Assembly (NCBI GenBank): GCA_013389015.1
Contig: JACAEE010000017.1
Location: forward strand, 1-64,000
DNA from: Hydrogenophilaceae bacterium
GTDB taxonomy: Bacteria; Pseudomonadota; Alphaproteobacteria; Caulobacterales; Aquidulcibacteraceae
Reading direction: 5' to 3'
DNA: 64,000 bases
Shown: positions 1-64,000 of the stretch, one piece after another
Layout: each line of letters begins with the position of its first letter
How positions within the stretch are numbered: the stretch's first letter is position 1
Program-made: the position numbers and the translations under genes
Notes under the pieces: generated by a model
What the model saw: the letters and a program-made list of their open reading frames with translations, nothing else
What the model was told of the DNA's origin: nothing
Database searches by the model: none

Positions 1-45
1 CGTTGCCTCGCAACGCTACGGCCGGAATGAGGGCAGGCTTCCACT

Positions 46-108
46 CGCTACTCACTACTCACTACTCACTACTCACTACTCACTACTGACTACTGACTAC
101 TGACTACT
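46..108. repeat. Tandem array of 7-bp units beside lepB
   Basis: Nine head-to-tail 7-bp units follow one another without interruption: one CGCTACT, five CACTACT, then three GACTACT. The block ends about 28 bases past the lepB stop codon. Units differ only in the first two bases, and the variants are grouped rather than mixed, which suggests stepwise slippage. The rest of bases 1-136 holds no gene that I can see. Confidence 0.9.
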
Positions 109-136
109 CGCTATCGCCCACCCGCCGGCCGCGGCG

Positions 137-922
137 CTAGTCCCTGAACCCGCGCAGCCAGCGCTTGCGGCAGTCGCCGTCGGCGTCGCGGCAGCGCGGC
201 CAGGCGAAATAGACGGTCTCGGCGCGGCCGACGAGATTCTCCAGCGGCACTGGGCCCATGCCGTGATAACGGCTGTCCAGCGAGTTGTCGCGATTGTCGC
301 CCATGAAGAAGAAGTGGTCGTCGGGAACCCGTTCCGGCCCGAAATCGTCGAGCAGTCCGCCGTTCGGGAATTCGTGGATGGGATGACGCACGCCGTTCGG
401 CAGAGTCTCGACATATTCGCGGTAGCGCTCCACGCCATTGCGATGCGCCATGCGCTGTTCGATCGCGCCGCCGTCGAGGCCCACCGCCTCGCCATTGATC
501 CTTAGACGCCCGCCGCGCACCTCGATCACGTCGCCGGGCAGCCCGATCAGACGCTTGATCATGGTGGCGCCCGTGCGCGGATGCACGAAGACGACGACGT
601 CGCCGCGCTCCGGCAGGCGCTGGAACAGGCGCCGCTGCGAGGCCGGCAGCATCTTGCCCAGTCCGAGCGGCAGCGAGTGGCGGCTATAGCCGTACGCCCA
701 TTTCGAGACCACGATCCGGTCGCCCACTTCGAGCGTGGGCACCATGCTTTCGGTCGGGATGGTGTAATTTCCGAACGCGGCGGTGGTGAACACGAAGAAG
801 ATCGGCAGCAGGATCGCCAGCGCGCGGGCCCATCCGATCAGCTCGGCGCGCGCGCGGTCCATGAAGGTGCGAGGCTGCGCCTCGCCCGGAGCGCGCGTCT
901 CCGGCGCTTTGGTCTCACTCAT
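137..922 (-). CDS. lepB: Signal peptidase I
   Basis: Type I signal peptidase (family S26), which removes Sec and Tat signal peptides on the periplasmic side of the inner membrane. The 261-residue protein has a hydrophilic N-terminus and one membrane anchor near residues 31-50. The catalytic serine lies in TIPTESMVPT (Ser59) and the general-base lysine in TMIKRLIGLPGD (Lys123). The late GDNRDNSLDSR box is complete. A single N-terminal anchor is usual for alphaproteobacterial LepB. The GNAT gene upstream is on the same strand, 93 bases away. Identification is firm; the start is the first ATG of the frame. Confidence 0.96.
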   Translation of the reverse strand: MSETKAPETRAPGEAQPRTFMDRARAELIGWARALAILLPIFFVFTTAAFGNYTIPTESMVPTLEVGDRIVVSKWAYGYSRHSLPLGLGKMLPASQRRLFQRLPERGDVVVFVHPRTGATMIKRLIGLPGDVIEVRGGRLRINGEAVGLDGGAIEQRMAHRNGVERYREYVETLPNGVRHPIHEFPNGGLLDDFGPERVPDDHFFFMGDNRDNSLDSRYHGMGPVPLENLVGRAETVYFAWPRCRDADGDCRKRWLRGFRD

Positions 923-1015
923 GCCCGCTGGCCTCCCGCCGCGCAGATTGGCGAGGCTTTCGGCCCCGTCAATGCGGGTGCTGCGCTTGGCCGCGCGCGA
1001 GGGGAAGGGCCAAGC

Positions 1016-1765
1016 TCAGATTCCCGTCTCCGGCGCGCGCTTCCAATAATGATAGTGCGCAAGCGTGGAGAACCCTTCCTGCAGATAGAGGGCGCAGGCG
1101 GCGTGGTTGTCCGTCTCGACTTGGAGAAAGGCGGCCTTGGCGCCGTGCGCATGCGCCCAGGCGAGCAGCGCGCCGAGCACCCGCCTCGCGCACCCCTGCC
1201 TGCGCGCCTCGGCCCGCGTGCGCATGAGGTAGATTCCGGCATAGGCGCCGGCGATCGCGCTCATGCCGATGGCGTCGCTGCCGCTGGCGCCGGGGAGCAG
1301 CGCGAACGCGGCCGGCTGCGGCGCCCGCAATGCGATGGCGCGCCGCTCGTCCGCGTCGGTCGGATCAGGAGCTGCGGCGAGGAGCGCCTCGTCCATGGCC
1401 GCGGGCATCGTCGGGGAGAGAGTCGCCGCAGCATCGCTTGGCGCATCGCTGGGCAGCGTCCGGCGCATGATCGCCGTCGCGCGCCCGGGGGCGTAGCCGC
1501 GCGCAGCGAGGCGATGCGCAAGATCGTCGGGCGCACAGAGCCCGTCCGTGATCTTGAACACGCAAGGCAGGCCGCGCGCGCCGTACCAGGCCTCGGCGCG
1601 CCGGATCGCGGCGTCCGTATCCGCGCCGGTGAACGCAAGCGGCCACACCGCATTCACCCGCCCGCTGACGCCGCTCGACGCGCAATGCGTCCACCCGTCG
1701 ATGACCGCGACTTCCCCCGCCCGCCATGTCGCCAGCGTCGCCTGCTCGACGGCGAGCAGGCTCAT
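1016..1765 (-). CDS. GNAT-family N-acetyltransferase
   Basis: A 249-residue protein with a C-terminal GNAT domain. The acetyl-CoA pyrophosphate-binding loop reads RRQGCARRVL, followed by a helix and the typical closing strand NHAACALYLQEGF. The N-terminal half (GRVNAVWPLAF region) resembles the duplicated half-domain of stand-alone GNAT enzymes. The substrate cannot be told from sequence. The start ATG at 1765 overlaps the stop of the HEPN toxin gene as ATGA, so translation is probably coupled to the MNT-HEPN pair. An earlier in-frame start would lie inside the toxin gene and is unlikely. Confidence 0.85.
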   Translation of the reverse strand: MSLLAVEQATLATWRAGEVAVIDGWTHCASSGVSGRVNAVWPLAFTGADTDAAIRRAEAWYGARGLPCVFKITDGLCAPDDLAHRLAARGYAPGRATAIMRRTLPSDAPSDAAATLSPTMPAAMDEALLAAAPDPTDADERRAIALRAPQPAAFALLPGASGSDAIGMSAIAGAYAGIYLMRTRAEARRQGCARRVLGALLAWAHAHGAKAAFLQVETDNHAACALYLQEGFSTLAHYHYWKRAPETGI

Positions 1766-2106
1766 GGCGCGTCGTCCAGCAGCGTGGTGAGCGCCGCGAC
1801 CAGTTCCGGCAGCCGCTCGCGCGTCACGCGCCAGACCGTCTCCAGGTCCACGCGCGCATAATGGTGGGCGAGGATATGGCGCGTCGCCACGATCTGCCCC
1901 CACGGCACGACCGCCGCGCGCACGCGAACGTCCTCCGGAACGTGACGAGCAGCCTCACCAATGATTTCAAGACACCGGATCACGCCGTCCTGGACGAGCG
2001 CGTCCTTGATGAAATCCTCAAGCGTGCGATCGCCCAAATGGCTGATCGCGCGGATCGCGTGTTCGCGCATGTCCTCCACGAGGATGCGCCAATCGCGTTC
2101 AGGCAT
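1762..2106 (-). CDS. HepT-like HEPN-domain toxin
   Basis: A 114-residue HEPN ribonuclease of the HepT/DUF86 family, the toxin half of a HEPN/MNT module. The active-site motif R-X4-H-X-Y is intact as RHILAHHY (Arg76, His81, Tyr83). The N-terminal helix MPERDWRILVEDM and the EIIGEAARHVP segment are typical of the family. Known homologues cut RNA and are silenced when the partner nucleotidyltransferase AMPylates the motif tyrosine. The gene overlaps the antitoxin upstream by 8 bases and the GNAT gene downstream by 4. Because the motif is complete the toxin is probably active; target RNA unknown. Confidence 0.9.
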   Translation of the reverse strand: MPERDWRILVEDMREHAIRAISHLGDRTLEDFIKDALVQDGVIRCLEIIGEAARHVPEDVRVRAAVVPWGQIVATRHILAHHYARVDLETVWRVTRERLPELVAALTTLLDDAP

Positions 2107-2386
2107 CGACAGCGGCCGCGAGCACGCGACTGCGCAGACGATCATGCACGGCGCGCTCGGTGACGATGTCCACGTCGGCGCCGAGGCGACGGCTGAGCTC
2201 CTCGCGAATGCCCGCAAACGTCCACAGGTCCGGCGTTGTGGCGAAATCCACCAGCAGATCGATGTCGCTGCCGGGCCGCGCTTCGTCGCGGGCGTAGGAG
2301 CCGAACAGGCGCACGCGCACGATGCCCTGTTCCTCAAGCCAGGGCTTGAGCGCGCGCAGCTTGGCGAGGATTTCGTCGCGGGTCAT
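2099..2386 (-). CDS. MNT-type nucleotidyltransferase antitoxin
   Basis: A 95-residue minimal nucleotidyltransferase (MntA type), the antitoxin partner of the HEPN protein. The nucleotide-transfer motif GS-X10-DXD is intact (GSYARDEARPGSDID), and a third acidic residue is expected in the GADVDIVTE strand. Family members transfer AMP to the toxin tyrosine rather than only binding it. First gene of the MNT-HEPN-GNAT unit; ecm ends 14 bases upstream of it on the same strand, so read-through from ecm is possible. Start ATG at 2386 chosen because the longer frame has no support and would run into ecm. Confidence 0.9.
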   Translation of the reverse strand: MTRDEILAKLRALKPWLEEQGIVRVRLFGSYARDEARPGSDIDLLVDFATTPDLWTFAGIREELSRRLGADVDIVTERAVHDRLRSRVLAAAVDA

Positions 2387-2399
2387 GGCGTCTAGCGTA

Positions 2400-4391
2400 T
2401 CACACCGCCGGCGCGAGCGCACGCGCCTCCACGAGCGAGACGATGTCGCCCATGATCGCGGTGATGCGGAAATCCTTCGGCGTATAGACGCCGACGACGC
2501 CGCTCTGCTTCAGCGCCAGCGCGTCCGCCGGCGGGATGATGCCGCCGACGACGACGGGCACGTCTTCAAGACCCGCCTCGCGCATCAGGCGCACCACTTC
2601 GCGCACGAGATCAAGATGCGAGCCCGAGAGGATCGAAAGGCCCACCGCATGCGCCTTCTTTTCCTTCGCCGCGGTGACGATCTCGGCCGGCGTCAGCCTG
2701 ATGCCTTCATAGATCACGTTCATGCCCACTGCGCGCCCGCGCGCGGCGATCTGCTCGGCGCCGTTCGAGTGCCCGTCGAGCCCCGGCTTGCCGACGAGGA
2801 AGGTGAGCTGGCGCCCGAGCTTCTCGGAGAGCCGCGCCACGCGCGCCTTCACATCTTCGATCTCTTCGCCTTCGCTTTCGATGACCAGCGCCACCCCGGT
2901 CGGGGCGCGATATTCTCCGTAGACGGAGCGCAGCGTCTCGCCCCATTCGCCGGTGGTGACGCCGGCTTTCGCGCACGCGATCGAGGCCGGCATGATGTTG
3001 CGGGATTCTTGGGCCGCCGCCCGCAACGCGGCTATCGCCGCTTCCGCTTCGCGGTTGTCGCGCGAGGCGCGCCAGGCGCGGAGGCTCTTGATCTGCGCGT
3101 CCTCCACCGTGAAATCGACGGTCTGGATCACGCCGTCGCCGGCGGAGAGGGGGCTGGGCTCGGCGTTGGTGAACTTGTTGACGCCCACGACCGTGAGCTC
3201 GCCGCGCTCAATCCCCTCGGCGCGCCGGCGGTTTGACTCCACCAGCTGCTCTTTCATGTAGCCGCTTTCGACCGCGACGATCGAGCCGCCCATCGCGTCG
3301 AGCTTGGCGAGCTCTTCGCGCGCGGCCTCCTTCAGCGCCTCCACCTTCTTGGTCACCACGCTCGAGCCGTCGAACAGGTCTTCGTATTCGAGAAGATCGG
3401 TTTCGAATGCGAGGATCTGCTGCATCCTGAGCGACCATTGCTGGTCCCACGGCCGCGGCAGCCCCAGCGCCTCGTTCCACGCCGGCAATTGCACCGCGCG
3501 CGCACGCGCGTTCTTGGACAGCGTCACCGCCAGCATTTCGAGCAGGATGCGATAGACGTTGTTCTCCGCCTGCGGCTCGGTGAGGCCGAGCGAATTGACC
3601 TGCACCCCGTAGCGGAAGCGCCGGGCCTTCTCGTCCATCACGCCGTAGCGCTCGCGCCCGATCTCGTCCCAGAGCTCGGTGAACGCGCGCATCTTGCACA
3701 TTTCGGTGACGAACCGGAGCCCCGCATTCACGAAGAAGGAGAGCCGCGAGAACACCAGCGGAAGCTCCGTATCCGGAACTTCACCTTGCGCCTTCACCGC
3801 GTCGAGCACCGCGATCGCGGTCGCGAGCGCGTAGGCGAGTTCCTGCTCCGGCGTCGCGCCCGCTTCCTGCAAATGGTAGGAGCAGACGTTCATCGGATTC
3901 CATTTCGGCATCTCGTGCAGCGTCCACGCGATCGTGTCGGCGGTGAGCTTGAGGCTGGGCTTGGGCGGGAAGATGTAGGTCCCGCGCGAGAGATATTCCT
4001 TGATGATGTCGTTCTGCGTGGTGCCTTGGAGCGCCTTCAGATCCGCGCCTTGCTCCTCGGCGAGCGCGGCGTAGAGCGCCAAGAGCCACGCCGCCGGCGC
4101 GTTGATCGTCATCGACGTGTTCATTTGCGCCAGCGGAATGCCGGCGAAGAGCGCGCGCATGTCCCCCAGATGCCCGATCGGCACGCCCACCTTGCCGACT
4201 TCCCCGCGCGCCAGGATGTGGTCGGAATCGTAGCCCGTCTGGGTCGGCAGATCGAAGGCCACCGAAAGCCCGGTCTGGCCCTTGGCGAGGTTCGCCCGGT
4301 AAAGCGCGTTGGATTTCTCCGGCGAGGAATGCCCGGCATAGGTCCGGAAAATCCAGGGCGGATCGGGGGCGTGCTGGTAGCGCATGATCAT
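2400..4391 (-). CDS. ecm: Ethylmalonyl-CoA mutase
   Basis: Coenzyme B12-dependent mutase that turns (2R)-ethylmalonyl-CoA into (2S)-methylsuccinyl-CoA in the ethylmalonyl-CoA pathway. The 663-residue chain has the N-terminal substrate barrel (RTYAGHSSPEKSNALYR; GLSVAFDLPTQTGYDSDH; MNTSMTINAPA) and the C-terminal cobalamin domain with the base-off motif DGHSNG (His541) after VGKPGLDG. Length and the opening residues fit the MeaA/Ecm branch rather than true methylmalonyl-CoA mutase, which is longer. ccr and mcd in the same window support the role. Start is ATG at 4391 or 4385; no good Shine-Dalgarno separates them. Confidence 0.93.
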   Translation of the reverse strand: MIMRYQHAPDPPWIFRTYAGHSSPEKSNALYRANLAKGQTGLSVAFDLPTQTGYDSDHILARGEVGKVGVPIGHLGDMRALFAGIPLAQMNTSMTINAPAAWLLALYAALAEEQGADLKALQGTTQNDIIKEYLSRGTYIFPPKPSLKLTADTIAWTLHEMPKWNPMNVCSYHLQEAGATPEQELAYALATAIAVLDAVKAQGEVPDTELPLVFSRLSFFVNAGLRFVTEMCKMRAFTELWDEIGRERYGVMDEKARRFRYGVQVNSLGLTEPQAENNVYRILLEMLAVTLSKNARARAVQLPAWNEALGLPRPWDQQWSLRMQQILAFETDLLEYEDLFDGSSVVTKKVEALKEAAREELAKLDAMGGSIVAVESGYMKEQLVESNRRRAEGIERGELTVVGVNKFTNAEPSPLSAGDGVIQTVDFTVEDAQIKSLRAWRASRDNREAEAAIAALRAAAQESRNIMPASIACAKAGVTTGEWGETLRSVYGEYRAPTGVALVIESEGEEIEDVKARVARLSEKLGRQLTFLVGKPGLDGHSNGAEQIAARGRAVGMNVIYEGIRLTPAEIVTAAKEKKAHAVGLSILSGSHLDLVREVVRLMREAGLEDVPVVVGGIIPPADALALKQSGVVGVYTPKDFRITAIMGDIVSLVEARALAPAV

Positions 4392-4459
4392 ACAGGAAAC
4401 ACCGCGTCATGCTGCGCTGCAAGAAGCCTGCAACCGCCCCAATTGCGTACGGCCAGATT

Positions 4460-4480
4460 ATACGGTAAATTTTACCGTAT
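4460..4480. promoter_or_regulatory. Palindromic operator at the vapB start
   Basis: A perfect inverted repeat with arms ATACGGTAAA and TTTACCGTAT and one central T. Its right end includes the first two bases of the vapB start codon. There is no Shine-Dalgarno between it and the ATG. In VapBC systems the antitoxin or the complex binds such palindromes to repress its own operon, so this is the likely autoregulatory site. A protein bound here could block both transcription and start-codon access. Confidence 0.6.
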
Positions 4481-4688
4481 GGGCGAATTGCGGAAGATCA
4501 CCGTAGAGGTGCCGGCCGACACCATCGACGCCGTGCTGCGCGATGGCGGGACGTTGACCGAGGCGGTTCGCGAGGCGCTGCGGGATCTGGCGAGAAAGCG
4601 CGCCTACGCGCGCCTTCTCGCGGCCGAGGGCAAGCTTGCGCTCGGTCTCGATCTTGACGCGCTGCGCAAGGATAAGGCCGAGCCTTGA
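4479..4688 (+). CDS. VapB-like antitoxin
   Basis: A 69-residue protein with a short N-terminal beta strand (MGELRKITVEVP), a ribbon-helix-helix-like body (TIDAVLRDGGTLTEAVREAL) and a charged C-terminal tail that would thread into the toxin groove. It is the small first gene of a two-gene unit whose second gene encodes a PIN domain, with stop and start overlapping as TTGA. The start lies on a perfect palindrome with no visible ribosome site, suggesting a very short or leaderless mRNA. No family name was recognised beyond the general VapB pattern. Confidence 0.8.
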   Translation: MGELRKITVEVPADTIDAVLRDGGTLTEAVREALRDLARKRAYARLLAAEGKLALGLDLDALRKDKAEP

Positions 4689-5062
4689 TCGCGTGCGACA
4701 CCAGCACGCTGGCGGCCTTTCTCGCCGGCGATCCCTCGGCGCCGGATGTTGTGAAGTTGAGGCGGGCCTTGCAGGAGGCGGTTCTGGTGTTGCCGCCGGC
4801 CGCATTGGCGGAGGCGACGTCAAATCCAGCGACCCGCAGCGCGGCGCAGAATCTCTTCGCCGGCCTGCCGCTGCTTGAGCCGCAGCCGGATTATTGGCTT
4901 CGCGTCGGCGCAGCGCGGGCGGCGCTGATGGCCAGGGGCCTGAAGGCGCGCTTGGCCGACGCGCTGATCGCGCAAAGCTGCATCGACGCCGGCGCCGCGC
5001 TGATCACGCGCGATCATGATTTTCGCCACTATGCGGCCCATTGCGGGCTGGTGCTGGCGTAA
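4685..5062 (+). CDS. VapC-like PIN-domain toxin
   Basis: A 125-residue PIN-domain ribonuclease. The acidic catalytic set is present: Asp5 (IACDTS), Glu43 (ALAEATS), Asp92 (LADALIA) and Asp110/Asp112 (ITRDHDF). It starts at TTG, which overlaps the antitoxin stop by TTGA and implies coupled translation. VapC toxins usually cleave initiator tRNA or the sarcin-ricin loop; the target here is unknown. All key residues are kept, so the module is probably functional. Confidence 0.88.
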   Translation: MIACDTSTLAAFLAGDPSAPDVVKLRRALQEAVLVLPPAALAEATSNPATRSAAQNLFAGLPLLEPQPDYWLRVGAARAALMARGLKARLADALIAQSCIDAGAALITRDHDFRHYAAHCGLVLA

Positions 5063-5074
5063 GTCGCGCGCCGG

Positions 5075-5338
5075 CTACCCCGCGCGGCGCACGAAGCCGA
5101 TCGCGATGAGCAGGATGATCGCGCCGATCGTGGCGTAGCAGATGCTGGTCACCAGCGGATTGATCACGCTGAACGAGACGCCCAGCCGCGGCAGCAGCCA
5201 CCCGGCCAGGATCGCGCCGACCACGCCGACGATCAGATTGCCGACGAGCCCAAGGCCGTAGCCCTTCACGATCACGCCGGCCAGGAAGCCTGCGACGACG
5301 CCGACGACGGCCCAGGTGATCAATTGTTCGACGGTCAT
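5075..5338 (-). CDS. GlsB/YeaQ/YmgE family membrane protein
   Basis: A small (87-residue) inner-membrane protein with three hydrophobic segments (about residues 8-22, 30-50 and 62-83) and the glycine-rich pattern of the transglycosylase-associated / GlsB family, often tied to envelope stress. It has a strong Shine-Dalgarno (GGGAGGAA) six bases before the ATG, which fixes this start over longer frames. It faces vapC tail to tail and its upstream region is shared with ccr. The biochemical function of the family is not established. Confidence 0.85.
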   Translation of the reverse strand: MTVEQLITWAVVGVVAGFLAGVIVKGYGLGLVGNLIVGVVGAILAGWLLPRLGVSFSVINPLVTSICYATIGAIILLIAIGFVRRAG

Positions 5339-5612
5339 GGTTTCCTCCCGCTGGCGCTTCTCTCGCGGCGCCGAAGTCTCCCTCGCGAACAAGAACCTAC
5401 CGTAAGCCGCAGGTTGCGCGCAGCGAATTTTGCCTCTTCCGCTCGCGCGAGGCAGGATTTGTGCGCTGCAAAAGGGTAAGGCGGGGCGCGCCGAAGGCTT
5501 CCTCCGCCCCCAGAATTGGGCGCTGAAAGGCATGAAACCTGCAAACTTCCCCGTCGGAAACCACCCCCTCATTGCGCAGCGCAGCAAAAATGCGCAGTCT
5601 GGGCGAAACGAG

Positions 5613-5658
5613 GTCCCGAACGGGACAGGCGCTAGGAGGGTCCCGGGCGACGCCCGGG
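5613..5658 (+). promoter_or_regulatory. Two perfect hairpins in the ccr leader
   Basis: The 337-base gap between the GlsB-type gene and ccr holds no gene. Just before ccr it carries two short perfect hairpins: GTCCCG-AA-CGGGAC (5613-5626) and CCCGGGC-GAC-GCCCGGG (5642-5658). The second ends only a few bases from the GAGGAGG ribosome site. They could pace translation or stabilise the leader; no U-run follows, so they are not intrinsic terminators. Function is inferred only. Confidence 0.4.
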
Positions 5659-5675
5659 GCGAGGAGGACGAGAGC

Positions 5676-6956
5676 ATGGCCGGCGCGGCGAAGGCGAATC
5701 TGAACCCGGTGAAGGACCTTTACGAGGTCGGCGAGATTCCGCCGATGTTCCACGTTCCCAAGCAGATGTACGCCTGGGCGATCCGCAAGGAACGCCATGG
5801 CCGCCCCAAGCAGGCCATGCAGGTCGAGGTGGTCGACACGCCTACGCTCGGCGAGGATGAAGCCCTCGTGCTCGTGATGGCGGCGGGCGTGAACTATAAC
5901 GGCGTGTGGGCGGCCCTTGGCCAGCCGATCTCGCCGCTCGACGGCCACAAGCAGCCCTATCACGTCGCCGGCTCCGATGCGTCCGGCATCGTCTGGGCCG
6001 TCGGCTCCAAGGTGAAGCGCTGGAAGCCCGGCGATGAAGTCGTCATCCACTGCAACCAGGACGACGGCGACGACGAGGAATGCAACGGCGGCGACCCGAT
6101 GTTCTCGCCGTCGCAGAAGATCTGGGGCTACGAGACGTCCGACGGCTCCTTCGCGCAATTCTGCAAAGTGCAGGCGCGCCAGCTCATGCCGCGCCCCAAG
6201 CACCTCACCTGGGAAGAGGCGGCCTGCTACACGCTGACCCTCGCCACCGCCTACCGCATGCTGTTCGGCTGGCGCCCCAACGTGCTGCGCCCGGGCCAGA
6301 ACGTGCTGGTGTGGGGCGCGTCCGGCGGCCTGGGCGTGTTCGCCGTGCAGCTCTGCGCCGTCTCCGGCGCCCACGCGATCGGCGTCGTCGGCGAGGATGA
6401 GAAGATCGATTATGTGATGAGCATGGGCGCCAAGGCCGTGCTCAACCGCAAGAACTTCAACTGTTGGGGCCAGCTGCCGAAAGTGAACGGCGAGGGCTTC
6501 GCCGACTACATGAAGGAAGTCGGCAAGTTCGGCAAAGCCGTGCGCGCTATCACCGGCGGCAAGGATCCCGACATCGTGTTCGAGCACCCGGGCGAAAGCA
6601 CGTTCCCGGTCAGCGTGCGCATCGTGAAGCGCGGCGGGATGGTCGTGATCTGCGCCGGCACCACCGGCTACAACCTCACCATGGACGCGCGCTATTTGTG
6701 GATGCACCAGAAGCGCGTGCAGGGCAGCCACTTCGCCCACCTCTATCATGCGAGCCAGGCCAACCAGCTCGTCATCGACCGCCGCATCGATCCCGCGATG
6801 AGCGAAGTGCTGCCCTGGGACAAGATCCCGGACGCGCACGAGAAGATGCTCGAGAACAAGCACGCGCCGGGCAACATGGCGGTGCTGGTGAGCGCCCCCC
6901 AAAGCGGCCTGCGCACCTTCGAGGACGTGGTGGAAGCCAGCGCCGCGCGCGGGTGA
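5676..6956 (+). CDS. ccr: Crotonyl-CoA carboxylase/reductase
   Basis: NADPH-dependent reductive carboxylase that turns crotonyl-CoA and CO2 into (2S)-ethylmalonyl-CoA, the committing step of the ethylmalonyl-CoA pathway. The 426-residue protein is a medium-chain dehydrogenase/reductase with an NADPH loop VWGASGGLGVFA. Ccr-type features are present: the inserted acidic segment CNQDDGDDEECNGGDP, the WGYETSDGSFAQF motif and the GSHFAHLYHA segment. The Asn of GVNYNG, the Glu of WGYET and the His of GSHFA probably match the residues known to hold CO2 in Ccr. A clear GAGGAGG lies 8-14 bases before this ATG; longer frames cross leader hairpins and are unlikely. Confidence 0.96.
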   Translation: MAGAAKANLNPVKDLYEVGEIPPMFHVPKQMYAWAIRKERHGRPKQAMQVEVVDTPTLGEDEALVLVMAAGVNYNGVWAALGQPISPLDGHKQPYHVAGSDASGIVWAVGSKVKRWKPGDEVVIHCNQDDGDDEECNGGDPMFSPSQKIWGYETSDGSFAQFCKVQARQLMPRPKHLTWEEAACYTLTLATAYRMLFGWRPNVLRPGQNVLVWGASGGLGVFAVQLCAVSGAHAIGVVGEDEKIDYVMSMGAKAVLNRKNFNCWGQLPKVNGEGFADYMKEVGKFGKAVRAITGGKDPDIVFEHPGESTFPVSVRIVKRGGMVVICAGTTGYNLTMDARYLWMHQKRVQGSHFAHLYHASQANQLVIDRRIDPAMSEVLPWDKIPDAHEKMLENKHAPGNMAVLVSAPQSGLRTFEDVVEASAARG

Positions 6957-7008
6957 ACGCCCGAATGGCGATATCGGCGCCAACCCGGAAATGGGTTATG
7001 CTGCCGTC

Positions 7009-7578
7009 ATGAACGCGCCGGCCCGCAAGCTGATGACCGCCGAAGAGTTCCTCACCTGGTGTCTCGGCCAGGAGGGGCGGTGGGAACTCGTTGGCGGCGT
7101 CCCCACCTGCGCCATGGTCGGCGCCACGCGCCGCCATGACGCGATCGTTGTGAATCTGATCTATCGGCTGCGGGGGCGCCTGGCGGGCGGCCGCTGTTCG
7201 CCGCAGACAGCGGACCAGGCCGTGCGCACGGGCGTGGATTCCATCCGCCGCCCGGACGTGACCGTCGATTGCGGCCCCACGGCCGATGACGCGCTTGAAG
7301 CCTCACGGCCGACTGCGGTGTTCGAAGTGCTCTCGCCGTCGACTCGCAAGACCGATCGCTTCCGCAAGCTCGAAGAATACAAGGCGATTGAGGGCCTCGC
7401 GCACGTCGCGCTCATCGATCCCGACAAGCCGATCGTCCTGCTTTATACGCGTGCGAGCGAGTCGACCTGGACGCACCATGAATATCAAGGCCTCGACGCC
7501 TCGCTCCCGCTCACCGCCGTCAGCGCCGACTTGCCGCTTGCGGAAATCTATGAGGGGCTCGCGTTCGAGCCCGAGTGA
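7009..7578 (+). CDS. Uma2-family (DUF820) endonuclease-like protein
   Basis: A 189-residue protein of the Uma2/DUF820 family, a restriction-endonuclease-like fold common in accessory gene sets but without a defined role. The core motif RPDVTVDCGP followed by AVFEVLSPSTRKTDRFRKLEEYK supplies the Asp and Glu-X-Lys-like residues of the PD-(D/E)XK nuclease core; ALIDPDKPIVLLY closes the sheet. An ATG 18 bases earlier is possible, but MTAEEF-containing homologues usually begin near this point. It follows ccr by about 50 bases on the same strand. Confidence 0.85.
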   Translation: MNAPARKLMTAEEFLTWCLGQEGRWELVGGVPTCAMVGATRRHDAIVVNLIYRLRGRLAGGRCSPQTADQAVRTGVDSIRRPDVTVDCGPTADDALEASRPTAVFEVLSPSTRKTDRFRKLEEYKAIEGLAHVALIDPDKPIVLLYTRASESTWTHHEYQGLDASLPLTAVSADLPLAEIYEGLAFEPE

Positions 7579-7687
7579 CCGCGCCGGCGGCTTCCGGAGT
7601 CGCTCGAAGCATCCGGCTCCCGCCTGTCAAGCAGCCGCACAATCGCCAAACACCGCGCGCATCACCGCTCCATTCGGGAGGTCGCTC

Positions 7688-8215
7688 ATGTGCAGGTCCA
7701 TCGCTGCTCTCGCAGTGCTCATGCTCGCCGCCACCGCGACGCCGGCGCAGGATGCAAGCGAGATGGACGCCGCCGAGAGCGCGCTGCGCGAGAGCCTGGC
7801 GCCCGCGGGCGTGGATATCGAGCGCGCCGCGCCCGATGAGATCCGCGTGCGCATGCCCTCCGACATCACCTTCGACTTCAACCGCGCCGACATCCGCTTG
7901 GAATTCGCCCCCCGCATCCGCGATCTGGCGCGCATCCTGGCCGAGCATCCGGGCATGCGCGTCGACATCGTCGGCCACGCCGACGCGATCGGCTCGGACG
8001 CCTACAACCAGCGGCTCTCGGAGCGCCGCGCCTACGCCGTCGGCAACGCGCTGATCGATCACGGCGTGCGCCGCCGCCGCATCGACGCCAGCGGCATGGG
8101 CGAGATGGCGCCGATCGCCACCAACGCCACCGAATGGGGCAGGGCTCGCAACCGCCGCGTCGACATCCGCCTCACCGGCGCCCGCACCGACGGCGACCGC
8201 TTCCCCGAAGAGTAA
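7688..8215 (+). CDS. OmpA-like peptidoglycan-binding protein
   Basis: A 175-residue secreted protein: a signal peptide (MCRSIAALAVLMLAATATPAQ), a short linker and a C-terminal OmpA domain. The domain begins SDITFDFNRADIR and contains the family pattern VDIVGHADAIGSDAYNQRLSERRAYAV with the Asp/Arg residues that grip diaminopimelate. It likely tethers outer membrane or periplasm to peptidoglycan. GGGAGG six bases before the ATG supports the start. There is no beta-barrel domain, so it is a free OmpA-C module. Confidence 0.88.
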   Translation: MCRSIAALAVLMLAATATPAQDASEMDAAESALRESLAPAGVDIERAAPDEIRVRMPSDITFDFNRADIRLEFAPRIRDLARILAEHPGMRVDIVGHADAIGSDAYNQRLSERRAYAVGNALIDHGVRRRRIDASGMGEMAPIATNATEWGRARNRRVDIRLTGARTDGDRFPEE

Positions 8216-8219
8216 CTAT

Positions 8220-8245
8220 CCCTCTCCCCCGAATGGGGGAGAGGG
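8220..8245. repeat. Palindromic repeat, CCCTCTCCCCC type
   Basis: Perfect 11-base arms CCCTCTCCCCC / GGGGGAGAGGG around a GAAT loop, immediately after the OmpA-like gene. Sister copies occur at 8674-8699, 10589-10674 and 19257-19297, all outside intact genes. This copy sits at one edge of a decayed DUF559 gene. It may also work as a transcript end, but no U-run follows. Confidence 0.75.
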
Positions 8246-8254
8246 CAGGGTGAG

Positions 8255-8575
8255 GGGGCTGCGCCAGCGCCCGCAGGATGAGCGTCGCGGTCCCGCTCGG
8301 GTCTGCAGCCACATCCGCGTTGCGCACACGCAGCACGCGCCAGCCTTCGTGTTCGAGATCCGCCGTTCGCTGCGCATCGAACGCGCGCTGCTAGTCGATG
8401 CCGTGCGGCGGTCCATCCGCCGCGATGACCAGTTTCGCCTCGATGCACGCGAGGGCGGCGGAACTTGGCGCCGCCGAGTCGGCGGTCGCGCAGCAGCTTC
8501 CAGAGTGCGCGCTCCGCGTTTGTCTCGTCCGCGCGAAGCACGCGCGCGCGGTAGGCTGCGTTCGGGTTGAGCCAA
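8255..8575 (-). pseudogene. Decayed DUF559 (Vsr-like nuclease domain) gene
   Basis: On the minus strand the N-terminal signature of DUF559 proteins is readable (ADETNAERALWKLLRDRR then LGGAKFRR). The reading frame then shifts. The rest of the domain (EAKLVIAADGPPHGID and RTADLEHEGWRVLRVRNADV) continues in another frame and is also broken by an in-frame TAG at 8393-8391. With a frameshift and a nonsense codon no full product can be made. Intact relatives have a Vsr-like endonuclease fold of unknown role. The remnant lies between two copies of the same palindromic repeat. Confidence 0.75.
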
Positions 8576-8673
8576 CGCCGGAAAGATCAACTCACCGCGC
8601 GTGCGGCGATCGCGATTGCGCTCTTGTCGGCGTCGTGCTCACCGCCCCTCTCGGGGGAGAGGCAACGTGATCA

Positions 8674-8699
8674 CCCTCTCCCCCTGGCAGGGGAGAGGG
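8674..8699. repeat. Palindromic repeat, CCCTCTCCCC type
   Basis: Arms CCCTCTCCCC and GGGGAGAGGG around a 6-base loop, with a partial companion (CCCCTCTCGGGGGAGAGG) about 20 bases before it. It closes the right side of the DUF559 remnant and lies about 50 bases before the thiolase start. Together with 8220-8245 it explains most of the gene-free stretch 8216-8752. Confidence 0.7.
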
Positions 8700-8752
8700 A
8701 AGCGTGACAGGCGCGCGCGACGTCTCTAAGCAGGCGGCGAAGGAGATTTCCC

Positions 8753-9952
8753 ATGCGCCGCGCCGCCATCGTTTCCCCCATCCGCACCGCCGTCGGCAAG
8801 TTCCAGGGGGCGCTCGCCTCCATGCCGGCGGGCGAGCTTGGCGCGGTCGTGCTCAAAGCGCTGGTCGCCCGCACCAAGCTTGATCCCGAGCGCATTGACG
8901 ATGTGATCTTCGCCCAGGGCTACGCCAATGGCGAGGCGCCGTGCATCGCGCGCTGGTCGCTGCTCGCAGCCGACTTCCCGATCACCGTCCCCGGCTATCA
9001 GCTTGACCGCCGCTGCGGCTCGGGCCTCCAGGCGATCATCGACGCCGCGATGATGGTGCAGACGGGGGCTGCCGATGTCGTCGTCGCCGGCGGCGTGGAG
9101 AGCATGAGCAATGTCGAATACTACACCACAGCCATGCGCGGCGGCGCGCGCGCCGGCGATGCGACGCTTTATGATCGCCTCTCGCGCGGCCGCGTGATGA
9201 GCCAGCCGATCGCGCGCTTCGGCGTGATCTCCGGCATGATCGAGACGGCGGAGAACCTCGCCAAGGATTATCAGATCACCCGCGAGGAGGCCGACGCCTA
9301 CGCCGTCATGAGCCACCAGCGCGCGACGAAGGCGTGGGCGGAGAACAAGTTCGCCTATGAACTCGTGCCCGTCCCCGTGCCGCAGAAGAAGGGCGAGCCG
9401 ATCGTCTTCAGCAAGGATGAAGGCTTCCGTCCCGACGCCACGATGGAGTCTCTCGGCGCGCTCAAGCCGATCGAGAAGGGCGGGATCGTCACCGCCGGCA
9501 ATGCGAGCCAGCAGAACGACGCCGCCGCCGCTTGCCTCGTCGTCGCGGAGGAGAAGCTGCAGGAACTCGATCTTGAGCCGCTGGCCTGGTTCCATTCCTG
9601 GGCCGCCGCCGGCTGCGATCCCGCGCGCATGGGCATCGGCCCCGTGCCGGCGGTGGAGCGCCTGTTCAGGCGCACCGGCCTATCCTGGAAGGATATCGAT
9701 CTCGTCGAGCTCAACGAAGCCTTCGCCCCGCAAGTGCTCGCCGTGCTCAAAGGCTGGAACTGGGACGATCGCGACAAGCTCAACGTCAACGGCAGCGGCA
9801 TTTCCCTCGGCCACCCCATCGGCGCCACCGGCGGTCGCATCCTCGCCAACCTCGTGCGCGAACTCCATCGCCGCGGGGGACGCTACGGCCTGGAGACCAT
9901 GTGCATCGGCGGCGGCCAGGGGCTGGCCGCCGTGTTCGAGCGGGCGGCGTGA
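8753..9952 (+). CDS. Acetyl-CoA C-acetyltransferase (thiolase)
   Basis: Type II thiolase of 399 residues that joins two acetyl-CoA into acetoacetyl-CoA or cleaves 3-ketoacyl-CoA. The nucleophilic cysteine is in LDRRCGSGLQ (Cys88); the catalytic His and second Cys are in SLGHPIGATGGR (His354) and MCIGGGQG (Cys384); NEAFAPQ is present. AAGGAG lies just before the ATG. Acetoacetyl-CoA is the entry to both polyhydroxybutyrate and the ethylmalonyl-CoA pathway, which fits ccr 2 kb upstream, but a beta-oxidation role cannot be excluded. The gene is followed after 3 bases by a methyltransferase gene. Confidence 0.93.
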   Translation: MRRAAIVSPIRTAVGKFQGALASMPAGELGAVVLKALVARTKLDPERIDDVIFAQGYANGEAPCIARWSLLAADFPITVPGYQLDRRCGSGLQAIIDAAMMVQTGAADVVVAGGVESMSNVEYYTTAMRGGARAGDATLYDRLSRGRVMSQPIARFGVISGMIETAENLAKDYQITREEADAYAVMSHQRATKAWAENKFAYELVPVPVPQKKGEPIVFSKDEGFRPDATMESLGALKPIEKGGIVTAGNASQQNDAAAACLVVAEEKLQELDLEPLAWFHSWAAAGCDPARMGIGPVPAVERLFRRTGLSWKDIDLVELNEAFAPQVLAVLKGWNWDDRDKLNVNGSGISLGHPIGATGGRILANLVRELHRRGGRYGLETMCIGGGQGLAAVFERAA

Positions 9953-9955
9953 ACC

Positions 9956-10576
9956 ATGAGCTTCTATTCCCGCTACGTCGTCCCGCTCTTGATCAATTGC
10001 GCCTGCGGCATGAAGCCCATCCGCTATCAGCGCAGGAAGATCGTGCCGCGCGCGGAAGGGACGGTGCTGGAGCTGGGTTTCGGCTCCGGCCTCAACCTGC
10101 CCTACTACGATGCGGCCAAGGTCACGAAAGTTTACGCGCTCGAACCGGAGGAGGGCATGCTCGTCCGTGCACGGAAGAAGGCGCGCACTGCGCCCGTGCC
10201 CGTCGAGGTGTTGCCGGAGAAGGCGGAGGAATGTTCGCTCAAGGATGCAAGCGTGGATACGGTGCTCGTCACCTATTCGCTCTGCACCATTCCCGATCCC
10301 GCGGCGGCGCTTGCCGGCGCCAGGCGCGTGCTGAAGCCCGGCGGCAAGCTCTTGTTCTGCGAACACGGCCTTGCGCCCGATGAGACCGTCGCGCGGACGC
10401 AGGCGAAGATGGAGCGCTGGTGGACGCCGCTCGCCGGCGGTTGCCATTTGACGCGCGACGTGCAGGCGATGGTGAAGAATGCGGGCTTCGTCATCGACGA
10501 TGTCGAAACGATGTATCTGCCCAGCACCCCCAAACCGCTCGGCTTCAACACCTGGGGCGCGGCGCACGCGGCGTAA
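9956..10576 (+). CDS. Class I SAM-dependent methyltransferase
   Basis: A 206-residue methyltransferase with the SAM-binding motif I LELGFGSGLNLPYY (residues 38-51), an acidic ribose-binding end of strand 2 (VYALEPEEG), and motif LKPGGKLLFCEHG. This pattern matches UbiE/Mettl7-like small methyltransferases. The substrate is unknown; the CEHGLAPDETVARTQ segment is typical of the Mettl7-like group. It starts 3 bases after the thiolase stop, so the two are probably one transcript. Confidence 0.85.
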   Translation: MSFYSRYVVPLLINCACGMKPIRYQRRKIVPRAEGTVLELGFGSGLNLPYYDAAKVTKVYALEPEEGMLVRARKKARTAPVPVEVLPEKAEECSLKDASVDTVLVTYSLCTIPDPAAALAGARRVLKPGGKLLFCEHGLAPDETVARTQAKMERWWTPLAGGCHLTRDVQAMVKNAGFVIDDVETMYLPSTPKPLGFNTWGAAHAA

Positions 10577-10588
10577 GCGGGGCGCCGG

Positions 10589-10674
10589 ACCCCCTCCTTG
10601 CCTCCCCCTTTCAGGGGGAGGAATGCGCGACGTTTGAGAATCCTCCCCCTGAAAGGGGGAGGTAAGGAAGGGGT
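10589..10674. repeat. Long inverted repeat between convergent genes
   Basis: Two copies of a CCTCCCCCTTTCAGGGGGAGG palindrome core face each other across about 20 bases, so the whole block folds into one hairpin with arms of about 33 bases and only two mismatches. It fills the gap between the methyltransferase gene and the convergent molybdopterin oxidoreductase gene. It probably ends transcription from both sides by structure, although there is no U-run. It belongs to the same palindrome family as 8220-8245. Confidence 0.75.
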
Positions 10675-11444
10675 CAAATCCCCGCGTACCATTCGTAGCC
10701 GCGATCGGGCCAATAGCCGCCGCGCCCGCGATAGAGCCCGCGATAGCTCGCGACCGCCTCGATCCGCATCACATATTTCGCGTGCTTGTAGCCGAGCTGG
10801 CGCTCCACGCGCAGCCGGATCGGCGCGCCGTGCCGCACGGGCAGGGGCTCGTCGTTCATCTCATAGGCGAGGATCGTCTGGGGATGGAACGCGTCGACGA
10901 GATCGATGCTCTCGTAATAGCGCCCGTTCGGATTATCCACGCCGCCGAGAAAATCCGCGCAATAGAACACGATGTAGCGAGCCTCCGGCCTGAGGCCCGC
11001 CGCTTGCAGCAGCAGCCTGAGCGGCACGCCCTTCCATTTGCCGATCGCGCTCCAGCCTTCCACGCAATCGTGGCGCGTGATCTGCGTGCGCGCCGGCATG
11101 TTGCGCAGCTGCGCCAGCGAATATTCCGCAGGTCGCTGCACCAGCCCATCGATTCTGAGCCGCCAGCTCGCGAAGCCGCCGCCCATAAGCTGCGCGTAGG
11201 CGTCGGTCGTCGGCATCGTCGTGCCGTTGGCGTGGAAGCGCGTGGAGATGTCGGCCTCGCTGTATTCGCGCGCGAGCTGCGGACCGGAGAGCAGCAGCCG
11301 GTGCAGCCGATAGTTCAGGCCCTCCACGCTCTGCAGCGCCTCGCGGAAGCCGGGCTGCATCGAAAGCCGGTCGCAGCCCGAGAGCGCGCCCGCGGAGAGG
11401 CCGAGCAGCGCGACGCGGCGGGAGAGCTCAAGCTTTCGCGTCAT
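10674..11444 (-). CDS. Molybdopterin-dependent oxidoreductase (sulfite oxidase/YedY-like)
   Basis: A 256-residue exported protein with a molybdopterin domain of the sulfite oxidase fold. The N-terminus combines a Tat-like SRRVALLG motif with a lipobox-like LSGC. RHDCVEGWSAIGKWKGVPL holds the conserved cysteine that ligates molybdenum, and the PVRHGAPIRLRVERQLGYKHAKYV segment is the usual cofactor pocket. The 17-base overlap with the upstream cytochrome b gene indicates a two-part enzyme: quinol oxidised in the membrane, an unknown oxidised substrate reduced in the periplasm. Sulfoxide reduction, as in MsrPQ, is one possibility, but the anchor is not MsrQ-like. Confidence 0.87.
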   Translation of the reverse strand: MTRKLELSRRVALLGLSAGALSGCDRLSMQPGFREALQSVEGLNYRLHRLLLSGPQLAREYSEADISTRFHANGTTMPTTDAYAQLMGGGFASWRLRIDGLVQRPAEYSLAQLRNMPARTQITRHDCVEGWSAIGKWKGVPLRLLLQAAGLRPEARYIVFYCADFLGGVDNPNGRYYESIDLVDAFHPQTILAYEMNDEPLPVRHGAPIRLRVERQLGYKHAKYVMRIEAVASYRGLYRGRGGYWPDRGYEWYAGI

Positions 11445-12300
11445 CGCGCGCCTCCTTCTTCTTCTCCGGCTCGACCGTGAACCAGCCCGTGATCATCGAG
11501 CGGATCTCGTTCACCGGCCCTTGCAGGAAGACCTCGAACACATGGATCGCGATGAAGCCGATGATCGCGAACGCGGCGATGAAATGGATCGTGCGCGCGC
11601 TTTGGCGCCCGCCGAAAATGTCGAGCAGCCAGGGCGCGGCGGCGTTCATGCCCGGCGACATCGTCAGTCCGGTCAACAGCATCAGCGGCAGGAACACGAA
11701 GATGATCGAGAGATACGCGATCTTCTGCAGCACATTGTAGGTCTTGGACTCTTCGCCGCGCACGCGGTGGAGCTTCAGATGGCTGATGAGCGAAGGCCAG
11801 AAGCCGCGCCATTGCGCGCGCGTGGGCGCCATGTCGCGCTGGAGGCGCCCCGTCGCGAGAAGGTGCGTGAGATAAACGAGCCCGTTGAGCACGAACAGCC
11901 ACGCGAAGAAAAAGTGCCACGCCCGCCCGATCGCCAGCGACTTGAAGCTCGGCAGCGTCGCCCAGCCGGGCCAGGCGCGCCGCTCCGCCTTGCCGTCATA
12001 GTCGGAGACGCCGAGCACGCCCGTCGTTTCAAGCTTCGCGGGGCCGATCTCGGTGACGCCCACGGCCTCGCCGTTGCGCGTGACCGACGCGATCGAGAGG
12101 ATGGCGGGATCGCCCCAGGTTCCGTCCGAACCCCAATAGAGCCGCGCATGCGCGTTGAAGATCTGCAGCCCGCTCATGATCAGCACGACGATGCAGACGA
12201 CATTGATCCAGTGCGTGATCCGCACCAGCAGCGTGTGGCGGTAGATCCGCTCCCGCCCGTCCGCGGTGCGCGACGTCTTCGGCTTGGTCTTCCTGGCCAC
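11428..12300 (-). CDS. Cytochrome b561-type membrane subunit
   Basis: A 290-residue integral membrane protein of the formate dehydrogenase gamma / HupC / b561 group. Four or five hydrophobic segments are visible, with histidines placed to hold heme b (VRITHWINVV, GRAWHFFFAWLF, RTIHFIAAFAIIGFIAIHVFEVF). A long periplasmic loop lies after the first helix. It starts with GTG at 12300, preceded by GGGAGG. It overlaps the molybdopterin oxidoreductase gene and most likely passes electrons from quinol to it. Confidence 0.87.
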   Translation of the reverse strand: MARKTKPKTSRTADGRERIYRHTLLVRITHWINVVCIVVLIMSGLQIFNAHARLYWGSDGTWGDPAILSIASVTRNGEAVGVTEIGPAKLETTGVLGVSDYDGKAERRAWPGWATLPSFKSLAIGRAWHFFFAWLFVLNGLVYLTHLLATGRLQRDMAPTRAQWRGFWPSLISHLKLHRVRGEESKTYNVLQKIAYLSIIFVFLPLMLLTGLTMSPGMNAAAPWLLDIFGGRQSARTIHFIAAFAIIGFIAIHVFEVFLQGPVNEIRSMITGWFTVEPEKKKEARDDAKA

Positions 12301-12429
12301 GGATCCGCCTCCCGCTGCCGATACGCAGAAGCGCCGCCGATGGTTGCATGCCGCTTGCCGTATTGCACGCCTTGGTGGACAAGGCGCCCGCCCGGGGGCG
12401 AGACTCGGGGCGCGCGCGCGGAGGATCGC

Positions 12430-13908
12430 ATGAAGTGGGTGTGGCGGGGGCTCGTTCTCGTTCTGGTCGCCGTTCTGGCGCTTGTGGGCGTCGTCTTGGC
12501 CCGCACGCTGATGATGCGCGCGCCCGAGGCCGCCGCGGCGGTGGAGCTGCCGGCCCCGCCGGCGATCGATGAAGCCGCCGCCGCCGCGCGCCTCGGCGAG
12601 GCGATCCGTTTCCGGACGATTTCGCGCGAAGCGGGCGTGGTCGACGATCCGGAATCGTTCCGCGGCCTGCATGCGTTCCTAGCGCGCGCCTACCCGCGCA
12701 CGCACGCCGCCTTCACCCGCGAATATGTGAATGACCTGAGCCTCCTCTATACGCTGCCGGGAAGCGATCCGAGCGCCGCGCCGATCCTGCTGCTGGCGCA
12801 CCAGGATGTGGTGCCGGTGGAGGCGGGCACGGAAGGCGATTGGGAAGCCGAGCCGTTCTCCGGCGCGCTCATCGACGGCATGGTCTATGGCCGCGGCGCC
12901 GCCGACGACAAAGGCTCGCTGATCGCGATCCTTGAGGCGACCGAGGCGCTGCTCGCGCAGGGCTTCACGCCGCGGCGCGGGGTCATTCTCGCGTTCGGCC
13001 ACGATGAAGAGGTCTCCGGCGCGGGCGCCGCCGCCATGGCCGCGTTGCTCCGTGAGCGGAACATTCGCCCGTGGTTCGCGCTCGACGAGGGCATGGCCGT
13101 CGTCCTGGACGAGCCGACGACGGGCGGCCCCGTCGCGCTCATCGGCGTCGCCGAGAAGGGCTATATGAGCGTGCGCGTCGCCGCCCGCGCCGAGGGCGGC
13201 CATTCCTCGATGCCCCAGGCCGAGACCGCCGCCGACAAGCTCGCCCGCGCCATCATCGCCATTCGCGCCCGCCCGTTCCGCGGCGGCGTGCAGGACGGGC
13301 CCGCCGGCGCGCTGCTCGATGCGCTCGGGCCGCGTCTCGGCTTCATGCAGCGCATGGCCATCGCCAATCGCTGGCTGTTCGGCGGTTTGATCGAGGAGCA
13401 GGTCTCCGCATCGCCGGCCGGCGACGCCATCCTGCGCACCACCATCGCGCCGACCATCCTTGCGGGCGGCGCCAAAGACAACATCCTGCCCCAGGAGATG
13501 CACGCGATCATCAATCTGCGCCTGCACCCGCGCGACAGCGTGGCGAGCGCGCTGGCGCATCTGCGCGCCTCCGTCGCCGACATCGACGGCGTCACGATCG
13601 AGCCGGAGGGCGCGCCGAACGAGCCGTCTCCGGTTTCGAGCACGCAGGGCGAAGCCTATGCGCTGATCGCTTCCGCGGCGGCGGCGCATGTCCCGGAGGG
13701 CGCGCCCGTCGCGCCGATGCTGGTGTTGGCCGCGACCGACTCCCGCCACTATGTCGGCGTCGCCGAGAACGTTTACCGCTTCCAGCCGGTTTGGGCGCGC
13801 CGGGCCGATCTCTCGCGCGTCCACGGCACGGGCGAGCGTTTGGCCGTGGCGGACATGGGCCGCATGGCGCGCTTCTACGCCCAGCTCATCGCCGCCGGCG
13901 CGCGTTAG
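12430..13908 (+). CDS. M20-family metallopeptidase, membrane-anchored
   Basis: A 492-residue zinc peptidase of the M20/CPS1/PM20D1 group. One N-terminal membrane segment (residues 7-26) is followed by the M20 core: the zinc ligands in LLLAHQDVVPV and GRGAADDKGS, the catalytic Glu in GHDEEVSG, and the late DSRHYVGVAENVYRFQPV motif. The group hydrolyses dipeptides or N-acyl amino acids; the substrate here is open. It is divergent from the cytochrome b gene across a 129-base gap with no other gene. AGGA before the ATG supports the start. Confidence 0.9.
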   Translation: MKWVWRGLVLVLVAVLALVGVVLARTLMMRAPEAAAAVELPAPPAIDEAAAAARLGEAIRFRTISREAGVVDDPESFRGLHAFLARAYPRTHAAFTREYVNDLSLLYTLPGSDPSAAPILLLAHQDVVPVEAGTEGDWEAEPFSGALIDGMVYGRGAADDKGSLIAILEATEALLAQGFTPRRGVILAFGHDEEVSGAGAAAMAALLRERNIRPWFALDEGMAVVLDEPTTGGPVALIGVAEKGYMSVRVAARAEGGHSSMPQAETAADKLARAIIAIRARPFRGGVQDGPAGALLDALGPRLGFMQRMAIANRWLFGGLIEEQVSASPAGDAILRTTIAPTILAGGAKDNILPQEMHAIINLRLHPRDSVASALAHLRASVADIDGVTIEPEGAPNEPSPVSSTQGEAYALIASAAAAHVPEGAPVAPMLVLAATDSRHYVGVAENVYRFQPVWARRADLSRVHGTGERLAVADMGRMARFYAQLIAAGAR

Positions 13909-13917
13909 GAGAGGGAT

Positions 13918-14382
13918 ATGCGCATCTTCAGCCTACTGATCATCGCCGGCCTCGCCGCCTGCGCCCCGCAGGCGCAGGAGGAGCGCAATCCGCCGGCGGC
14001 GCCGCCGGCCGCGCGGACCGACGCTCTGCCCGCGCCGACTCCCTCCGACGTCGCGGTGCGCATCGCCGCCGCGAACGCCGGCGCAACCGTCGCGGTCGCC
14101 GTGGGCCAGCGCTTCGCCGTCGAGCTCGTGGGCGTGCCGACGGCCGGCTATCTCTGGGAAGTGGCCGATCGCCCGGATTTCATCATCGTGCGCGGCGAAG
14201 CTGGCGGGCCGACGAGCCGCGCGCAATTGCAGCCTGGTTTCGCCGGCGGCAACCATTGGGAAGTGACGATCTTCGAAGCGACAGGGCCGGGCGTGGGGAC
14301 GATCCGCATGGTCCAGCGCCGCCCGTGGGAGACCGACATAGCGCCCGTCGCCGAGTTCGCCGTCACCATCGAAGCCCGCTGA
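13918..14382 (+). CDS. Chagasin-like (I42) protease inhibitor lipoprotein
   Basis: A 154-residue secreted protein with a lipobox (LAAC at about residue 15), a Pro/Ala-rich spacer and a C-terminal inhibitor I42 domain. All three inhibitory loops of chagasin can be aligned: VPTAGYLWE (usual NPTTGY), AGGNHWEV (usual GXGG loop) and RRPWE. Family members inhibit papain-like cysteine proteases. It starts 9 bases after the M20 peptidase and ends by overlapping the next start as TGATG, so it is part of a coupled run of four genes. Confidence 0.85.
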   Translation: MRIFSLLIIAGLAACAPQAQEERNPPAAPPAARTDALPAPTPSDVAVRIAAANAGATVAVAVGQRFAVELVGVPTAGYLWEVADRPDFIIVRGEAGGPTSRAQLQPGFAGGNHWEVTIFEATGPGVGTIRMVQRRPWETDIAPVAEFAVTIEAR

Positions 14383-14609
14383 TGCTTCTCGCCGGCCAGG
14401 CGCTCGTGTTTGTGCTGGCGCTGGCGGGCGTGGCGTTCTTCTCGGTTCAAGCCCTGCGCTTTCTGGGCCCCGCCCTGAACCCCAACCGCGGGCTGCGCGC
14501 GCGCGCCGCGCACGCCGTGGCGGCGGCGGCTTGCCTGGTGGGAATTGTCGCATCCGCAGCCGCCGGCTTTTATGGCGTCGGCGCGCTCCTCTATATCAGT
14601 GCGCGATGA
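14382..14609 (+). CDS. Small two-helix membrane protein
   Basis: A 75-residue protein with two hydrophobic segments (about residues 5-30 and 48-72) split by a short basic loop (NPNRGLRARAAH). The start overlaps the upstream stop by one base (TGATG) and its stop overlaps the downstream start (ATGA), which argues that it is real. No family was recognised. It may be a membrane partner of the neighbouring Rieske oxygenase, but nothing in the sequence shows this. Confidence 0.65.
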   Translation: MLLAGQALVFVLALAGVAFFSVQALRFLGPALNPNRGLRARAAHAVAAAACLVGIVASAAAGFYGVGALLYISAR

Positions 14610-15661
14610 GCGAGCTCTTGCGCGATCTCTGGTACTTCGCGGCGACGTCCGAGGAATTGAAGCCCGGCCGGCAATTCCGCCGCGAAATTCTCGGCGAGCC
14701 GGTGATGCTCGCGCGCGGCGCGGACGGGCGCGTCTTTGCGCTGCGCGACATCTGCCCCCACCGCGCCGTGCCGCTTTCGGCGGGCAAGCAGTGCAGGACC
14801 GGCGAGCGCGTCACCATCGAATGCCCCTATCACGGCTGGCGGTTTTCGGGCGATGGCGTCTGCCGGCTCATTCCCTCGCTGGTCGAAGGCCAGTCCTACG
14901 AAGCCGAGCGCATCAAGGTGCGCCATTACCCGACGCACGAAGCGCACGGGCTTGTGCTCATCTACGTCTCGAGCGATCCGCGCTTCGCCGGCGAGCCGCC
15001 GCCGCCGCCCGATTTCGGCCTGGGCGCGTTCAAACGGCCCAAATTCGCCGTCTCGACGACGTTTGCGGCGACGATGGACAACGCCGTGGTGGGCCTCATG
15101 GACCCCGCCCATGTGCCCTATGTGCATAATCAATGGTGGTGGCGGCCCCCGTCCGCGGGGCGCAAGCTCAAGGAGAAGCGCTTTGCGCCCTATGAGCGCG
15201 GCTGGGTGATGGAGCGCCACGCGCCCGCTTCCAACTCGCTCGCTTATCGGTGGCTGTTCGGCAAGGACGTCACCACCGAGCAGGTCTTCATCCTGCCGGG
15301 CTACAAATGGGAGGTGGTCGAGAACGGGGCGAAACGCTTCTACGCGCTCACCTGCCTGACCCCGGAGAACGACCACAGCACGCGCATCGTCTCGGCGACC
15401 TATTGGTCTGGCGCGCCCTTCCTCGACATGATCAAGCCGTTCATGATCCCCGCTGCGCGCGAGTTCATCGGCCAGGACGGGCGCATGGTCGATCTGCAGA
15501 ACCAAGGCCTGAAATACGCCAAGTCCATGCTCTGGATCGACGACATCGACGTCCAGGCGAAATGGTATCTGGCCTTGAAGCGCGAATGGACCAAAAGCCG
15601 CGAGGAGGGACGCGCCTTCGCCAATCCCATCGAGCCCGCCACGCTCAGATGGATGAGCTGA
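14606..15661 (+). CDS. Rieske ring-hydroxylating oxygenase, alpha subunit
   Basis: A 351-residue oxygenase. The Rieske [2Fe-2S] site is complete (DICPHRAVPL and ECPYHGWRFSGDG). The mononuclear-iron site lies in the C-terminal domain, with histidines near GLMDPAHVPYVHNQWWW and an Asp later. This class includes vanillate demethylase-like and sterol- or carotenoid-acting oxygenases; the motif MDPAHVPYVH places it in the PaO/vanillate group. The substrate is not evident. It needs a reductase that is not encoded nearby. The start overlaps the small membrane protein by ATGA. Confidence 0.9.
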   Translation: MSELLRDLWYFAATSEELKPGRQFRREILGEPVMLARGADGRVFALRDICPHRAVPLSAGKQCRTGERVTIECPYHGWRFSGDGVCRLIPSLVEGQSYEAERIKVRHYPTHEAHGLVLIYVSSDPRFAGEPPPPPDFGLGAFKRPKFAVSTTFAATMDNAVVGLMDPAHVPYVHNQWWWRPPSAGRKLKEKRFAPYERGWVMERHAPASNSLAYRWLFGKDVTTEQVFILPGYKWEVVENGAKRFYALTCLTPENDHSTRIVSATYWSGAPFLDMIKPFMIPAAREFIGQDGRMVDLQNQGLKYAKSMLWIDDIDVQAKWYLALKREWTKSREEGRAFANPIEPATLRWMS

Positions 15662-15746
15662 GGCGGCCGCGCCGTCTCGCGCCGCGGGCGCGCCGTCTTT
15701 CGCACCTGCACAAAAATCGCTATGCGGATCGGCCAAGGAGCAGAGC

Positions 15747-17381
15747 ATGGGCGCGACCGCGGCGATGAAGGATGAAGGACTGATCGGACGCCTCGACGCA
15801 GCCGTCGCCGAGGCGGAGGCCTATCTGGCGTCGGCCCGCGCCGCGGTCTCCGCGCGCGTGTCCAGGAACGGCCGCGCCGACCGCCGGCTCCTCGACGCCG
15901 AGCAGCATCTGGTCCATGGCCTCGCCTGGGTGGCGACCTATGTGGAGGCGCTGCGCCAGGTGACTCTCTGGGCGCGCCGCCTGGGCGGCGATTTCGGCGA
16001 AGTGGAACAGCTCCTGGCCGAGCGCGTCTTCGCCGAATATGGCGCCCAGCTCGCCGGCGGCGTGCTGATGACGCAGGTGGAGATGATCCGCCCGGCCGAT
16101 TTCGGCGTCGCGCCTCCGCGCGTGCTCGTCACATGCGACGCCGCAAGGAAGCGGCGGCTTGCCGAGCTTCTCAAGGCGGCGCGCGGCAAGGCGACGGTGG
16201 AGGCGACTGCGCTCGGCGAGGACTTCGAGCTCATCCGCGACCAGTTCCACGCCTTCGCCAATGAGAAGATTGTTCCGTATGCGCACGAATGGCATCTGAA
16301 CAATCAGCTCATTCCGCTGGCGCTGCTGCGCGAGCTTGGCGAGCTCGGCGTCTTCGGCCTGACCATCCCCGAAGAATATGGCGGCGCCGGCATGGGCAAG
16401 ACGGCGATGTGCGTCGTCTCGGAGGAGCTTTCGCGCGGCTGGATCGGCACGGGTTCGCTCGGCACCAGGAGCGAGATCGCGGCCGAACTGATCCTCTCCG
16501 CCGGCACGGACGCGCAGAAGGCGGAATGGCTGCCCAAGCTCGCCAGCGCCGAAATCCTGCCCACCGCCGTCTTCACCGAGCCGAACACCGGATCTGACTT
16601 GGGCGCCCTGCGCACGCGCGCCGTGAAGGACGGCGCCGACTATGTCGTCACCGGCAACAAGACCTGGATCACCCACGCCGCCCGCGCCGATCTGATGACG
16701 CTCCTGGTGCGGACCGATCCGGAAACCACCGGCTTCAACGGCCTTTCCATGCTGCTTGCGCCCAAGCAGCGCGGCGACGACGCCAATCCCTTCCCCACGC
16801 CCGGCATGACCGGCGGCGAGATCGAAGTCATCGGCTATCGCGGCATGAAGGAATACGAGATCGGCTTCGACGGGTTCCGCGTGCCCGTCGCCAATCTGCT
16901 CGGCGGCGTCGAAGGGCAGGGCTTCAAGCAGCTGATGGCGACGTTCGAGAGCGCCCGCATCCAGACCGCCGCCCGCGCCGTCGGCGTGGCGCAGAACGCG
17001 CTGGAGCTCGGCCTCGCCTACGCGCTCGATCGCCAGCAATTCGGCCAGGCGATCCATGAGTTCCCCCGCGTCGCCGACAAGCTCACCATGATGGCGGCGG
17101 AGCTGGTCGCCGCGCGCCAGCTCACCTATTTCTCCGCCCGCCAGAAGGATTCCGGCAAGCGCTGCGATCTCGAAGCCGGCATGGCCAAGCTGCTCGCCGC
17201 GCGCGTCGCCTGGGCCGCGGCCGACAACGCATTGCAGATCCATGGCGGCAACGGCTTCGCGATGGAATACCAGATCTCCCGCGTGCTCGCCGATGCGCGC
17301 ATCCTCAACATCTTCGAGGGCGCCGGCGAAATCCAGGCCATGGTCATCGCCCGCCGCCTGCTCGAAGAGGGCGCCAACTAG
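15747..17381 (+). CDS. mcd: Methylsuccinyl-CoA dehydrogenase
   Basis: FAD-dependent acyl-CoA dehydrogenase family enzyme that oxidises (2S)-methylsuccinyl-CoA to mesaconyl-CoA in the ethylmalonyl-CoA pathway. At 544 residues it is about 150 longer than ordinary acyl-CoA dehydrogenases. The extra N-terminal helical domain (DRRLLDAEQHLVHGLAWVAT) is characteristic of Mcd. The core has the FAD-binding AVFTEPNTGSDLG and the C-terminal QIHGGNGFAMEYQISR and IFEGAGEIQ motifs. AAGGAG precedes the ATG. With ccr and ecm in the same window the assignment is strong. Confidence 0.92.
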   Translation: MGATAAMKDEGLIGRLDAAVAEAEAYLASARAAVSARVSRNGRADRRLLDAEQHLVHGLAWVATYVEALRQVTLWARRLGGDFGEVEQLLAERVFAEYGAQLAGGVLMTQVEMIRPADFGVAPPRVLVTCDAARKRRLAELLKAARGKATVEATALGEDFELIRDQFHAFANEKIVPYAHEWHLNNQLIPLALLRELGELGVFGLTIPEEYGGAGMGKTAMCVVSEELSRGWIGTGSLGTRSEIAAELILSAGTDAQKAEWLPKLASAEILPTAVFTEPNTGSDLGALRTRAVKDGADYVVTGNKTWITHAARADLMTLLVRTDPETTGFNGLSMLLAPKQRGDDANPFPTPGMTGGEIEVIGYRGMKEYEIGFDGFRVPVANLLGGVEGQGFKQLMATFESARIQTAARAVGVAQNALELGLAYALDRQQFGQAIHEFPRVADKLTMMAAELVAARQLTYFSARQKDSGKRCDLEAGMAKLLAARVAWAAADNALQIHGGNGFAMEYQISRVLADARILNIFEGAGEIQAMVIARRLLEEGAN

Positions 17382-17441
17382 CGCTTTCGCGCCCGCCCGC
17401 GCCGGGCTAAGCCTGAAGGCGCGTTTGAAGGGAGATCGGCC

Positions 17442-17735
17442 ATGATGAAGGCGATCGCGGCCGCGTGCGCGGCGGTGGCGGTGTCAGCGGCGGCCGCCTG
17501 CAGTCAGGCGGGGGCCCAGTATCCTGCGGCCGTGCGCCAGAACTTCATGGCCGGCTGCACCCAGACGGGCGCGCCGGAGGCGATCTGCGCCTGCAGCCTG
17601 CGCAACATCGAGAAGGAATTCTCCTTCCAGCAATTCACGGAGTGGGAGAACGCGATGAAGGTCGGCGCGCCCCACGACATGACGGCGCGGGTGCAGACGA
17701 TCTCGCTTTCCTGCGCGACGAACCCGGCCCTCTAG
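17442..17735 (+). CDS. Small secreted cysteine-containing protein
   Basis: A 97-residue exported protein: signal peptide with a possible lipobox (AAAAC), then a short domain with the pattern FMAGC-X8-CAC and a later single Cys. The gene at 18954-19223 has the same layout (FNEGC-X6-CDC, then an acidic-aromatic helix EDYREAM versus QQFTEWENAM), so the two are paralogues. Function is unknown. Two ATGs stand next to each other at the start. Its TAG stop is the same CTAG that provides the stop of the convergent gene. Confidence 0.75.
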   Translation: MMKAIAAACAAVAVSAAAACSQAGAQYPAAVRQNFMAGCTQTGAPEAICACSLRNIEKEFSFQQFTEWENAMKVGAPHDMTARVQTISLSCATNPAL

Positions 17736-17947
17736 GCGGCTTCGTCGAGCTTGCGCTTGATCAGATCGAGCGAGCGCTCGATCTCCGCGGCGCGCTCGTC
17801 AATCGCGCCGCACTGGACGGCCGCGATGCCGTGCACCGCGTCGGCGAGTTCGCCGGCCATGCGCCGGCCGTCGGCGCTGATTTCGCGCACGCGCGCGATT
17901 AGTTCGCGCGCTTCCGCAAGCGCGGCTTCCAGGTCCGATTTCGACAT
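17732..17947 (-). CDS. Small helical protein of unknown function
   Basis: A 71-residue, highly charged protein predicted to be nearly all helix (LEAALAEARELIARVREI; IERSLDLIKRKLDEAA) with heptad-like spacing, so probably a coiled coil. It is convergent with the small cysteine protein and shares a CTAG at the two stops. No family recognised. The absence of another gene on either strand and the acidic, non-random composition favour it being real. Confidence 0.55.
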   Translation of the reverse strand: MSKSDLEAALAEARELIARVREISADGRRMAGELADAVHGIAAVQCGAIDERAAEIERSLDLIKRKLDEAA

Positions 17948-18085
17948 CGGCGAGCAATCCTTCGACCGATGGCGGCGCCACCGGTAACAATGCGAGTTTG
18001 CGCCCAGATAGTCGCCTGTTCGCGGCGATCAACGGCGCATCGCAGCGATGGAATGTCACAGCCTTGTCGCGACCGGACCCCGCGG

Positions 18086-18409
18086 TCAGGCCGCGGCGGT
18101 GTTGGTCGTGATGATGATCTCGCCGTCGTCATTCATCTTTTCGGCAGCGATCTGATCGCAGCCCTTGAGCCCTTGCCCGGTCATGTCCGTCTGCGCCTGC
18201 TGCAAGAGCCTGATCGCGCGGTCGAAAACGATGGTCCGGAGCTGCGCGAGGGAGAGGCTCTGGTCGAACTTGATCGGCACGTCGATTTCGATTTCCGGAT
18301 AGGAATCGGGGTCGTCGAGTTCGAGCTGGATCGAGATCGTCGCCCAGCCGAGCCCATCGGAATTGACCGGGCCGCGAATGCCGGAGATGGAGAAGTCATA
18401 GATGGCCAC
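18086..18409 (-). CDS. Hypothetical acidic beta-rich protein
   Basis: A 107-residue protein starting at GTG 18409 with GGAGGG six bases before it. It opens with alternating strands (AIYDFSISGIRGPVNSDG; ISIQLELDDPDSYPEIEIDVPI) and then one long helix (LRTIVFDRAIRLLQQAQTDM). No signal peptide. No family recognised. The 138 bases between it and the preceding gene contain nothing I can identify. Confidence 0.6.
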   Translation of the reverse strand: MAIYDFSISGIRGPVNSDGLGWATISIQLELDDPDSYPEIEIDVPIKFDQSLSLAQLRTIVFDRAIRLLQQAQTDMTGQGLKGCDQIAAEKMNDDGEIIITTNTAAA

Positions 18410-18539
18410 GAGCGCCCTCCGTGATGCCGCCCACGAGGCTGAAGGCCCCGTGATCCAGTGAGATCGGGCCACGCTCCGCGGCCCTATCCGCGCCCGCGAG
18501 GCTCAACGGATTCGAACCCGCCAGCAAAGGGAGATGCCG

Positions 18540-18923
18540 ATGGGACGCGTGATTCACTTCGAAATCCACGCCGCCGAGCCGGAGCGGGCGGCGGCCTTCT
18601 ATGAGCGCGTGTTCGGCTGGCGCTTCCAGCCCCTGCCGGCGCTGGATTATTGGCTTGTGCATACGGGCGAGGGCGAGGGGATCAGCGGCGGCATGATCCG
18701 CCGTCGCGGCCCCGGGCCGAGGCCGGGCCAAGCCGTCAACGCCTTCGTCTGTTCGATCGCGGTGGCCGATCTCGACGCGACGCTCGCCATCGCGCTCGAC
18801 GGGCGCCCCGAGGCGTTGGCGGTAGCCAAGACGGCCATCCCCGGCGTCGGCTGGCAGGCCTATGTCCATGATGTTGAGGGCAACATCATCGGCCTCCACC
18901 AGGCCGACGCGAACGCCGCTTGA
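18540..18923 (+). CDS. VOC-family (glyoxalase-like) protein
   Basis: A 128-residue vicinal-oxygen-chelate protein. MGRVIHFEIHAAEPERAAAFYERVFGW is the usual first beta-alpha module and WQAYVHDVEGNIIGLHQADANA the last strand with a metal-ligand-like Glu. Members bind metals and act on small electrophiles or antibiotics, but this subgroup has no defined role. AGGGAG lies directly before an ATG at 18534 and six bases before this one, so 18540 is the better start. Confidence 0.82.
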   Translation: MGRVIHFEIHAAEPERAAAFYERVFGWRFQPLPALDYWLVHTGEGEGISGGMIRRRGPGPRPGQAVNAFVCSIAVADLDATLAIALDGRPEALAVAKTAIPGVGWQAYVHDVEGNIIGLHQADANAA

Positions 18924-18953
18924 TTCGGCGCGGTCGCGGGACGACAAAGCGCC

Positions 18954-19223
18954 ATGCCGCACCCCGCGCGATTCGCCCTGGCGGGCCTTGCCGTCCTCGC
19001 CGCTTGCGGCGGCGAGCGGCCTGCGCCCAATCCCTACCCGGCCCAGGCCAAGGCGACGTTCAACGAAGGCTGTCCCGCCGGCGATCCGGTCTGCGACTGC
19101 ACCTGGGACAACATCACCCGCGCCATGACCTACGAGGACTACCGCGAAGCCATGCGCACGAGCCTGCGCGACGGCCTCCTCGACCCGCGCCTCGCGCAAG
19201 CCAGCGCCGCGTGCAAGGAATAG
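18954..19223 (+). CDS. Small cysteine-containing lipoprotein
   Basis: An 89-residue protein with a lipoprotein signal (LAVLAAC, cysteine near residue 18) and a domain of the form FNEGC-X6-CDCTWDNI, an acidic helix (TYEDYREAM) and a final Cys near the C-terminus. It is a paralogue of the protein at 17442-17735. Function unknown; the paired cysteines suggest disulfides in the periplasm. About 30 bases separate it from the VOC gene. Confidence 0.75.
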   Translation: MPHPARFALAGLAVLAACGGERPAPNPYPAQAKATFNEGCPAGDPVCDCTWDNITRAMTYEDYREAMRTSLRDGLLDPRLAQASAACKE

Positions 19224-19256
19224 GACGAACTTTCATCCGCACACGGAAGAAATCCA

Positions 19257-19297
19257 CGCCCCTCCTCTCCCACAAGGCAAGGGGAGAAGGAGGGGCG
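19257..19297. repeat. Palindromic repeat, CGCCCCTCCT type
   Basis: Imperfect inverted repeat with arms beginning CGCCCCTCC and ending GGAGGGGCG, between the small lipoprotein and recR. The pyrimidine-rich left arm and purine-rich right arm match the design of the copies at 8.2, 8.7 and 10.6 kb. The remaining bases up to 19404 show no gene. Confidence 0.6.
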
Positions 19298-19404
19298 CGC
19301 ACGATCCGCGCCCGCGGTGCAAACACGCCGGCGACACGATGGTCGGCCGCCGACACCCGACGCGCCGCGACGATGGGGCCTATGTCACGGCGCCGGCGCG
19401 CCAA

Positions 19405-20019
19405 TTAAAGCGGCCTTCTTGAAGAGAAGGCCGCGAACAAGGTGCCGTCGTCCATCAGTTCGAGTTCGCCGCCGACGGGCACGCCGTGCGCCAGCCGTGT
19501 GACGGAGACGCCGAGCGGCGCGAGGCGCTCGGTGAGGTAGTGCGCCGTCGTCTGGCCGTCGACGGTGGCCGAGAGCGCGATGATGATCTCCTTCGTGAGC
19601 CCGCGGCTCGCGCGCTCGATCAGCTTGGCGATGCGCAGATCCTCGGGCCTGACGCCGTCCAGCGCCGAAAGCACCCCGCCCAGCACGTGATAGCGCCCGC
19701 GGAAGGCGCCTGCGCGTTCGAGCGCCCAGACATCGCCCACCTCCGCCACCACGCACATCAGCGCGTCGTCGCGCCCGGGCGCAGTGCAGATCGCGCACGG
19801 GTTCTGCGTGTCGAGCGCGCCGCACTCGCTGCACGTCTGCACCTTCGCCGCGGCCTCCGTGAGCGCCGCGGCCAGGGGCGCCATGAGCTGGTCGCGCCTC
19901 TTCAGGAGCGCAAGCGCAGCCCGCCGCGCCGAACGCGGCCCCAGGCCCGGCACCTTGCCGAGCGCATCGATCAGGGCCTCGATCTCGGGGGAGGCGGTAG
20001 GCGTCTTGGGGCTGCGCAT
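19405..20019 (-). CDS. recR: Recombination mediator RecR
   Basis: RecR, 204 residues, works with RecF/RecO to load RecA on gapped DNA. Present are the N-terminal helix-hairpin-helix ([16 protein letters not shown]), the four-cysteine zinc site CSEC-X8-CAIC (Cys63, 66, 75, 78), the Toprim domain ([19 protein letters not shown]) and the C-terminal THRLAHG-like ending [21 protein letters not shown]. The start at 20019 gives the family's usual length. In many bacteria recR follows dnaX and ybaB directly; here it is more than 4 kb from ybaB on the same strand. Confidence 0.95.
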
Positions 20020-20099
20020 GGCGAGAGAGATAGCGCGCCTCGGCGCCGCTTGCGAGAGCCGACAACCCGCCTTCGGAACGTGGTCGGTCTCGAACGGGT

Positions 20100-20292
20100 G
20101 ACTCCACAAAGGTCGCCGTGTGGGGTTGCGCGGCCTCGATGCGTTCAATCAGCATGGCACGAGCGGAATCAAGTCGGCGAGACGGTTTGTCGGCGCGCGC
20201 AGGACAATCACAGCGATCGCGTGCGCATTGACATTCTGCTGGAACGCCAAGTTGCGATCCACATCGACGCACTCGTCGAGGAGCACTCTCAT
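20100..20292 (-). pseudogene. Broken DUF5615 (PIN-like) toxin gene
   Basis: It starts with ATG at 20292, overlapping the DUF433 stop by ATGA exactly as in intact pairs. The first nine residues MRVLLDECV match the DUF5615 N-terminus, but the next (DVDRNLAFQQN) belong about 40 residues later in the family, so an internal deletion is evident. After VIVLRAPTNRLADLIPLVP the frame ends at TGA, while the family's C-terminal part continues one frame over ([18 protein letters not shown]). Deletion plus frameshift leave no working toxin. Confidence 0.7.
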
Positions 20293-20501
20293 GAAAGGGC
20301 TTCGATCAGACTTTCCTTGGCGTCCTCCAGGAACGCCAGGACTTGTGCGCGAGAAACGGACGGGAAGCCTTCCAGGAAGTCATCGATGGACTCGCCGGCC
20401 GCCAGATAGTCGAGCAGAGTCTGGACCGGAACGCGCGTGCCCGCGAACACAACGGCGCCGCCCATGACCTCTGGGCGTGCTGAGATCACTTGCGTTTTCA
20501 T
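20289..20501 (-). CDS. DUF433 antitoxin
   Basis: A 70-residue DUF433 protein. The family signature is clear: ISARPEVMGGAVVFAGTRVPVQTLLDYLAAG, then a second helical part ending SRAQVLAFLEDAKESL. DUF433 proteins are winged-helix-like and are the presumed antitoxins of DUF5615 PIN-like toxins. Here the partner gene is broken, so this is an orphan antitoxin that still looks intact. Confidence 0.85.
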   Translation of the reverse strand: MKTQVISARPEVMGGAVVFAGTRVPVQTLLDYLAAGESIDDFLEGFPSVSRAQVLAFLEDAKESLIEALS

Positions 20502-20542
20502 GCCGCCAGAATGCGTCTCCGGCCCAACGATTCCAACCCGCC

Positions 20543-20570
20543 TTGAATCTCGCGCGCCGCGATGTTATCT
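20543..20570 (+). promoter_or_regulatory. Candidate promoter for the EF-Tu leader
   Basis: TTGAAT (20543-20548) and TTATCT (20565-20570) are 16 bases apart, close to a housekeeping sigma-factor promoter. Transcription would begin near 20577, about 20 bases before the short leader ORF. The pattern is weak on its own; its place in front of a leader ORF and a terminator is what makes it worth noting. Confidence 0.35.
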
Positions 20571-20595
20571 CCCGCGCCCGAATTCAGAGGTCGTC

Positions 20596-20673
20596 ATGAT
20601 CCGGTTTGAGAGCGAATTGAACGTGTCAGCGGCGGCGCGAGCCGGCGTTGAAGCACGCGCACGTCTATTCTGA
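20596..20673 (+). CDS. Putative 25-residue leader peptide
   Basis: A 25-codon ORF that begins MIRFESELNV and ends ARARLF, with AGAGGT five bases before the ATG. It holds many Ala and Arg codons in its second half (AAARAGVEARARL). Two hairpins, the second an intrinsic terminator, start 17 bases after its stop. That order (promoter, ORF with ribosome site, tandem hairpins, terminator) is the layout of an attenuator leader. No homology is claimed; expression is unproven. Confidence 0.4.
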   Translation: MIRFESELNVSAAARAGVEARARLF

Positions 20674-20689
20674 CCGCTTCTTGGTGATC

Positions 20690-20751
20690 GAGAGGCGCCC
20701 GCCTCTCCGTGTCCAAGACCCCGGAAGGCGCCGCCTCCGGGGTTTTTCTTT
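20690..20751 (+). terminator. Tandem hairpins with intrinsic terminator in EF-Tu leader
   Basis: First hairpin: GAGAGGC-GCCC-GCCTCTC (20690-20707). Second: ACCCCGGA...TCCGGGGT (20718-20743) with internal AGG/CCT pairing, followed by TTTTTCTTT, a classic rho-independent terminator. GAGGCG of the first stem (20692-20697) can instead pair with CGCCTC of the second (20732-20737), which would break the terminator. Such exclusive pairing is what attenuation requires. A third perfect hairpin, GCGCCG-TTTT-CGGCGC, follows at 20752-20767. Confidence 0.65.
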
Positions 20752-20783
20752 GCGCCGTTTTCGGCGCGGACATGGAGCGCTCC

Positions 20784-20870
20784 ATGCGCAAGACGATCTA
20801 CGCGCTGACGCGCGCAGCGCTTCGCAAGCGGCGCTCCGCGTCTGAACGACAACGCAGCCCCGCGCGCTGA
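20784..20870 (+). CDS. Putative second short ORF in EF-Tu leader
   Basis: A 28-residue, very basic ORF (opens MRKTIYALTRAALRKRR) downstream of the terminator. Another ATG lies 12 bases earlier in frame. No clear Shine-Dalgarno. Its stop lies inside a hairpin (CCCCGCGCGC / GCGCGTCGGGG, 20859-20884). It may be chance; it is listed because it falls between the terminator and EF-Tu in a stretch (20502-20990) without any other gene. Confidence 0.2.
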   Translation: MRKTIYALTRAALRKRRSASERQRSPAR

Positions 20871-20990
20871 CCGCGCGTCGGGGACCATAGCCGCGCGCCG
20901 CGCGGGACACGTTTTTCACTTTCACCCATGCGGGGCGCCTTGAGGCGCGCCGCAAACGCGGCCGCGCGCCGCGAACAGGAGGACGCACCC

Positions 20991-22175
20991 ATGTCCAAAG
21001 TGCATGTCAATGTCGGCACGATCGGCCATGTCGATCACGGCAAGACCACGCTCACCGCGGCGATCACGCAGGTGCAGGCCGCCCGCCTCGGCGGCATAGG
21101 CCTCGCCTTCGACGAGATCGACAAGGCGCCGGAGGAGAAGGCCCGCGGCATCACCATCAACACCACGCACGTGGAGTATGAGTCCGATGCGCGCCACTAC
21201 GCGCACATCGATTGCCCCGGCCACGCCGATTACGTGAAGAACATGATCACCGGCGCCGCCCAGATGGACGGCGCGATCCTGCTCGTCGACGCGACGAAGG
21301 GCGCCGCCAAGCAGACCATCGAGCACATCCTGCTCGCCCGCCAGGTGAGCGTGCGCCACATGATCGTGTTCGCCAACAAGATGGACATGCTCGATCCATC
21401 CGAGCGGGACGACATGAAGGCGCTCATTGAGCTGGAGATCGGCGCGCTCCTCGCGCAGCACGGCTACGAGAATGCGCCGTTCGTGTTCGGCAGCGCGCTG
21501 AAGGCGCTGGAGGCCGTCGCGCGCGGCGATCTCGCCGATCCCGATGTGCACGCGATCGTCGCGCTCGTCGCGGCGCTCGATGCGCACATTCCCGATCCGG
21601 TGCGGGACTACGATTCCCCGTTCCTGATGCCGATCGAAGGCGTGCACGCCATTCCCGGCCGCGGCACGGTCGTGTCCGGCCGTGTGGAGCGCGGCGTCTT
21701 GAAAGTCGGCGACGCCGTCGAGATCGTCGGTCTCGACAATGACGGCGCCGAAGTCGTCGTCACCGGCACGCAAGCCTTCCGGAAGAATGTTCCGGAGGCC
21801 CGCGCAGGCATGAATGTAGGCCTGCTGCTGCGGGGGCTGAAGCGCGATGAGATCGCGCGCGGGCAGGTTCTGTCCGCGCCCGGCGTCATCAAGGCGCGCA
21901 CGCACGGCAAGGCGCAGATCTTCGTGCTGACGGCGGAGGAGGGCGGCCGGCATACGCCGTTCGCCAGCGGCTACCAGCCGCAATTCTTCTTCGGCGTCAC
22001 CGACGTGACCGGCGCGATCGTCACCGACGGCGATGCGCTCGTTGCGCCGGGCGACACGGCTGAAGTGCGCTTCGCGCTGCGTAAGCCGGTCGGCATCGAA
22101 AAGGGCATGCGCTTCGCGATCCGCGAAGGCGGACGCACAATCGGCGCCGGAATCGTCACCGACGTGGCGGCGTGA
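20991..22175 (+). CDS. tuf: Divergent elongation factor Tu paralogue
   Basis: A 394-residue EF-Tu with all GTPase motifs: GHVDHGKT (residues 12-19), [22 protein letters not shown] and GSALKAL. Domains 2 and 3 are complete to the [10 protein letters not shown] ending. It is clearly diverged: the N-terminus is short, the usual GPMPQTREH reads GAAKQTIEH, and YRPQFYFRTTDVTG reads [14 protein letters not shown]. The last changes fall on E. coli Arg333 and Thr334, positions known for pulvomycin resistance. No ribosomal-protein or fusA genes adjoin it, so it is not the str-operon copy. AGGAGG lies 7 bases before the ATG. Confidence 0.93.
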
Positions 22176-22180
22176 GGGCG

Positions 22181-22219
22181 GCGGCGCCCGGCGCGGAAAC
22201 GCGTCGGGCGCCGCTTATT
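22181..22219 (+). terminator. Intrinsic terminator after EF-Tu
   Basis: Perfect 10-base outer stem GCGGCGCCCG / CGGGCGCCGC closed by an inner GCGCG-GAAA-CGCG stem-loop, followed by TTATT. The GC-rich stem with a GAAA tetraloop is very stable. Its tail overlaps the DnaA box in front of gcrA. Confidence 0.8.
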
Positions 22220-22282
22220 CACAGGCGCCGAATCGGCGGGGGAAAACATCGCCGACCCCAGGACAAGGGCGTTGCGTGATTC
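22215..22282 (+). promoter_or_regulatory. gcrA control region: DnaA box and GANTC sites
   Basis: TTATTCACA at 22215-22223 fits the DnaA box TTATNCACA with no mismatch. GAATC (22230-22234) and GATTC (22278-22282) are GANTC sites, the target of the CcrM methylase. In Caulobacter crescentus, gcrA transcription is known to respond to DnaA and GANTC methylation. All three sites lie within 120 bases of the gcrA start. No CtrA box (TTAA-N7-TTAA) was seen. Confidence 0.6.
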
Positions 22283-22330
22283 GTTTTTGGCGGTTGAATG
22301 ACAGCGTTTCTGATGGCCGGGGGGCTGATC

Positions 22331-22801
22331 ATGAGCTTTTGGACAGACGAGAACGTCGCGCTGCTGCGCAAGCTCTGGGGCGAGGGCCGCTCGGCGCGCG
22401 ACATCGCTGCGCGCATTTCCGGCGCAACGCGAAACTCCATTATCGGTAAGGCGCATCGTCTTGGCTTGCCAAGCCGTACGCCGCTGACGCGCGTTGCGCC
22501 GCGTCCTAAGTCCGAGAAGGCCCCACGCGCCCGCGCGCCGCGGCTGCCGCGGTTCGTCGCGGAAGCGATCGATGCGGTCGTCGTGCAGCTTGCACCGCAC
22601 GGCTTCTCCGATGGCGCGGTCGCGACCGTGCTCACCGTCAAGGACGGCATGTGCAAGTATCCGATCGGCGATCCCAAGGCGAAAGACTTCGCTTATTGCG
22701 GCCGCGACGCCTGCCGCGGTTCGTATTGCGCCGATCACGCGCGCTTGGCGTACACATCGCCGCGCCGTTTCCTGGCGCCGGGGCGCCGGGACTTGTTCTG
22801 A
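22331..22801 (+). CDS. gcrA: Cell-cycle regulator GcrA
   Basis: GcrA, a sigma70-associated activator that reads CcrM methylation and drives cell-cycle genes in Caulobacterales and relatives. The 156-residue protein has the N-terminal DNA-binding part (SFWTDENVALLRKLWGEGRS; RNSIIGKAHRLGLPSR), a Lys/Arg/Pro linker and the conserved C-terminal sigma-binding end with cysteines (MCKYPIGDPKAKDFAYCGR; SYCADHARLAY). The helix-turn-helix is slightly different from classic GcrA (ISGATRNS). Start chosen at the ATG before SFWTDE, which matches the family and follows a G-rich ribosome site. Confidence 0.92.
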   Translation: MSFWTDENVALLRKLWGEGRSARDIAARISGATRNSIIGKAHRLGLPSRTPLTRVAPRPKSEKAPRARAPRLPRFVAEAIDAVVVQLAPHGFSDGAVATVLTVKDGMCKYPIGDPKAKDFAYCGRDACRGSYCADHARLAYTSPRRFLAPGRRDLF

Positions 22802-22841
22802 CGCCGCGGAATGCGCTTCTGCTTCGCGCGAGGAGGCGGAC

Positions 22842-24374
22842 GTGAGCGGCGAAACGAAGGGCGGCGAATCCGTGCTGGTGATCGGCGCCGGGATGGCCGG
22901 GCTGTGCACGGCGCTGGCGCTCGCGCCTACCGGACGCGCGCTGACGCTCATCGATCGCGATCCGCCCCCGCCAGAGGGCGACGCGGACCGCGCGTTCGCG
23001 GACTGGAGGCGGCGCGGCGTCGGCCATCTGCGCCACAGTCATGCCTTCCTTGCGCGGCTGCGCGAATTCATCCGGACCGAGCACCCCGCGCTGCTCGCGG
23101 CTTTACTAGACTCCGGCGCGCGCGAGATTCCGTTCGAGCGCTCGCTGACCACAAGCCAGCGCGCGCGCTACACGCCCCATCCGGGCGACGCCGAGATGAC
23201 GTTTCTCACCAGCCGGCGCACCACGCTCGAATGGGTGATGCGCCGCTATGTCGAACGCCTCCCGGGCGTCACGGTGCGCGCAGGCGTGATGGTCCGGAAG
23301 CTGATCCTCGCGGATGCGCCCGGCGCGCTGCGCGTGCGCGGCGTGGAAATGGAGGAGGAGGGCGCCGCCGCGGCGCTCACCGCAGACGTCGTCGTCGATG
23401 CGAGCGGGCGCATGGGCGCAAGCGTCGAGCAGCTCGTCGCCGCCGGCGCGCCGATCCGCGAAACCGGCGAACCCGCAGGCATCCTCTATTTTACGCGTCA
23501 TTATCGCTTGCGTCCGGGCCAGAGCGAGCCGCCGCGCGAGGGCGCGCCGCCCGCGACGGGCGATCTGGGCTTTCTCAAGTTCGGCGTCTTCCCGGCGGAC
23601 GAGAACTGCTTCTCCATCACGCTCGCCGCGCCCGAGATCGAGATGGAATTGCGCAAGGCGCTTATCGATCCCGAACTGTTCCAGCGCGTCTCGATGCGGA
23701 TCCCAGGGCTCGCGCCCTGGATCAACGAAACCCGCGCCGAACCCGTAAGCAAGGTGTTCGGCATGGGCGAGCTGCGCAGCGTCTGGCGTGATTTCGCGCC
23801 GGCGGGCCGGCCCGCCGTGCTCAACTTCTTCGCCGTCGGCGATTCGCATGTGCGCACCAATCCGCTCTACGGCCGCGGCTGCTCGTTCGCCGCCGTCGGC
23901 GCGGTTGGGCTGCGCGAGGCGCTGGACGGCTCAGCCGATCCCACTGCACGCGCGTTGGCGTTCGAAGCAGCGCTCACGCGCGAACTGCGCCCGTTCTATG
24001 AAGCGATGCTGAAGCAGGATCGCAGCGCCATCCGCCGCGCCCGCCATGCGCTGACGCCGGGCTATCGCCCGCGTTTCAAGTCCCGCCTGATGAAATATTT
24101 CGCCGAGGACGCGGTGGGCGTGGCGCTGCGCGCCGATCCCGCGCTCCTGCGCGCCGCGATGCGCGCCTTCCACATGCTCGATCCGCCCGACGCCTGGCTG
24201 AAGCGACCCGCGGTGATGGCGAAAATACTCGGCTACTGGGCCCGCGGGCGCCGCGCCAACGCCGCGCTCTATCCCCCGAGCGCCGGCCCCGAACGCGAAG
24301 CGCTGTTCACCGCCGCAGGTCTCGATCCAGGCGCGGACTTGCTGGCCGCTGCGGCGCGCCAACTAGCCAGCTAG
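22842..24374 (+). CDS. FAD-dependent oxidoreductase (monooxygenase-like)
   Basis: A 510-residue flavoprotein. The dinucleotide-binding motif VLVIGAGMAGLCTAL starts near residue 10 and is followed by an acidic strand end (TLIDRD). A second conserved part, VVDASGRMGASVEQL, and the third motif FAVGDSHVRTNPLYGRGCSFAAVGA are of the squalene epoxidase / halogenase-like group A fold. The helical C-terminal third is specific to this protein's own subgroup. Substrate unknown. Starts at GTG 22842 with AGGAGG before it, 40 bases after gcrA, and may be co-transcribed with it. Confidence 0.85.
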   Translation: MSGETKGGESVLVIGAGMAGLCTALALAPTGRALTLIDRDPPPPEGDADRAFADWRRRGVGHLRHSHAFLARLREFIRTEHPALLAALLDSGAREIPFERSLTTSQRARYTPHPGDAEMTFLTSRRTTLEWVMRRYVERLPGVTVRAGVMVRKLILADAPGALRVRGVEMEEEGAAAALTADVVVDASGRMGASVEQLVAAGAPIRETGEPAGILYFTRHYRLRPGQSEPPREGAPPATGDLGFLKFGVFPADENCFSITLAAPEIEMELRKALIDPELFQRVSMRIPGLAPWINETRAEPVSKVFGMGELRSVWRDFAPAGRPAVLNFFAVGDSHVRTNPLYGRGCSFAAVGAVGLREALDGSADPTARALAFEAALTRELRPFYEAMLKQDRSAIRRARHALTPGYRPRFKSRLMKYFAEDAVGVALRADPALLRAAMRAFHMLDPPDAWLKRPAVMAKILGYWARGRRANAALYPPSAGPEREALFTAAGLDPGADLLAAAARQLAS

Positions 24375-24376
24375 GA

Positions 24377-24700
24377 TCAAAACGGCAGCTTGAACCCGGG
24401 CAGGATGCCGAGGCCCCCGGCCATGCCCTTCATCTCTTCGTTCTGCGCGTCCTCGAGCTTGCGCCGCGCATCGTCGTGCGCGGCCTTGATCAAGTCTTCG
24501 ACGATCTCGGCCTCTTCCGGCTTCAGGAGCGAAGGATCGATCGAGACGGCCAGCAGCGCCGTCTTGCCCGAGAGGCGCACTTTGACCATGCCGCCGCCGG
24601 CCTGGCCTTCCACTTCCATGGCTTCGAGCTTCTTCTGCGCCTCGGCGATCTTGGCCTGCATCGCCTGCGCCTGCCGCATGATCTGCGAGATGTCCTTCAT
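24377..24700 (-). CDS. ybaB: YbaB/EbfC nucleoid-associated protein
   Basis: A 107-residue YbaB/EbfC-family DNA-binding protein. N-terminal helix MKDISQIMRQAQAMQAKIAEAQ, the strand pair VEGQAGGGMVKVRLSG, then PEEAEIVEDLIKAAHDDARRKLE are all standard. Such dimers grip DNA like tweezers and compact it. The start overlaps the dnaX stop by ATGA, the conserved arrangement in bacteria. It faces the FAD gene tail to tail with 2 bases between them. Confidence 0.95.
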   Translation of the reverse strand: MKDISQIMRQAQAMQAKIAEAQKKLEAMEVEGQAGGGMVKVRLSGKTALLAVSIDPSLLKPEEAEIVEDLIKAAHDDARRKLEDAQNEEMKGMAGGLGILPGFKLPF

Positions 24701-26373
24701 CGCCGTTCCTTCGTCTTCCTGGGCGTCTTCAAGCCCGGCATCTGCACCACCGCGCCGTCTTCCCCCGTCCCTTCGCTCGCGCGCACCGAGGTCACGTCCG
24801 CGCCGGGAAACGCCTTCAGCGCCTCGGCCACATAGGGGTGCCGGCGCGCCTCGTCGATGATTTGCGCCTGTTCCTTGAGCCGCCGCTCGGCGAGGGATTC
24901 CACGCCGCTCGTCGCATCCGCGCTCACCGCCCAGGTTTCGCCGAGCTCCGCTTTGAGGAAGCGCTGCAGGCGTCGCGGCAGATCCTCCGGCATGCCCGGC
25001 GCCGCCTGAAACTCGATGCGCCCGTGCTCGAACGTCCGGATACGGACGAACCGTTCAAGCGCCACTTCGAGGTCGACGTCGCGCCGCGCGGCGACGAGCG
25101 CGACCACGTCCTCGAAGGACTGGAGACTTGGCGCTCCCTCCTGCTTGCCTTCCGTCGCCTGCGGGGGGCACGCCGGCGGTCCGCCCGCGGCGCCCTCGCG
25201 CAGCAGCCGCGCGGCCTCCTCCGGCGGCGGCAGGCCGGCGGCGGCGCACAGGCGGACCATCGCCATCTCCGCGCTCGCGATCGGATCGGGCGCGCGGCTC
25301 GTCTCCTCCAGCGCCTTCAGCAGCATCTGCCACAGCCGCGACAGCTGCGCCGGGGAGAGGCGCGCGCCGAGCGCGCGGATCCGCGCCGTCCAATCACCCC
25401 CGCCGATCAGCCGCGCATCCGCGCCCAGCGCCTGCGCCCGCGCCGCATCGTGACCCACTTCAAGAAGATCGCGCAAGATGAGCGCGGGATCGGCGCCCGT
25501 ATCGTATTGCGCGCGCACTTCGGTGATCGCGGCCTTGGCGTCGCCGCTCGCGATCGCGTCGAACAGGTCGAGCACGCGCGCGCGATCGGCGAGGCCCAGC
25601 ATGTCGCGCACATCGGCGGCCGACACCGCCTCGCCCGCGCCCGCCTTCTGCACGATCGCCTGGTCGAGCAGCGAGAGCGCGTCGCGCACCGAGCCTTCCG
25701 CCGCGCGCGCGATCAGCGCGAGCCCTTCGGGATCGACCGCCACGTTCTCTTTCGCGCACACCCCCGCGAGATGCGCCGCCAGCTGTTCCCCGTCGATGCG
25801 CTTGAGATCGAAGCGCTGGCAGCGAGACAGCACCGTCACCGGCACTTTGCGGATCTCGGTCGTGGCGAAGATGAACTTCACATGCGGCGGCGGCTCTTCC
25901 AGCGTCTTCAGGAGGCCGTTGAACGCCGCCGTCGAGAGCATGTGCACTTCGTCGATGATGTACACTTTCGTCCGCGCCATCACCGGCGCATAGCGCACGC
26001 TGTCGAGAATCTCGCGGATGTCGTTGATGCCGGTGCGCGAGGCCGCGTCCATCTCGAACACGTCCGGATGGCGGCTCTCCATGATCGCCTCGCAATGCAC
26101 GCCCGGCGGATCGAGCTTGACGCTCGGGCCTTGCACGCTGTCGCTCTCGTAATTGAGCGCGCGCGCGAGCAGTCGCGCGGTCGTGGTCTTGCCCACGCCG
26201 CGCACCCCGGTGAGCATATAGGCGTGCGGGATGCGGTTCATGGCGAAGGAATTGGCGATGGTGCGCCCCATCGCCTCCTGGCCGATCAGATCCTCGAACG
26301 TGCGCGGCCGATACTTGCGCGCCAGCACCACATAGCCGCGTTGCGGCGCATCGCCGAAGAGGGCGCCGCTCAA
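24697..26373 (-). CDS. dnaX: DNA polymerase III subunit gamma/tau
   Basis: Clamp-loader ATPase, about 558 residues from the TTG at 26373. LARKYRPRTFEDLIGQ, Walker A TGVRGVGKTT, Walker B YIIDEVHML and the sensor region LSRCQRFDLKRI are intact. The zinc module that normally has four cysteines keeps only one (GVHCEAIMESRH), as I recall for Caulobacterales DnaX. The C-terminal part is the tau extension with an acidic-aromatic end. The TTG overlaps the stop of a 33-codon upstream ORF as TTGA; a longer start (TTG at 26463) is possible. Coupled to ybaB. Confidence 0.93.
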   Translation of the reverse strand: MSGALFGDAPQRGYVVLARKYRPRTFEDLIGQEAMGRTIANSFAMNRIPHAYMLTGVRGVGKTTTARLLARALNYESDSVQGPSVKLDPPGVHCEAIMESRHPDVFEMDAASRTGINDIREILDSVRYAPVMARTKVYIIDEVHMLSTAAFNGLLKTLEEPPPHVKFIFATTEIRKVPVTVLSRCQRFDLKRIDGEQLAAHLAGVCAKENVAVDPEGLALIARAAEGSVRDALSLLDQAIVQKAGAGEAVSAADVRDMLGLADRARVLDLFDAIASGDAKAAITEVRAQYDTGADPALILRDLLEVGHDAARAQALGADARLIGGGDWTARIRALGARLSPAQLSRLWQMLLKALEETSRAPDPIASAEMAMVRLCAAAGLPPPEEAARLLREGAAGGPPACPPQATEGKQEGAPSLQSFEDVVALVAARRDVDLEVALERFVRIRTFEHGRIEFQAAPGMPEDLPRRLQRFLKAELGETWAVSADATSGVESLAERRLKEQAQIIDEARRHPYVAEALKAFPGADVTSVRASEGTGEDGAVVQMPGLKTPRKTKERR

Positions 26374-26471
26374 GCGCCCGCTCCGTCTGATGCGCAGCGT
26401 CGCACGCGCGCCGCCGCGACGGTCCCGCCCAATCCAGGCGCGATCAGCGTGAACGTGAACCAAGAAAACAT
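26370..26471 (-). CDS. Putative 33-residue ORF coupled to dnaX
   Basis: An ATG at 26471 with GAGG six bases before it opens a 33-codon frame that begins MFSWFTFTLIAPGLGG and ends at a TGA overlapping the TTG of dnaX by TTGA. The hydrophobic opening is followed by a basic stretch. If translated it would deliver ribosomes to dnaX, which has only a weak site of its own. It may be a leader ORF rather than a functional protein. Confidence 0.35.
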   Translation of the reverse strand: MFSWFTFTLIAPGLGGTVAAARVRRCASDGAGA

Positions 26472-26665
26472 GAACGCCTCTGATTGATCATATAGCGCAG
26501 GACCTGCCGCGCCGCGAGGCGGCGTCCTGCGCCGATCGCCGCCGGGAGCCGGCTATGCGCTTCGCCCGTGGGGCCTCGGGAGTCGCCGTTGGGGCGGCCA
26601 CCGGCGGCGCGCGCGAGCGGCGGGTCGGGTGATTCGGCCATCGCGTCACCCTAAAGCAACCGCGT

Positions 26666-27370
26666 TCAGTTCCCCAGGAACGCCAGCCGCACGAAACTGC
26701 GATAGAGCATCACCTGCTGGGGCAGGAGGCGGGGGTCGCGCAGCGACTTGGAGAGAATGATCCCGCCGTCCGCGACCGCCGAGAGCATATCGGCCAGCGC
26801 ATCGAGATCGACGTCGATGCGCGGCGGATAGAGCGCCGCGATCCGGTCGAGCCGCGCGCGAAACCGTGCGCGCCAGGCCATGATCCCGCGCGCATTGAGC
26901 GCCCGCACCTCCTGGCTGAACAGGTGATCCTGGTAGCAATAGGAGGCCACCATGCAGCCCGGGTGCCCGTTGGGCAGGTCCGCCAGCGTGTCGGCGAGCA
27001 GCTTGAGGAAAATGAGGAAGCCGTGGAGGGGGTCCTCATTGAGTTCGTCGGCGCGCTTGAACAGCGCGTCGAACAATTCCTCCTCCTGCGCGAGGTAGCG
27101 TTCGAGCAGCGCCTTGGCGAGTTCGTTCTTGTCGCGGAAGTGATAGAAGAAGCCGCTCTTGGTGATGCCGGCCGCAGCGATCAGTTCGTCGAGCGAGGTG
27201 CCGGCGAAGCCTTTGTGCAGCACCGCATCCTGCGCCAGGTCGAGAATGCGCTCGCGCGTCTGTTCGCCCTTGGAGAGGGTGCGGATCCGCATCGGTGGAT
27301 TTGAAACGCCGTTCGAGGACATGTGGCTACTGCACCAATAGTCTGGTTTTGCGGGGCGCGTCTTTGCCAT
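26666..27370 (-). CDS. TetR/AcrR-family transcriptional regulator
   Basis: Up to 234 residues. The N-terminal helix-turn-helix is typical (TRERILDLAQDAVLHKGFAG; LDELIAAAGITKSGFFYHFRDKNELAKALLERY). The ligand domain (HGFLIFLKLLADTLADLPNGHPGC) belongs to the group with a C-terminal GCMVASYCYQ core. The effector is unknown. Starts 48 or 78 bases inside this frame (before SSNGVSNPP or RIRTLSKG) are just as likely since none has a good ribosome site. Nothing nearby on its strand suggests a target; it may control the divergent TTC38-like gene. Confidence 0.87.
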   Translation of the reverse strand: MAKTRPAKPDYWCSSHMSSNGVSNPPMRIRTLSKGEQTRERILDLAQDAVLHKGFAGTSLDELIAAAGITKSGFFYHFRDKNELAKALLERYLAQEEELFDALFKRADELNEDPLHGFLIFLKLLADTLADLPNGHPGCMVASYCYQDHLFSQEVRALNARGIMAWRARFRARLDRIAALYPPRIDVDLDALADMLSAVADGGIILSKSLRDPRLLPQQVMLYRSFVRLAFLGN

Positions 27371-27579
27371 GGCGGCCGCCGGCGCCGCCTGTGACGAACG
27401 TAACAGCCAGATTTCGCGGCTGAAATAGAAATCGCACAGAACCGCACTACGAGCCTTCTATCGGCCTGTGCGCTGCGGCCCTTAAGCTCTGCGCTGCTGG
27501 AGGCCGCTCCAGCCGCGCGAACCAACAACACCAGCGTGTGAACAAGAAGGCGTGTGAACAAGAAGAAGAGGAATGACTG

Positions 27580-27681
27580 ATGTCGGCCAGTTTTGGTCTT
27601 GCCGCGCTGATGATCGGCGCGACCGTGCTCATCTGGATCCTTCCCGGTGAAGCGCTCCGGCTGTGGCTCCCGCCCGCCTGA
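27580..27681 (+). CDS. Putative 33-residue membrane miniprotein
   Basis: A 33-codon ORF with AGAGGA eight bases before its ATG. Its product is one hydrophobic helix (GLAALMIGATVLIWILPG) with a short tail ending LWLPPA. It sits alone in the 373-base gap between the TetR gene and the TTC38-like gene. Composition is that of real single-span miniproteins, but no family was recognised. Confidence 0.4.
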   Translation: MSASFGLAALMIGATVLIWILPGEALRLWLPPA

Positions 27682-27743
27682 TCCTATCCATCTCGAAACC
27701 ATCAAATGCCGCGCCGTGCGCCACGGCGCGCAAGGAGTCCCTC

Positions 27744-29087
27744 ATGTTGTCCGATCGCTACGGCAATGCCGTATCCACCAAATCGCAGGCGGCGCTCGAC
27801 CGCTTCAACGACGCTCTCGAACTCGTCCGCCTCTATCGCGGCGATCCGATCGCCGCGCTCGACGCCGCGATCGCGGAGGATGGCGCGTTCGTGAACGCCT
27901 GGGCGGTGCGCGCGGGCGTCTTGGCCCAGCAGACCGACAAGCTCTACGCCGACGAGGTCGAGCGCTCCTTGCGCGCAGGCGCGGCGGCGGCTGAGCACGC
28001 CAATGAACGCGAGCGGGGCCTGCTCGCCGCCGCGCTCGATTTCCACGAAGGCCGCTATCATGACGGCGTCGTGCGCTACGCCCGCATCGCCCATGAGCAC
28101 CCGCGCGACGTCTTCGCCGTGCAGAGCGCGCATGTGGGCTGCTTCTTCGTCGGCCGCCAGCAGGACTTGCGCGATGGGCCGCTGCAGGCGCTGCGCGCGT
28201 TCAAGCGCGGCGAGGACGGCTATGGCGTGCTGCTCGGGATGGCGGCGTTCGGCTTCGAGGAATGCGGCGACTACACGCGCGCCGAGGCCTATGGCCGCGA
28301 GGCCGTGGAGATCGACGGCCGCGACGGCTGGGCGGTGCACGCCGTCGCGCATGTCCATGAAATGCGCGGCGACGTCGACCGCGGCATCCCCTGGCTGCGC
28401 GACAGCGCCGGCGTGTGGGCGCCCGAGAGCGCCTTCGCCTACCACAATTGGTGGCACTTGGCGCTGCTCCACCTCGACCGCGGCGAGATCGCGGAGGTTC
28501 TGCGCCTCTATGATGAGAAAGTGCGCCCCGCGCCGTCCGATGTGATGCTGGAATGGGTCGATGCCGCGGCGCTCCTGTGGCGGCTGCGCCTGGAAGGCGT
28601 GGACGTCGCGACGCGCTTTGCGCCGCTGGCGGAGTCGATGGCTCGTGCGGCCGAGGACGGCGTCTACGCCTTCAACGACTTGCATTGCGTCATGGCCTTC
28701 ATCGGCGCGGGACGCGAGGGCGACGTCGCGCGCACGCTCGAGGCCATGCGCAAGACCGCGCGCATTGGCGATGGCGACAACGCCGAGATGACGCGGGCCG
28801 TCGGCCTGCCGCTCGCCGAAGCGTTCGTCGCGTTCGAGGCCGGCCGCTTCGGCGAGTGCGTTGAGAAGATCGCCGCCGTGCGCGGGATCGCCCAACGCTT
28901 CGGCGGCAGCCACGCCCAGCGCGACATCCTCACGCTGACGGCGCTGCACGCCGCCATCCGCGGCGGGATGGAGGCGACGGCGGAAGCCCTGGCGGCCGAG
29001 CGGCTGACGCACAAACCGACCTCGCCATGGGCCGCCAGCTTTGCGGCCAAGGTCGCCGCGATGCGCGGGACACGCGTCGCGGCATGA
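27744..29087 (+). CDS. TTC38-like tetratricopeptide repeat protein
   Basis: A 447-residue helical-repeat protein of the TTC38 family, found in bacteria and eukaryotes without a known biochemical role. Characteristic stretches are NAVSTKSQAALDRFNDALEL near the start, GCFFVGRQQDLRDGPLQAL, and the family block WAVHAVAHVHEMRGDVDRGIPWL with SAFAYHNWWHLALLHLD. No signal peptide. AGGAG lies seven bases before the ATG. The gene is followed after 68 bases by an alpha/beta hydrolase gene. Confidence 0.87.
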   Translation: MLSDRYGNAVSTKSQAALDRFNDALELVRLYRGDPIAALDAAIAEDGAFVNAWAVRAGVLAQQTDKLYADEVERSLRAGAAAAEHANERERGLLAAALDFHEGRYHDGVVRYARIAHEHPRDVFAVQSAHVGCFFVGRQQDLRDGPLQALRAFKRGEDGYGVLLGMAAFGFEECGDYTRAEAYGREAVEIDGRDGWAVHAVAHVHEMRGDVDRGIPWLRDSAGVWAPESAFAYHNWWHLALLHLDRGEIAEVLRLYDEKVRPAPSDVMLEWVDAAALLWRLRLEGVDVATRFAPLAESMARAAEDGVYAFNDLHCVMAFIGAGREGDVARTLEAMRKTARIGDGDNAEMTRAVGLPLAEAFVAFEAGRFGECVEKIAAVRGIAQRFGGSHAQRDILTLTALHAAIRGGMEATAEALAAERLTHKPTSPWAASFAAKVAAMRGTRVAA

Positions 29088-29155
29088 CGGGCGGCGGCCG
29101 GCCGTCGCTGTAGAGGACGGTCGGCCGCCGTTCCCGCCGCAAAAGGAGGCGATCA

Positions 29156-29977
29156 ATGATCGATTTGGATTTGGACTCGAACTTCGCCCGCTTGCCCACA
29201 GGTCTGCGACTTGCGTTTTGCGAGGATCGCTCCGAGGCGCAAGGGGCGGCGCCGACGCTGCTGTTGTTGCACGGCGTCACCGATTCACACCGCTCGTTCG
29301 ACCTGCTGCGCCCGCATCTGCCGCGCGCGGCGCATGTCGTTGCGCTTACGCTGCGCGGCCACGGCGAGAGCGACAAGCCCGCCGGCGGCTATCAGGTTCA
29401 AGATATGGCGCGCGACGCGGTTGCGTTTATGGAGCGCCAGCGGATCGCGCGCACGGTGATTGTGGGGCACTCCATGGGCGCCGCGGTCGCGCATCATGTC
29501 GCCGTCTTGGCGCCCGAGCGAGTCGCCGGGCTCGCGCTTGTCGGCGCCTTTGCCGATTTCGCCGGCAATGAAGGCGTGCTCGACCTGATCACGCAGACTA
29601 GGGCGCTGGGCGATCCGCTCGATCCGGCCTTCGTGCGCGGCTTCCAGGAAAGCTGCGTGGCGCGCCCGGCGCCGCAGGCGTTCATGGATCAGGTGGTGCG
29701 CGAGAGCTTGAAGACGCCCGCGCGCGTCTGGCGCGACGCGATCGCAGCGCTCCCCCTCGCGCGCCTTGCCGAGGCCCGCGCCCGGATCGAGGCGCCCGCG
29801 CTGATCATCTGGGGCGAACGCGACGCGTTCTGCCCGGAGGCGGATCAGGCCGTCCTGCGCGCCGAGCTGCCGGGCGCCGCCTTCGTGCGCATGCGCGGCG
29901 TCGGCCACACCCCGCACTGGGAGGCGCCGGCCGAAACCGCCGCCGCCATCGCCGGCTTCTGGGCCGCCCGCCGCTGA
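29156..29977 (+). CDS. Alpha/beta hydrolase
   Basis: A 273-residue alpha/beta hydrolase with the full triad: nucleophile in VIVGHSMGAAVAHH, acid in WGERDAFCPEAD and histidine in GVGHTPHWEAP. LLLHGVTDSHRSFD forms the oxyanion region. The pattern suits an esterase or a lactone/epoxide-type hydrolase; the substrate is not determined. AAGGAGG precedes the ATG. It ends about 40 bases before the SRP RNA. Confidence 0.88.
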   Translation: MIDLDLDSNFARLPTGLRLAFCEDRSEAQGAAPTLLLLHGVTDSHRSFDLLRPHLPRAAHVVALTLRGHGESDKPAGGYQVQDMARDAVAFMERQRIARTVIVGHSMGAAVAHHVAVLAPERVAGLALVGAFADFAGNEGVLDLITQTRALGDPLDPAFVRGFQESCVARPAPQAFMDQVVRESLKTPARVWRDAIAALPLARLAEARARIEAPALIIWGERDAFCPEADQAVLRAELPGAAFVRMRGVGHTPHWEAPAETAAAIAGFWAARR

Positions 29978-30017
29978 GCGTGCCCTTGCGGCCGCCGGCG
30001 GCGACTGCGATATCGGG

Positions 30018-30116
30018 CGCGCAGGCAGGCGGCGGACGGCCGCCCCGCCAACCCGGTCAGGTCCGGAAGGAAGCAGCCGCAACGGGTTGCGTACGGGTCG
30101 CCGTCCTGTCTGCACC
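30018..30116 (+). ncRNA. ffs: Signal recognition particle RNA, small bacterial type
   Basis: The conserved apical loop GTCAGGTCCGGAAGGAAGCA (30056-30075) is the Ffh-binding domain of 4.5S-type SRP RNA. The flanking sequences pair: GCAGGCAGG at the 5' side with CCTGTCTGC at the 3' side, and AACCCG with CGGGTT further in. Length is about 95-100 bases. It targets nascent membrane and exported proteins together with Ffh. In many bacteria ffs is next to dnaX; here it is 3.6 kb away. Confidence 0.93.
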
Positions 30117-30118
30117 CC

Positions 30119-30631
30119 TCAAGGGTCGCCCCCGCGCCGCATGAGCGCGATCCCGGCCGCGACGAATCCCGCGCCAAAGAGCGCGCCTGCGACGGGGATC
30201 GCGTAGCCGGCGAGGGCCGGCGCCTGCGCCAGGCCGCCGCCCGCCGCCAGGCTCGCGAACCAAAGCAGCGGCGCCCAGATCGGCTTCTGTCCCCGCGAGA
30301 CCCAGGCGATCGAGAGCCCCGCCATCGCCAGCGCCAGCACGCTCGCCCCCTCGCGATAGGTCGAGAATCCCCACGGATCGGCGTCAGGCCCCCCGATCAG
30401 CGAAAGCGCCGCAAGCGCCACGGCGAAGGAGGCGACCCCGAGGAAGCCCAGCGCGTGGGCGCGATCGAGATAGATCCCGACCAGCCCCGCCAGCAGGAGG
30501 ATGTCGATGGCGGCGTAGAGCGCCTCCGCCTCCGCCGCCCCCAATCCGAGCGGGAAGGCGGCGGCGATGCGTGCGGCGCCGCCTAGGATCGCAGCCCAGC
30601 CCGCGGCGCGGTAGAGGTGTTCAGTCTTCAT
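30119..30631 (-). CDS. DUF4345-like small membrane protein
   Basis: A 170-residue integral membrane protein with about five hydrophobic segments (YRAAGWAAILGGAARIAAAF; ILLLAGLVGIYLDRAHALGFLGVASFAVALAALSLIGG in part; VLALAMAGLSIAWV; PLLWFASLAAGGG; GALFGAGFVAAGIAL). No catalytic motif. The family name is only a guess from the layout. The ATG before KTEHLYR is the likelier start; a longer frame begins 63 bases upstream. It is convergent with the SRP RNA and divergent from def. Confidence 0.65.
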   Translation of the reverse strand: MKTEHLYRAAGWAAILGGAARIAAAFPLGLGAAEAEALYAAIDILLLAGLVGIYLDRAHALGFLGVASFAVALAALSLIGGPDADPWGFSTYREGASVLALAMAGLSIAWVSRGQKPIWAPLLWFASLAAGGGLAQAPALAGYAIPVAGALFGAGFVAAGIALMRRGGDP

Positions 30632-30705
30632 CCACGCCTGACCCCTAACTCTGCTCATGCGCGACGTTTCTTGACGCCGCCGGTCAAGATTCATACTTCC
30701 AGCCC

Positions 30706-31239
30706 ATGGCCGTCCGCCCGATCCTCACTGTCCCAGACCCGATCCTCAAGCAGGTTTCCAAGCCGGTGGAGGGCCCGGTGACGGACGCCCATCGCGCGCT
30801 CATGGACGACATGCTGGAGACCATGTACGCGGCCCCCGGCATCGGGCTGGCCGCCATCCAGATCGGCGTGCCGCTGCGCGTGATCGTGATGGATCTGGCG
30901 CGTGAGGGCGAGCCGCCGGCGCCGCGCCATTTCGTCAATCCCGAAATCTTATGGACCTCGGAGGAGACCCAGCCCTACGAAGAGGGCTGCCTCTCGGTTC
31001 CCGACATCTATGACGAGGTCGAGCGCCCGGCCCGGATCCGGCTGCGCTACCGCAACTATGAGGGAGAAGAGATCGAGGAGGAGGCCGACGGCCTCTATGC
31101 CGTCTGCATCCAGCACGAGATGGACCACCTCGAGGGCGTGCTCTTCATCGACCACCTCTCGCGGCTCAAGCGCGAAAGCGCGGTGCGCAAGGTCAAGAAG
31201 GCGGCGCGCGAACGCGACGCACCGCCGGCGCGCATCTAA
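30706..31239 (+). CDS. def: Peptide deformylase
   Basis: Removes the formyl group from nascent proteins. The 177-residue enzyme has all three motifs of type I deformylases: [10 protein letters not shown] (residues 45-54), EEGCLSVP with the metal cysteine (Cys95) and QHEMDHLEG with metal histidines 137 and 141 and catalytic Glu138. It opens the def-(CADD-like)-fmt-lipoprotein-truA run on the plus strand. No strong ribosome site is visible, so the short leader may be structured. Confidence 0.97.
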
Positions 31240-31325
31240 GCCTTTTCCCCAGCGGAATCTTCGCTAAAGTCCGCGCCCGCCGCAATCGCGGCAGCGCCTT
31301 ATCCACGCGCGTTAGGAGGGTTTAC

Positions 31326-32015
31326 ATGTCCGACGGCTTCGCCGCCCAATCCGTTTCCGCCGCCATTGACGCCGCCGTTGCGCGGCGCGCGATGCTGGCT
31401 CACCCCTTCTATCAAGCATGGACCGAGGGTCGTCTCACGGGCGATGATCTGCGCGCCTACGGCCGCCAGTATTTCCACCATGTCGAGGCGTTTCCCCGCG
31501 CGGTGAGCGCCGTCCACGCCAATTGTCCGGACGTGCAGGGCCGCAAGCTCCTGGCCGAGAACCTCGCCGAGGAAGAGGGCCTGGGCGAGGGCAAGTCGGA
31601 CCACGCTTCGCTCTGGCTCGGCTTCGCCGCCGCGATGGGCGCAGATGAGGCCGAGGTTCGCGGCGCGCGCCTTCATCCGGAGACGGAGCGTCTGGTCGAG
31701 ACTTTCCGCCGGCTTTCGCGCCAATCCTACGCTGCGGGCCTGGGCGCGCTCTACGCCTATGAGAGCCAGCTCCCCGCGGTGTCGACGACGAAGATCGAAG
31801 GTCTCGCCGCACGCTACGGCGTGAGCGATTCCAACGCGATCGCCTTCTTCCGCGTCCACGAAGCAGCTGATGTCGAACATGCCGCCGTTTGCCGCGAATT
31901 GCTCGACCGCCTCCCGGCGGCCGAACGCGCCGAGGCCGTCGCCGCGGGCGAAGAGCTCGCCGGCGCGCTCTGGGGCTTTCTCGACGGCGTCGCGCGCGAA
32001 GCGAAGCTGAACTGA
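31326..32015 (+). CDS. CADD-type diiron protein, candidate p-aminobenzoate synthase
   Basis: A 229-residue protein of the TenA/PqqC heme-oxygenase-like fold, closest to Chlamydia CADD. Residues known in CADD as metal ligands and reactive groups can be placed with matching spacing: Glu84 and His93, the HEAADVEH set (His178, Asp182, His185), Lys156 in TTKIEGL, Tyr145 in YAYESQLP and Tyr29 in HPFYQAW. In CADD a tyrosine of the protein itself is cut out to make p-aminobenzoate, a folate precursor. It lies between def and fmt, and Fmt uses a folate. AGGAGG precedes the ATG. Confidence 0.85.
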   Translation: MSDGFAAQSVSAAIDAAVARRAMLAHPFYQAWTEGRLTGDDLRAYGRQYFHHVEAFPRAVSAVHANCPDVQGRKLLAENLAEEEGLGEGKSDHASLWLGFAAAMGADEAEVRGARLHPETERLVETFRRLSRQSYAAGLGALYAYESQLPAVSTTKIEGLAARYGVSDSNAIAFFRVHEAADVEHAAVCRELLDRLPAAERAEAVAAGEELAGALWGFLDGVAREAKLN

Positions 32016-32048
32016 GCCGCGCGCCTTCCCGCGCGCGGGAGGGATGAC

Positions 32049-32966
32049 ATGCGCATCGCTTTCATGGGCTCGCCGGCGTTCGGGCTGCCGACGCTGGAAG
32101 CGCTCGTCGCCGACGGGCATGAGGTCGCGTGCGTCTACACCCAGCCGCCCAAGCCGTCCGGACGCGGACGCAAAGAGCGCAAGACGCCCATTCACGCCTT
32201 CGCGGATGCGCACGGCTTTCCCGTGCGCACGCCGAAATCGCTGAGAGCGGCGGCGGCGCAAGACGCCTTCGCCGCGCTCGGTCTCGAGTGCGCGGTGGTC
32301 GTCGCCTATGGGCTCATCCTGCCGAAAGCGGTGCTCGATGCGCCGCGCTACGGCTGTGTGAATCTGCACGCCTCGCTCCTGCCGCGCTGGCGCGGCGCAG
32401 CGCCCATCCAGCGTGCGATCATGGCGGGCGATCGCGTCACCGGCGTCCAGGCGATGCGCATGGAGGAGGGGCTCGACACGGGTCCGATCTACGCCTCGGC
32501 CGAGACGCCGATCGACGCTGACGACACCTTCGCCAGCGTGCACGATCGCCTTGCCGCGCTCGGCGCGCCTTTGATGGTGGAGACGCTGCGCAAGCTTGCG
32601 TCCGGCCAAGCCGTCGCCACGCCCCAGGCCGCGGACGGCGTCGTCTACGCCCACAAGCTCACGCCTGCGGAGGCGCGCATCGACTGGCGCGTCTCCGCGC
32701 GCCTCGTCGATTGCAAGATTCGCGGGCTTTCGCCGGCGCCGGGCGCCTGGTTCCGGCTGCCGGACGGCGCGCGCGCCAAGGCGCTGTTCTCCCGCCTCGG
32801 TTCGGGCGAAGGCGCGCCCGGGGAGGCGCTCGACGACGCGCTGCTCATCGCGTGCGGCGCGGGCGCGGTCCGTCTTCTGCGGCTGCAGCGCGAAGGCCGC
32901 GCAGCGATGGCGGCGGAGGAATTTCTGCGCGGCGTGGCGGTTCCGGCCGGAAGCGTGCTCAGCTGA
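32049..32966 (+). CDS. fmt: Methionyl-tRNA formyltransferase
   Basis: Formylates initiator Met-tRNA using 10-formyltetrahydrofolate. The 305-residue enzyme has the N-terminal Rossmann domain (RIAFMGSPAFGLPTLEAL), the flexible loop GRGRKERKTPIHAFA, the active-site Asn/His/Asp set (VNLHASLLPRWRGAAPIQRA, and Asp in EEGLDTGPI) and the C-terminal tRNA-binding barrel. The usual partner def is one gene upstream. GGGAGGGAT precedes the ATG. Confidence 0.96.
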   Translation: MRIAFMGSPAFGLPTLEALVADGHEVACVYTQPPKPSGRGRKERKTPIHAFADAHGFPVRTPKSLRAAAAQDAFAALGLECAVVVAYGLILPKAVLDAPRYGCVNLHASLLPRWRGAAPIQRAIMAGDRVTGVQAMRMEEGLDTGPIYASAETPIDADDTFASVHDRLAALGAPLMVETLRKLASGQAVATPQAADGVVYAHKLTPAEARIDWRVSARLVDCKIRGLSPAPGAWFRLPDGARAKALFSRLGSGEGAPGEALDDALLIACGAGAVRLLRLQREGRAAMAAEEFLRGVAVPAGSVLS

Positions 32967-33036
32967 AGCATGGATTTCGCCGCGCGGCTTCTCTAGCCTC
33001 GGCGCCGATCGAACTGACGCGCCGAGGGAGGGATGC

Positions 33037-33621
33037 ATGCGCTTGAGCGCGCTCATCGCGGCTTTCGCTTTGTCCATCTTGCCGCTCGCCTGCGATCGCG
33101 CGAGCAAGGGGCCGGCCGAGAGCGCCGAGGCCCCGATGATGGACACGCCCGTGCCCGACGCCGAGCCCGGCCGGGTCTATCGCGCCGTTTCCGATTCCGC
33201 GCGCTCGGTCACCGGCCGCCTGACGATGACGCTCACCACCAGGATGCCCGATCCCGCCAGCGACCGCCGCCAGCCGGTGGATTACATGTCGCTGCGCGCC
33301 GAGACCGGGCTTGCGGCCGAAGGCGTGCTCTCGGGTTCGGTGTCGCCGGGGACCTCGCTCAGCGGCCAGACCATCCGCGCGCTGATGGATCTCGACGTGC
33401 GCGCCTCGGGGCTCTCGCTCTATGAGGTGGAGAGCCAGAACGTCCCGCGCGGCGGCCGCGGCTTCTGCGAGCAAGGCGAAGCGAGCCATTTCGTGGTCTG
33501 GGAATCGTTCGGGCCGGGCGAGCAGCAGCTGCGCATCCTGGCCGTCCAGGGCGGCGCGCCGGGCGCGGCGGGGGCCGGCGCCTGCGCCGTCTACGCCTAT
33601 TCGCGCGAGCAGGGCGGCTGA
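33037..33621 (+). CDS. Hypothetical lipoprotein
   Basis: A 194-residue exported protein with a signal peptide and a lipobox-like LPLAC (cysteine near residue 19). The mature part is rich in Ala, Gly and Ser with scattered strands and two late cysteines (GFCEQGEAS; GAGACAVYAYS) that could pair. No family recognised. GAGGGAGG lies before the second of two closely spaced ATGs. It is embedded between fmt and truA on the same strand. Confidence 0.7.
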   Translation: MRLSALIAAFALSILPLACDRASKGPAESAEAPMMDTPVPDAEPGRVYRAVSDSARSVTGRLTMTLTTRMPDPASDRRQPVDYMSLRAETGLAAEGVLSGSVSPGTSLSGQTIRALMDLDVRASGLSLYEVESQNVPRGGRGFCEQGEASHFVVWESFGPGEQQLRILAVQGGAPGAAGAGACAVYAYSREQGG

Positions 33622-33635
33622 GCTAAGAAGCCCGG

Positions 33636-34370
33636 GTGCGCTGGAAACTGACGATCGAATATGACGGCGGCCCGTTCCAGGGTTGGCAGCGCTTGTCCGA
33701 AGGCCCGAGCGTGCAGGGCGCGATCGAAGACGCAGTCCTTGCGCTGTCGGGCGAGCGGGTCGAGTGCGTCGGCGCCGGGCGCACGGATTCCGGCGTGCAT
33801 GCGCTGGGGCAAGTCGCCCATCTTGATCTTGCCAAGGAGATGGCGCCGCAACGCCTTGCGGACGCGCTGAACGCGCATTTGCGCCCCGCGCCGATCGCTG
33901 TGCTGAGCGCCGAAGCCGCGCCGGCCGATTTCCACGCCCGTTTCTCTGCGGTGAAGCGCGTCTATCTCTATCGCGTCATCAACCGCCGCGCCGATCTGAC
34001 TCTCGATCGCGGCCGCGCCTGGCGCGCGCCCCAGCCGCTCGACGCCGACGCGATGCGCGAGGCGGGCGCGCGCCTGCTCGGCGAACACGACTTCACGACC
34101 TTTCGCGATTCCCAATGCCAGGCGCTCTCGCCGGTGAAGACGCTCGATCGCTGCGACGTCATGCGCATCCGCGACGAGATCCAGATCTGGTGCGAGGCGC
34201 GCAGCTTCCTGCACCGCCAGGTGCGCTCCATGGTCGGCTCGCTCGTCGAGGTGGGTCTGGGCAAGTGGACGCCGGACGATCTCGCCGCAGCCCTCGCCGC
34301 AAAGGATCGCGCCGCTTGCGGCCCCGTCGCGCCGGCGGACGGCCTCTATCTCGTCCGCGTCGGCTATTGA
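33636..34370 (+). CDS. truA: tRNA pseudouridine(38-40) synthase
   Basis: TruA, 244 residues, makes pseudouridine at positions 38-40 of the anticodon arm. The catalytic aspartate is in [14 protein letters not shown] (Asp51). [27 protein letters not shown] and [15 protein letters not shown] are family landmarks. It starts with GTG 14 bases after the lipoprotein stop. Convergent with the aminotransferase gene, 18 bases apart. Confidence 0.96.
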
Positions 34371-34388
34371 GGGTCGCGGGCGCTGCAA

Positions 34389-35546
34389 TCAGGCCAGCGT
34401 CCGCCGCGCGGCGGCCAGGCGCTCCACGCCGCGGTCGAGCGTCTCGTCGCGCTTGGCGAAGCAGAGCCGCAGCATCTGAGCCGGCGGCGCGCCCGCATAG
34501 AACGGCGTGAGCGGAATGGAGGCGACGCCATGTTCCTTCACCGCACGCAGCGCGAAATCTTCCGCGTCGAGCGCGATCCCGGAGCGCGCAAGATCGATGT
34601 TGAGGAAATAGGTGCCCGCGCACGGCAGCACGGCGAATCCCGCCTGCGTCAAGGCCTGCGCGAGGCGGTCGCGCGAGCGCTGGAACCCCGCGCGCATCGC
34701 GACGAAATAGTCTTCGCCCTTCTTCAAGCCATAGGCCGCGCCCATCTGCAGATTGGGCGGCGTGGTGAAGGTGAGGAATTGGTGCGCCTTGGCTGCGACC
34801 TCCGTCAGCGCCGGCGCGGCGCAGAGGAACCCCACCTTCCAGCCCGTCATTGAGAACATCTTGCCGGCCGAGCCGATCTTGAACGTCCGCTCGCGCATGC
34901 CGGGGATGGCGAGCATGGAGACGTGGCGGCCGCCGTCGAACGTCACATGCTCCCACACCTCGTCGCAGATCGCGATCACGTTGCGCGCGATGCACTCTTC
35001 CGCGATCGCTTCGAGGTCCGCGCGAACGAGCAGGCTCGCGCTCGGATTGACCGGCGAGTTGAGCACGATCGCGCGCGTCTTCTCGCTGAACGCCGCCTTG
35101 AGCGCGTCGCGCGGGATGCGCCAGTCCGGCGGCGAAAGACGCACATAGCGCGCCACGCCCCCCGCGCGCTCCACCAGCGGCCGATAGGCGTCGTACATCG
35201 GCTCAACCAGGATCGCCTCGTCGCCGGGATTGAGCGTCGCGAGGATCGCCGCCGCGATCGCCTCGGTGGCGCCGGAGGTGATCGTCACTTCCCGCGCCCA
35301 GTCGAGATCGACGCCCTGGAAGCGCCTATAATGTTCGGCGACCGCCTCCCGCAGCGCCGGCAGCCCCATCATCGGCGGATACTGGTTCGAGTGCTCAAGC
35401 GTCGCGCGCGCGACCGCCTCCTTGAGATCGGCCGGCCCGTCCTCTTCCGGGAAGCCTTGGCCCAGATTGACCGCCGAGAGCTCCCGCGCGAGCCCGCTCA
35501 TCACGTCGAAGATCGTGCGCGGCAGGCCGGCATAGAGCCGGTTCAC
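34389..35546 (-). CDS. Class I/II aminotransferase, candidate DapC
   Basis: PLP-dependent aminotransferase of 385 residues. The PLP lysine is in KIGSAGKMFSMTGWKVG. NQYPPMMGLPALREAVAEHY, SGATEAIAAAILAT and PVNPSA are the standard landmarks of the fold-type I family. Its GTG start overlaps the dapE stop by GTGA. Because dapD and dapE encode the steps on either side of N-succinyl-diaminopimelate aminotransferase, DapC activity is the best guess, though sequence alone cannot exclude another substrate such as methionine or kynurenine. Confidence 0.85.
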   Translation of the reverse strand: MNRLYAGLPRTIFDVMSGLARELSAVNLGQGFPEEDGPADLKEAVARATLEHSNQYPPMMGLPALREAVAEHYRRFQGVDLDWAREVTITSGATEAIAAAILATLNPGDEAILVEPMYDAYRPLVERAGGVARYVRLSPPDWRIPRDALKAAFSEKTRAIVLNSPVNPSASLLVRADLEAIAEECIARNVIAICDEVWEHVTFDGGRHVSMLAIPGMRERTFKIGSAGKMFSMTGWKVGFLCAAPALTEVAAKAHQFLTFTTPPNLQMGAAYGLKKGEDYFVAMRAGFQRSRDRLAQALTQAGFAVLPCAGTYFLNIDLARSGIALDAEDFALRAVKEHGVASIPLTPFYAGAPPAQMLRLCFAKRDETLDRGVERLAAARRTLA

Positions 35547-36682
35547 GCGAAATACTCCGCCAACACCCGCGCATAGATGCGCGCCAGCGTGCGCACTTCC
35601 TCCACCGGCGCGCGCTCGTCCACCTTGTGCGCGGTGGCGTTCGAGAGCCCGATCTCCGCACACGGACAATAATCCTTGATATAGCGCGCGTCCGACGTGC
35701 CCCCGGACGTGGAGAGCTGCGCAGGGTATCCCGTGACCGCCGCCGCCGCGCCCGCCACGAGAGCGATGAACCGTTCGGGCTCGGTGTAGAACGCCCGCCC
35801 GGTGACGGCGATCTTCGTCTCGATCGTCACCCCGTGCGCGCCCGCGACCCGCGCGGCTTCGTGCTCGATCCAGCGCTTCAAATCCTGCCCGTCATGGGCG
35901 GTGTTGAAGCGGATGTTGAGCTTGGCGCTCGCCCGCGCCGGGATCACGTTGTGCGCGGCGTTGCCGACGTCGATGGTGGTGACCTCCAGGTTCGAGGGCT
36001 GGAAGCCGGGCGCGCCGTCGTCGAGCCTGCGCGCGCGCAGCGCGGCGAGGAGATCAAGCAGCGCGCCCACGGGATTCTTCGAGTCCGCCGGATAGGCGAC
36101 ATGCCCTTGCACGCCCTCCACCGTGATCACCGCGTTGAGGCTGCCGCGCCGGCCGTTCTTCAGCGTGTCCGCCACGCGCGAAACCGCCGTCGGTTCGCCG
36201 ACCAGGCAATGGTCGAACCGCTCGCCCTGGGCCGCCAGCTCCGTCAGCATTTTCACCGTGCCGTCGATGGCGGGGCCTTCCTCGTCGCCGGTGATCAGGA
36301 ACGAGATCGCTCCCTTCGGCGTTCCGTGCACGGACAGATGCGTCTCGACGCCCGCGACCATCGCCGCGATCGCCGCCTTCATGTCCGCCGCGCCGCGCCC
36401 CATGAGCATGCCGTCGCGCACTTCGGCCGCGAACGGGTCGACGCTCCAGGCGCCCGCGTCGCCCACGGGCACGACGTCGGTGTGGCCCGCGAACAGCAGG
36501 TGAGGGCGTCCGTCTCCGATCTTGGCGAAGAGATTGTCCACCTCCCCGAAACGCCGCCGCGTGATCGCGAAGCCGAGGCGTTCGAGCGCCGCGGCCAGCA
36601 CGTCCTGCGCGCCCGCATCGGCCGGCGTCACGCTGGCGCAGCGGATGAGCGCCTGGGCGAGGGGAATGGGATCGACGTCCAT
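35543..36682 (-). CDS. dapE: Succinyl-diaminopimelate desuccinylase
   Basis: M20-family zinc hydrolase of 379 residues that releases succinate from N-succinyl-L,L-diaminopimelate on the way to lysine and peptidoglycan. LLFAGHTDVVPVGD and GRGAADMKAAIAA carry the metal ligands, and TGDEEGPAIDGT the catalytic Glu. STSGGTSDARYIKDY and GLSNATAHKVDE are DapE-specific. It begins 2 bases after dapD and overlaps the aminotransferase gene by 4. Confidence 0.96.
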   Translation of the reverse strand: MDVDPIPLAQALIRCASVTPADAGAQDVLAAALERLGFAITRRRFGEVDNLFAKIGDGRPHLLFAGHTDVVPVGDAGAWSVDPFAAEVRDGMLMGRGAADMKAAIAAMVAGVETHLSVHGTPKGAISFLITGDEEGPAIDGTVKMLTELAAQGERFDHCLVGEPTAVSRVADTLKNGRRGSLNAVITVEGVQGHVAYPADSKNPVGALLDLLAALRARRLDDGAPGFQPSNLEVTTIDVGNAAHNVIPARASAKLNIRFNTAHDGQDLKRWIEHEAARVAGAHGVTIETKIAVTGRAFYTEPERFIALVAGAAAAVTGYPAQLSTSGGTSDARYIKDYCPCAEIGLSNATAHKVDERAPVEEVRTLARIYARVLAEYFA

Positions 36683-36684
36683 GC

Positions 36685-37512
36685 TCAATCCCGCAACAGA
36701 TCGTTGATGCTCGTCTTCGAGCGCGTCTGCGCGTCGACGCGCTTGACGATGACGGCGCAGGCGAGCGCGGGCCCCCCCTTCGGATCCGGCAGCGCGCCCG
36801 GCACGACGACGGAATAGGCAGGCGCTTCGCCGCGGAAGATCTCGCCCGTCGCCCGGTCGACGATCTTGGTCGACGCCGAGAGGAACACGCCCATCGCCAG
36901 CACCGCGCCCTGGCGCACGATCACGCCTTCGGCCACTTCGCTGCGCGCGCCGATGAAGCAATCGTCCTCGATGATGGTGGGATTGGCCTGCAACGGTTCG
37001 AGCACGCCGCCTATCCCTGCGCCGCCGGAGATGTGCACGCGTTTGCCGATCTGCGCGCAGGAGCCGACCGTCGCCCAGGTGTCGATCATGGCGCCTTCGT
37101 CCACGAACGCGCCGATGTTCACGAACGAGGGCATCAGCACCACGTTCTTCGCGATATGGGCGCCGCGGCGCACGATCGCGCCCGGCACGGCGCGGAAGCC
37201 GGCCTTCGCGAAGGCGTTGTCGCGCCAGCCTTCGAATTTGGAGGGGACCTTATCCCACCAGAAGCCCCCGTCGGCGCCCCCGCCCATCAGCCGGTTGGGC
37301 GTCAGCCGGAACGAGAGCAGCACCGCTTTTTTGAGCCACTGATGCGTCGCCCATGCCCCGTCGGCGCCGCGCGTCGCTACGCGCGCCTCGCCCTGGTCGA
37401 GCAGATCGATCGCGGCCTCCACCGCCTCGGGAAACTCCCCCTTGCTTTGCGGCGAAAGACTTTCGCGCGCCTCCCAGGCGGCTTCGATCACGGCTTCCAG
37501 CTGCTGCGTCAC
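36685..37512 (-). CDS. dapD: Tetrahydrodipicolinate N-succinyltransferase
   Basis: DapD, 275 residues, adds succinate from succinyl-CoA to tetrahydrodipicolinate. It has an N-terminal helical domain ([23 protein letters not shown] in part) and a left-handed hexapeptide-repeat domain ([40 protein letters not shown]). The GTG at 37512 with AAGGA before it gives the normal length; longer frames run through a palindromic repeat. First gene of the dap operon, though read-through from argB and the genes behind it is possible. Confidence 0.95.
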
Positions 37513-37577
37513 GTCGGTCCTTTCGTTCCCTGCCTGTCTCGCATGGCGCGTTTTCACGCCGCAAGCAACGTGTTGTG

Positions 37578-37639
37578 GGACCGCCGGCTTCCAGCCCGCG
37601 TCCTTTTGCGCTGAAGCCGAGGCGGGCTGGAGGCGGTCC
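37578..37639. repeat. REP-like palindromic element before dapD
   Basis: Arms GGACCGCC-GGCTT-CCAGCCCGC and GCGGGCTGG-A-GGCGGTCC face each other across a short spacer containing TCCTTTTGCGC. This design (outer GGACCGCC, inner CCAGCCCGC) is that of a dispersed extragenic palindrome rather than an operator. It lies between the nucleotidase gene and dapD, both on the minus strand, and may trim or pause the transcript. Confidence 0.65.
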
Positions 37640-37682
37640 TTCCTATCGAGCGACCCGCCACGCCGCGCTGGCAATCCAAGAA

Positions 37683-38327
37683 TCAGAGACTTCGCAGGAA
37701 CGCCTTGATGCAGTCCGTCGCGTGGTGGATGTGCTCCTCCAGCGTTTCGCCGGGCGTCCATTCCGGGTCGATCAGCACGGTCTTGAAGCCGAGCGCGTGC
37801 GCGGTCTCCAGATTGCGCGCGCTGTCCTCGAACATGACCGCGCGGGCGGGATCGATGCGATGGCGCGCGATCAGCGCCTCGAACGCGCCGCGCTGCGGCT
37901 TAGGGACGAAGCCCGCAGCCTCGATATCGAAGAGATCATGGAAGAGGCCGTCGAGCCCCATGCGCGCCGTGATCCGCTCGGCGTAGCTGCGCGCGCCGTT
38001 GGTGAAGATAAGCCGCGGGCCCTCGAGCCGCGCGATCAACGCGGCCAGCTCCGGATCGGGATCGACGATCGAGAGATCGACGTCGTGCACGTAATCGAGA
38101 AAGTCGCGCCCATCGACGCCGTGGTGGAGGATGAGCCCGGAGAGCGTCGCGCCGTAGCGCTGGAAATAGGTCTCCCGCAGGTCGAGCGCGGTCTCGGCGT
38201 CCACGCCCGCGACGCGCGCGATATAGTCCGTCATCCGTGCGCCGATGACGTCGTAGATCGTCGAGCCCGTGGGATAGAGCGTGTTGTCGAGATCGAACAC
38301 CCAGGCGTCGACGTCGCGCAGGCGCAT
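37683..38327 (-). CDS. HAD-family pyrimidine 5'-nucleotidase
   Basis: A 214-residue haloacid dehalogenase-fold phosphatase. Motif I is [10 protein letters not shown], motif II IFTNGA, motif III the lysine in [10 protein letters not shown] and motif [19 protein letters not shown]. The [15 protein letters not shown] stretch marks the Sdt1/pyrimidine nucleotidase group, which dephosphorylates UMP and CMP or other small phosphates. It starts 1 base after the DUF1036 gene and is followed by the palindrome in front of dapD. Confidence 0.88.
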
Positions 38328-38328
38328 G

Positions 38329-39492
38329 TCATTCGCCGGCGGGCGGCGCCGCGGCGGGCGCGCGCGGTGAGCGGGGTTGGATCACTTCGCTCGGGTCGCC
38401 GCTGATCCGCGCCGAATCGAGCCGTTGTTGCGCCTGACCCACGCGCAGGAAGTCACGGTTGAGGAACTCGACGACGAGCCCTTGGCGCCCGCCCGTCGGC
38501 ATCGGCGCATAGAGCGCGGTGTCGTAATAGCGGTCGCCGCAATGCTCGCGGCCCAGGATCGCGAAGCGGGCGGGGCTGGTGCAGAACGGCACCCCCGGCG
38601 CCGAGAGGTGGCGGTCCCCGTCCGGCGTCTCCAGCACCGCATAGACGTAATAGCTGTCCTGATTGAGCGCTTCGTCGATCGTGCGCGCGCAGCCGCCGGG
38701 CCCGAGCGGCCACCAGCCGCGGCTCTCCCAGCCTTCGCTGCGCCGCCGCGCCACCGCCGTCCACACCCGCCCCGTCGTGCGGTTGCACAGGGTGAGCCCG
38801 AGCTGGTCGGCGCGCCGCCGCGCCGCGATCTCGAGCGCATCGATCGTCTGTTCCTCGGTGGCGTTGGCGGCGAGGCGCGCGGCGACGCGGAACTGGCGGC
38901 GCGCCTCCGCTGTGAGACGCAAATCCACTGCTCCGCGCGCATTGCGCGTCTCGTAGCCTGCGTCGCGCAGCAGCCGCTGCAGTCCCGCCGCCCGCGCCCG
39001 CGAGAGCGTGAAGAGCTCCGGCTCCGCGAAGCTCGTGCGCCAGTTGTCGCGGCGGTTGATCTGCACACGCCGGAAGCCGCGCTCCTCAAGCGCATATTGT
39101 TCGCAGCGCGATGGGTTCTCCACGGCGAACGACGCCGAGGGATCGACGCACAGGATCTCTTCGCCGCCCCATTGCTGGCGTCCGCCGCGATGGGCGGCCG
39201 AGGTGCGCGCATAGAGGAAGTGCGCGCCCCGCGCCAGCGGCGCAGCGACCGCGAGCCGGCATTCGCCAGGCCTGAGCCGGACCCAGCCCTGCACGACATT
39301 GGCCCGCCCCTCGGGCCGCGCCGTCGCCGCCTCGAGCACGAAGCTCGTCTCGTTGCAGAGCGTCCAGCCGTTCGCGCGCCGCCGCGTCTGCGCGTCCGAA
39401 GGCTCGGTGAACGCCAAGAGCGCGGCCGTCGCCGCGATCGCGGCGAGGCAAAGGCCGGCGATAAGCTTGGGTCTAACGGATGAGCGTGCCAG
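38329..39492 (-). CDS. Secreted protein with two DUF1036 domains
   Basis: Two DUF1036 domains follow each other: [17 protein letters not shown]...[12 protein letters not shown] and [18 protein letters not shown]...[11 protein letters not shown]. Between them is a helical linker. The N-terminus encodes a clear signal peptide ([20 protein letters not shown]), but no ATG, GTG or TTG precedes it after the last in-frame stop. The only start that keeps it is CTG at 39492, with GGAG about 8 bases upstream, inside the end of argB. A TTG at 39417 would remove the signal. Function of the domain is unknown. Confidence 0.75.
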
Positions 39493-40399
39493 CGCCGTGC
39501 TCCGTGAACAATTCCATCAACAGGGCGTGCGGCCGCGTGCCGTTGAGGATCACCGCCGATTCCACGCCGGCATCGAGCGCTGCGATGCAGGTCTCCAGTT
39601 TCGGGATCATCCCGCCCGAGGCGACGCCCGAAGCGATGAGCGCGCGCGCGTCGTCCCTGGTCATTTCCCGGATCAGTGTCTTTTTTTCGTCGAGCACGCC
39701 GTCGACGTCGGTGAGCAGGAGGAAGCGCTTGGCCTTGAGCGCGCCGGCGATCGCGCCGGCGGCGGTGTCGGCGTTGATGTTGTAGGTCGCCCCGTCCTCG
39801 GCCACGCCGACCGGCGCGACGACGGGGATATAGTCCTCTTCCGCCGCGATCAGCGCCTTGAGCAGCGTGGGATCGACGCGCTTCGGCTCGCCCACATAGC
39901 CAAGATCGACCACCTGTTCGATCTTGCTGTCGGGGTCCTTGCGCGTGCGCTGGACCTTCTCGACGGTGATCAGCCGCGCATCCTTGCCCGAGAGCCCGAC
40001 GCCGCGCACTTCGGCTTCGGCGCCGGCGGCGGTGATGAGATGCGCGAGTTCCTTATTGACGCTGCCGGAGAGCACCATCTCGGCGATCTCCATCGTCGCG
40101 GCGTCGGTGACGCGCAAGCCGTCGACGAAGGCGGATTTGACCCCGGCGCGATCGAGCATCCGCGAGATCTGCGGCCCCCCGCCATGCACGACCACCGGGT
40201 GGATGCCGACAAGCTTCAGCAGCACCACGTCGGCGGCGAAGCGCGCGCCCGTTTCGGTGTCGCCCATAGCGTTGCCGCCATACTTCACCACGATCGTTTC
40301 GCGGTCGTATTTCTGGATGTAGGGCAGGGCCTCCGCCAAGGTCTTGGCGGTGGCGAAGCCGTTCTCGAGGGCGGCGGCGCGGTCGATCGGTTTGGGCAT
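39473..40399 (-). CDS. argB: Acetylglutamate kinase
   Basis: ArgB, 308 residues, phosphorylates N-acetylglutamate in arginine synthesis. [11 protein letters not shown] is the N-terminal phosphate loop, [14 protein letters not shown] the substrate site, and [17 protein letters not shown] with [11 protein letters not shown] the nucleotide end. It includes the long [20 protein letters not shown] region of arginine-sensitive enzymes, so feedback inhibition by arginine is likely. It overlaps the DUF1036 gene by about 20 bases if that starts at CTG. Confidence 0.96.
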
Positions 40400-40449
40400 G
40401 GCGCAGGCTGCGTCGGTTTAGGGCCATCGCGGGCCGACGAAAGCGGCCC

Positions 40450-40492
40450 GCGGCAAAAAGTGAGGCCCGCCCCGGAAGGAGAGGCGGGCCCA
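40450..40492 (-). terminator. Intrinsic terminator after the S9 peptidase
   Basis: Read on the minus strand, GGCCCGCC and GGCGGGCC arms form an 8-base stem with an 11-base loop, followed by CAC and TTTTT. It sits 22 bases after the peptidase stop, between it and argB, and should isolate argB from the peptidase transcript. Confidence 0.7.
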
Positions 40493-40513
40493 GCCTGAGG
40501 CGCCTGCGGGCGC

Positions 40514-42553
40514 TCAGTTCGTCGCGGCGGTCTGGTTGCGCGCCCCGCCGAAGCAATTGGAGCCTGCAAGCCAGTTCTCGATCAGCGTGAGCGTCTCGCG
40601 CTGCCATTCCGGCCACCACGGGATCTGGTGCCACATGTAGCGGATCTCGTGATACTCGACCTGTTTCCCCGCGCCGCGCATGGCGCGGTAGAAATCGCGC
40701 GAATGCACGGTGTCGGCCTGCCGGTCGTGGTCGCCATGATAGAGCAGGATCGGGATGTTGGCCTCCCGGACCTGGCGGATCGGGTTCATCCCGTCCACGG
40801 TCCAGCCCTGCAGCTCGCGCTGGATACGATTGGCGCCCCAAAGGTTCGCGAGCCGTTCGAGATCGGAGACGCCTGCGCCTGACAGCGCGCAGCGGTAGGG
40901 GCTGTTGGGCCGCACCGAAGCCGCGATCGCAGCGAATCCGCCGTATGAATAGCCGAAGATCGCCATGCGGTTGGGATCGCCGATGCCTTCCGCCACGAGG
41001 TACGCGGCCGCATCGTCGTTGTCGTCCGACATTTTGAGGCCCCATTGCTGGTCGCCCGCGCGCCACAGCTCCATGCCCCACCCGTCGGATCCGCGATATT
41101 GCGGCTGGATCACCGCATAGCCGCGAGTCGCCAGGAACTGCGTCCAATAGGAGGCGTCCCAGCCCATGTAGTCGCGCGCCCATGGGCCGCCGTGCGGGTG
41201 GACGACGACGGGGATGCGGCCGTGCGTGTTTCTGTCATAGCCCGGCGGCAGCGTGAGGAACGCCGGTATCGTCATCCCGTCGCGCGCCTGGAATCGCACG
41301 AAGCTCATCGGCCCAAGGGTGGCGTTGTCGATCCACGGATGTGAACGCCCGAGCAGGCGCAGCTGATTGCCGTTGATGAGAATGTAGTATTCCGGCGCGT
41401 GGTTCGCGGCCGAGACCTCGATGACCGCCCGCCCGGTGCGGCGGTTGCGGTCCAGGAAGACGACGTCCTTGCCGCGGAACTGCGCTTCCAGGGTCCGCTG
41501 GATCGGCGCCCAATAATCATCGACATAGACTTCGCGCAGCGCTGGGCCGGCGATGGTGTAGGAGGCAGGGCCCATCAGCTGGCGCGATTCCCGGTCGTAA
41601 AGTCCGGAAACATCGACGATGTCGTAGTCCGGAGACGCGAAAACAGGCTCGGCCGACCATTGGCGCGTCTGCACATTGTAGGTGCGGATTTCTTGGAAGT
41701 TCCGGCCGCGATTGGTCGAGACATAGAGAATGTTCGGATCCGCGTCGAAGAAGCCGAGCGGATTGATCGCCCAGCGCTCGCGGATCGGATAGCTGAGTTC
41801 GTCGTGCCGCTCCCAGCCGCCGGTCTGCCGGTTGCGCACGTCGCGGATCACCTGCCAGCCGCCGTTCTCGAATGCGATGCGCTCTTTCACCATCAGTTCG
41901 CCGTCGCGGATGTCGGCGAGGATGAAGCCCTCGTCGTCGCCGGCGCGCGCCGTTCGAGAGACTCGCAGCGTCGCCGCGTCGAGCGTCAGGACTTCCGTCG
42001 TGCCCTGGTCGATGTTCTCGCGCACGATCAGGTATTCGTTTGGATCTTCGAGCGTTCCGTCGAGCAGGATAGAGAAATTGATTCCGAAGCGCTCCACCTC
42101 GCGCGAGAAATCGCTCAACGCGCCGCGCGCCGCGAACGGCTGCTCGAAGTTCCGTCCGTCGAGGTCCGCAACGATCGCTTGACGGGTGAAAGTCTTGTTC
42201 GAACCGTAGGTGAACGGCTGGTCGACCACGAACAGGATGCGGTCGTTGCCGAGGAAGTTGACGAACACCGGCCGCATCTCGGTGGACGGGATCAGCACGG
42301 CGTTCGCAGGCTGGCCGTTGGCGATGGCGTCCGCGTCCCAGATCGCGATCACCGGCCAGCGATAGTTCGGATTGGCCACAAGGCCGGCGATGTGACGCCC
42401 GTCGGGTGACATCGTCACCCCCTGGATCGCCGGGTGGCGCGCCACCTGGTCGATCTGCAGCGGCGTCAGATTGAGCGGCTGGGCCGCCGCGACGCCCGCC
42501 GCTAGCGCGAAGGCTGCGGCCGCCGCTCCGAAAAGTCGCTTGAACATCGCCAT
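40514..42553 (-). CDS. Secreted S9-family prolyl oligopeptidase-like enzyme
   Basis: A 679-residue exported serine peptidase: signal peptide (FGAAAAAFALAAGVAAAQP), a beta-propeller (VTMSPDGRHIAGLV and later blades) and an alpha/beta hydrolase domain. The nucleophile is in IFGYSYGGFAAIAA, the acid in GDHDRQADTVH and the histidine near RYMWHQIPWW. GAGGAT six bases before the ATG fixes the start. It is divergent from a TonB-dependent receptor, a pairing seen for peptide scavenging and for lasso-peptide isopeptidases of related bacteria. No lasso genes occur here. Confidence 0.9.
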   Translation of the reverse strand: MAMFKRLFGAAAAAFALAAGVAAAQPLNLTPLQIDQVARHPAIQGVTMSPDGRHIAGLVANPNYRWPVIAIWDADAIANGQPANAVLIPSTEMRPVFVNFLGNDRILFVVDQPFTYGSNKTFTRQAIVADLDGRNFEQPFAARGALSDFSREVERFGINFSILLDGTLEDPNEYLIVRENIDQGTTEVLTLDAATLRVSRTARAGDDEGFILADIRDGELMVKERIAFENGGWQVIRDVRNRQTGGWERHDELSYPIRERWAINPLGFFDADPNILYVSTNRGRNFQEIRTYNVQTRQWSAEPVFASPDYDIVDVSGLYDRESRQLMGPASYTIAGPALREVYVDDYWAPIQRTLEAQFRGKDVVFLDRNRRTGRAVIEVSAANHAPEYYILINGNQLRLLGRSHPWIDNATLGPMSFVRFQARDGMTIPAFLTLPPGYDRNTHGRIPVVVHPHGGPWARDYMGWDASYWTQFLATRGYAVIQPQYRGSDGWGMELWRAGDQQWGLKMSDDNDDAAAYLVAEGIGDPNRMAIFGYSYGGFAAIAASVRPNSPYRCALSGAGVSDLERLANLWGANRIQRELQGWTVDGMNPIRQVREANIPILLYHGDHDRQADTVHSRDFYRAMRGAGKQVEYHEIRYMWHQIPWWPEWQRETLTLIENWLAGSNCFGGARNQTAATN

Positions 42554-42887
42554 ACCCGATCCTCGTTTGTCTCGATCTGGGGCCCGTAGGGAACGCACGG
42601 CCGTTCCGGCCGCACGCCGCGTCGCCGCGTGCGCCCTTGCGGGACTGGATTGGCTAGCAATCGGCTGAGAACCGTCCCCTGGTCAAGCGCCGCCCGAAAC
42701 GCGCCCCCGTCGCTCGTCGCTTCCTCGTCGCCGGGGTTCGCGCGGAGCACGTTTATCGCCCTGAGGGGCTGCTTCGCAGCAAGAATTCCCGTTTATCGAG
42801 CAGGGAAGGCGGCCGATCGCGCCCCTCCATCGCGTGCTTGCGGCGCAACACCTGTGACGGTTTCGTGAGCCGGACGCGCGCACGGCG

Positions 42888-42915
42888 TTGATCCGGCCGA
42901 AACCCGCCCGATAAG
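42888..42915 (+). promoter_or_regulatory. Candidate promoter before the TonB receptor
   Basis: TTGATC (42888-42893) and GATAAG (42910-42915) are 16 bases apart, about 90 bases before the receptor start. The match is moderate. The rest of the 450-base divergent region 42554-43003 shows no gene, no clear operator and no riboswitch that I can recognise. Confidence 0.25.
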
Positions 42916-43003
42916 GTGACCAAATCGAGGCAAGGCGTCTCCACAAGAAAATCGGCGTCGGCCAGGGCGATACGCCCATCACGCGAGCGGCTAGGGGTCT
43001 GCA

Positions 43004-46000
43004 ATGTTTGGATCGAAGAAGGACAAGGATTCCGCGAAGGAGAAGGCGCTCAAGCGCGGCGTGGCGCTGACCGCGATGATAGCGGGTTTGGCGACGGCCT
43101 CGGGCGGGGTCCCAGCGTTCGCGCAGGAGGCAGAAGAACCAGAGGCGCAGACTCAAGAGGAAGACGCCGACATCGTCGTCACCGGCTCGCGCATCCGCCG
43201 CAACGAGTTCACGTCGTCTTCGCCGGTCCAGATCATCACCTCCGAGCAGAGCTCGCTCGAAGGCCTGATCGACACCTCCGAGATCCTGCAGGGGTCGACC
43301 GTCGCGTCGGGCTCGCTCCAGATCAACAACCAGTTCACCGGCTTCGTGGTCGAGGGCGGCCCGGGCGTGAACACCATCTCCCTGCGTGGCCTGGGCGCCA
43401 ACCGCACCCTGGTCCTGCTGAACGGCCGCCGCCTCAGCCCGGCCGGCACGCGGGGCCAGGTCGGCGCGGTCGACACCAACGTGATCCCCGCCTCGATGTG
43501 GGAACGCGTCGAGATCCTCAAGGACGGCGCCTCTTCGATCTACGGCTCGGACGCCGTCGCCGGCGTCGTCAACATCATCACCTACCAGGACTATGACGGC
43601 CTGCAGATCGAGGCGACGGGCAACGTCAGCGAACATGGCGGCGGTGAGAACTTCACCGTCAACGGTATGTGGGGCCACGTCGGCGATCGTGCCCAGGTCC
43701 TCATCGGCGGTGAATATTACAAGCGTGAATCCTTGAACTGGGGCGATCGCGATTATCTGAGCTGCGCTCAGGACCTCGTGACCGACGGAGAAGGCGGGCC
43801 GCCGCTCGACATCATTGATCCGAACACGGGCGAGTCGAAGTGCTTCAACCTGTTGCAAGGCGTGATCGATCGCGGCGGCGCCTTCCCCACCGGCGGGCGC
43901 TATGTGCCGGATACTTCCGCGGTCGCCGGCGGCGGCCCCTTCGGGCTGGACCTCGCCGGCTATCGGCGAGTCGGCCTTTCCTGGGTGCAGGTCGCCAATC
44001 GACTCTACGGCACGTCGACCGCCCTCAATGCGACGCAAGTGTCTGCGCTGCTGACGCCGGCGCAAATCAGCGCGGTGGAGGCGGCGTGGCGGTCCTCGCA
44101 GGCCGCCGTGCCGACGGCGTCGCCGCTCTATGGCTCGCGCAACGCGATCTCGCCGGCCGAGCGGTATTCGATTTTCGCCACCGGCACGCTCGACATCAGC
44201 GGCAACGCCGAGCTCTACGGCGAGTTCATGTACAACCACCGCGAATCGAGCACGGCCTCGTTGCGTCAGCTCTTCCCGACGCTGGCCTCGGGCCACGCCG
44301 GCAATCCCGCGCCGTTCGGCGCCTCCACTGCGCTGCCGGTCATCCAGCTGCCGTCGATCACCGCCCAGGAGGTCGACTTCGTGCGCCTCGTCGCGGGGAT
44401 TCGCGGCGACTTTGGCGGCGACGGCTTCCTGAGCGGCTGGGCGTATGACTTGTATGTCCAGTCGAGCTACTCGGACGGCACCTACGGCAACAACTTCTTC
44501 TACAATGACCGTGTGGTCGCGACCTCGGCGTTCCCGGAGGCTTGCCGGCAGTCGGCGATCATTTCCGGCGCGACGTGCATGCCGGTCGACTATGTCAGCG
44601 CCGTCACCAACGGCTTCACCCAGGCTGAGGCCGCCTTCCTGTTCGGCTACGAGGAAGGCAACACCGTCTACAACATGACGACGGTCTCGGGCATCATCAC
44701 CGGCGACGTCATGCGCTTGCCCGCGGGCGCCGTCGGCCTCGCGCTCGGCGCCGAGCTCCGGGATGACTCGATCGACGATGTTCCCGGCTTCAATGCGCGC
44801 ACCGGCAACCTTTGGGGGCAGACCTCGGCCGGGCGCACGCAGGGGTCGGACTCCACGCGCGAATTGTTCGGCGAGATCGAAGTTCCGCTGATCGCCAATG
44901 CGCCGATGTTCGAGAATCTGAGCTTCAACGGCTCCTACCGTTGGACCGATTACGATTCCTTCGGCGATGACTCCACCTACAAGATGGGCGTGAACTGGCA
45001 GCTGACGCCGGAATATCGTCTGCGCGGATCGTTTGGCACATCCTATCGTGCTCCGGCGCTCTACGAACTGTTCTTGGCCAACCAGACGGCGTTCCAGGGA
45101 CAGGTCGCGATCGATCCGTGCACGAACTGGAACGTCAGCTCCAACCCGCTGATTGTCCAGAATTGCGGCCCGGGCGGCCACAATCTGCCCGCCAACTACA
45201 CCGGCGCGATCTATTCCTCGGCGACGATCATCACCGGCGGCGGCGCCGGCATCCTGGAGGCGGAAACCTCCGAGGCCACGACCTTCGGAGCAGTCTGGAC
45301 TCCGAACTGGATCGATCTCAGCATCGCGGTCGACTACTTCAAGATCGAGGTCGAGGACGAAGTCGCGCAGTTCGGCGCGGCGAACATCCTTGGGGCCTGC
45401 TATACGGATCCGCTCTTCCCCAACAGCCCTTTCTGCCAGCTGTTCCAGCGTGATCTGACGCCAGGCTCGCCGACTTACGGGCGGATCAACACGGTCAACA
45501 ATTCGTACATCAACCTGGATCGCCAGGTGACGGAAGGCATCGACGTCACGATCCGCTACGAGCACGAGTTCTCGTTCGGGACGTTCCGCCTCGATGCTCG
45601 CGGCACCTGGACTTTCGAAGACACCATCCTGCTCTTCGAGGGCACGCAGTTTGAGCGGCTCAGCGACTTCAACGGCATGTTGACCGAACCGGACTTCACC
45701 GGCGAGCTCGACTTCCGGTTCGACCGCAACGATTGGACCTATTTCTGGAACGTCGACCTGGTCTCCAAATCGTCCGACACCGAGTGGTTCCTGGGCGACA
45801 CGTTCCGCTGGCGGGCGTCGCCTTACTTCGCCTACTTCCGTCAGTATGCGGACTGGTACGCCTCGCACAACGCGTCGGTGCGTTACCAGAGCGACACCTG
45901 GACGTTCCAGGCGGGGGTGCGCAACCTGTTTGACGAGGAGCCCCCGACGATCTCGACCTCCGGCACCGCGTTCAGCGCCCGGTTGGGCAACTCGCTGATC

Positions 46001-46060
46001 AACAGCCAGTACGACATCATCGGCCGCCAGTACTGGGCCTCCATCGCGCGCCGCTGGTAA
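43004..46060 (+). CDS. TonB-dependent outer-membrane receptor
   Basis: A 1018-residue receptor with signal peptide (ending PAFAQ), an N-terminal plug (DIVVTGSRIRRNEF; VNTISLRGLGANRTLVLLNGRRL; VEILKDGASSIYGSDAVAGVVNI) and a 22-strand barrel ending in the aromatic WASIARRW. The plug residues are those of the large Caulobacterales/Sphingomonad TonB family that imports oligosaccharides, peptides and other big substrates, not classical siderophores. There is no STN signalling domain. The substrate is unknown; a divergent secreted peptidase suggests peptides. A terminator follows at once. Confidence 0.95.
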   Translation: MFGSKKDKDSAKEKALKRGVALTAMIAGLATASGGVPAFAQEAEEPEAQTQEEDADIVVTGSRIRRNEFTSSSPVQIITSEQSSLEGLIDTSEILQGSTVASGSLQINNQFTGFVVEGGPGVNTISLRGLGANRTLVLLNGRRLSPAGTRGQVGAVDTNVIPASMWERVEILKDGASSIYGSDAVAGVVNIITYQDYDGLQIEATGNVSEHGGGENFTVNGMWGHVGDRAQVLIGGEYYKRESLNWGDRDYLSCAQDLVTDGEGGPPLDIIDPNTGESKCFNLLQGVIDRGGAFPTGGRYVPDTSAVAGGGPFGLDLAGYRRVGLSWVQVANRLYGTSTALNATQVSALLTPAQISAVEAAWRSSQAAVPTASPLYGSRNAISPAERYSIFATGTLDISGNAELYGEFMYNHRESSTASLRQLFPTLASGHAGNPAPFGASTALPVIQLPSITAQEVDFVRLVAGIRGDFGGDGFLSGWAYDLYVQSSYSDGTYGNNFFYNDRVVATSAFPEACRQSAIISGATCMPVDYVSAVTNGFTQAEAAFLFGYEEGNTVYNMTTVSGIITGDVMRLPAGAVGLALGAELRDDSIDDVPGFNARTGNLWGQTSAGRTQGSDSTRELFGEIEVPLIANAPMFENLSFNGSYRWTDYDSFGDDSTYKMGVNWQLTPEYRLRGSFGTSYRAPALYELFLANQTAFQGQVAIDPCTNWNVSSNPLIVQNCGPGGHNLPANYTGAIYSSATIITGGGAGILEAETSEATTFGAVWTPNWIDLSIAVDYFKIEVEDEVAQFGAANILGACYTDPLFPNSPFCQLFQRDLTPGSPTYGRINTVNNSYINLDRQVTEGIDVTIRYEHEFSFGTFRLDARGTWTFEDTILLFEGTQFERLSDFNGMLTEPDFTGELDFRFDRNDWTYFWNVDLVSKSSDTEWFLGDTFRWRASPYFAYFRQYADWYASHNASVRYQSDTWTFQAGVRNLFDEEPPTISTSGTAFSARLGNSLINSQYDIIGRQYWASIARRW

Positions 46061-46087
46061 GACGGATGACCTCCTAGCCGGAAGTCT

Positions 46088-46126
46088 GCGGCGGGTTCCA
46101 AAACCTGGGGCCCGCCGCTTTCTTTT
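46088..46126 (+). terminator. Intrinsic terminator after the TonB receptor
   Basis: Stem GCGGCGGG / CCCGCCGC (8 bases) with a 15-base loop containing TTCCAAAACC, followed by TTTCTTTT. It starts 27 bases after the receptor stop. Confidence 0.8.
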
Positions 46127-46169
46127 GCGCGCTTTCCTTTTGCCGGGCGCGGAGGGAAGTTGGACGGCG

Positions 46170-46787
46170 ATGGTTTGGCGCGTTCTCCTGACGACGGCGC
46201 TCTCATGCGCGGCGGCGCTCACCGGCTGCGCCGGTCCCGCGCGTGAAGGCCCGCCGCCCTTGCGCGGCTACTTCATCACCCCCAATGGCGAGCCGCTGGC
46301 GTTCGGTCCTGGCGAGAGCGCCGTCGCGCGCTGGTTCGCCGCCGCCGACGCCGACGGCGACGCGGCGGTGACGCTCCCGGAATACCACGCCGACGCCGAA
46401 CGCTTCTTCGCCGCCATCGACGCCGACTCCGACGGCCTGGCCACCGCGCCGGAAGTCTCGGCCCTGCGCGCGCGCCTGGCGCCGCAGCTGGAAGCGATGC
46501 TGGCCTATCTGCCTGCGCCGGGCGGACGCCGTCCGCAGGGCGAGCGTCTCCCGCGCTGGACCCCGGAGCAGGGCTTCATCGCCGCGCGCCGCGGATCGCA
46601 GGTGGAGCTTTTGACCGTGGTGACGCTGCTCAATGAGCGCGAGCCGGTGCTCGCTTCCGACGCCGACTTCAACCGCCGCGTCTCACGCGCGGAGTTCGCC
46701 GCCGCCGGCGCCGAGCGCTTCGCGCTGCTCGACGCCGATCGCAGCGGCGCGCTCACTCTGCCCGAACTCGAAGCGCTCCGCCGCTAG
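46170..46787 (+). CDS. EF-hand-like lipoprotein
   Basis: A 205-residue lipoprotein (LTGC lipobox near residue 19) with up to four EF-hand calcium loops: DADGDAAVTLPE, DADSDGLATAPE, DADFNRRVSRAE and DADRSGALTLPE. The first two are close to complete; the third lacks the usual Gly and the fourth keeps Asp-X-Asp-X-Ser-Gly. This points to calcium binding in the periplasm, perhaps structural. Start chosen before VWRVLLTT because it gives a proper signal peptide. Confidence 0.8.
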   Translation: MVWRVLLTTALSCAAALTGCAGPAREGPPPLRGYFITPNGEPLAFGPGESAVARWFAAADADGDAAVTLPEYHADAERFFAAIDADSDGLATAPEVSALRARLAPQLEAMLAYLPAPGGRRPQGERLPRWTPEQGFIAARRGSQVELLTVVTLLNEREPVLASDADFNRRVSRAEFAAAGAERFALLDADRSGALTLPELEALRR

Positions 46788-46845
46788 CAAGCGCTCCCCA
46801 ATTGCAAGTGCCTGTGGCGCTTCGTTCAAGCCTGGAAGGCGCCCT

Positions 46846-49032
46846 CTAAAATCCGCCGCCCGCCTCCTCTGCGCCCACGGCCTTGAGCGCGAACGCGTAA
46901 TCGTGCGCGAGCTCCTTCAAATAGTCGAACCGTCCCGTCGCGCCCGCGTGCCCGGCTTCCATATTGATCTTGAGCAGGATCGGGCGCCCGCTGGTGGTGT
47001 GCGGGCGCAGCTTGGCCGCCCATTTCGCCGGCTCCCAATAAGTCACGCGGGGATCGGAGAGCCCGCCCGTCGCCAGCACCGCGGGATAGGGGCGCCGGTC
47101 AACGTTCGTGTACGGACAATAGGAGGCGATATAGTCGTACGCTGCGGGATCCTCGAGCGGATTGCCCCATTCGGGCCATTCCGGCGGCGTCAGCGGCAGC
47201 GAGGTGTCGCTCATCGTGTTGAGCACGTCCACGAACGGCACGCCCCCGATGACGCCGGCCCAGAGATCGGGCCGCATATTGGTGATCGCGCCCATCAGGA
47301 GTCCGCCCGCCGAACGGCCTTCGGCGACAATTCTGCCAGCGGAGGAATAGCCGCGCGCGATCAGCGCCTCCGCGCAGGCGATGAAATCGGTGAACGTATT
47401 CTTTTTGTCGAACTTGCGCCCGTTCAGGAACCAGCCCCAGCCCTTCTCCGAGCCCCCGCGCACATGCGCGATCGCGAACACCCAGCCGCGGTCGACGAGG
47501 CTGAAGCGGCGGATTGAGAAATCCGCATCGATCGAGACGCCGTAGGAGCCGTACCCGTAGAGCAGCATCGGCGCTGAACCGTCGAGCGGCGCGCCGCGCA
47601 GCATGAGCGCGGTGACGGGAACCTCTGCGCCGTCCGGCGCCTGCGCCATGAAGCGCCGGGTTTCGTAGCGCGCGGGATCGTGGCCCGACGGGATCTCCTG
47701 CGACTTGCGCAGCGTGCGCGTGCGCGCCTTCATGTCGTAGTCGAACCATTGCCGCGGCGTCGTCGGCGATTGATAGACGAAGCGCGTCACGCTGGTGTCG
47801 AACTCGAAGCTCTCGCCGAATTCGAGATCGTAGGCTTCCTCGTCCTGCGCCACCACGTGCTCTTCGCCGCCCGCGTCGCGGATCACGATGCGGGGCAGCG
47901 CGTTCACGCGCTCGAGCCGCACGAGAAAGTCCTTGTAGGCGCCGACGCCCAGGATGAAGCGCCCCGGCACATGCGGAAGGAACTCGCGCCAGTGCGCGCG
48001 CCCCGTCGCGCCCTCGTCGCACGCCATGACTTTAAAATCGACCGCGCCGTCGGCGTTGGTGCGGATGTGCCAGCGTCCCTGCCAATGCGTCGCATCATAG
48101 AGCAGCGCCGCTTCGCGCGGATGGAAGCACACCGGCGCGGCCGTCGGCGTGGCCGCGGGAATGAGCCAGGTTTCGCTCTGCTCCTGGTTGCCGCAATTGA
48201 TGGTGATGAAGGCGCGGCTCGCTGTGACGCCGAGCCCGATGAAGAAGCCTTCGTCCTGTTCCTCGTAAACCAGCACGTCATCGCGCGCGCCGCCGCGCGC
48301 CGGCCGGCGATAGACTTTCGTCGGCCGCCCGTTCGCATCGCGGAAGATCCAGAAGAGGAAGCGCGAATCCGGTGAGAACACGAAATCGCCCGTGGTCGAT
48401 TCCGGCCCGTCCGGGAGTTCCGTTCCACTCTCCAGATCCTTGATCCTGATCGTATAATATTCGCTTCCTTGTTCGTCGAGCGCGTAGGCGAACAGGCGGT
48501 GGTCGGGCGAATGCGTCGCCGCTCCGACGTCGTAATAGTCCTTGCCGCGCGCTTGCGCTTCGACATCGAGGAGGATTTGTTCCCCGTCCGTCCGATGGCG
48601 CGGCCGACGCACATGTTGCGGATGCTGCGCCCCGGTCTCGTAGCGCGCGAAATATTCCCACGGCCCGTCGCCGGCCGGCACGGTTGAATCGTCTTCCTTG
48701 ATCCGTCCGCGCATCTCCTGAAAGAGCGTTTCCTGCAACGCGGCCGTCGAGGCCATCATCTCTTCGCGATATGCGTTTTCAGCGATCAGGTAATCGCGGA
48801 TGTCGCTGCGCAGCAGCGTGGGGTCGCGCATCACCGCCTGCCAGTTTTCGTCCTTCAGCCAGTGATAATCGTCGGTGCGCACGCGGCCCAATTGTTCGAT
48901 GGTCTTGGGATCGCGGCGGGCGACGGGCGGTTGCGGCAAGGCGGCGGTCTCCGGAGTCGTTGAGGCGCAGGCGGGGAGAAGGGCGGCGAGCGGCAGCGCC
49001 GCGCCGGCTTTGAGCATGTCGCGTCTGTGCAT
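46846..49032 (-). CDS. ptrB: Oligopeptidase B-like S9 peptidase
   Basis: A 728-residue S9A peptidase. The propeller part opens VARRDPKTIEQLGRVRTDDYHWLKDENW, a hallmark of oligopeptidase B. The catalytic serine is in EGRSAGGLLMGAI and the histidine in NMEAGHAGATGRFD. YGYGSYGVSIDADFSIRRFSLVDRGWVFAIAHVRGG is shared with PtrB in position and order. The N-terminus has a lipoprotein or Tat-like signal (RRDMLKAGAALPLAALLPAC), so the enzyme is exported, unlike E. coli PtrB. It cleaves after basic residues in short peptides in the family. Confidence 0.9.
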   Translation of the reverse strand: MHRRDMLKAGAALPLAALLPACASTTPETAALPQPPVARRDPKTIEQLGRVRTDDYHWLKDENWQAVMRDPTLLRSDIRDYLIAENAYREEMMASTAALQETLFQEMRGRIKEDDSTVPAGDGPWEYFARYETGAQHPQHVRRPRHRTDGEQILLDVEAQARGKDYYDVGAATHSPDHRLFAYALDEQGSEYYTIRIKDLESGTELPDGPESTTGDFVFSPDSRFLFWIFRDANGRPTKVYRRPARGGARDDVLVYEEQDEGFFIGLGVTASRAFITINCGNQEQSETWLIPAATPTAAPVCFHPREAALLYDATHWQGRWHIRTNADGAVDFKVMACDEGATGRAHWREFLPHVPGRFILGVGAYKDFLVRLERVNALPRIVIRDAGGEEHVVAQDEEAYDLEFGESFEFDTSVTRFVYQSPTTPRQWFDYDMKARTRTLRKSQEIPSGHDPARYETRRFMAQAPDGAEVPVTALMLRGAPLDGSAPMLLYGYGSYGVSIDADFSIRRFSLVDRGWVFAIAHVRGGSEKGWGWFLNGRKFDKKNTFTDFIACAEALIARGYSSAGRIVAEGRSAGGLLMGAITNMRPDLWAGVIGGVPFVDVLNTMSDTSLPLTPPEWPEWGNPLEDPAAYDYIASYCPYTNVDRRPYPAVLATGGLSDPRVTYWEPAKWAAKLRPHTTSGRPILLKINMEAGHAGATGRFDYLKELAHDYAFALKAVGAEEAGGGF

Positions 49033-49109
49033 GGAATTGTCCAGGAAAAGCGGCGGGTTTGGCGCCAGCCTAGCGCCCCGCGCCGCCGCCTCCAAGGCGG
49101 TTGCGACGA

Positions 49110-49970
49110 TCAGTCGAGACGCAGAAGCAGGCCCGTTGCATCATCGCAACGTTTGAATCGCGGATGCCGCGCGCCGCCTGCGTCCTCGCTCTCGATCGCG
49201 CGCAGTTCGCGTGCGAGTTCCTGCAGGCCCTTTTCCAGCGCCGCGCGCACGACGCCGCCCGCGTCATACGCGTCATAGCGGTCGACGAGCGCCGATAGAC
49301 CATCCGTACACAGAAGGATATGCGCCCCCCGCGTGAGCCCAAGCCTCCAGGCGCGCGCATGATCGGCGCATGCGGGGCTCAGGCAGAACACGCCGGGCCG
49401 TGCCGATTCGATCTGCTGGATGCGCGCCTTGCGCAGCGCCGCGAGCGCATCGGGCGTCCGATAGAGCGCCCCGCTTGCAGGCGGGTCCTTGTGCGCGAAC
49501 GACGCTGCGAACGCGGCTTCGCGGTCGCTCGCCCCGTCAGGCCCGCCGCGCATGAACGCCGCCCCGTGCGCATCGAGCGCGAACGCGCGGCAGTCCCCGA
49601 GATCGAGCCCGATCACGCCCCCGTCGGCTTCAGCCACGATCAGCGCGGAGGCGAGCGGAGAGGCCCACGGATCGGCATGGGCCGCCTGCGGAAAGCGTGA
49701 GAACGCAAGCCGCGCGTCCGCGCTCGCCTCTCGCAGCGCGCCCCGCAGCGCATCCTCCGTAGCCGGAAGATCGCGCGCGGCGCGATGGAGGAACGCGTTG
49801 AGTCTGTGCGCGAGCCATGCCGCATCGCTCGCCGCCGGGGCGATCGGCGGCTCATGCAGATCCGTCGCCCCGTCGATCACCCAGGCGAACGCGCCCGCCG
49901 CCCCGCACGCGTCGTCGTTCTGCTTGCCGCGGTCCCCCGCGATCGACAGCGCCTCAATCAGCGTCAGCAT
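49110..49970 (-). CDS. PP2C-like serine/threonine phosphatase
   Basis: A 286-residue PP2C-fold phosphatase. Metal-binding aspartates appear in GDRGKQNDDACG and FAWVIDGATDL, then LDLGDCRAFALD, LLCTDGLSALVDRYD and CDDATGLLLRL close the active site. Family members reverse protein phosphorylation; no partner kinase is in the window. It overlaps the upstream membrane-protein gene by 17 bases when started at this ATG; a TTG 27 bases earlier is possible. Confidence 0.82.
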   Translation of the reverse strand: MLTLIEALSIAGDRGKQNDDACGAAGAFAWVIDGATDLHEPPIAPAASDAAWLAHRLNAFLHRAARDLPATEDALRGALREASADARLAFSRFPQAAHADPWASPLASALIVAEADGGVIGLDLGDCRAFALDAHGAAFMRGGPDGASDREAAFAASFAHKDPPASGALYRTPDALAALRKARIQQIESARPGVFCLSPACADHARAWRLGLTRGAHILLCTDGLSALVDRYDAYDAGGVVRAALEKGLQELARELRAIESEDAGGARHPRFKRCDDATGLLLRLD

Positions 49971-50397
49971 CGCGCCGCGCCACGGTCTTGCCGACAAGCA
50001 CGTCCCGGGAAAGCGTCTCCGCCCGCGCCTGGGCGCCGCCGCGCGTCATCGCCGCGCCGATCGCGGCTGCGATGATCGGGATGATCAGGAAGTCGATCGT
50101 ATAGCTGAGCGGCGGCATTCCGTCCTCGCCCGCGCCCAGCGCCAAGAGCGGCAGATCGAGCGCGACGCACATCGCCATCCACGCCCCGCCGCAGATCGCG
50201 CCGCTCAGAAGCGAAGGCGCCCGCACGCCGCGGAGGTGGAGATAGGCGAAGAGCGCCGCGGCGCCGGCCAGGGTCAAATCCATCAGCTGATCGAAAAGCG
50301 CGCTCTCCGCGGCGGCGAAGATGCGCAGCAGACTTCCGGCGATCACCTGCACGCCCCAGAGCGCCGCGCCATAGATGAGGAGGCGCACGATCTCCAT
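49954..50397 (-). CDS. Hypothetical membrane protein
   Basis: A 147-residue protein with four hydrophobic segments (LLIYGAALWGVQVIAG; LTLAGAAALFAYLHL; GAICGGAWMAMCVALDLPLLAL; FLIIPIIAAAIGAAM) and a charged C-terminal tail (RDVLVGKTVARRDADAD). No family recognised. It lies between the MaoC and PP2C genes on the same strand, 6 bases after MaoC and overlapping PP2C, so all three probably form one transcript. Confidence 0.7.
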   Translation of the reverse strand: MEIVRLLIYGAALWGVQVIAGSLLRIFAAAESALFDQLMDLTLAGAAALFAYLHLRGVRAPSLLSGAICGGAWMAMCVALDLPLLALGAGEDGMPPLSYTIDFLIIPIIAAAIGAAMTRGGAQARAETLSRDVLVGKTVARRDADAD

Positions 50398-50403
50398 GCG
50401 CGC

Positions 50404-50853
50404 TCACGCGCCGTAGAGGATGGAGATGGACTCGGCCACGCACGCCGGCCTCGTCTCGCCTTCGATCTCGATCGTGCATTCGTTCTTGATCTGCAGGCCG
50501 CCGGCCTTCGGTTCGCAGGAAAGCAGCTTCTGGCGCATGCGCACCCGCTTGCCGACGCGCACCATGTTGGTGAAGCGCACCTTGTCCGAGCCGTAATTGA
50601 TGCCGCGCGTCACGCCGGTGAAGCGCACGATCTGCGAGGCCAGGTGCGGGATGAGCGACAACGTCAGAAAGCCGTGCGCGATCGGCCCGCCCATCTCTCT
50701 GTTGGCGCGCTCGACGTCGACATGGATCCATTGATGATCGCCGGTGGCGTCCGCGAACTGGTTCACGCGTTCCTGCGTGATCTCCAGCCAATCCGAGACG
50801 CCGAGGTCCTGGCCGACAAGGCCAGGCAGATCGGCCAGCGCGACTTCCCGCAT
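50404..50853 (-). CDS. MaoC-family (R)-enoyl-CoA hydratase-like protein
   Basis: A 149-residue single hot-dog domain. The catalytic Asp and His are in FADATGDHQWIHVD and the next conserved part is GGPIAHGFLTLSLIP. Members hydrate enoyl-CoAs to (R)-3-hydroxyacyl-CoAs for polyhydroxyalkanoate or fatty acid metabolism. AAGGAGG lies right at an ATG (50859) and six bases before this one, so 50853 is the better start. It is too short for mesaconyl-CoA hydratase, which has two such domains. Confidence 0.9.
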   Translation of the reverse strand: MREVALADLPGLVGQDLGVSDWLEITQERVNQFADATGDHQWIHVDVERANREMGGPIAHGFLTLSLIPHLASQIVRFTGVTRGINYGSDKVRFTNMVRVGKRVRMRQKLLSCEPKAGGLQIKNECTIEIEGETRPACVAESISILYGA

Positions 50854-50981
50854 GCGCATCCTCCTTGCTTCAGTGCGTTCCCGACTAAGCGCGGCGTGTG
50901 ATCTTGTCGAGGCGCCCTAACGGACGAGCGCCTTCAATCGGGCGGATTCCGGCGCTGACATGGGCGCTCCATGGAGGTCCC

Positions 50982-51410
50982 ATGCGCGCGCGTGTTCTGC
51001 TTGCGGCGGCTTTGATCTGGGCGGGCGCGGGCGGCGCGCCCCTCGCCCAGGAGGAGGCGCTCTCGCCGCCGCTCACGGCCGCCGAGATTCGCGCCGCCAT
51101 CCTGGGCCATGAATTGAGCGGCGTGACCGCTGAGAGCGGGATTCCATGGATGGAGTGCATCACGCCCGAGGGCGACACGGTGTACCGCTTCGGCCCGCTC
51201 CCGGCGCAGATCGGCCGCGTGCAGGTGACGGAGGAGGGCCAGGCCTGCTTCAGCTACGCCGAGAGCGGTTTCACGCGGGAGGCGTGCTGGACGATGCGCC
51301 GCCGCGGCGAACGCCTCCAGTTCGATGACGCCGAGGGCGTCTCCGAATCCTTCCTGGTCCTCGCCCGCCCGCGGGTGAACGGCTGCTCCGCCGAGGCGCC
51401 CTCGGTCTAA
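50982..51410 (+). CDS. Hypothetical secreted protein
   Basis: A 142-residue protein with a signal peptide (RVLLAAALIWAGAGGAPLAQ) and a mature domain with four cysteines (WMECITPEG; GQACFSYAES; EACWTMRRR; VNGCSAEAP) that could form two disulfides. GGAGGT before the ATG supports the start. No family recognised. It is divergent from the MaoC operon and convergent with the barrel protein. Confidence 0.7.
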   Translation: MRARVLLAAALIWAGAGGAPLAQEEALSPPLTAAEIRAAILGHELSGVTAESGIPWMECITPEGDTVYRFGPLPAQIGRVQVTEEGQACFSYAESGFTREACWTMRRRGERLQFDDAEGVSESFLVLARPRVNGCSAEAPSV

Positions 51411-51459
51411 AGGCGGCTGCGAAGCGCGGGGGGAGCCCGCGCTTCGCCCGGCGCGCGCT

Positions 51460-52113
51460 TCAGAACCGGCGCACGGCGCCGATCATCAGCGCGTGAGAAT
51501 CGTAATCGGTGTCGTAGATGAAGCCGTCGGCGTCTTCGATCTTTGGCTCCGCGACGCTGAAATAGCGATACTCGACGTCCATCGCCCAATCGGCGCTCAG
51601 CCGGACGCGCGCGCCCGCCATGCCCTGCCAGGCGAAGCCCCAGCCGGAATCGTCGGCGATGGGCGTGATCGTCCCGTCGAAAGCGCGATCAACGAAACCT
51701 TCATGCGTCACCTGGGCCGCGCCGATCCCCAGCCCGAAATAGGGCGAGACGCGTCCCGCCCCGGCGCGCGGCGCCCAATAGCCGTTGGCCATGAACGCGA
51801 CCGAGGAGGCTTGCCCTTCGCCGCCTCCGCCGGGCGTGATGAACGCCTCGTCATTGTTGCGATAGGCGATCTCGCCTTCGATGCGGAACGTGGGCCCCAG
51901 CGCGCGCCCCACGGCGCCGGCGACGGCGAAGCCGTTGTCGAAGCTGGCGAACCGGTCCCGCTCGGAGACGTCGGGATACTCCAGCTCGGCGTCGCGCAGA
52001 TTGGTGAGCCCGGCCGAGACGCGGGCGTATCGCTCCGCCTCCTGGGCGCGCGCCCCGTGAGCGAACATCGCCGCGGCGGCGCAGGTGACGATAAGGAACG
52101 TACGCAGTGTCAT
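51460..52113 (-). CDS. Outer-membrane beta-barrel protein
   Basis: A 217-residue small barrel: signal peptide (ending HGARAQ), alternating strands with aromatic girdles (YARVSAGLTNL; FRIEGEIAYRN; VSPYFGLGIGAAQVTHEG; FAWQGMAGARVRLSADWAMDVEYRYF) and a C-terminal GAVRRF, a typical barrel-assembly signal ending in Phe. It resembles the Opa/OmpW-like 8-stranded porin-like group. No specific ligand is evident. Confidence 0.85.
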   Translation of the reverse strand: MTLRTFLIVTCAAAAMFAHGARAQEAERYARVSAGLTNLRDAELEYPDVSERDRFASFDNGFAVAGAVGRALGPTFRIEGEIAYRNNDEAFITPGGGGEGQASSVAFMANGYWAPRAGAGRVSPYFGLGIGAAQVTHEGFVDRAFDGTITPIADDSGWGFAWQGMAGARVRLSADWAMDVEYRYFSVAEPKIEDADGFIYDTDYDSHALMIGAVRRF

Positions 52114-52235
52114 GTTTGGTCCTTCCGAAAACGCGCCCGCCGGCGGCGGGTCGGGGCGGGCTTCTAGGAAGGCGCGAACAGGCGGGCTCGCCGCTGCGCG
52201 CGGGCTTTCGCCGATTCTTTGAAAAGGCTGCAGAT

Positions 52236-53273
52236 TTAAGGATTCGGCGTGGATTCCTGACCGCGTTCGCCGCGCCGATAGGCTGATGGCGTCACCCCGT
52301 AGCGGGCCAGGAAGGCGCGATTGAACGGCCCCAGCGACGCATAGCCGGAATCAAACGCGATCGCCGCGATGCCCCACTTGGCCTCTTTGGGGTCGGCGAG
52401 CCGGGCGGCGGCCTCCGCCAGCCGCCGCTCGGCCAGGAAAGCCGAGAAGTTGCGCGCCCCGCGCCGCTCCATGATGAGCCGTCGGAGCCGGTATTCGGGA
52501 ATGCCCGCCCGCGCCGCCAGCGCCGCGACCGTCAGGCCCGGCTCCCGCCAGACCGCTTCCTGGTCCATCAGCGCGTCGAGCCGGGCGAGATCGGCGGCGT
52601 CAGGATCGGCGCCGCCCCCCTCCGGCGGTCGCGGCGGCGACAACGGCAAGAGCGCCCGCTCGAACCGGAAGAAGTGCTGCGCCGCCGCCGCCATCAGTAC
52701 GATGTCGATAATCGGCGTGAGCCGGCGAAGCGCGTACGCCAGCGCCGGCGCCGCGTCGGCCAGCAGCGGCCGCGACAGCGTCACCAGCGCGAGCAAGGCG
52801 GCCACGATCAGGATGCGCCCCCGCGCCCTGATCCGCGCTTCCACCAGATCCCCGCCCGCGCCGCGGAGAAGCAGATAGAGCGCGTGCGCGATCAGCACGC
52901 CGGCAGCCGCTCTGAGCGCCGGGCCGAACGGGGCGTCCGGCCAAATGAGCCGCGCCAGCGCCAGCGCCTCCAGGACCACGAGCCCGCCCCAATGCCAGAG
53001 CCGCGGCCGGAAGCCGTCCTCGAACACGGTCCGCACCGTGCGCCAGAAGAAGAACGGGCCCGACACCGCCAGCGCCTGCGCCAGCGCCGTCCAGAACGGC
53101 CGCACCTCGAGATCGTGGAACACCCGCAGCAGCGCGAACCCGGCTACCGAAACGAACAGCCCCACGCCCGGCCAACCGGCCGGGTGGCGGTCTCGGGCGC
53201 GCCAGAACGGCCCGATCATCCAAAGCGCCGCCGCGATCAGCGCGCCATGGGCCAGAAGGTCGAGTTCGTCCAC
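52236..53273 (-). CDS. Membrane-embedded AraC-family regulator
   Basis: A 345-residue protein with six or seven membrane segments in the first 220 residues (ALIAAALWMIGPFW; GLFVSVAGFALL; FFFWRTV; GLVVLEALALARL; AAGVLIAHALYLL; ILIVAALLALVTL) followed by a cytosolic AraC DNA-binding domain. The second helix-turn-helix is clear (GIAAIAFDSGYASLGPFNRAFLARYGVTPSAYRR). Such proteins sense a signal in the membrane. GTG at 53273 with GGAG ahead fits better than an ATG 33 bases earlier. It is divergent from purL. Confidence 0.85.
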   Translation of the reverse strand: MDELDLLAHGALIAAALWMIGPFWRARDRHPAGWPGVGLFVSVAGFALLRVFHDLEVRPFWTALAQALAVSGPFFFWRTVRTVFEDGFRPRLWHWGGLVVLEALALARLIWPDAPFGPALRAAAGVLIAHALYLLLRGAGGDLVEARIRARGRILIVAALLALVTLSRPLLADAAPALAYALRRLTPIIDIVLMAAAAQHFFRFERALLPLSPPRPPEGGGADPDAADLARLDALMDQEAVWREPGLTVAALAARAGIPEYRLRRLIMERRGARNFSAFLAERRLAEAAARLADPKEAKWGIAAIAFDSGYASLGPFNRAFLARYGVTPSAYRRGERGQESTPNP

Positions 53274-53380
53274 GCCAGCTCCGCCTGCGCCGAGCGGCGC
53301 GGCCATCGGTTTACCGCGGCGGCGGCCGGAGAAAAGCGCGCGCTCTTCCCAGCGCCCGCGACGCAGGCTAAGCGGCGCCC

Positions 53381-55612
53381 ATGTCGCTTGATCCGATCGC
53401 GCCGGGAACGCTGGCGCTGGCCGAAGAATTCGGCCTTTCGCCCGCCGAGTACGAGCAGATCGTCGCGAAGCTCGGTCGCGTCCCGAACGTCACCGAGCTG
53501 GGCATCTTCTCGGTGATGTGGAGCGAGCACTGCTCCTACAAATCCTCCCGTGTGCACCTCGCCAAGCTGCCCACCAAGGCGCCGCACGTGATCTACGGCC
53601 CGGGCGAGAACGCCGGCGCCATCGATATCGGCGGCGGTCTCGCCTGCATTTTCAAGATGGAGAGCCACAACCACCCGTCCTTCATCGAGCCCTACCAGGG
53701 CGCGGCGACCGGCGTCGGCGGCATCCTGCGCGACGTCTTCACCATGGGCGCGCGCCCGGTGGCGCTGTTGAACGCGTTGCGCTTCGGCGATCCGAGCCAT
53801 CCCAAGACCCGTCGTCTTGTCGACGGCGTCGTGCGCGGCATCGGCGGCTACGGCAATTGCGTCGGCGTGCCGACCGTGGCGGGTGAGACCAATTTCCACC
53901 GCCGCTACAATGGCAACATTCTCGTCAACGCCATGTGCGTGGGCGTGGCGCCGAAGGATCGCATCTTCACCAGCGCCGCCAAGGGCGCCGGCAATCCGGT
54001 GGTCTATGTCGGCGCCAAGACGGGGCGCGACGGCATCCACGGCGCGACCATGGCCTCGGCCGAGTTCGACGATGAAGCCGAAGCGCAGCGCCCCACCGTG
54101 CAGGTCGGCGATCCGTTTCTGGAGAAGCTGCTGATCGAAGCCTGCCTCGAACTGATGGCGACGGACGCCATCATCGGCATCCAGGACATGGGCGCCGCCG
54201 GGCTCACCTCGTCGAGCGTCGAGATGGCGTCGAAGGGCGAAGCCGGCATCGAACTCGATCTCGATCGCGTGCCCGCGCGCGAAGAGGCCATGACGCCCTA
54301 CGAATTCATGCTCTCCGAAAGCCAGGAGCGCATGCTCATGGTGCTCAAGCCCGGGCGCGAAGAGCAGGCGCAGGCGATCTTCCACAAATGGGGCTTGGAC
54401 GCCGTCGTCATCGGCGTGACGACCGACACCCAGCGCCTCGTGCTGCGCTGGCACGGCCAGACCGTCTGCGATCTCCCGCTTGGTCCCCTGGCGGACGAAG
54501 CCCCGAAATACGAACGGCCCTTCGTGCGCCCTTCGGCGCGCGCGCCGGCGCGCATCGATGCGGCGGCGCTGCCGCCCGCGCCGTTCGCCGCGGCGATGGT
54601 CAAGCTCATGTCCTGCCCCGATCTCTGCTCCAAACGCTGGATCTGGGAGCAATATGATCGCCACGTCATGGCCGACACGGTGGATGATTCAGGCCAGTGC
54701 GCCGACGCCGCGATCGTGCGCTTGCACGGGACCAACCGAGCGCTCGCCATGACCAGCGACGTCACGCCCCGCTATGTCGAGGCCGATCCGTTCGAGGGCG
54801 GCAAGCAGGCGGTGGCCGAAGCCTGGCGCAATCTCTCCGCCTGCGGAGCAACGCCGCTCGCCGTCACCGACAATCTGAATTTCGGCAGCCCCCAGCGCCC
54901 CGAGATCATGGGCCAGATCGTCGCCGCGATCGAAGGCATGGCCGAGGCCTGCAGCAGCCTCGATTTCCCCGTCATCTCCGGCAATGTCAGCCTCTATAAC
55001 GAGACCAATGGCGAAGCGATCCTGCCGACGCCCACCATCGGCGGCGTCGGCCTGATCGAGAATATCGAGCGCCGCGCCGGCATCGGCGGCATGCAGGCGG
55101 GAGACCTTGTGCTCATGGTCGGCGACATGGAGGGATGGCTCGGCCAGTCCGTCGCGCTGCGCGAACTCCATGGCATGGAGGAGGGGGCGCCCCCGCCGGT
55201 CGACCTCGCCAAGGAGCGCACGCACGGCGATTTCGTCCGTGCGCTGATCGAAGAGGGGTTGGTGCGCGTCTGTCACGACGTGTCCGACGGCGGCCTCGCC
55301 TGCGCCGCCGCCGAGATGGCGCTTGAAGCCGATATCGGCCTCACCCTCGGCTATCGCGGGCCCTTGAGCGACCTTGAATTCCTCTATGGCGAGGATCAGG
55401 CGCGCTATCTCATCGCCGCCAGCCCCGAGCGCATCGCCGCCATCCAGCGCCGCGCGGAAGGCGCAGGGATTTACTGCCTCGTCGTCGGGGAAGCCGGCGG
55501 GGACGCCTTCGGCTATTTCGGCGCCATGCAGAAGACCGAGAAACTTCCCCTCGCCGATCTGCGTAAGGCTTACGAAGCCTGGCTCCCCGCCTATATGGGG
55601 GAGGCGGTCTAG
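53381..55612 (+). CDS. purL: Phosphoribosylformylglycinamidine synthase subunit PurL
   Basis: Small-type PurL (743 residues), which needs separate PurS and Pur[46 protein letters not shown] and [14 protein letters not shown] are standard, as is [14 protein letters not shown] in the second half. It converts FGAR and glutamine to FGAM in purine synthesis. No other pur gene is in the window. The ribosome site is weak. Confidence 0.97.
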
Positions 55613-55629
55613 GACGCGCGAGGCGCACG

Positions 55630-56988
55630 ATGGCGAACTACGACTACGATCTCTTCGTCATCGGCGCCGGCTCCGGCGGCGTCCGCGCGGCGCGGTTGGC
55701 GGCGCAGTCCGGCGCCCGCGTCGCGATCGCGGAGGAACACCGCATCGGCGGCACTTGCGTGATCCGCGGCTGCGTGCCGAAGAAGCTGCTCGTCTATGGC
55801 GGCGAGTTCGGCCAGGCGTTCGAGGACGCCCGCGCCTTCGGCTGGTCCGCCGACAATGTCCGATTCGATTGGCGTACGCTGCGCGACAACGTCCAGGCCG
55901 AGGTGACGCGCCTCTCCGGCCTTTATCGCGCCAATCTCGAGAGGGCCGGCGTCGCGATCTTTGAAGAGCGCGCGGCGTTCGTCGATCCGCACCGGCTGCA
56001 GCTTGGCCGCTCGGGCCGCGTCGCCACGGCGGAGAAGATTCTGATCGCGACCGGGGGGCGCGCGCGGCCGCTCGCATGCGTCGGCGCTGATCTGGCGATC
56101 TCTTCCAACGAGGCCTTCCTGCTCGACGCCTTGCCCAAGAGCATCGCCATCGTCGGCGGCGGCTATGTCGCCGCCGAGTTCGCGACGATCTTCTCCAGCC
56201 TCGGCGTCGAGACGACGATCCTCTATCGCGGCGCCCAGATCCTGCGCGGCTTCGACGACGACATCCGCGCCTTCGCCGCAGCGGAGATGCAGCGCACGGG
56301 CGTCGCCATCCGCTGCTCCGCTGACCTGGATTCGATCGCCCGCGAGGGCGACGGCTTCGTGATCTCCTTGCGCGGCGGCGAGACGCTGCGCGCGGGCCTC
56401 GTGATGGCCGCGATCGGCCGCGATGCGAACGCCGACGGCCTCAACCTCGAAGCGGCGGGCGTTGCGCGCACCATGAACGGCCAGATCGCCGTCGACGACT
56501 ACAACCAGTCGAGCGCGCCCCACATCTTTGCATTGGGCGACGTCGCCAACCGCCTCCAACTCACCCCCGTCGCCATTCGCGAAGGCCAGGCGTTCGCGGA
56601 GACGCAATTCTACGGCCGTCCCGCCGCCTTCGATCACGCCGACGTGCCGACGGCCGTGTTCTGCCGCCCGCCGATCGCGACCGTCGGCCTCACCCAGCAT
56701 CAGGCCGAGGAGAAGTTCGGCGCCGCCGACATCTACAAGGCCGACTTCCGCCCCATGAAGCACATCCTCGCCGGCAATCCCGAGCGCGCCTTGATGAAGC
56801 TCGTCGTCCATCCCGTGACCGACCAGGTCCTCGGCGCCCACATGGTCGGCCGCGACGCGCCGGAGATCGTCCAGATGGCCGCGATTGCGGTGAAGGCGGG
56901 GATCACAAAGACGCAATGGGACGCGACCTGCGCGCTCCACCCCACGGCGGCGGAGGAATTCGTGCTGCTGCGCGAAAAGGCGCGCTGA
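55630..56988 (+). CDS. gor: Glutathione-disulfide reductase
   Basis: A 452-residue FAD/NAD(P)H disulfide reductase. The redox pair is in GGTCVIRGCVPKK (Cys43, Cys48). Nucleotide motifs are FVIGAGSGGVRAARLA and IAIVGGGYVAAEFATIF, and the C-terminal catalytic HPTAAEEFV is kept. CVIRGC is the glutathione-reductase form in alphaproteobacteria. It starts 17 bases after purL, so co-transcription is likely. Confidence 0.95.
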   Translation: MANYDYDLFVIGAGSGGVRAARLAAQSGARVAIAEEHRIGGTCVIRGCVPKKLLVYGGEFGQAFEDARAFGWSADNVRFDWRTLRDNVQAEVTRLSGLYRANLERAGVAIFEERAAFVDPHRLQLGRSGRVATAEKILIATGGRARPLACVGADLAISSNEAFLLDALPKSIAIVGGGYVAAEFATIFSSLGVETTILYRGAQILRGFDDDIRAFAAAEMQRTGVAIRCSADLDSIAREGDGFVISLRGGETLRAGLVMAAIGRDANADGLNLEAAGVARTMNGQIAVDDYNQSSAPHIFALGDVANRLQLTPVAIREGQAFAETQFYGRPAAFDHADVPTAVFCRPPIATVGLTQHQAEEKFGAADIYKADFRPMKHILAGNPERALMKLVVHPVTDQVLGAHMVGRDAPEIVQMAAIAVKAGITKTQWDATCALHPTAAEEFVLLREKAR

Positions 56989-57183
56989 GTCCGTTAACGC
57001 CTTGAAACGCGGCGCGTCTGCGCGCGCCCCGGACACGCCCTCCACAACGCCTTCTTCTTGGCGCAGACTGCCTCTAGCAGAGCGGCGGGGAAGCGGCGCG
57101 AGAGGCCGGCTTAACCAAAAACTCACTCTCCGGTCGCAACGGTTCGCCATCGCAAGACGGCGACGAGAAAAGGGGCGAGAAGC

Positions 57184-58056
57184 ATGCCCGCACGCATCGT
57201 GTCGGTGATCAATATGAAGGGCGGCGTGGGCAAGTCCACGACGACGGTGTCGCTCGCCGAGACGCTCGCGGTGCATCATCGCCGGCGCACGCTGGTGATC
57301 GATCTCGACCCCCAGACCAACGCCTCCATCATGCTCGCAGGCCCCGAGAAGTGGAACGAGCTGCGCGAGGCCGAGCGCACCCTCGACTTCTATTTCGAAG
57401 CCTATGCGCTTCAGGAAAAACCCAAGCCCTTCAAAAGCCTCGTCGAGCACAAAGTGACCGACCTGAAGGGCAAGCCCGATGTCGCGCTGTGCGCCGCCGC
57501 GCCCGAGTTCCGTATCGTCGAGCGCGATATGATAGAGAATTTCGTGAAGCGCGGCTTTCACATCGACGCGATCCAGAAATGGATCTGCGAGCGCTTCGCC
57601 CACGGCCTGCGCAGCGTCATGAACGAGACCGACGTCATTCTCGTCGATTGCCCGCCGGGCATTTCGCTCTTCGCCGAGGCCGCGCTCATCGCCGCCGACG
57701 CCATCATCGTGCCGACGATCCCGGACTATGTCTCGCGCCTGGGCCTCATCACCTTCCGCCGCCGCGCGCTCAGGCTCATCAATGAGCGGCGCGGCGGGCC
57801 GTCCAATCTCTTCGTCGTCGCCACCAAGTACGAGGACGAGATGAGCCTGCACCGCTCGGAAGCGGGCCTGCTCAAGGACAATCTGGGCGAGGCCATGTTC
57901 GACGTGCGCATCCCCCAGCACGTGGACATCGCCCGCGCCGCCGAGTGGTCTGACAGCCCGCGCACATTCGAGCAGAAATACGGGGCGATGGCGGGGACGG
58001 TCCGCAAACTCGGCGACGAGTTCGTCGCCAAGCTGGAGCTCGCGCACGCCCTATGA
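57184..58056 (+). CDS. ParA-family ATPase (orphan)
   Basis: A 290-residue ParA/MinD-type ATPase. Deviant Walker A NMKGGVGKSTTT (residues 10-21), switch I DLDPQTNASIML and Walker B VDCPPGISLF are intact. There is no ParB and no parS-like repeats here, so it is not the chromosome-partition ParA. It is too diverged in its middle part (FEAYALQEKPKPFKSLVEHK) to be a standard MipZ. ATGA couples it to the small gene that follows, which suggests a cargo-positioning pair in the style of McdAB or PpfA. Confidence 0.88.
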   Translation: MPARIVSVINMKGGVGKSTTTVSLAETLAVHHRRRTLVIDLDPQTNASIMLAGPEKWNELREAERTLDFYFEAYALQEKPKPFKSLVEHKVTDLKGKPDVALCAAAPEFRIVERDMIENFVKRGFHIDAIQKWICERFAHGLRSVMNETDVILVDCPPGISLFAEAALIAADAIIVPTIPDYVSRLGLITFRRRALRLINERRGGPSNLFVVATKYEDEMSLHRSEAGLLKDNLGEAMFDVRIPQHVDIARAAEWSDSPRTFEQKYGAMAGTVRKLGDEFVAKLELAHAL

Positions 58057-58511
58057 GCCTCAACAAAACGCTCGACCGCCTGTTCGACGAAATCCGCCGC
58101 GAGGCCAAGCGCAACCCCGCCTTCGCCGATCGGCTCGATGCGGTCCTGCGCGCCCACGCCTCGCGGAGGGAGGTCGATGAAGCCGCGGTCGCCGAGGTTG
58201 AGGCACGCGCGCCCGAGCCGGCCCCGCCCCCAAGCAAGCCCTCGTCGAAGCCCAAGCCCGCGCCTGCGCCGCCGGCGAAGGTTGCGGCCCCCGCCATCAA
58301 TCCGGTCGGCATCCTGCAGAAGGGCGGCGAGGATGCGCTCGAAGAGGCGCTCATCTCCCAGAACCGCGACGCGCTCTTGGCGCTCGTGGAGGAGCACAAT
58401 CTCGATCCCTCCGGCGAAGCCGAGCGGCTCGACCGGGAAGCCCTCCAGGCCCATGTCGTGGCCCAAGCCAAGAAGCGCGTGGAGCGGGACAAGAAGCTTT
58501 TCGACTACTGA
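58053..58511 (+). CDS. Small partner protein of the orphan ParA
   Basis: A 152-residue protein with three parts: a basic N-terminal helical part (KTLDRLFDEIRREAKRNP), a Pro/Ala/Lys linker (APEPAPPPSKPSSKPKP...) and a C-terminal helical domain (EALISQNRDALLALVEEHNLD; AQAKKRVERDKKLFDY). Start and ParA stop overlap by 4 bases. Partner proteins of orphan ParAs often have such a basic N-terminus that stimulates the ATPase, a disordered linker and a cargo-binding end. The cargo is unknown. Confidence 0.75.
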   Translation: MSLNKTLDRLFDEIRREAKRNPAFADRLDAVLRAHASRREVDEAAVAEVEARAPEPAPPPSKPSSKPKPAPAPPAKVAAPAINPVGILQKGGEDALEEALISQNRDALLALVEEHNLDPSGEAERLDREALQAHVVAQAKKRVERDKKLFDY

Positions 58512-58653
58512 TCCGGGGTGACGCCCGCGTCGCGATTTTGAGCGCGATGGCGCGCGCCCGTGACCTAGCGGCGCCTGCGACGACGCGGAGAGCGATCCCG
58601 TTTGCCCGGCCCGGTCAATGCCAGTATGCGGATGGGCGCTTTGGAGGGCCTGA

Positions 58654-60651
58654 ATGTTCGAGAAAATCCTGATCGCCAACCGCGGGGAGATCGCCGTCCG
58701 CATCATCAAGACGGCCCGCCGCCTGGGGATCAAGACAGCCCTCGTCTATTCCGAGGCCGACGCCGACAGCCTGGCCGTCGAGATGGCCGACGACAGCCTG
58801 CTGATCGGCCCTCCGCAAGCCTCCGAATCCTACTTGAACGCCGACAAGATCATCGCCGCCGCCAAGGCGATGGGCGCCGAGGCCATCCATCCGGGCTTCG
58901 GCTTTCTCTCGGAGAAGGCCGAATTCGCCGCGCGCTGCGCCAAGGAGAAGATCGTCTTCATCGGCCCCAATCCCAAGGCGATCGACGCCATGGGCGACAA
59001 GATCCAGTCGAAACTGACGGCGGAGAAGGCCGGCGTCTCCTGCGTGCCGGGCTTCATCGGCGAGATCCGGGACGTGAAGCACGCCGTGCAAATCTCCGAG
59101 GAGATCGGCTATCCGGTGATGATCAAGGCCTCCGCCGGCGGCGGCGGCAAGGGCATCCGCGTCGCCTATAGCCGTAAGGAAGTGGAGGAGGGCTTCCCCG
59201 CCGTGCGCGCCGAGGCGAAGAACGCCTTCGGCGACGACCGCATCTTTATCGAGAAGTTCGTCACCGCCCCGCGCCACATCGAAATCCAGGTGATGGGCGA
59301 CAAGCACGGCAACGTCGTGCATCTGTTCGAGCGCGAATGCTCCATCCAGCGCCGCAACCAGAAGATCATCGAAGAGGCGCCCTCTGCGCTCCTCGATGAA
59401 GAGACGCGCGCCAAGATGGGCGCACAGGCCGTCGCTCTCGCCAGGGCCGTGAACTATGACAGCGCCGGCACTGTGGAGTTCGTCGCCTCCGGCAAGGACA
59501 AGAGCTTCTACTTTCTGGAGATGAACACGCGTCTCCAGGTGGAGCATCCGGTCACCGAGATGATCACCGGCCTGGATCTTGTGGAGCTCATGATCCGCTC
59601 CGCGGCCGGCGAGAAGCTGCCCGTGAAGCAGAAGGATCTGAAGATCAAAGGCTGGGCGGTCGAAAGCCGCATCTATGCGGAGGATCCCTACCGCAACTTC
59701 CTGCCCTCGATCGGCCGGCTCCGCCGCTACCGGCCCCCCGAGGAGGGCGAGTTCGGCGATGTGCGCGTGCGCAACGACGCCGGCGTCCGCGAGGGCGACG
59801 AGATCTCGATGTTCTACGATCCCATGATCGCCAAGCTCGTGACCCATGCGCACGATCGCGAGGCCGCCATCGACGCCCAGGCCCGCGCGCTCGACAGCTT
59901 CGTCATCGAAGGCATCCAGGACAACATCCCGTTTCTCGGCGCGGTGATGGGCGAGCGCAAGTTCCGCTCCGGCGATTTCACCACCGCCTACATCAAGGAC
60001 GTCTTCCCCGACGGCTTCCACGGCGTTCGTCCGGGTCCGGAGGAAGTCGAACTGCTTTCCGCCTGCGCGGCGTTCGCCCACGCCTTGAGCGTCGAGCGCG
60101 CCCGCAAGGTGAGCGGCGCCATCGCCGCCAACGGCAAGCCCGTCGAATGGGTGATCTCCATCGGCGGCGACTATGCGCCCGCGCGCGTGACCTTGACTGA
60201 ATCCGGCGCCCTCATCGCGCTGCGCGACGGCAAGGCCAAACCCCTCGCCACCGATTGGCGCCCTGGTCAGGTCGTCATGAGCGGCGATTTCGCCGGCGAG
60301 CAATTCGCTGTGAAGATCGCCCCGCACGGCGAGGGCTTCCGCCTGCGCTATCGCGGCATCGATGTGGTCGCGATCGTCGCCAGCGCCCGCGCCGCCGAAC
60401 TGCACAAGCGCCTGCCGGTGAAGGAGCCGGCCGACACCTCCAATCTCGTGCTCTCGCCGATGCCGGGCCTCGTGGTCTCGATCGACGTGAAGCCGGGGCA
60501 GGAGGTGAAGTCGGGCGAAGGCGTCGCCATCGTCGAGGCGATGAAGATGCAGAACATCATCCGCGCCGAGCGCGATGGAATCGTCGCGAAGGTCAACGTC
60601 GCCGCCGGCGCCAGCGTCATGGCCGACGAGGTTCTGGTTGAACTGGCGTAG
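58654..60651 (+). CDS. pccA: Acetyl/propionyl-CoA carboxylase, biotin-carrying alpha subunit
   Basis: A 665-residue fusion of biotin carboxylase and biotin carrier. FEKILIANRGEIAVRIIKTARR, SAGGGGKGIRV, FLEMNTRLQVEHPVTE and the biotin lysine in EAMKMQN (Lys631) are all present, with a BT-like linker domain between. Length and sequence fit propionyl-CoA carboxylase alpha. It would convert the propionyl-CoA made by the ethylmalonyl-CoA pathway to methylmalonyl-CoA. The beta subunit gene is not in the window. GGAGGG precedes the ATG. Confidence 0.92.
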   Translation: MFEKILIANRGEIAVRIIKTARRLGIKTALVYSEADADSLAVEMADDSLLIGPPQASESYLNADKIIAAAKAMGAEAIHPGFGFLSEKAEFAARCAKEKIVFIGPNPKAIDAMGDKIQSKLTAEKAGVSCVPGFIGEIRDVKHAVQISEEIGYPVMIKASAGGGGKGIRVAYSRKEVEEGFPAVRAEAKNAFGDDRIFIEKFVTAPRHIEIQVMGDKHGNVVHLFERECSIQRRNQKIIEEAPSALLDEETRAKMGAQAVALARAVNYDSAGTVEFVASGKDKSFYFLEMNTRLQVEHPVTEMITGLDLVELMIRSAAGEKLPVKQKDLKIKGWAVESRIYAEDPYRNFLPSIGRLRRYRPPEEGEFGDVRVRNDAGVREGDEISMFYDPMIAKLVTHAHDREAAIDAQARALDSFVIEGIQDNIPFLGAVMGERKFRSGDFTTAYIKDVFPDGFHGVRPGPEEVELLSACAAFAHALSVERARKVSGAIAANGKPVEWVISIGGDYAPARVTLTESGALIALRDGKAKPLATDWRPGQVVMSGDFAGEQFAVKIAPHGEGFRLRYRGIDVVAIVASARAAELHKRLPVKEPADTSNLVLSPMPGLVVSIDVKPGQEVKSGEGVAIVEAMKMQNIIRAERDGIVAKVNVAAGASVMADEVLVELA

Positions 60652-61216
60652 CGCCGCCGCCCTCTGCGCGCTCACGCTCAGCGCGTGCGCGCACGAGCCT
60701 GCCGCCCTTTCATCGCGCGACGCCGCCTGCCGCACGCCGATGCCGCTGGAGCTGCGCCTGCGGCGCATGGAGGCGCGGATCGCGGAGGCCTATGCCGGCG
60801 CGCCGGCGCTCTCGGAAGCCGAGAAGCGCGAGATGGATCGCATCCAGCAATGCATGGCTGTCGGCGACGAGTGCTACGGCGAGCATTATGCAGCGGTGGA
60901 GAGCGGCCTCGCGCGGCGCGACATGATCCGCAGCGCCGCGTTCGATGTGCCCGACCTCGTGCGCCGCGCCATCGCGCTCCCGCTCGGCGCCGCGCGCACG
61001 GACCTGCTGTTGACGGCCGTGCTCGCCGCCGAAGAGGCCGAAGATGCGTTGCGCGCTTACGAGCACGACGAAGGCGAAGATGGTTATGGCGCCGGCCGCC
61101 TGGATCTCGTCAGCGCCGACGCGCAGCAAGCCATCATCTGCGACGCCGCCGATCTCGCCGCCGGCCGCACCCCCATGGCCTACGATCCGAACGCGGAGAC
61201 ACCAGACGGGCCCTAG
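60638..61216 (+). CDS. Hypothetical lipoprotein
   Basis: A 192-residue lipoprotein with a TTG start overlapping the pccA end by 14 bases and GAGG before it. The signal peptide ends in the lipobox LSAC. The mature part is helical and acidic (RLRRMEARIAEAYAGAP; LLTAVLAAEEAEDALRAYEHDEGEDGYG) with three cysteines. It has no recognised family. Its TAG stop is the same CTAG that ends the convergent small gene. Confidence 0.65.
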   Translation: MNWRSAAALCALTLSACAHEPAALSSRDAACRTPMPLELRLRRMEARIAEAYAGAPALSEAEKREMDRIQQCMAVGDECYGEHYAAVESGLARRDMIRSAAFDVPDLVRRAIALPLGAARTDLLLTAVLAAEEAEDALRAYEHDEGEDGYGAGRLDLVSADAQQAIICDAADLAAGRTPMAYDPNAETPDGP

Positions 61217-61398
61217 CGGTTCAGCGCTTCACGTCGGCGCGTTGCATCACCCGGCGTCGCCAGCATCAGCCGCGCGCGCAGGAACTCTCCCGTCGCGTCG
61301 GGCTGCGCGGTCATCAGCTCGTCGTAGAACCAGTCCTGTTCGCGCGGCGCGCGCGGCGCGGGCTTGGGGCTGGATTGCGGCGACGGCCTATTCGACAT
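61213..61398 (-). CDS. Small hypothetical protein
   Basis: A 61-residue protein: a Pro/Ser-rich N-terminus, then REQDWFYDELMTAQPDATGEFLRARLMLA and a basic end. AGGAG lies five to six bases before the ATG, and its stop shares CTAG with the convergent lipoprotein gene. No family recognised. It lies directly upstream of lipB's 3' end on the same strand. Confidence 0.5.
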   Translation of the reverse strand: MSNRPSPQSSPKPAPRAPREQDWFYDELMTAQPDATGEFLRARLMLATPGDATRRREALNR

Positions 61399-61458
61399 GC
61401 ATTGCTCCTGCTCGCCCCGAGCGAAAGGATCGGGGCGGATCGTGTTCTAAGCGAGGCC

Positions 61459-62208
61459 TTAGGGGCGGAACGCATTTTCGCCTGTGAGGGGCGCTGCGCC
61501 CTGAGAAAACGCCGGCGGCGCGACCGGCGCCGTCGGCCCGAACCGCGCCTCGAACGCGGCGCGCAGCGCCGCGTCCGCCTCATCCATGCTGACCGGGAGG
61601 CCAAGGTCGACGAGGCTCGTCACCCCATGCTCGCGAATGCCGCAGGGCACGATGCCGTCGAAATGCGTAAGGTCGGGCTCGACGTTGAAGGCGACGCCGT
61701 GGAAGCTCACCCATCGCCGCAGCTTCACGCCGATCGCGGCGATCTTGTCTTCCCGCGCCCAGCCGGGGCCCTTGCGCTCCACCCAGACGCCCACGCGCCC
61801 CGGCCGCACCCCGGCCTCGACATTGAAGCGCGCCAGCGCCGCGATCAGCCAGTGTTCCAGATCGCGCACGAAACAAGAGACGTCCCGCCCGCGCTTGCGG
61901 AGATCGAGCATCACATAGGCCACGCGTTGCCCAGGGCCGTGATAGGTGAACTGCCCCCCGCGCCCGGTCTTGAACACGGGAAAGCGCGCATCGAGCAGGT
62001 CCTCCGCCTTGGCGCTGACGCCGGCGGTGTAGAGCGGGGGATGTTCCAGGAGCCAAACGAGTTCGCCGGCCTCGCCCTCGGCGATCGCCGCCGCGCGCGC
62101 TTCCATGAACGCCACGGCCTCGGGGTAGGGCGTCAGCCCGGGCGAGACCGCCCAGCCGATCGGCGCCTCGGCCGGCTGCGGCGCGGGACAGGAAGAGGAG
62201 GCGTTCAC
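61459..62208 (-). CDS. lipB: Octanoyl-[acyl-carrier-protein]:protein transferase
   Basis: LipB, 249 residues, moves octanoyl from ACP to lipoyl domains. Landmarks are [57 protein letters not shown] with the catalytic Lys, and [14 protein letters not shown] with Cys189. It starts with GTG. It is divergent from a FliN-like gene across 56 bases. Confidence 0.95.
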
Positions 62209-62264
62209 ACCCGATAAACCGAACCAGCGTTACCGAGACCCTTCATATCGGGAGCGACGCGCGT

Positions 62265-62531
62265 TTGGAAAAGGCCGAGACGAAGACCCAGGTCCACAGC
62301 GTGAAGGTCGAGCTCTCGGTCGTGCTCGGCCGTTCGATGCTGCCCATGCACCAGCTGCTGCGCATGGGCCGCGGCGCCGTCATCCCCCTCGACGCCGGCG
62401 AGAACGACGAACTCTGGATCCTCGCCAACAACCACCCGATCGCGCGCGGCGAGATCACCATCGACGGCGACCGCCTCTGCGTCACCATCACCGCGCCCGC
62501 CGACGTCCACGACTTCTACGCCGTCGGCTGA
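62265..62531 (+). CDS. FliN-like (SpoA-domain) protein
   Basis: An 88-residue SpoA domain of the FliN type: VKVELSVVLGRSMLPMHQLLRMGRGAVIPLDAGENDELWILANNHPIARGEI is the C-ring motif set. It starts at TTG. FliN is normally inside the flagellar cluster with fliM/fliG; here no flagellar gene is near. It could be the only FliN, moved, or a second copy. Its 3' end overlaps that of the convergent WD40-like gene by 16 bases. Confidence 0.87.
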   Translation: MEKAETKTQVHSVKVELSVVLGRSMLPMHQLLRMGRGAVIPLDAGENDELWILANNHPIARGEITIDGDRLCVTITAPADVHDFYAVG

Positions 62532-64000
62532 CGCCGGACGAGATTGAGCCACCAGCGCGGCGAGGCGATCCCCGCGCGTTCGCATGGCCGCTGATCGTCA
62601 CGGCGCAGCAGCGGGTGGGCGGCCATCTCTTGGTCAGTAAACGCCGCGCGGTCAGGCGAAAGCCGGGCGCAAGCATATTCGATCAGCGCCCGCCCACGCG
62701 GCGGCAGCTCGAACGCGCGCACGTCTCGGCCGCCGTCCTGCACATAGAGCGTGCGCGCGTCGTGGCTAAGCAGGATCTGTTCGCGGGTTAGGTCGCTTGT
62801 GATCATCCGCCCGGTGACGGGGTCGATCGCGCCGCGCGCGCCGAGCGCCCAGGCGGCGTCGCCGCGCCGCCGCAACGGTCCCTCGACGCGTTCAAGACGA
62901 TAACGAGCGCCGTCGCGATGGATGCGGAAGTGCGCCTCTGCGCCCCAGCCGATGATCGCCGCGCCGTCGTCGACAATGGCGATGCGGTTTTCCAGGCGGG
63001 TGAAGACCCGCGGCGTTGTCGGGTTGGTCGCCGACGCGATCGCAAGCCGTGCGCCCGTGCGCCCATCGGCGAGCACGAGACGCACTTGGCCCTGTTGTTC
63101 GACGAGACCTGCAGCTAGGGCCCCATCGCCGCTGAACGCCTCCGCGCGGAAGTCGAAGTCGACGTGTTCGACCGGCGTTGTCCGCTGCGCGCCCGTCGCG
63201 GCGTCCCAGAACGTCGCTCGGCGCGCGCGATCGATCGGTCCGGCCTGATGCAGCAGCGCGAACACGCCGTCATCCAGCGCGGCCACGACCGCCGGCTGGC
63301 CCTGGCCTGCCGCCGGCAGCGGATGCACCGCGCCTGTGGCGGTGTCGATGATGCCGCTCCAGTCGCCGCGATGGACGTAGACTTTCGCCCCGTCCGCAAG
63401 CGTCGCGATGCGCGCCGCGCACGTTGCATTTACGGCGCACGGTGGAAGCGATGCGATGGTCTGCGAGGCTTGGCCTTCGCGCAAGCGCAGGACGCCGCTA
63501 TTGCCGTCTACAAGCGCGACGCTTTCGCCGTCGGGCAGTAAGAAGAGCGCCCCGTGTTGGTTCTCGGCGAAGGCGCCGAAGAGCCTCCCGCGCGCCGCGC
63601 TCCAGATGCGCACGCGCCCGGCGACGTCCGCGCCCGCGACCACAGCGCCGTCACGTGAGAAGGCGAAGCTCTCATACTCGGACGTTGCGGCGAGGCCTTT
63701 GAATTCGGCGATCGGCAGCGGCGGCTCGAAATAGCCTTCGCGGAAGCCGACGCCCATGCGCAGCGTGCCCGTATCCCACAACTTTGCGCTATGTTGGTCG
63801 AAGGTGAGCAGCGTTTCGCCGTCGGGAGAGAATTGCAGCCCCTCGAGAACGCCGTCATGCGCGCGCGCCGCGCCGATCATGTCGCCGCCGGAGCAGAGCC
63901 GCATCTGCACCTGTCCGCCCTCGGTGGCGATGGCGAACTCGTCGTTCCCCGGCGCGAACGCAGCGTAGGTGTAGGCGTACTCGGTGGGCGCGGCAGGATA
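62516..64000 (-). CDS. WD40-like repeat protein (5' end outside window)
   Basis: The reading frame is open to the end of the window, so the start lies beyond base 64000. Visible are WD40-type blades: FSPDGETLLTFDQHSAKLWDTGTL, FSRDGAVVAGADVAGRVRIWS, and degenerate ones further on. The C-terminus has a small cysteine-containing end (YACARLSPDRAAFTDQEM; DDQRPCERAGI). Such tails follow WD40 propellers in several Hyphomonadaceae proteins that I recall. The role and the N-terminal domain (for instance a caspase-like one) cannot be known from this piece. Confidence 0.75.
   Translation of the reverse strand, partial: YPAAPTEYAYTYAAFAPGNDEFAIATEGGQVQMRLCSGGDMIGAARAHDGVLEGLQFSPDGETLLTFDQHSAKLWDTGTLRMGVGFREGYFEPPLPIAEFKGLAATSEYESFAFSRDGAVVAGADVAGRVRIWSAARGRLFGAFAENQHGALFLLPDGESVALVDGNSGVLRLREGQASQTIASLPPCAVNATCAARIATLADGAKVYVHRGDWSGIIDTATGAVHPLPAAGQGQPAVVAALDDGVFALLHQAGPIDRARRATFWDAATGAQRTTPVEHVDFDFRAEAFSGDGALAAGLVEQQGQVRLVLADGRTGARLAIASATNPTTPRVFTRLENRIAIVDDGAAIIGWGAEAHFRIHRDGARYRLERVEGPLRRRGDAAWALGARGAIDPVTGRMITSDLTREQILLSHDARTLYVQDGGRDVRAFELPPRGRALIEYACARLSPDRAAFTDQEMAAHPLLRRDDQRPCERAGIASPRWWLNLVRRQPTA

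Follow-up and report, generated by a model that had tools for sequence, protein, structure and literature searches.

A candidate ribosome-dependent transcription attenuator preceding a divergent, spare gene for EF-Tu

EF-Tu ranks with the most abundant cellular proteins, and several natural antibiotics and toxins act on it. Here we describe a leader that precedes a divergent, spare EF-Tu gene in alphaproteobacteria and that is likely, in our judgement, to attenuate transcription in a ribosome-dependent manner, as the trp and his leaders do. It shares with the E. coli his and trp attenuators a short translated leader, a chain of mutually exclusive stems, an intrinsic terminator and, as we read it, the position of a ribosome as input; the alternation of B:C plus D:E with C:D plus E:F in the his attenuator parallels that of A:B plus C:D with B:C plus D:E in the present leader (segments A to E are defined below). 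It differs from both in that it controls EF-Tu, contains no run of cognate codons and often consists of two tandem units. Moreover, no guard stem was recognised upstream of A, so that, by prediction, the EF-Tu leader would be ON if left untranslated, in contrast to those of trp and his.

Antibiotic-sensing attenuators that combine a leader peptide with a terminator also precede genes that rescue translation or confer resistance, hflXr/rli80 in Listeria and tlrB in Bacillus, which a stalled ribosome turns on (PMC6310831, PMC6851288). The EF-Tu leader departs from these in gene, phylum and RNA, an R-x-R motif is not general among its peptides, and its predicted OFF signal is occupancy of the stop codon. 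The toiL upstream ORF of topAI in E. coli is likewise a short ORF sensing many translation stresses, its targets being a ribosome-binding site and Rho (PMC12121999), whereas the EF-Tu leader would act on an intrinsic terminator. Attenuation upstream of a tufA-containing operon is known from the rpsL leaders of the str operon (rpsL-rpsG-fusA-tufA), but these are ribosomal-protein leaders located far upstream, with no leader peptide for tuf (PMC2965389). In agreement with the original prediction, which knew of no described case for tuf, our search of the searchable literature found no published tuf attenuator of this kind.

Regarding the gene itself, Streptomyces EF-Tu3 (tuf3, actEF-Tu) is described in the accessible text of two reports as a divergent, stress-expressed spare that is resistant to EF-Tu antibiotics (PMC4342817, PMC12309360). 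It is actinobacterial, that accessible text mentions no leader attenuator, and its likeness to the clade studied here is drawn from these descriptions. EF-Tu is also encoded by huge phages (PMC7162821). Copies on huge-phage contigs fall into the same clade in our tree and carry the same R333G and E259Q changes, but mostly lie near tRNA genes and have no such attenuator visible in the upstream sequences read.

Anatomy of the leader

The window, that is, the whole 64,000-nucleotide stretch analysed, contains the following features, assigned from the sequence itself together with the comparisons named in each line:

20542-20568, + strand: promoter-like pair, −35 CTTGAA at 20542-20547 and −10 TGTTAT at 20563-20568; the block recurs in relatives
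20586-20591, + strand: ribosome-binding site AGAGGT of leader ORF 1
20596-20673, + strand: leader ORF 1, 25 codons, MIRFESELNVSAAARAGVEARARLF followed by a stop; counterpart ORF in all 27 leaders compared
20675-20684, + strand: segment A (CGCTTCTTGG), just 3' of the leader stop, pairing with B in the predicted ON fold; swap test and shuffling of A
20688-20697, + strand: segment B (TCGAGAGGCG), pairing with A (ON) or C (OFF); swap test
20700-20709, + strand: segment C (CGCCTCTCCG), 3' arm of B:C (OFF) or antiterminator pairing with D (ON); swap test and folding
20718-20730, + strand: segment D, 5' arm of the terminator plus the first loop base, with 20721-20730 as the target of C; swap test
20733-20747, + strand: segment E, 3' arm of the terminator plus a T5 run; swap test
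20784-20870, + strand: ORF 2 (28 codons), probably what is left of a second attenuator unit; Caulobacter, Asticcacaulis, Sphingomonas and other relatives have a second leader peptide at the equivalent position
20991-22175, + strand: divergent EF-Tu, 394 aa, with Pfam domains GTP_EFTU, D2 and D3
22183-22212, + strand: inverted repeat GGCGCCCGGCGCG gaaa CGCGTCGGGCGCC, a possible transcript end, from sequence only

The promoter-like pair, the 25-codon ORF with its ribosome site, a 7-bp hairpin, the terminator, the second ORF and an EF-Tu gene some 240 bases further on had all been proposed for this locus, and all of them can be read in the sequence. The pair is non-consensus, and a simple sigma-70 scan scored no promoter at 20542-20568; nevertheless, a CTTG(A/C)A ... 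GTTA(T/C) block occupies the same place in most of the relatives' leaders. The 7-bp hairpin pairs GAGAGGC with GCCTCTC (20690-20696/20701-20707), and the intrinsic terminator at 20718-20747 has the form ACCCCGGAaGGC-GCC-GCCTCCGGGGT plus T5, with a duplex of about −24.7 kcal/mol; a simple terminator scan misses it, probably owing to one bulged base. The alternative C:D duplex (20700-20709 with 20721-20730) comprises 9 bp and one bulge. Segment A, immediately 3' of the leader stop, had been overlooked in the anatomy first drawn. The EF-Tu start codon lies at 20991, 243 bases past the T run of the terminator, and no curated Rfam family matched the leader at its gathering score.

Conservation and pairing of the leader segments

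We compared 27 alphaproteobacterial upstream sequences from several orders, the window included. All 27 follow a common plan, consisting of a short ORF, segments A-B-C-D-E and then EF-Tu, so that leader ORF, alternative stems and terminator are conserved in front of the divergent spare EF-Tu, as the attenuator originally predicted at this place had called for. A terminator resembling CCC(C/T)GG...GGC...GCCTCC.GGGTTTTT follows the leader ORF in nearly all of them, and A lies directly after the leader stop, overlapping the last codons in three Rhodobacterales leaders. We then searched 396 genomes of the window's order with a sequence-only model built on the leader region, which yielded nine places with E ≤ 5e-13, and the nine genomes concerned are exactly those carrying this EF-Tu (in one, G062, the leader lies on another contig than EF-Tu, near a contig end). 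Of the weaker matches before other genes (E 1e-7 and weaker), those read, L173-L177, look like ordinary gene-end terminators, and on these a wider use of the leader was rejected. This confinement to one gene, together with the co-variation of the alternative stems described below, speaks against the short ORF and terminator being an independent small gene or sRNA, with the EF-Tu start site located downstream. The 243 bases that separate terminator and EF-Tu in the window would suit such an arrangement, but in single-unit relatives (L096, L097, L102) only ~45 bases lie between the terminator and the conserved element that precedes the EF-Tu ribosome site, and we hold an independent small gene or sRNA very unlikely.

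To evaluate the pairings, segments A to E were delimited in each leader, and the duplex energies of native pairs were compared with those of pairs swapped between species in 10,000 shuffles. This test was used because alignment with MAFFT and RNAalifold let the arms slip out of register, recovering A:B and D:E but missing B:C and C:D. Across the 27 leaders, A:B, B:C, C:D and D:E were each stronger in native than in swapped combinations (0/10,000 for each), a permutation p that is not exact since kinship makes it too small, although six control pairings share the same kinship. The same four were supported with 17 clade representatives (z −4.2 to −5.2). Conversely, A:C, A:D, A:E, B:D and B:E gained no support in this test, and C:E was marginal (p 0.04 with 27 leaders, 0.06 with 17 representatives). 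The contrast between the four supported pairings and the controls argues that two alternative folds are under selection, namely A:B with C:D and B:C with D:E. Mutually exclusive folds had indeed been foreseen, but with B (GAGGCG) pairing to terminator strand E (CGCCTC) as the antiterminator. That complementarity exists in the window and reaches −18.9 kcal/mol in some Rhodobacterales leaders, but native B:E pairs are no better than swapped ones (p 0.18 with 27 leaders and 0.22 with 17 representatives); C:D and A:B co-vary instead, and a B:E antiterminator now appears extremely unlikely.

We further calculated, for each leader, the equilibrium folding of a partial transcript that stops where D ends, before E is made, either complete, representing a stalled ribosome, or with the stop codon and the next 12 bases removed, representing a ribosome at the stop, this masking length being an assumption. 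With A free, C:D reached at least six expected pairs in 26 of the 27 leaders, whereas upon masking of A it fell below five in all those 26 but L105, with B:C mostly replacing it; L105 and L108 barely switch. In the window, the expected C:D pairs were 8.1 with A free versus 2.7 with A masked. On average, C:D swung by 6.1 pairs in native leaders versus 2.2 when A was shuffled; in the window taken by itself A makes a modest difference, as 8 of 100 shuffled versions of A did equally well. These calculations predict that finishing the leader results in termination, whereas failing to finish it results in read-through. Since D:E is much more stable than C:D, the ON state would have to be kinetic.

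Leader peptide and proposed switch

The leader ORF encodes exactly 27 aa in 13 of the 27 leaders and 9 to 30 in the others. Its peptide is poorly conserved except for a recurrent end, [Tyr/Trp]-x-hydrophobic-[Asp/Asn/Glu]-x-stop. Tyr occupies codon −5 in 15 of 27 leaders, usually as TAT, and is concentrated in the last seven codons (20/189 versus 7/428 elsewhere), as is Trp (8/189 versus 1/428). Leaders mostly have one or two Tyr/Trp codons with no run of them, and none occurs in the window. In fact, the peptides of the window and its sister G003 end in ARARLF and ARARVF and have lost the common Tyr; the window's A-R-A-R-L-F, at 20650-20670, includes an R-A-R that resembles a macrolide arrest motif, and R-A-R near the end is confined to these two among the 27 leaders. 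A dependence on queuosine-type codons (Tyr, His, Asn, Asp) was also considered and rejected, as the enrichment rests on Tyr.

These features could be read as an amino-acid attenuator, in which the leader senses a single charged tRNA, that of Tyr or, in Rhodobacterales, of Trp, and EF-Tu is made in starvation. The enrichment near the end and the frequent Tyr at codon −5, where a stalled ribosome would just leave A free, fit such a sensor. Nonetheless, the codon is usually single, the amino acid varies by lineage, window and G003 have neither, and the gene controlled does not serve Tyr or Trp biosynthesis, which makes this explanation rather improbable in our view. We likewise regard as unlikely an arrest-peptide switch in the style of ermC, tlrB or hflXr, in which the nascent leader arrests the ribosome together with a drug and the input is a ribosome-binding antibiotic instead of EF-Tu failure. 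The favoured length of 27 aa, the recurrent peptide end and the R-x-R of the window, which is like the macrolide arrest motif (PMC6851288, PMC6310831), are what an arrest peptide might present; on the other hand, the peptide is otherwise poorly conserved, R-x-R occurs there only in the window lineage, and leaders of 9 to 14 aa exist as well.

We favour the attenuator of the trp/his type, and from the predicted folds its input is probably a leader peptide left unfinished. Transcription would start at ~20575, and prompt translation of the 25 codons would place a ribosome at the stop, where it covers A; B:C and D:E would then form, and RNA polymerase would terminate at ~20747, keeping the spare EF-Tu off while elongation works. 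A ribosome that stalls or does not finish would leave A free to form A:B and release C, whose pairing with D would block the terminator and permit EF-Tu transcription. The likely input would be any elongation failure on the leader, possibly caused by an elfamycin-type antibiotic or a toxin blocking EF-Tu or by a shortage of charged tRNA, and the spare EF-Tu would then restore translation. We infer EF-Tu inhibition or aminoacyl-tRNA shortage as the trigger, which fits both the predicted logic and the changed residues of the protein. In favour of the attenuator count the persistence of leader and gene together while their neighbours differ, a leader model that is strong only with this EF-Tu, the tandem units of many relatives that repeat the same logic, the concentration of Tyr/Trp in the last seven codons, and R333G plus E259Q in every cellular protein compared; the non-consensus promoter and a window lineage devoid of the conserved Tyr weigh against it. 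If true, a switch operated by stop-codon occupancy would report failing elongation in a general way. It would also account for the carriage of a divergent EF-Tu at no cost and offer a ready test of inducible EF-Tu replacement.

Further regulatory RNA elements are documented in front of the same spare EF-Tu gene. Most Caulobacterales members, Sphingomonas and Filomicrobium encode a further leader peptide, and in most of them another terminator comes after it. The second peptide has 28 to 36 aa in most, often ends in AAWxxxT, and was noted upstream of EF-Tu at L086, L088, L099, L100, L105, L107, L109, L110 and L111. A fold switch of the second unit upon masking after its stop is predicted in G074, G108, L099, L105, L107, L109 and L110; the automatic search missed the second terminator in some of them, which weakens this part of the evidence. 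In the window and G003, ORF 2 is retained with no T run after it, and the second attenuator unit therefore looks decayed in both. Additionally, at least 22 members possess, just before the EF-Tu ribosome site, a two-hairpin element made up of TTGGCGCGCCAATGCCAATGGCC and a long variable hairpin (for example L097:5185-5255), with an apical loop that is UGGCCA, UGAUCA or UAGCUA in most and always palindromic. It is absent from the window, G003, G108 and L086, and among the matches listed in the 396-genome search, exact copies of its core occur only at the spare EF-Tu.

The spare EF-Tu and its phage relatives

The product of 20991-22175 has all three EF-Tu domains complete (GTPase, D2 and D3 by Pfam) and is 77 to 91% identical to intact members of its clade, compared with ~57% to housekeeping EF-Tu. 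The housekeeping tuf genes of the same assembly are apparently cut off at the ends of two contigs (C67 and C84), which identifies the window copy as a spare. Its clade is patchily distributed, nine of the 396 genomes searched in the order having a member, and a scan of GTDB genomes retrieved 29 loci, with hosts including Caulobacter, Asticcacaulis, Hellea, Roseobacter, Pseudophaeobacter, Roseovarius, Tateyamaria, Sphingomonas, Roseitalea, Filomicrobium, the gammaproteobacterium Pleionea, a Nannocystaceae MAG and others. A branch with support 100 separates the 28 cellular members compared from all housekeeping EF-Tu, and within the clade species of different orders intermix. Gene neighbours vary between loci while leader and EF-Tu remain joined, and this, along with the mixed orders in the tree, points to horizontal transfer of gene and leader as one unit. 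The flanks examined revealed neither a conserved neighbourhood nor an antibiotic cluster, a downstream gene seemingly common to Rhodobacterales loci was discarded because the ORFs are unrelated, and plasmid matches were all below 60% identity, with no spare EF-Tu copy among them. One copy, in G013 (L070:3869 onward), leaves the family sequence after ~90 residues and has an intact leader. At the Pleionea locus (L112:5137-5193) the spare EF-Tu comes after a leader peptide of another kind (MIILLIKALNRFNWDGPD) and a terminator, with an RNA 3'-phosphate cyclase gene (RtcA) further upstream.

Positions that are near-invariant in housekeeping EF-Tu and altered in the clade include R333, E259, D216, F218 and Y160. 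R333G and E259Q are found in 28 of 28 cellular members, Y160Q/H in 27 (in all 28 if Y160F is counted too) and T334V/A in 23, while, among other positions associated with elfamycin resistance, Q124 and G316 are unchanged in the clade and A375 in 27 of 28. We take R333 to be a pulvomycin-resistance site, and R333, T334 and Y160 to be sites known from pulvomycin and kirromycin resistance; R333G also occurs in the phage members, so it may have a cause other than resistance. Given that Streptomyces EF-Tu3 is reported to be antibiotic-resistant, resistance to EF-Tu antibiotics is a plausible role for the spare EF-Tu by analogy. In the alignment, Thr382 and Gly59-Ile60, presumably the target sites of Doc and Lit, respectively, look unchanged, and escape from these two is thus no obvious reason for having the spare.

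Members of this clade also occur on huge-phage contigs from IMG/VR, 55 to 619 kb in length (L181:4290-5453, L182:4287-5462, L183:4293-5450, L184:4284-5462, L185:2-943 and L186:4314-5459), whereas in phage genome records every EF-Tu match stayed under 60% identity to the phage query. In a quick tree with long branches, these copies together with the cellular members stand apart from housekeeping EF-Tu (branch support 100). In that tree (support 84 to 97) the cellular copies are enclosed by phage copies: L183 branches as the sister of the proteobacterial clade, and the copy from Nannocystaceae joins L181. Translation of all six phage copies revealed both R333G and E259Q. Most lie near tRNA genes. 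In L181 and L186 a tRNA-Tyr gene immediately precedes EF-Tu, and some copies have a gene for RtcB ligase, a tRNA synthetase or tRNA nucleotidyltransferase as a neighbour. None of the phage EF-Tu genes read had an apparent leader with the attenuator plan upstream. The accessible part of a 2015 survey gives actinobacterial EF-Tu as the only distinct subfamily known (PMC4342817); the present clade looks like a second distinct bacterial one, linked to huge phages. A phage origin followed by adoption by cells is possible from these relationships. We tentatively extend this to a scenario whose chances we rate somewhat below even, in which many alphaproteobacteria adopted a huge-phage EF-Tu as an emergency factor, silenced by an attenuator, single or in tandem, that responds to unfinished leader peptides, and released when antibiotics, toxins or phage attack disable the normal EF-Tu or tRNAs.

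In the window, the spare EF-Tu is directly followed on its 3' side by a gene for a GcrA cell-cycle regulator (22298-22801), and a DUF433 gene at 20289-20501 on the minus strand is possibly the antitoxin of a pair with the adjoining gene.
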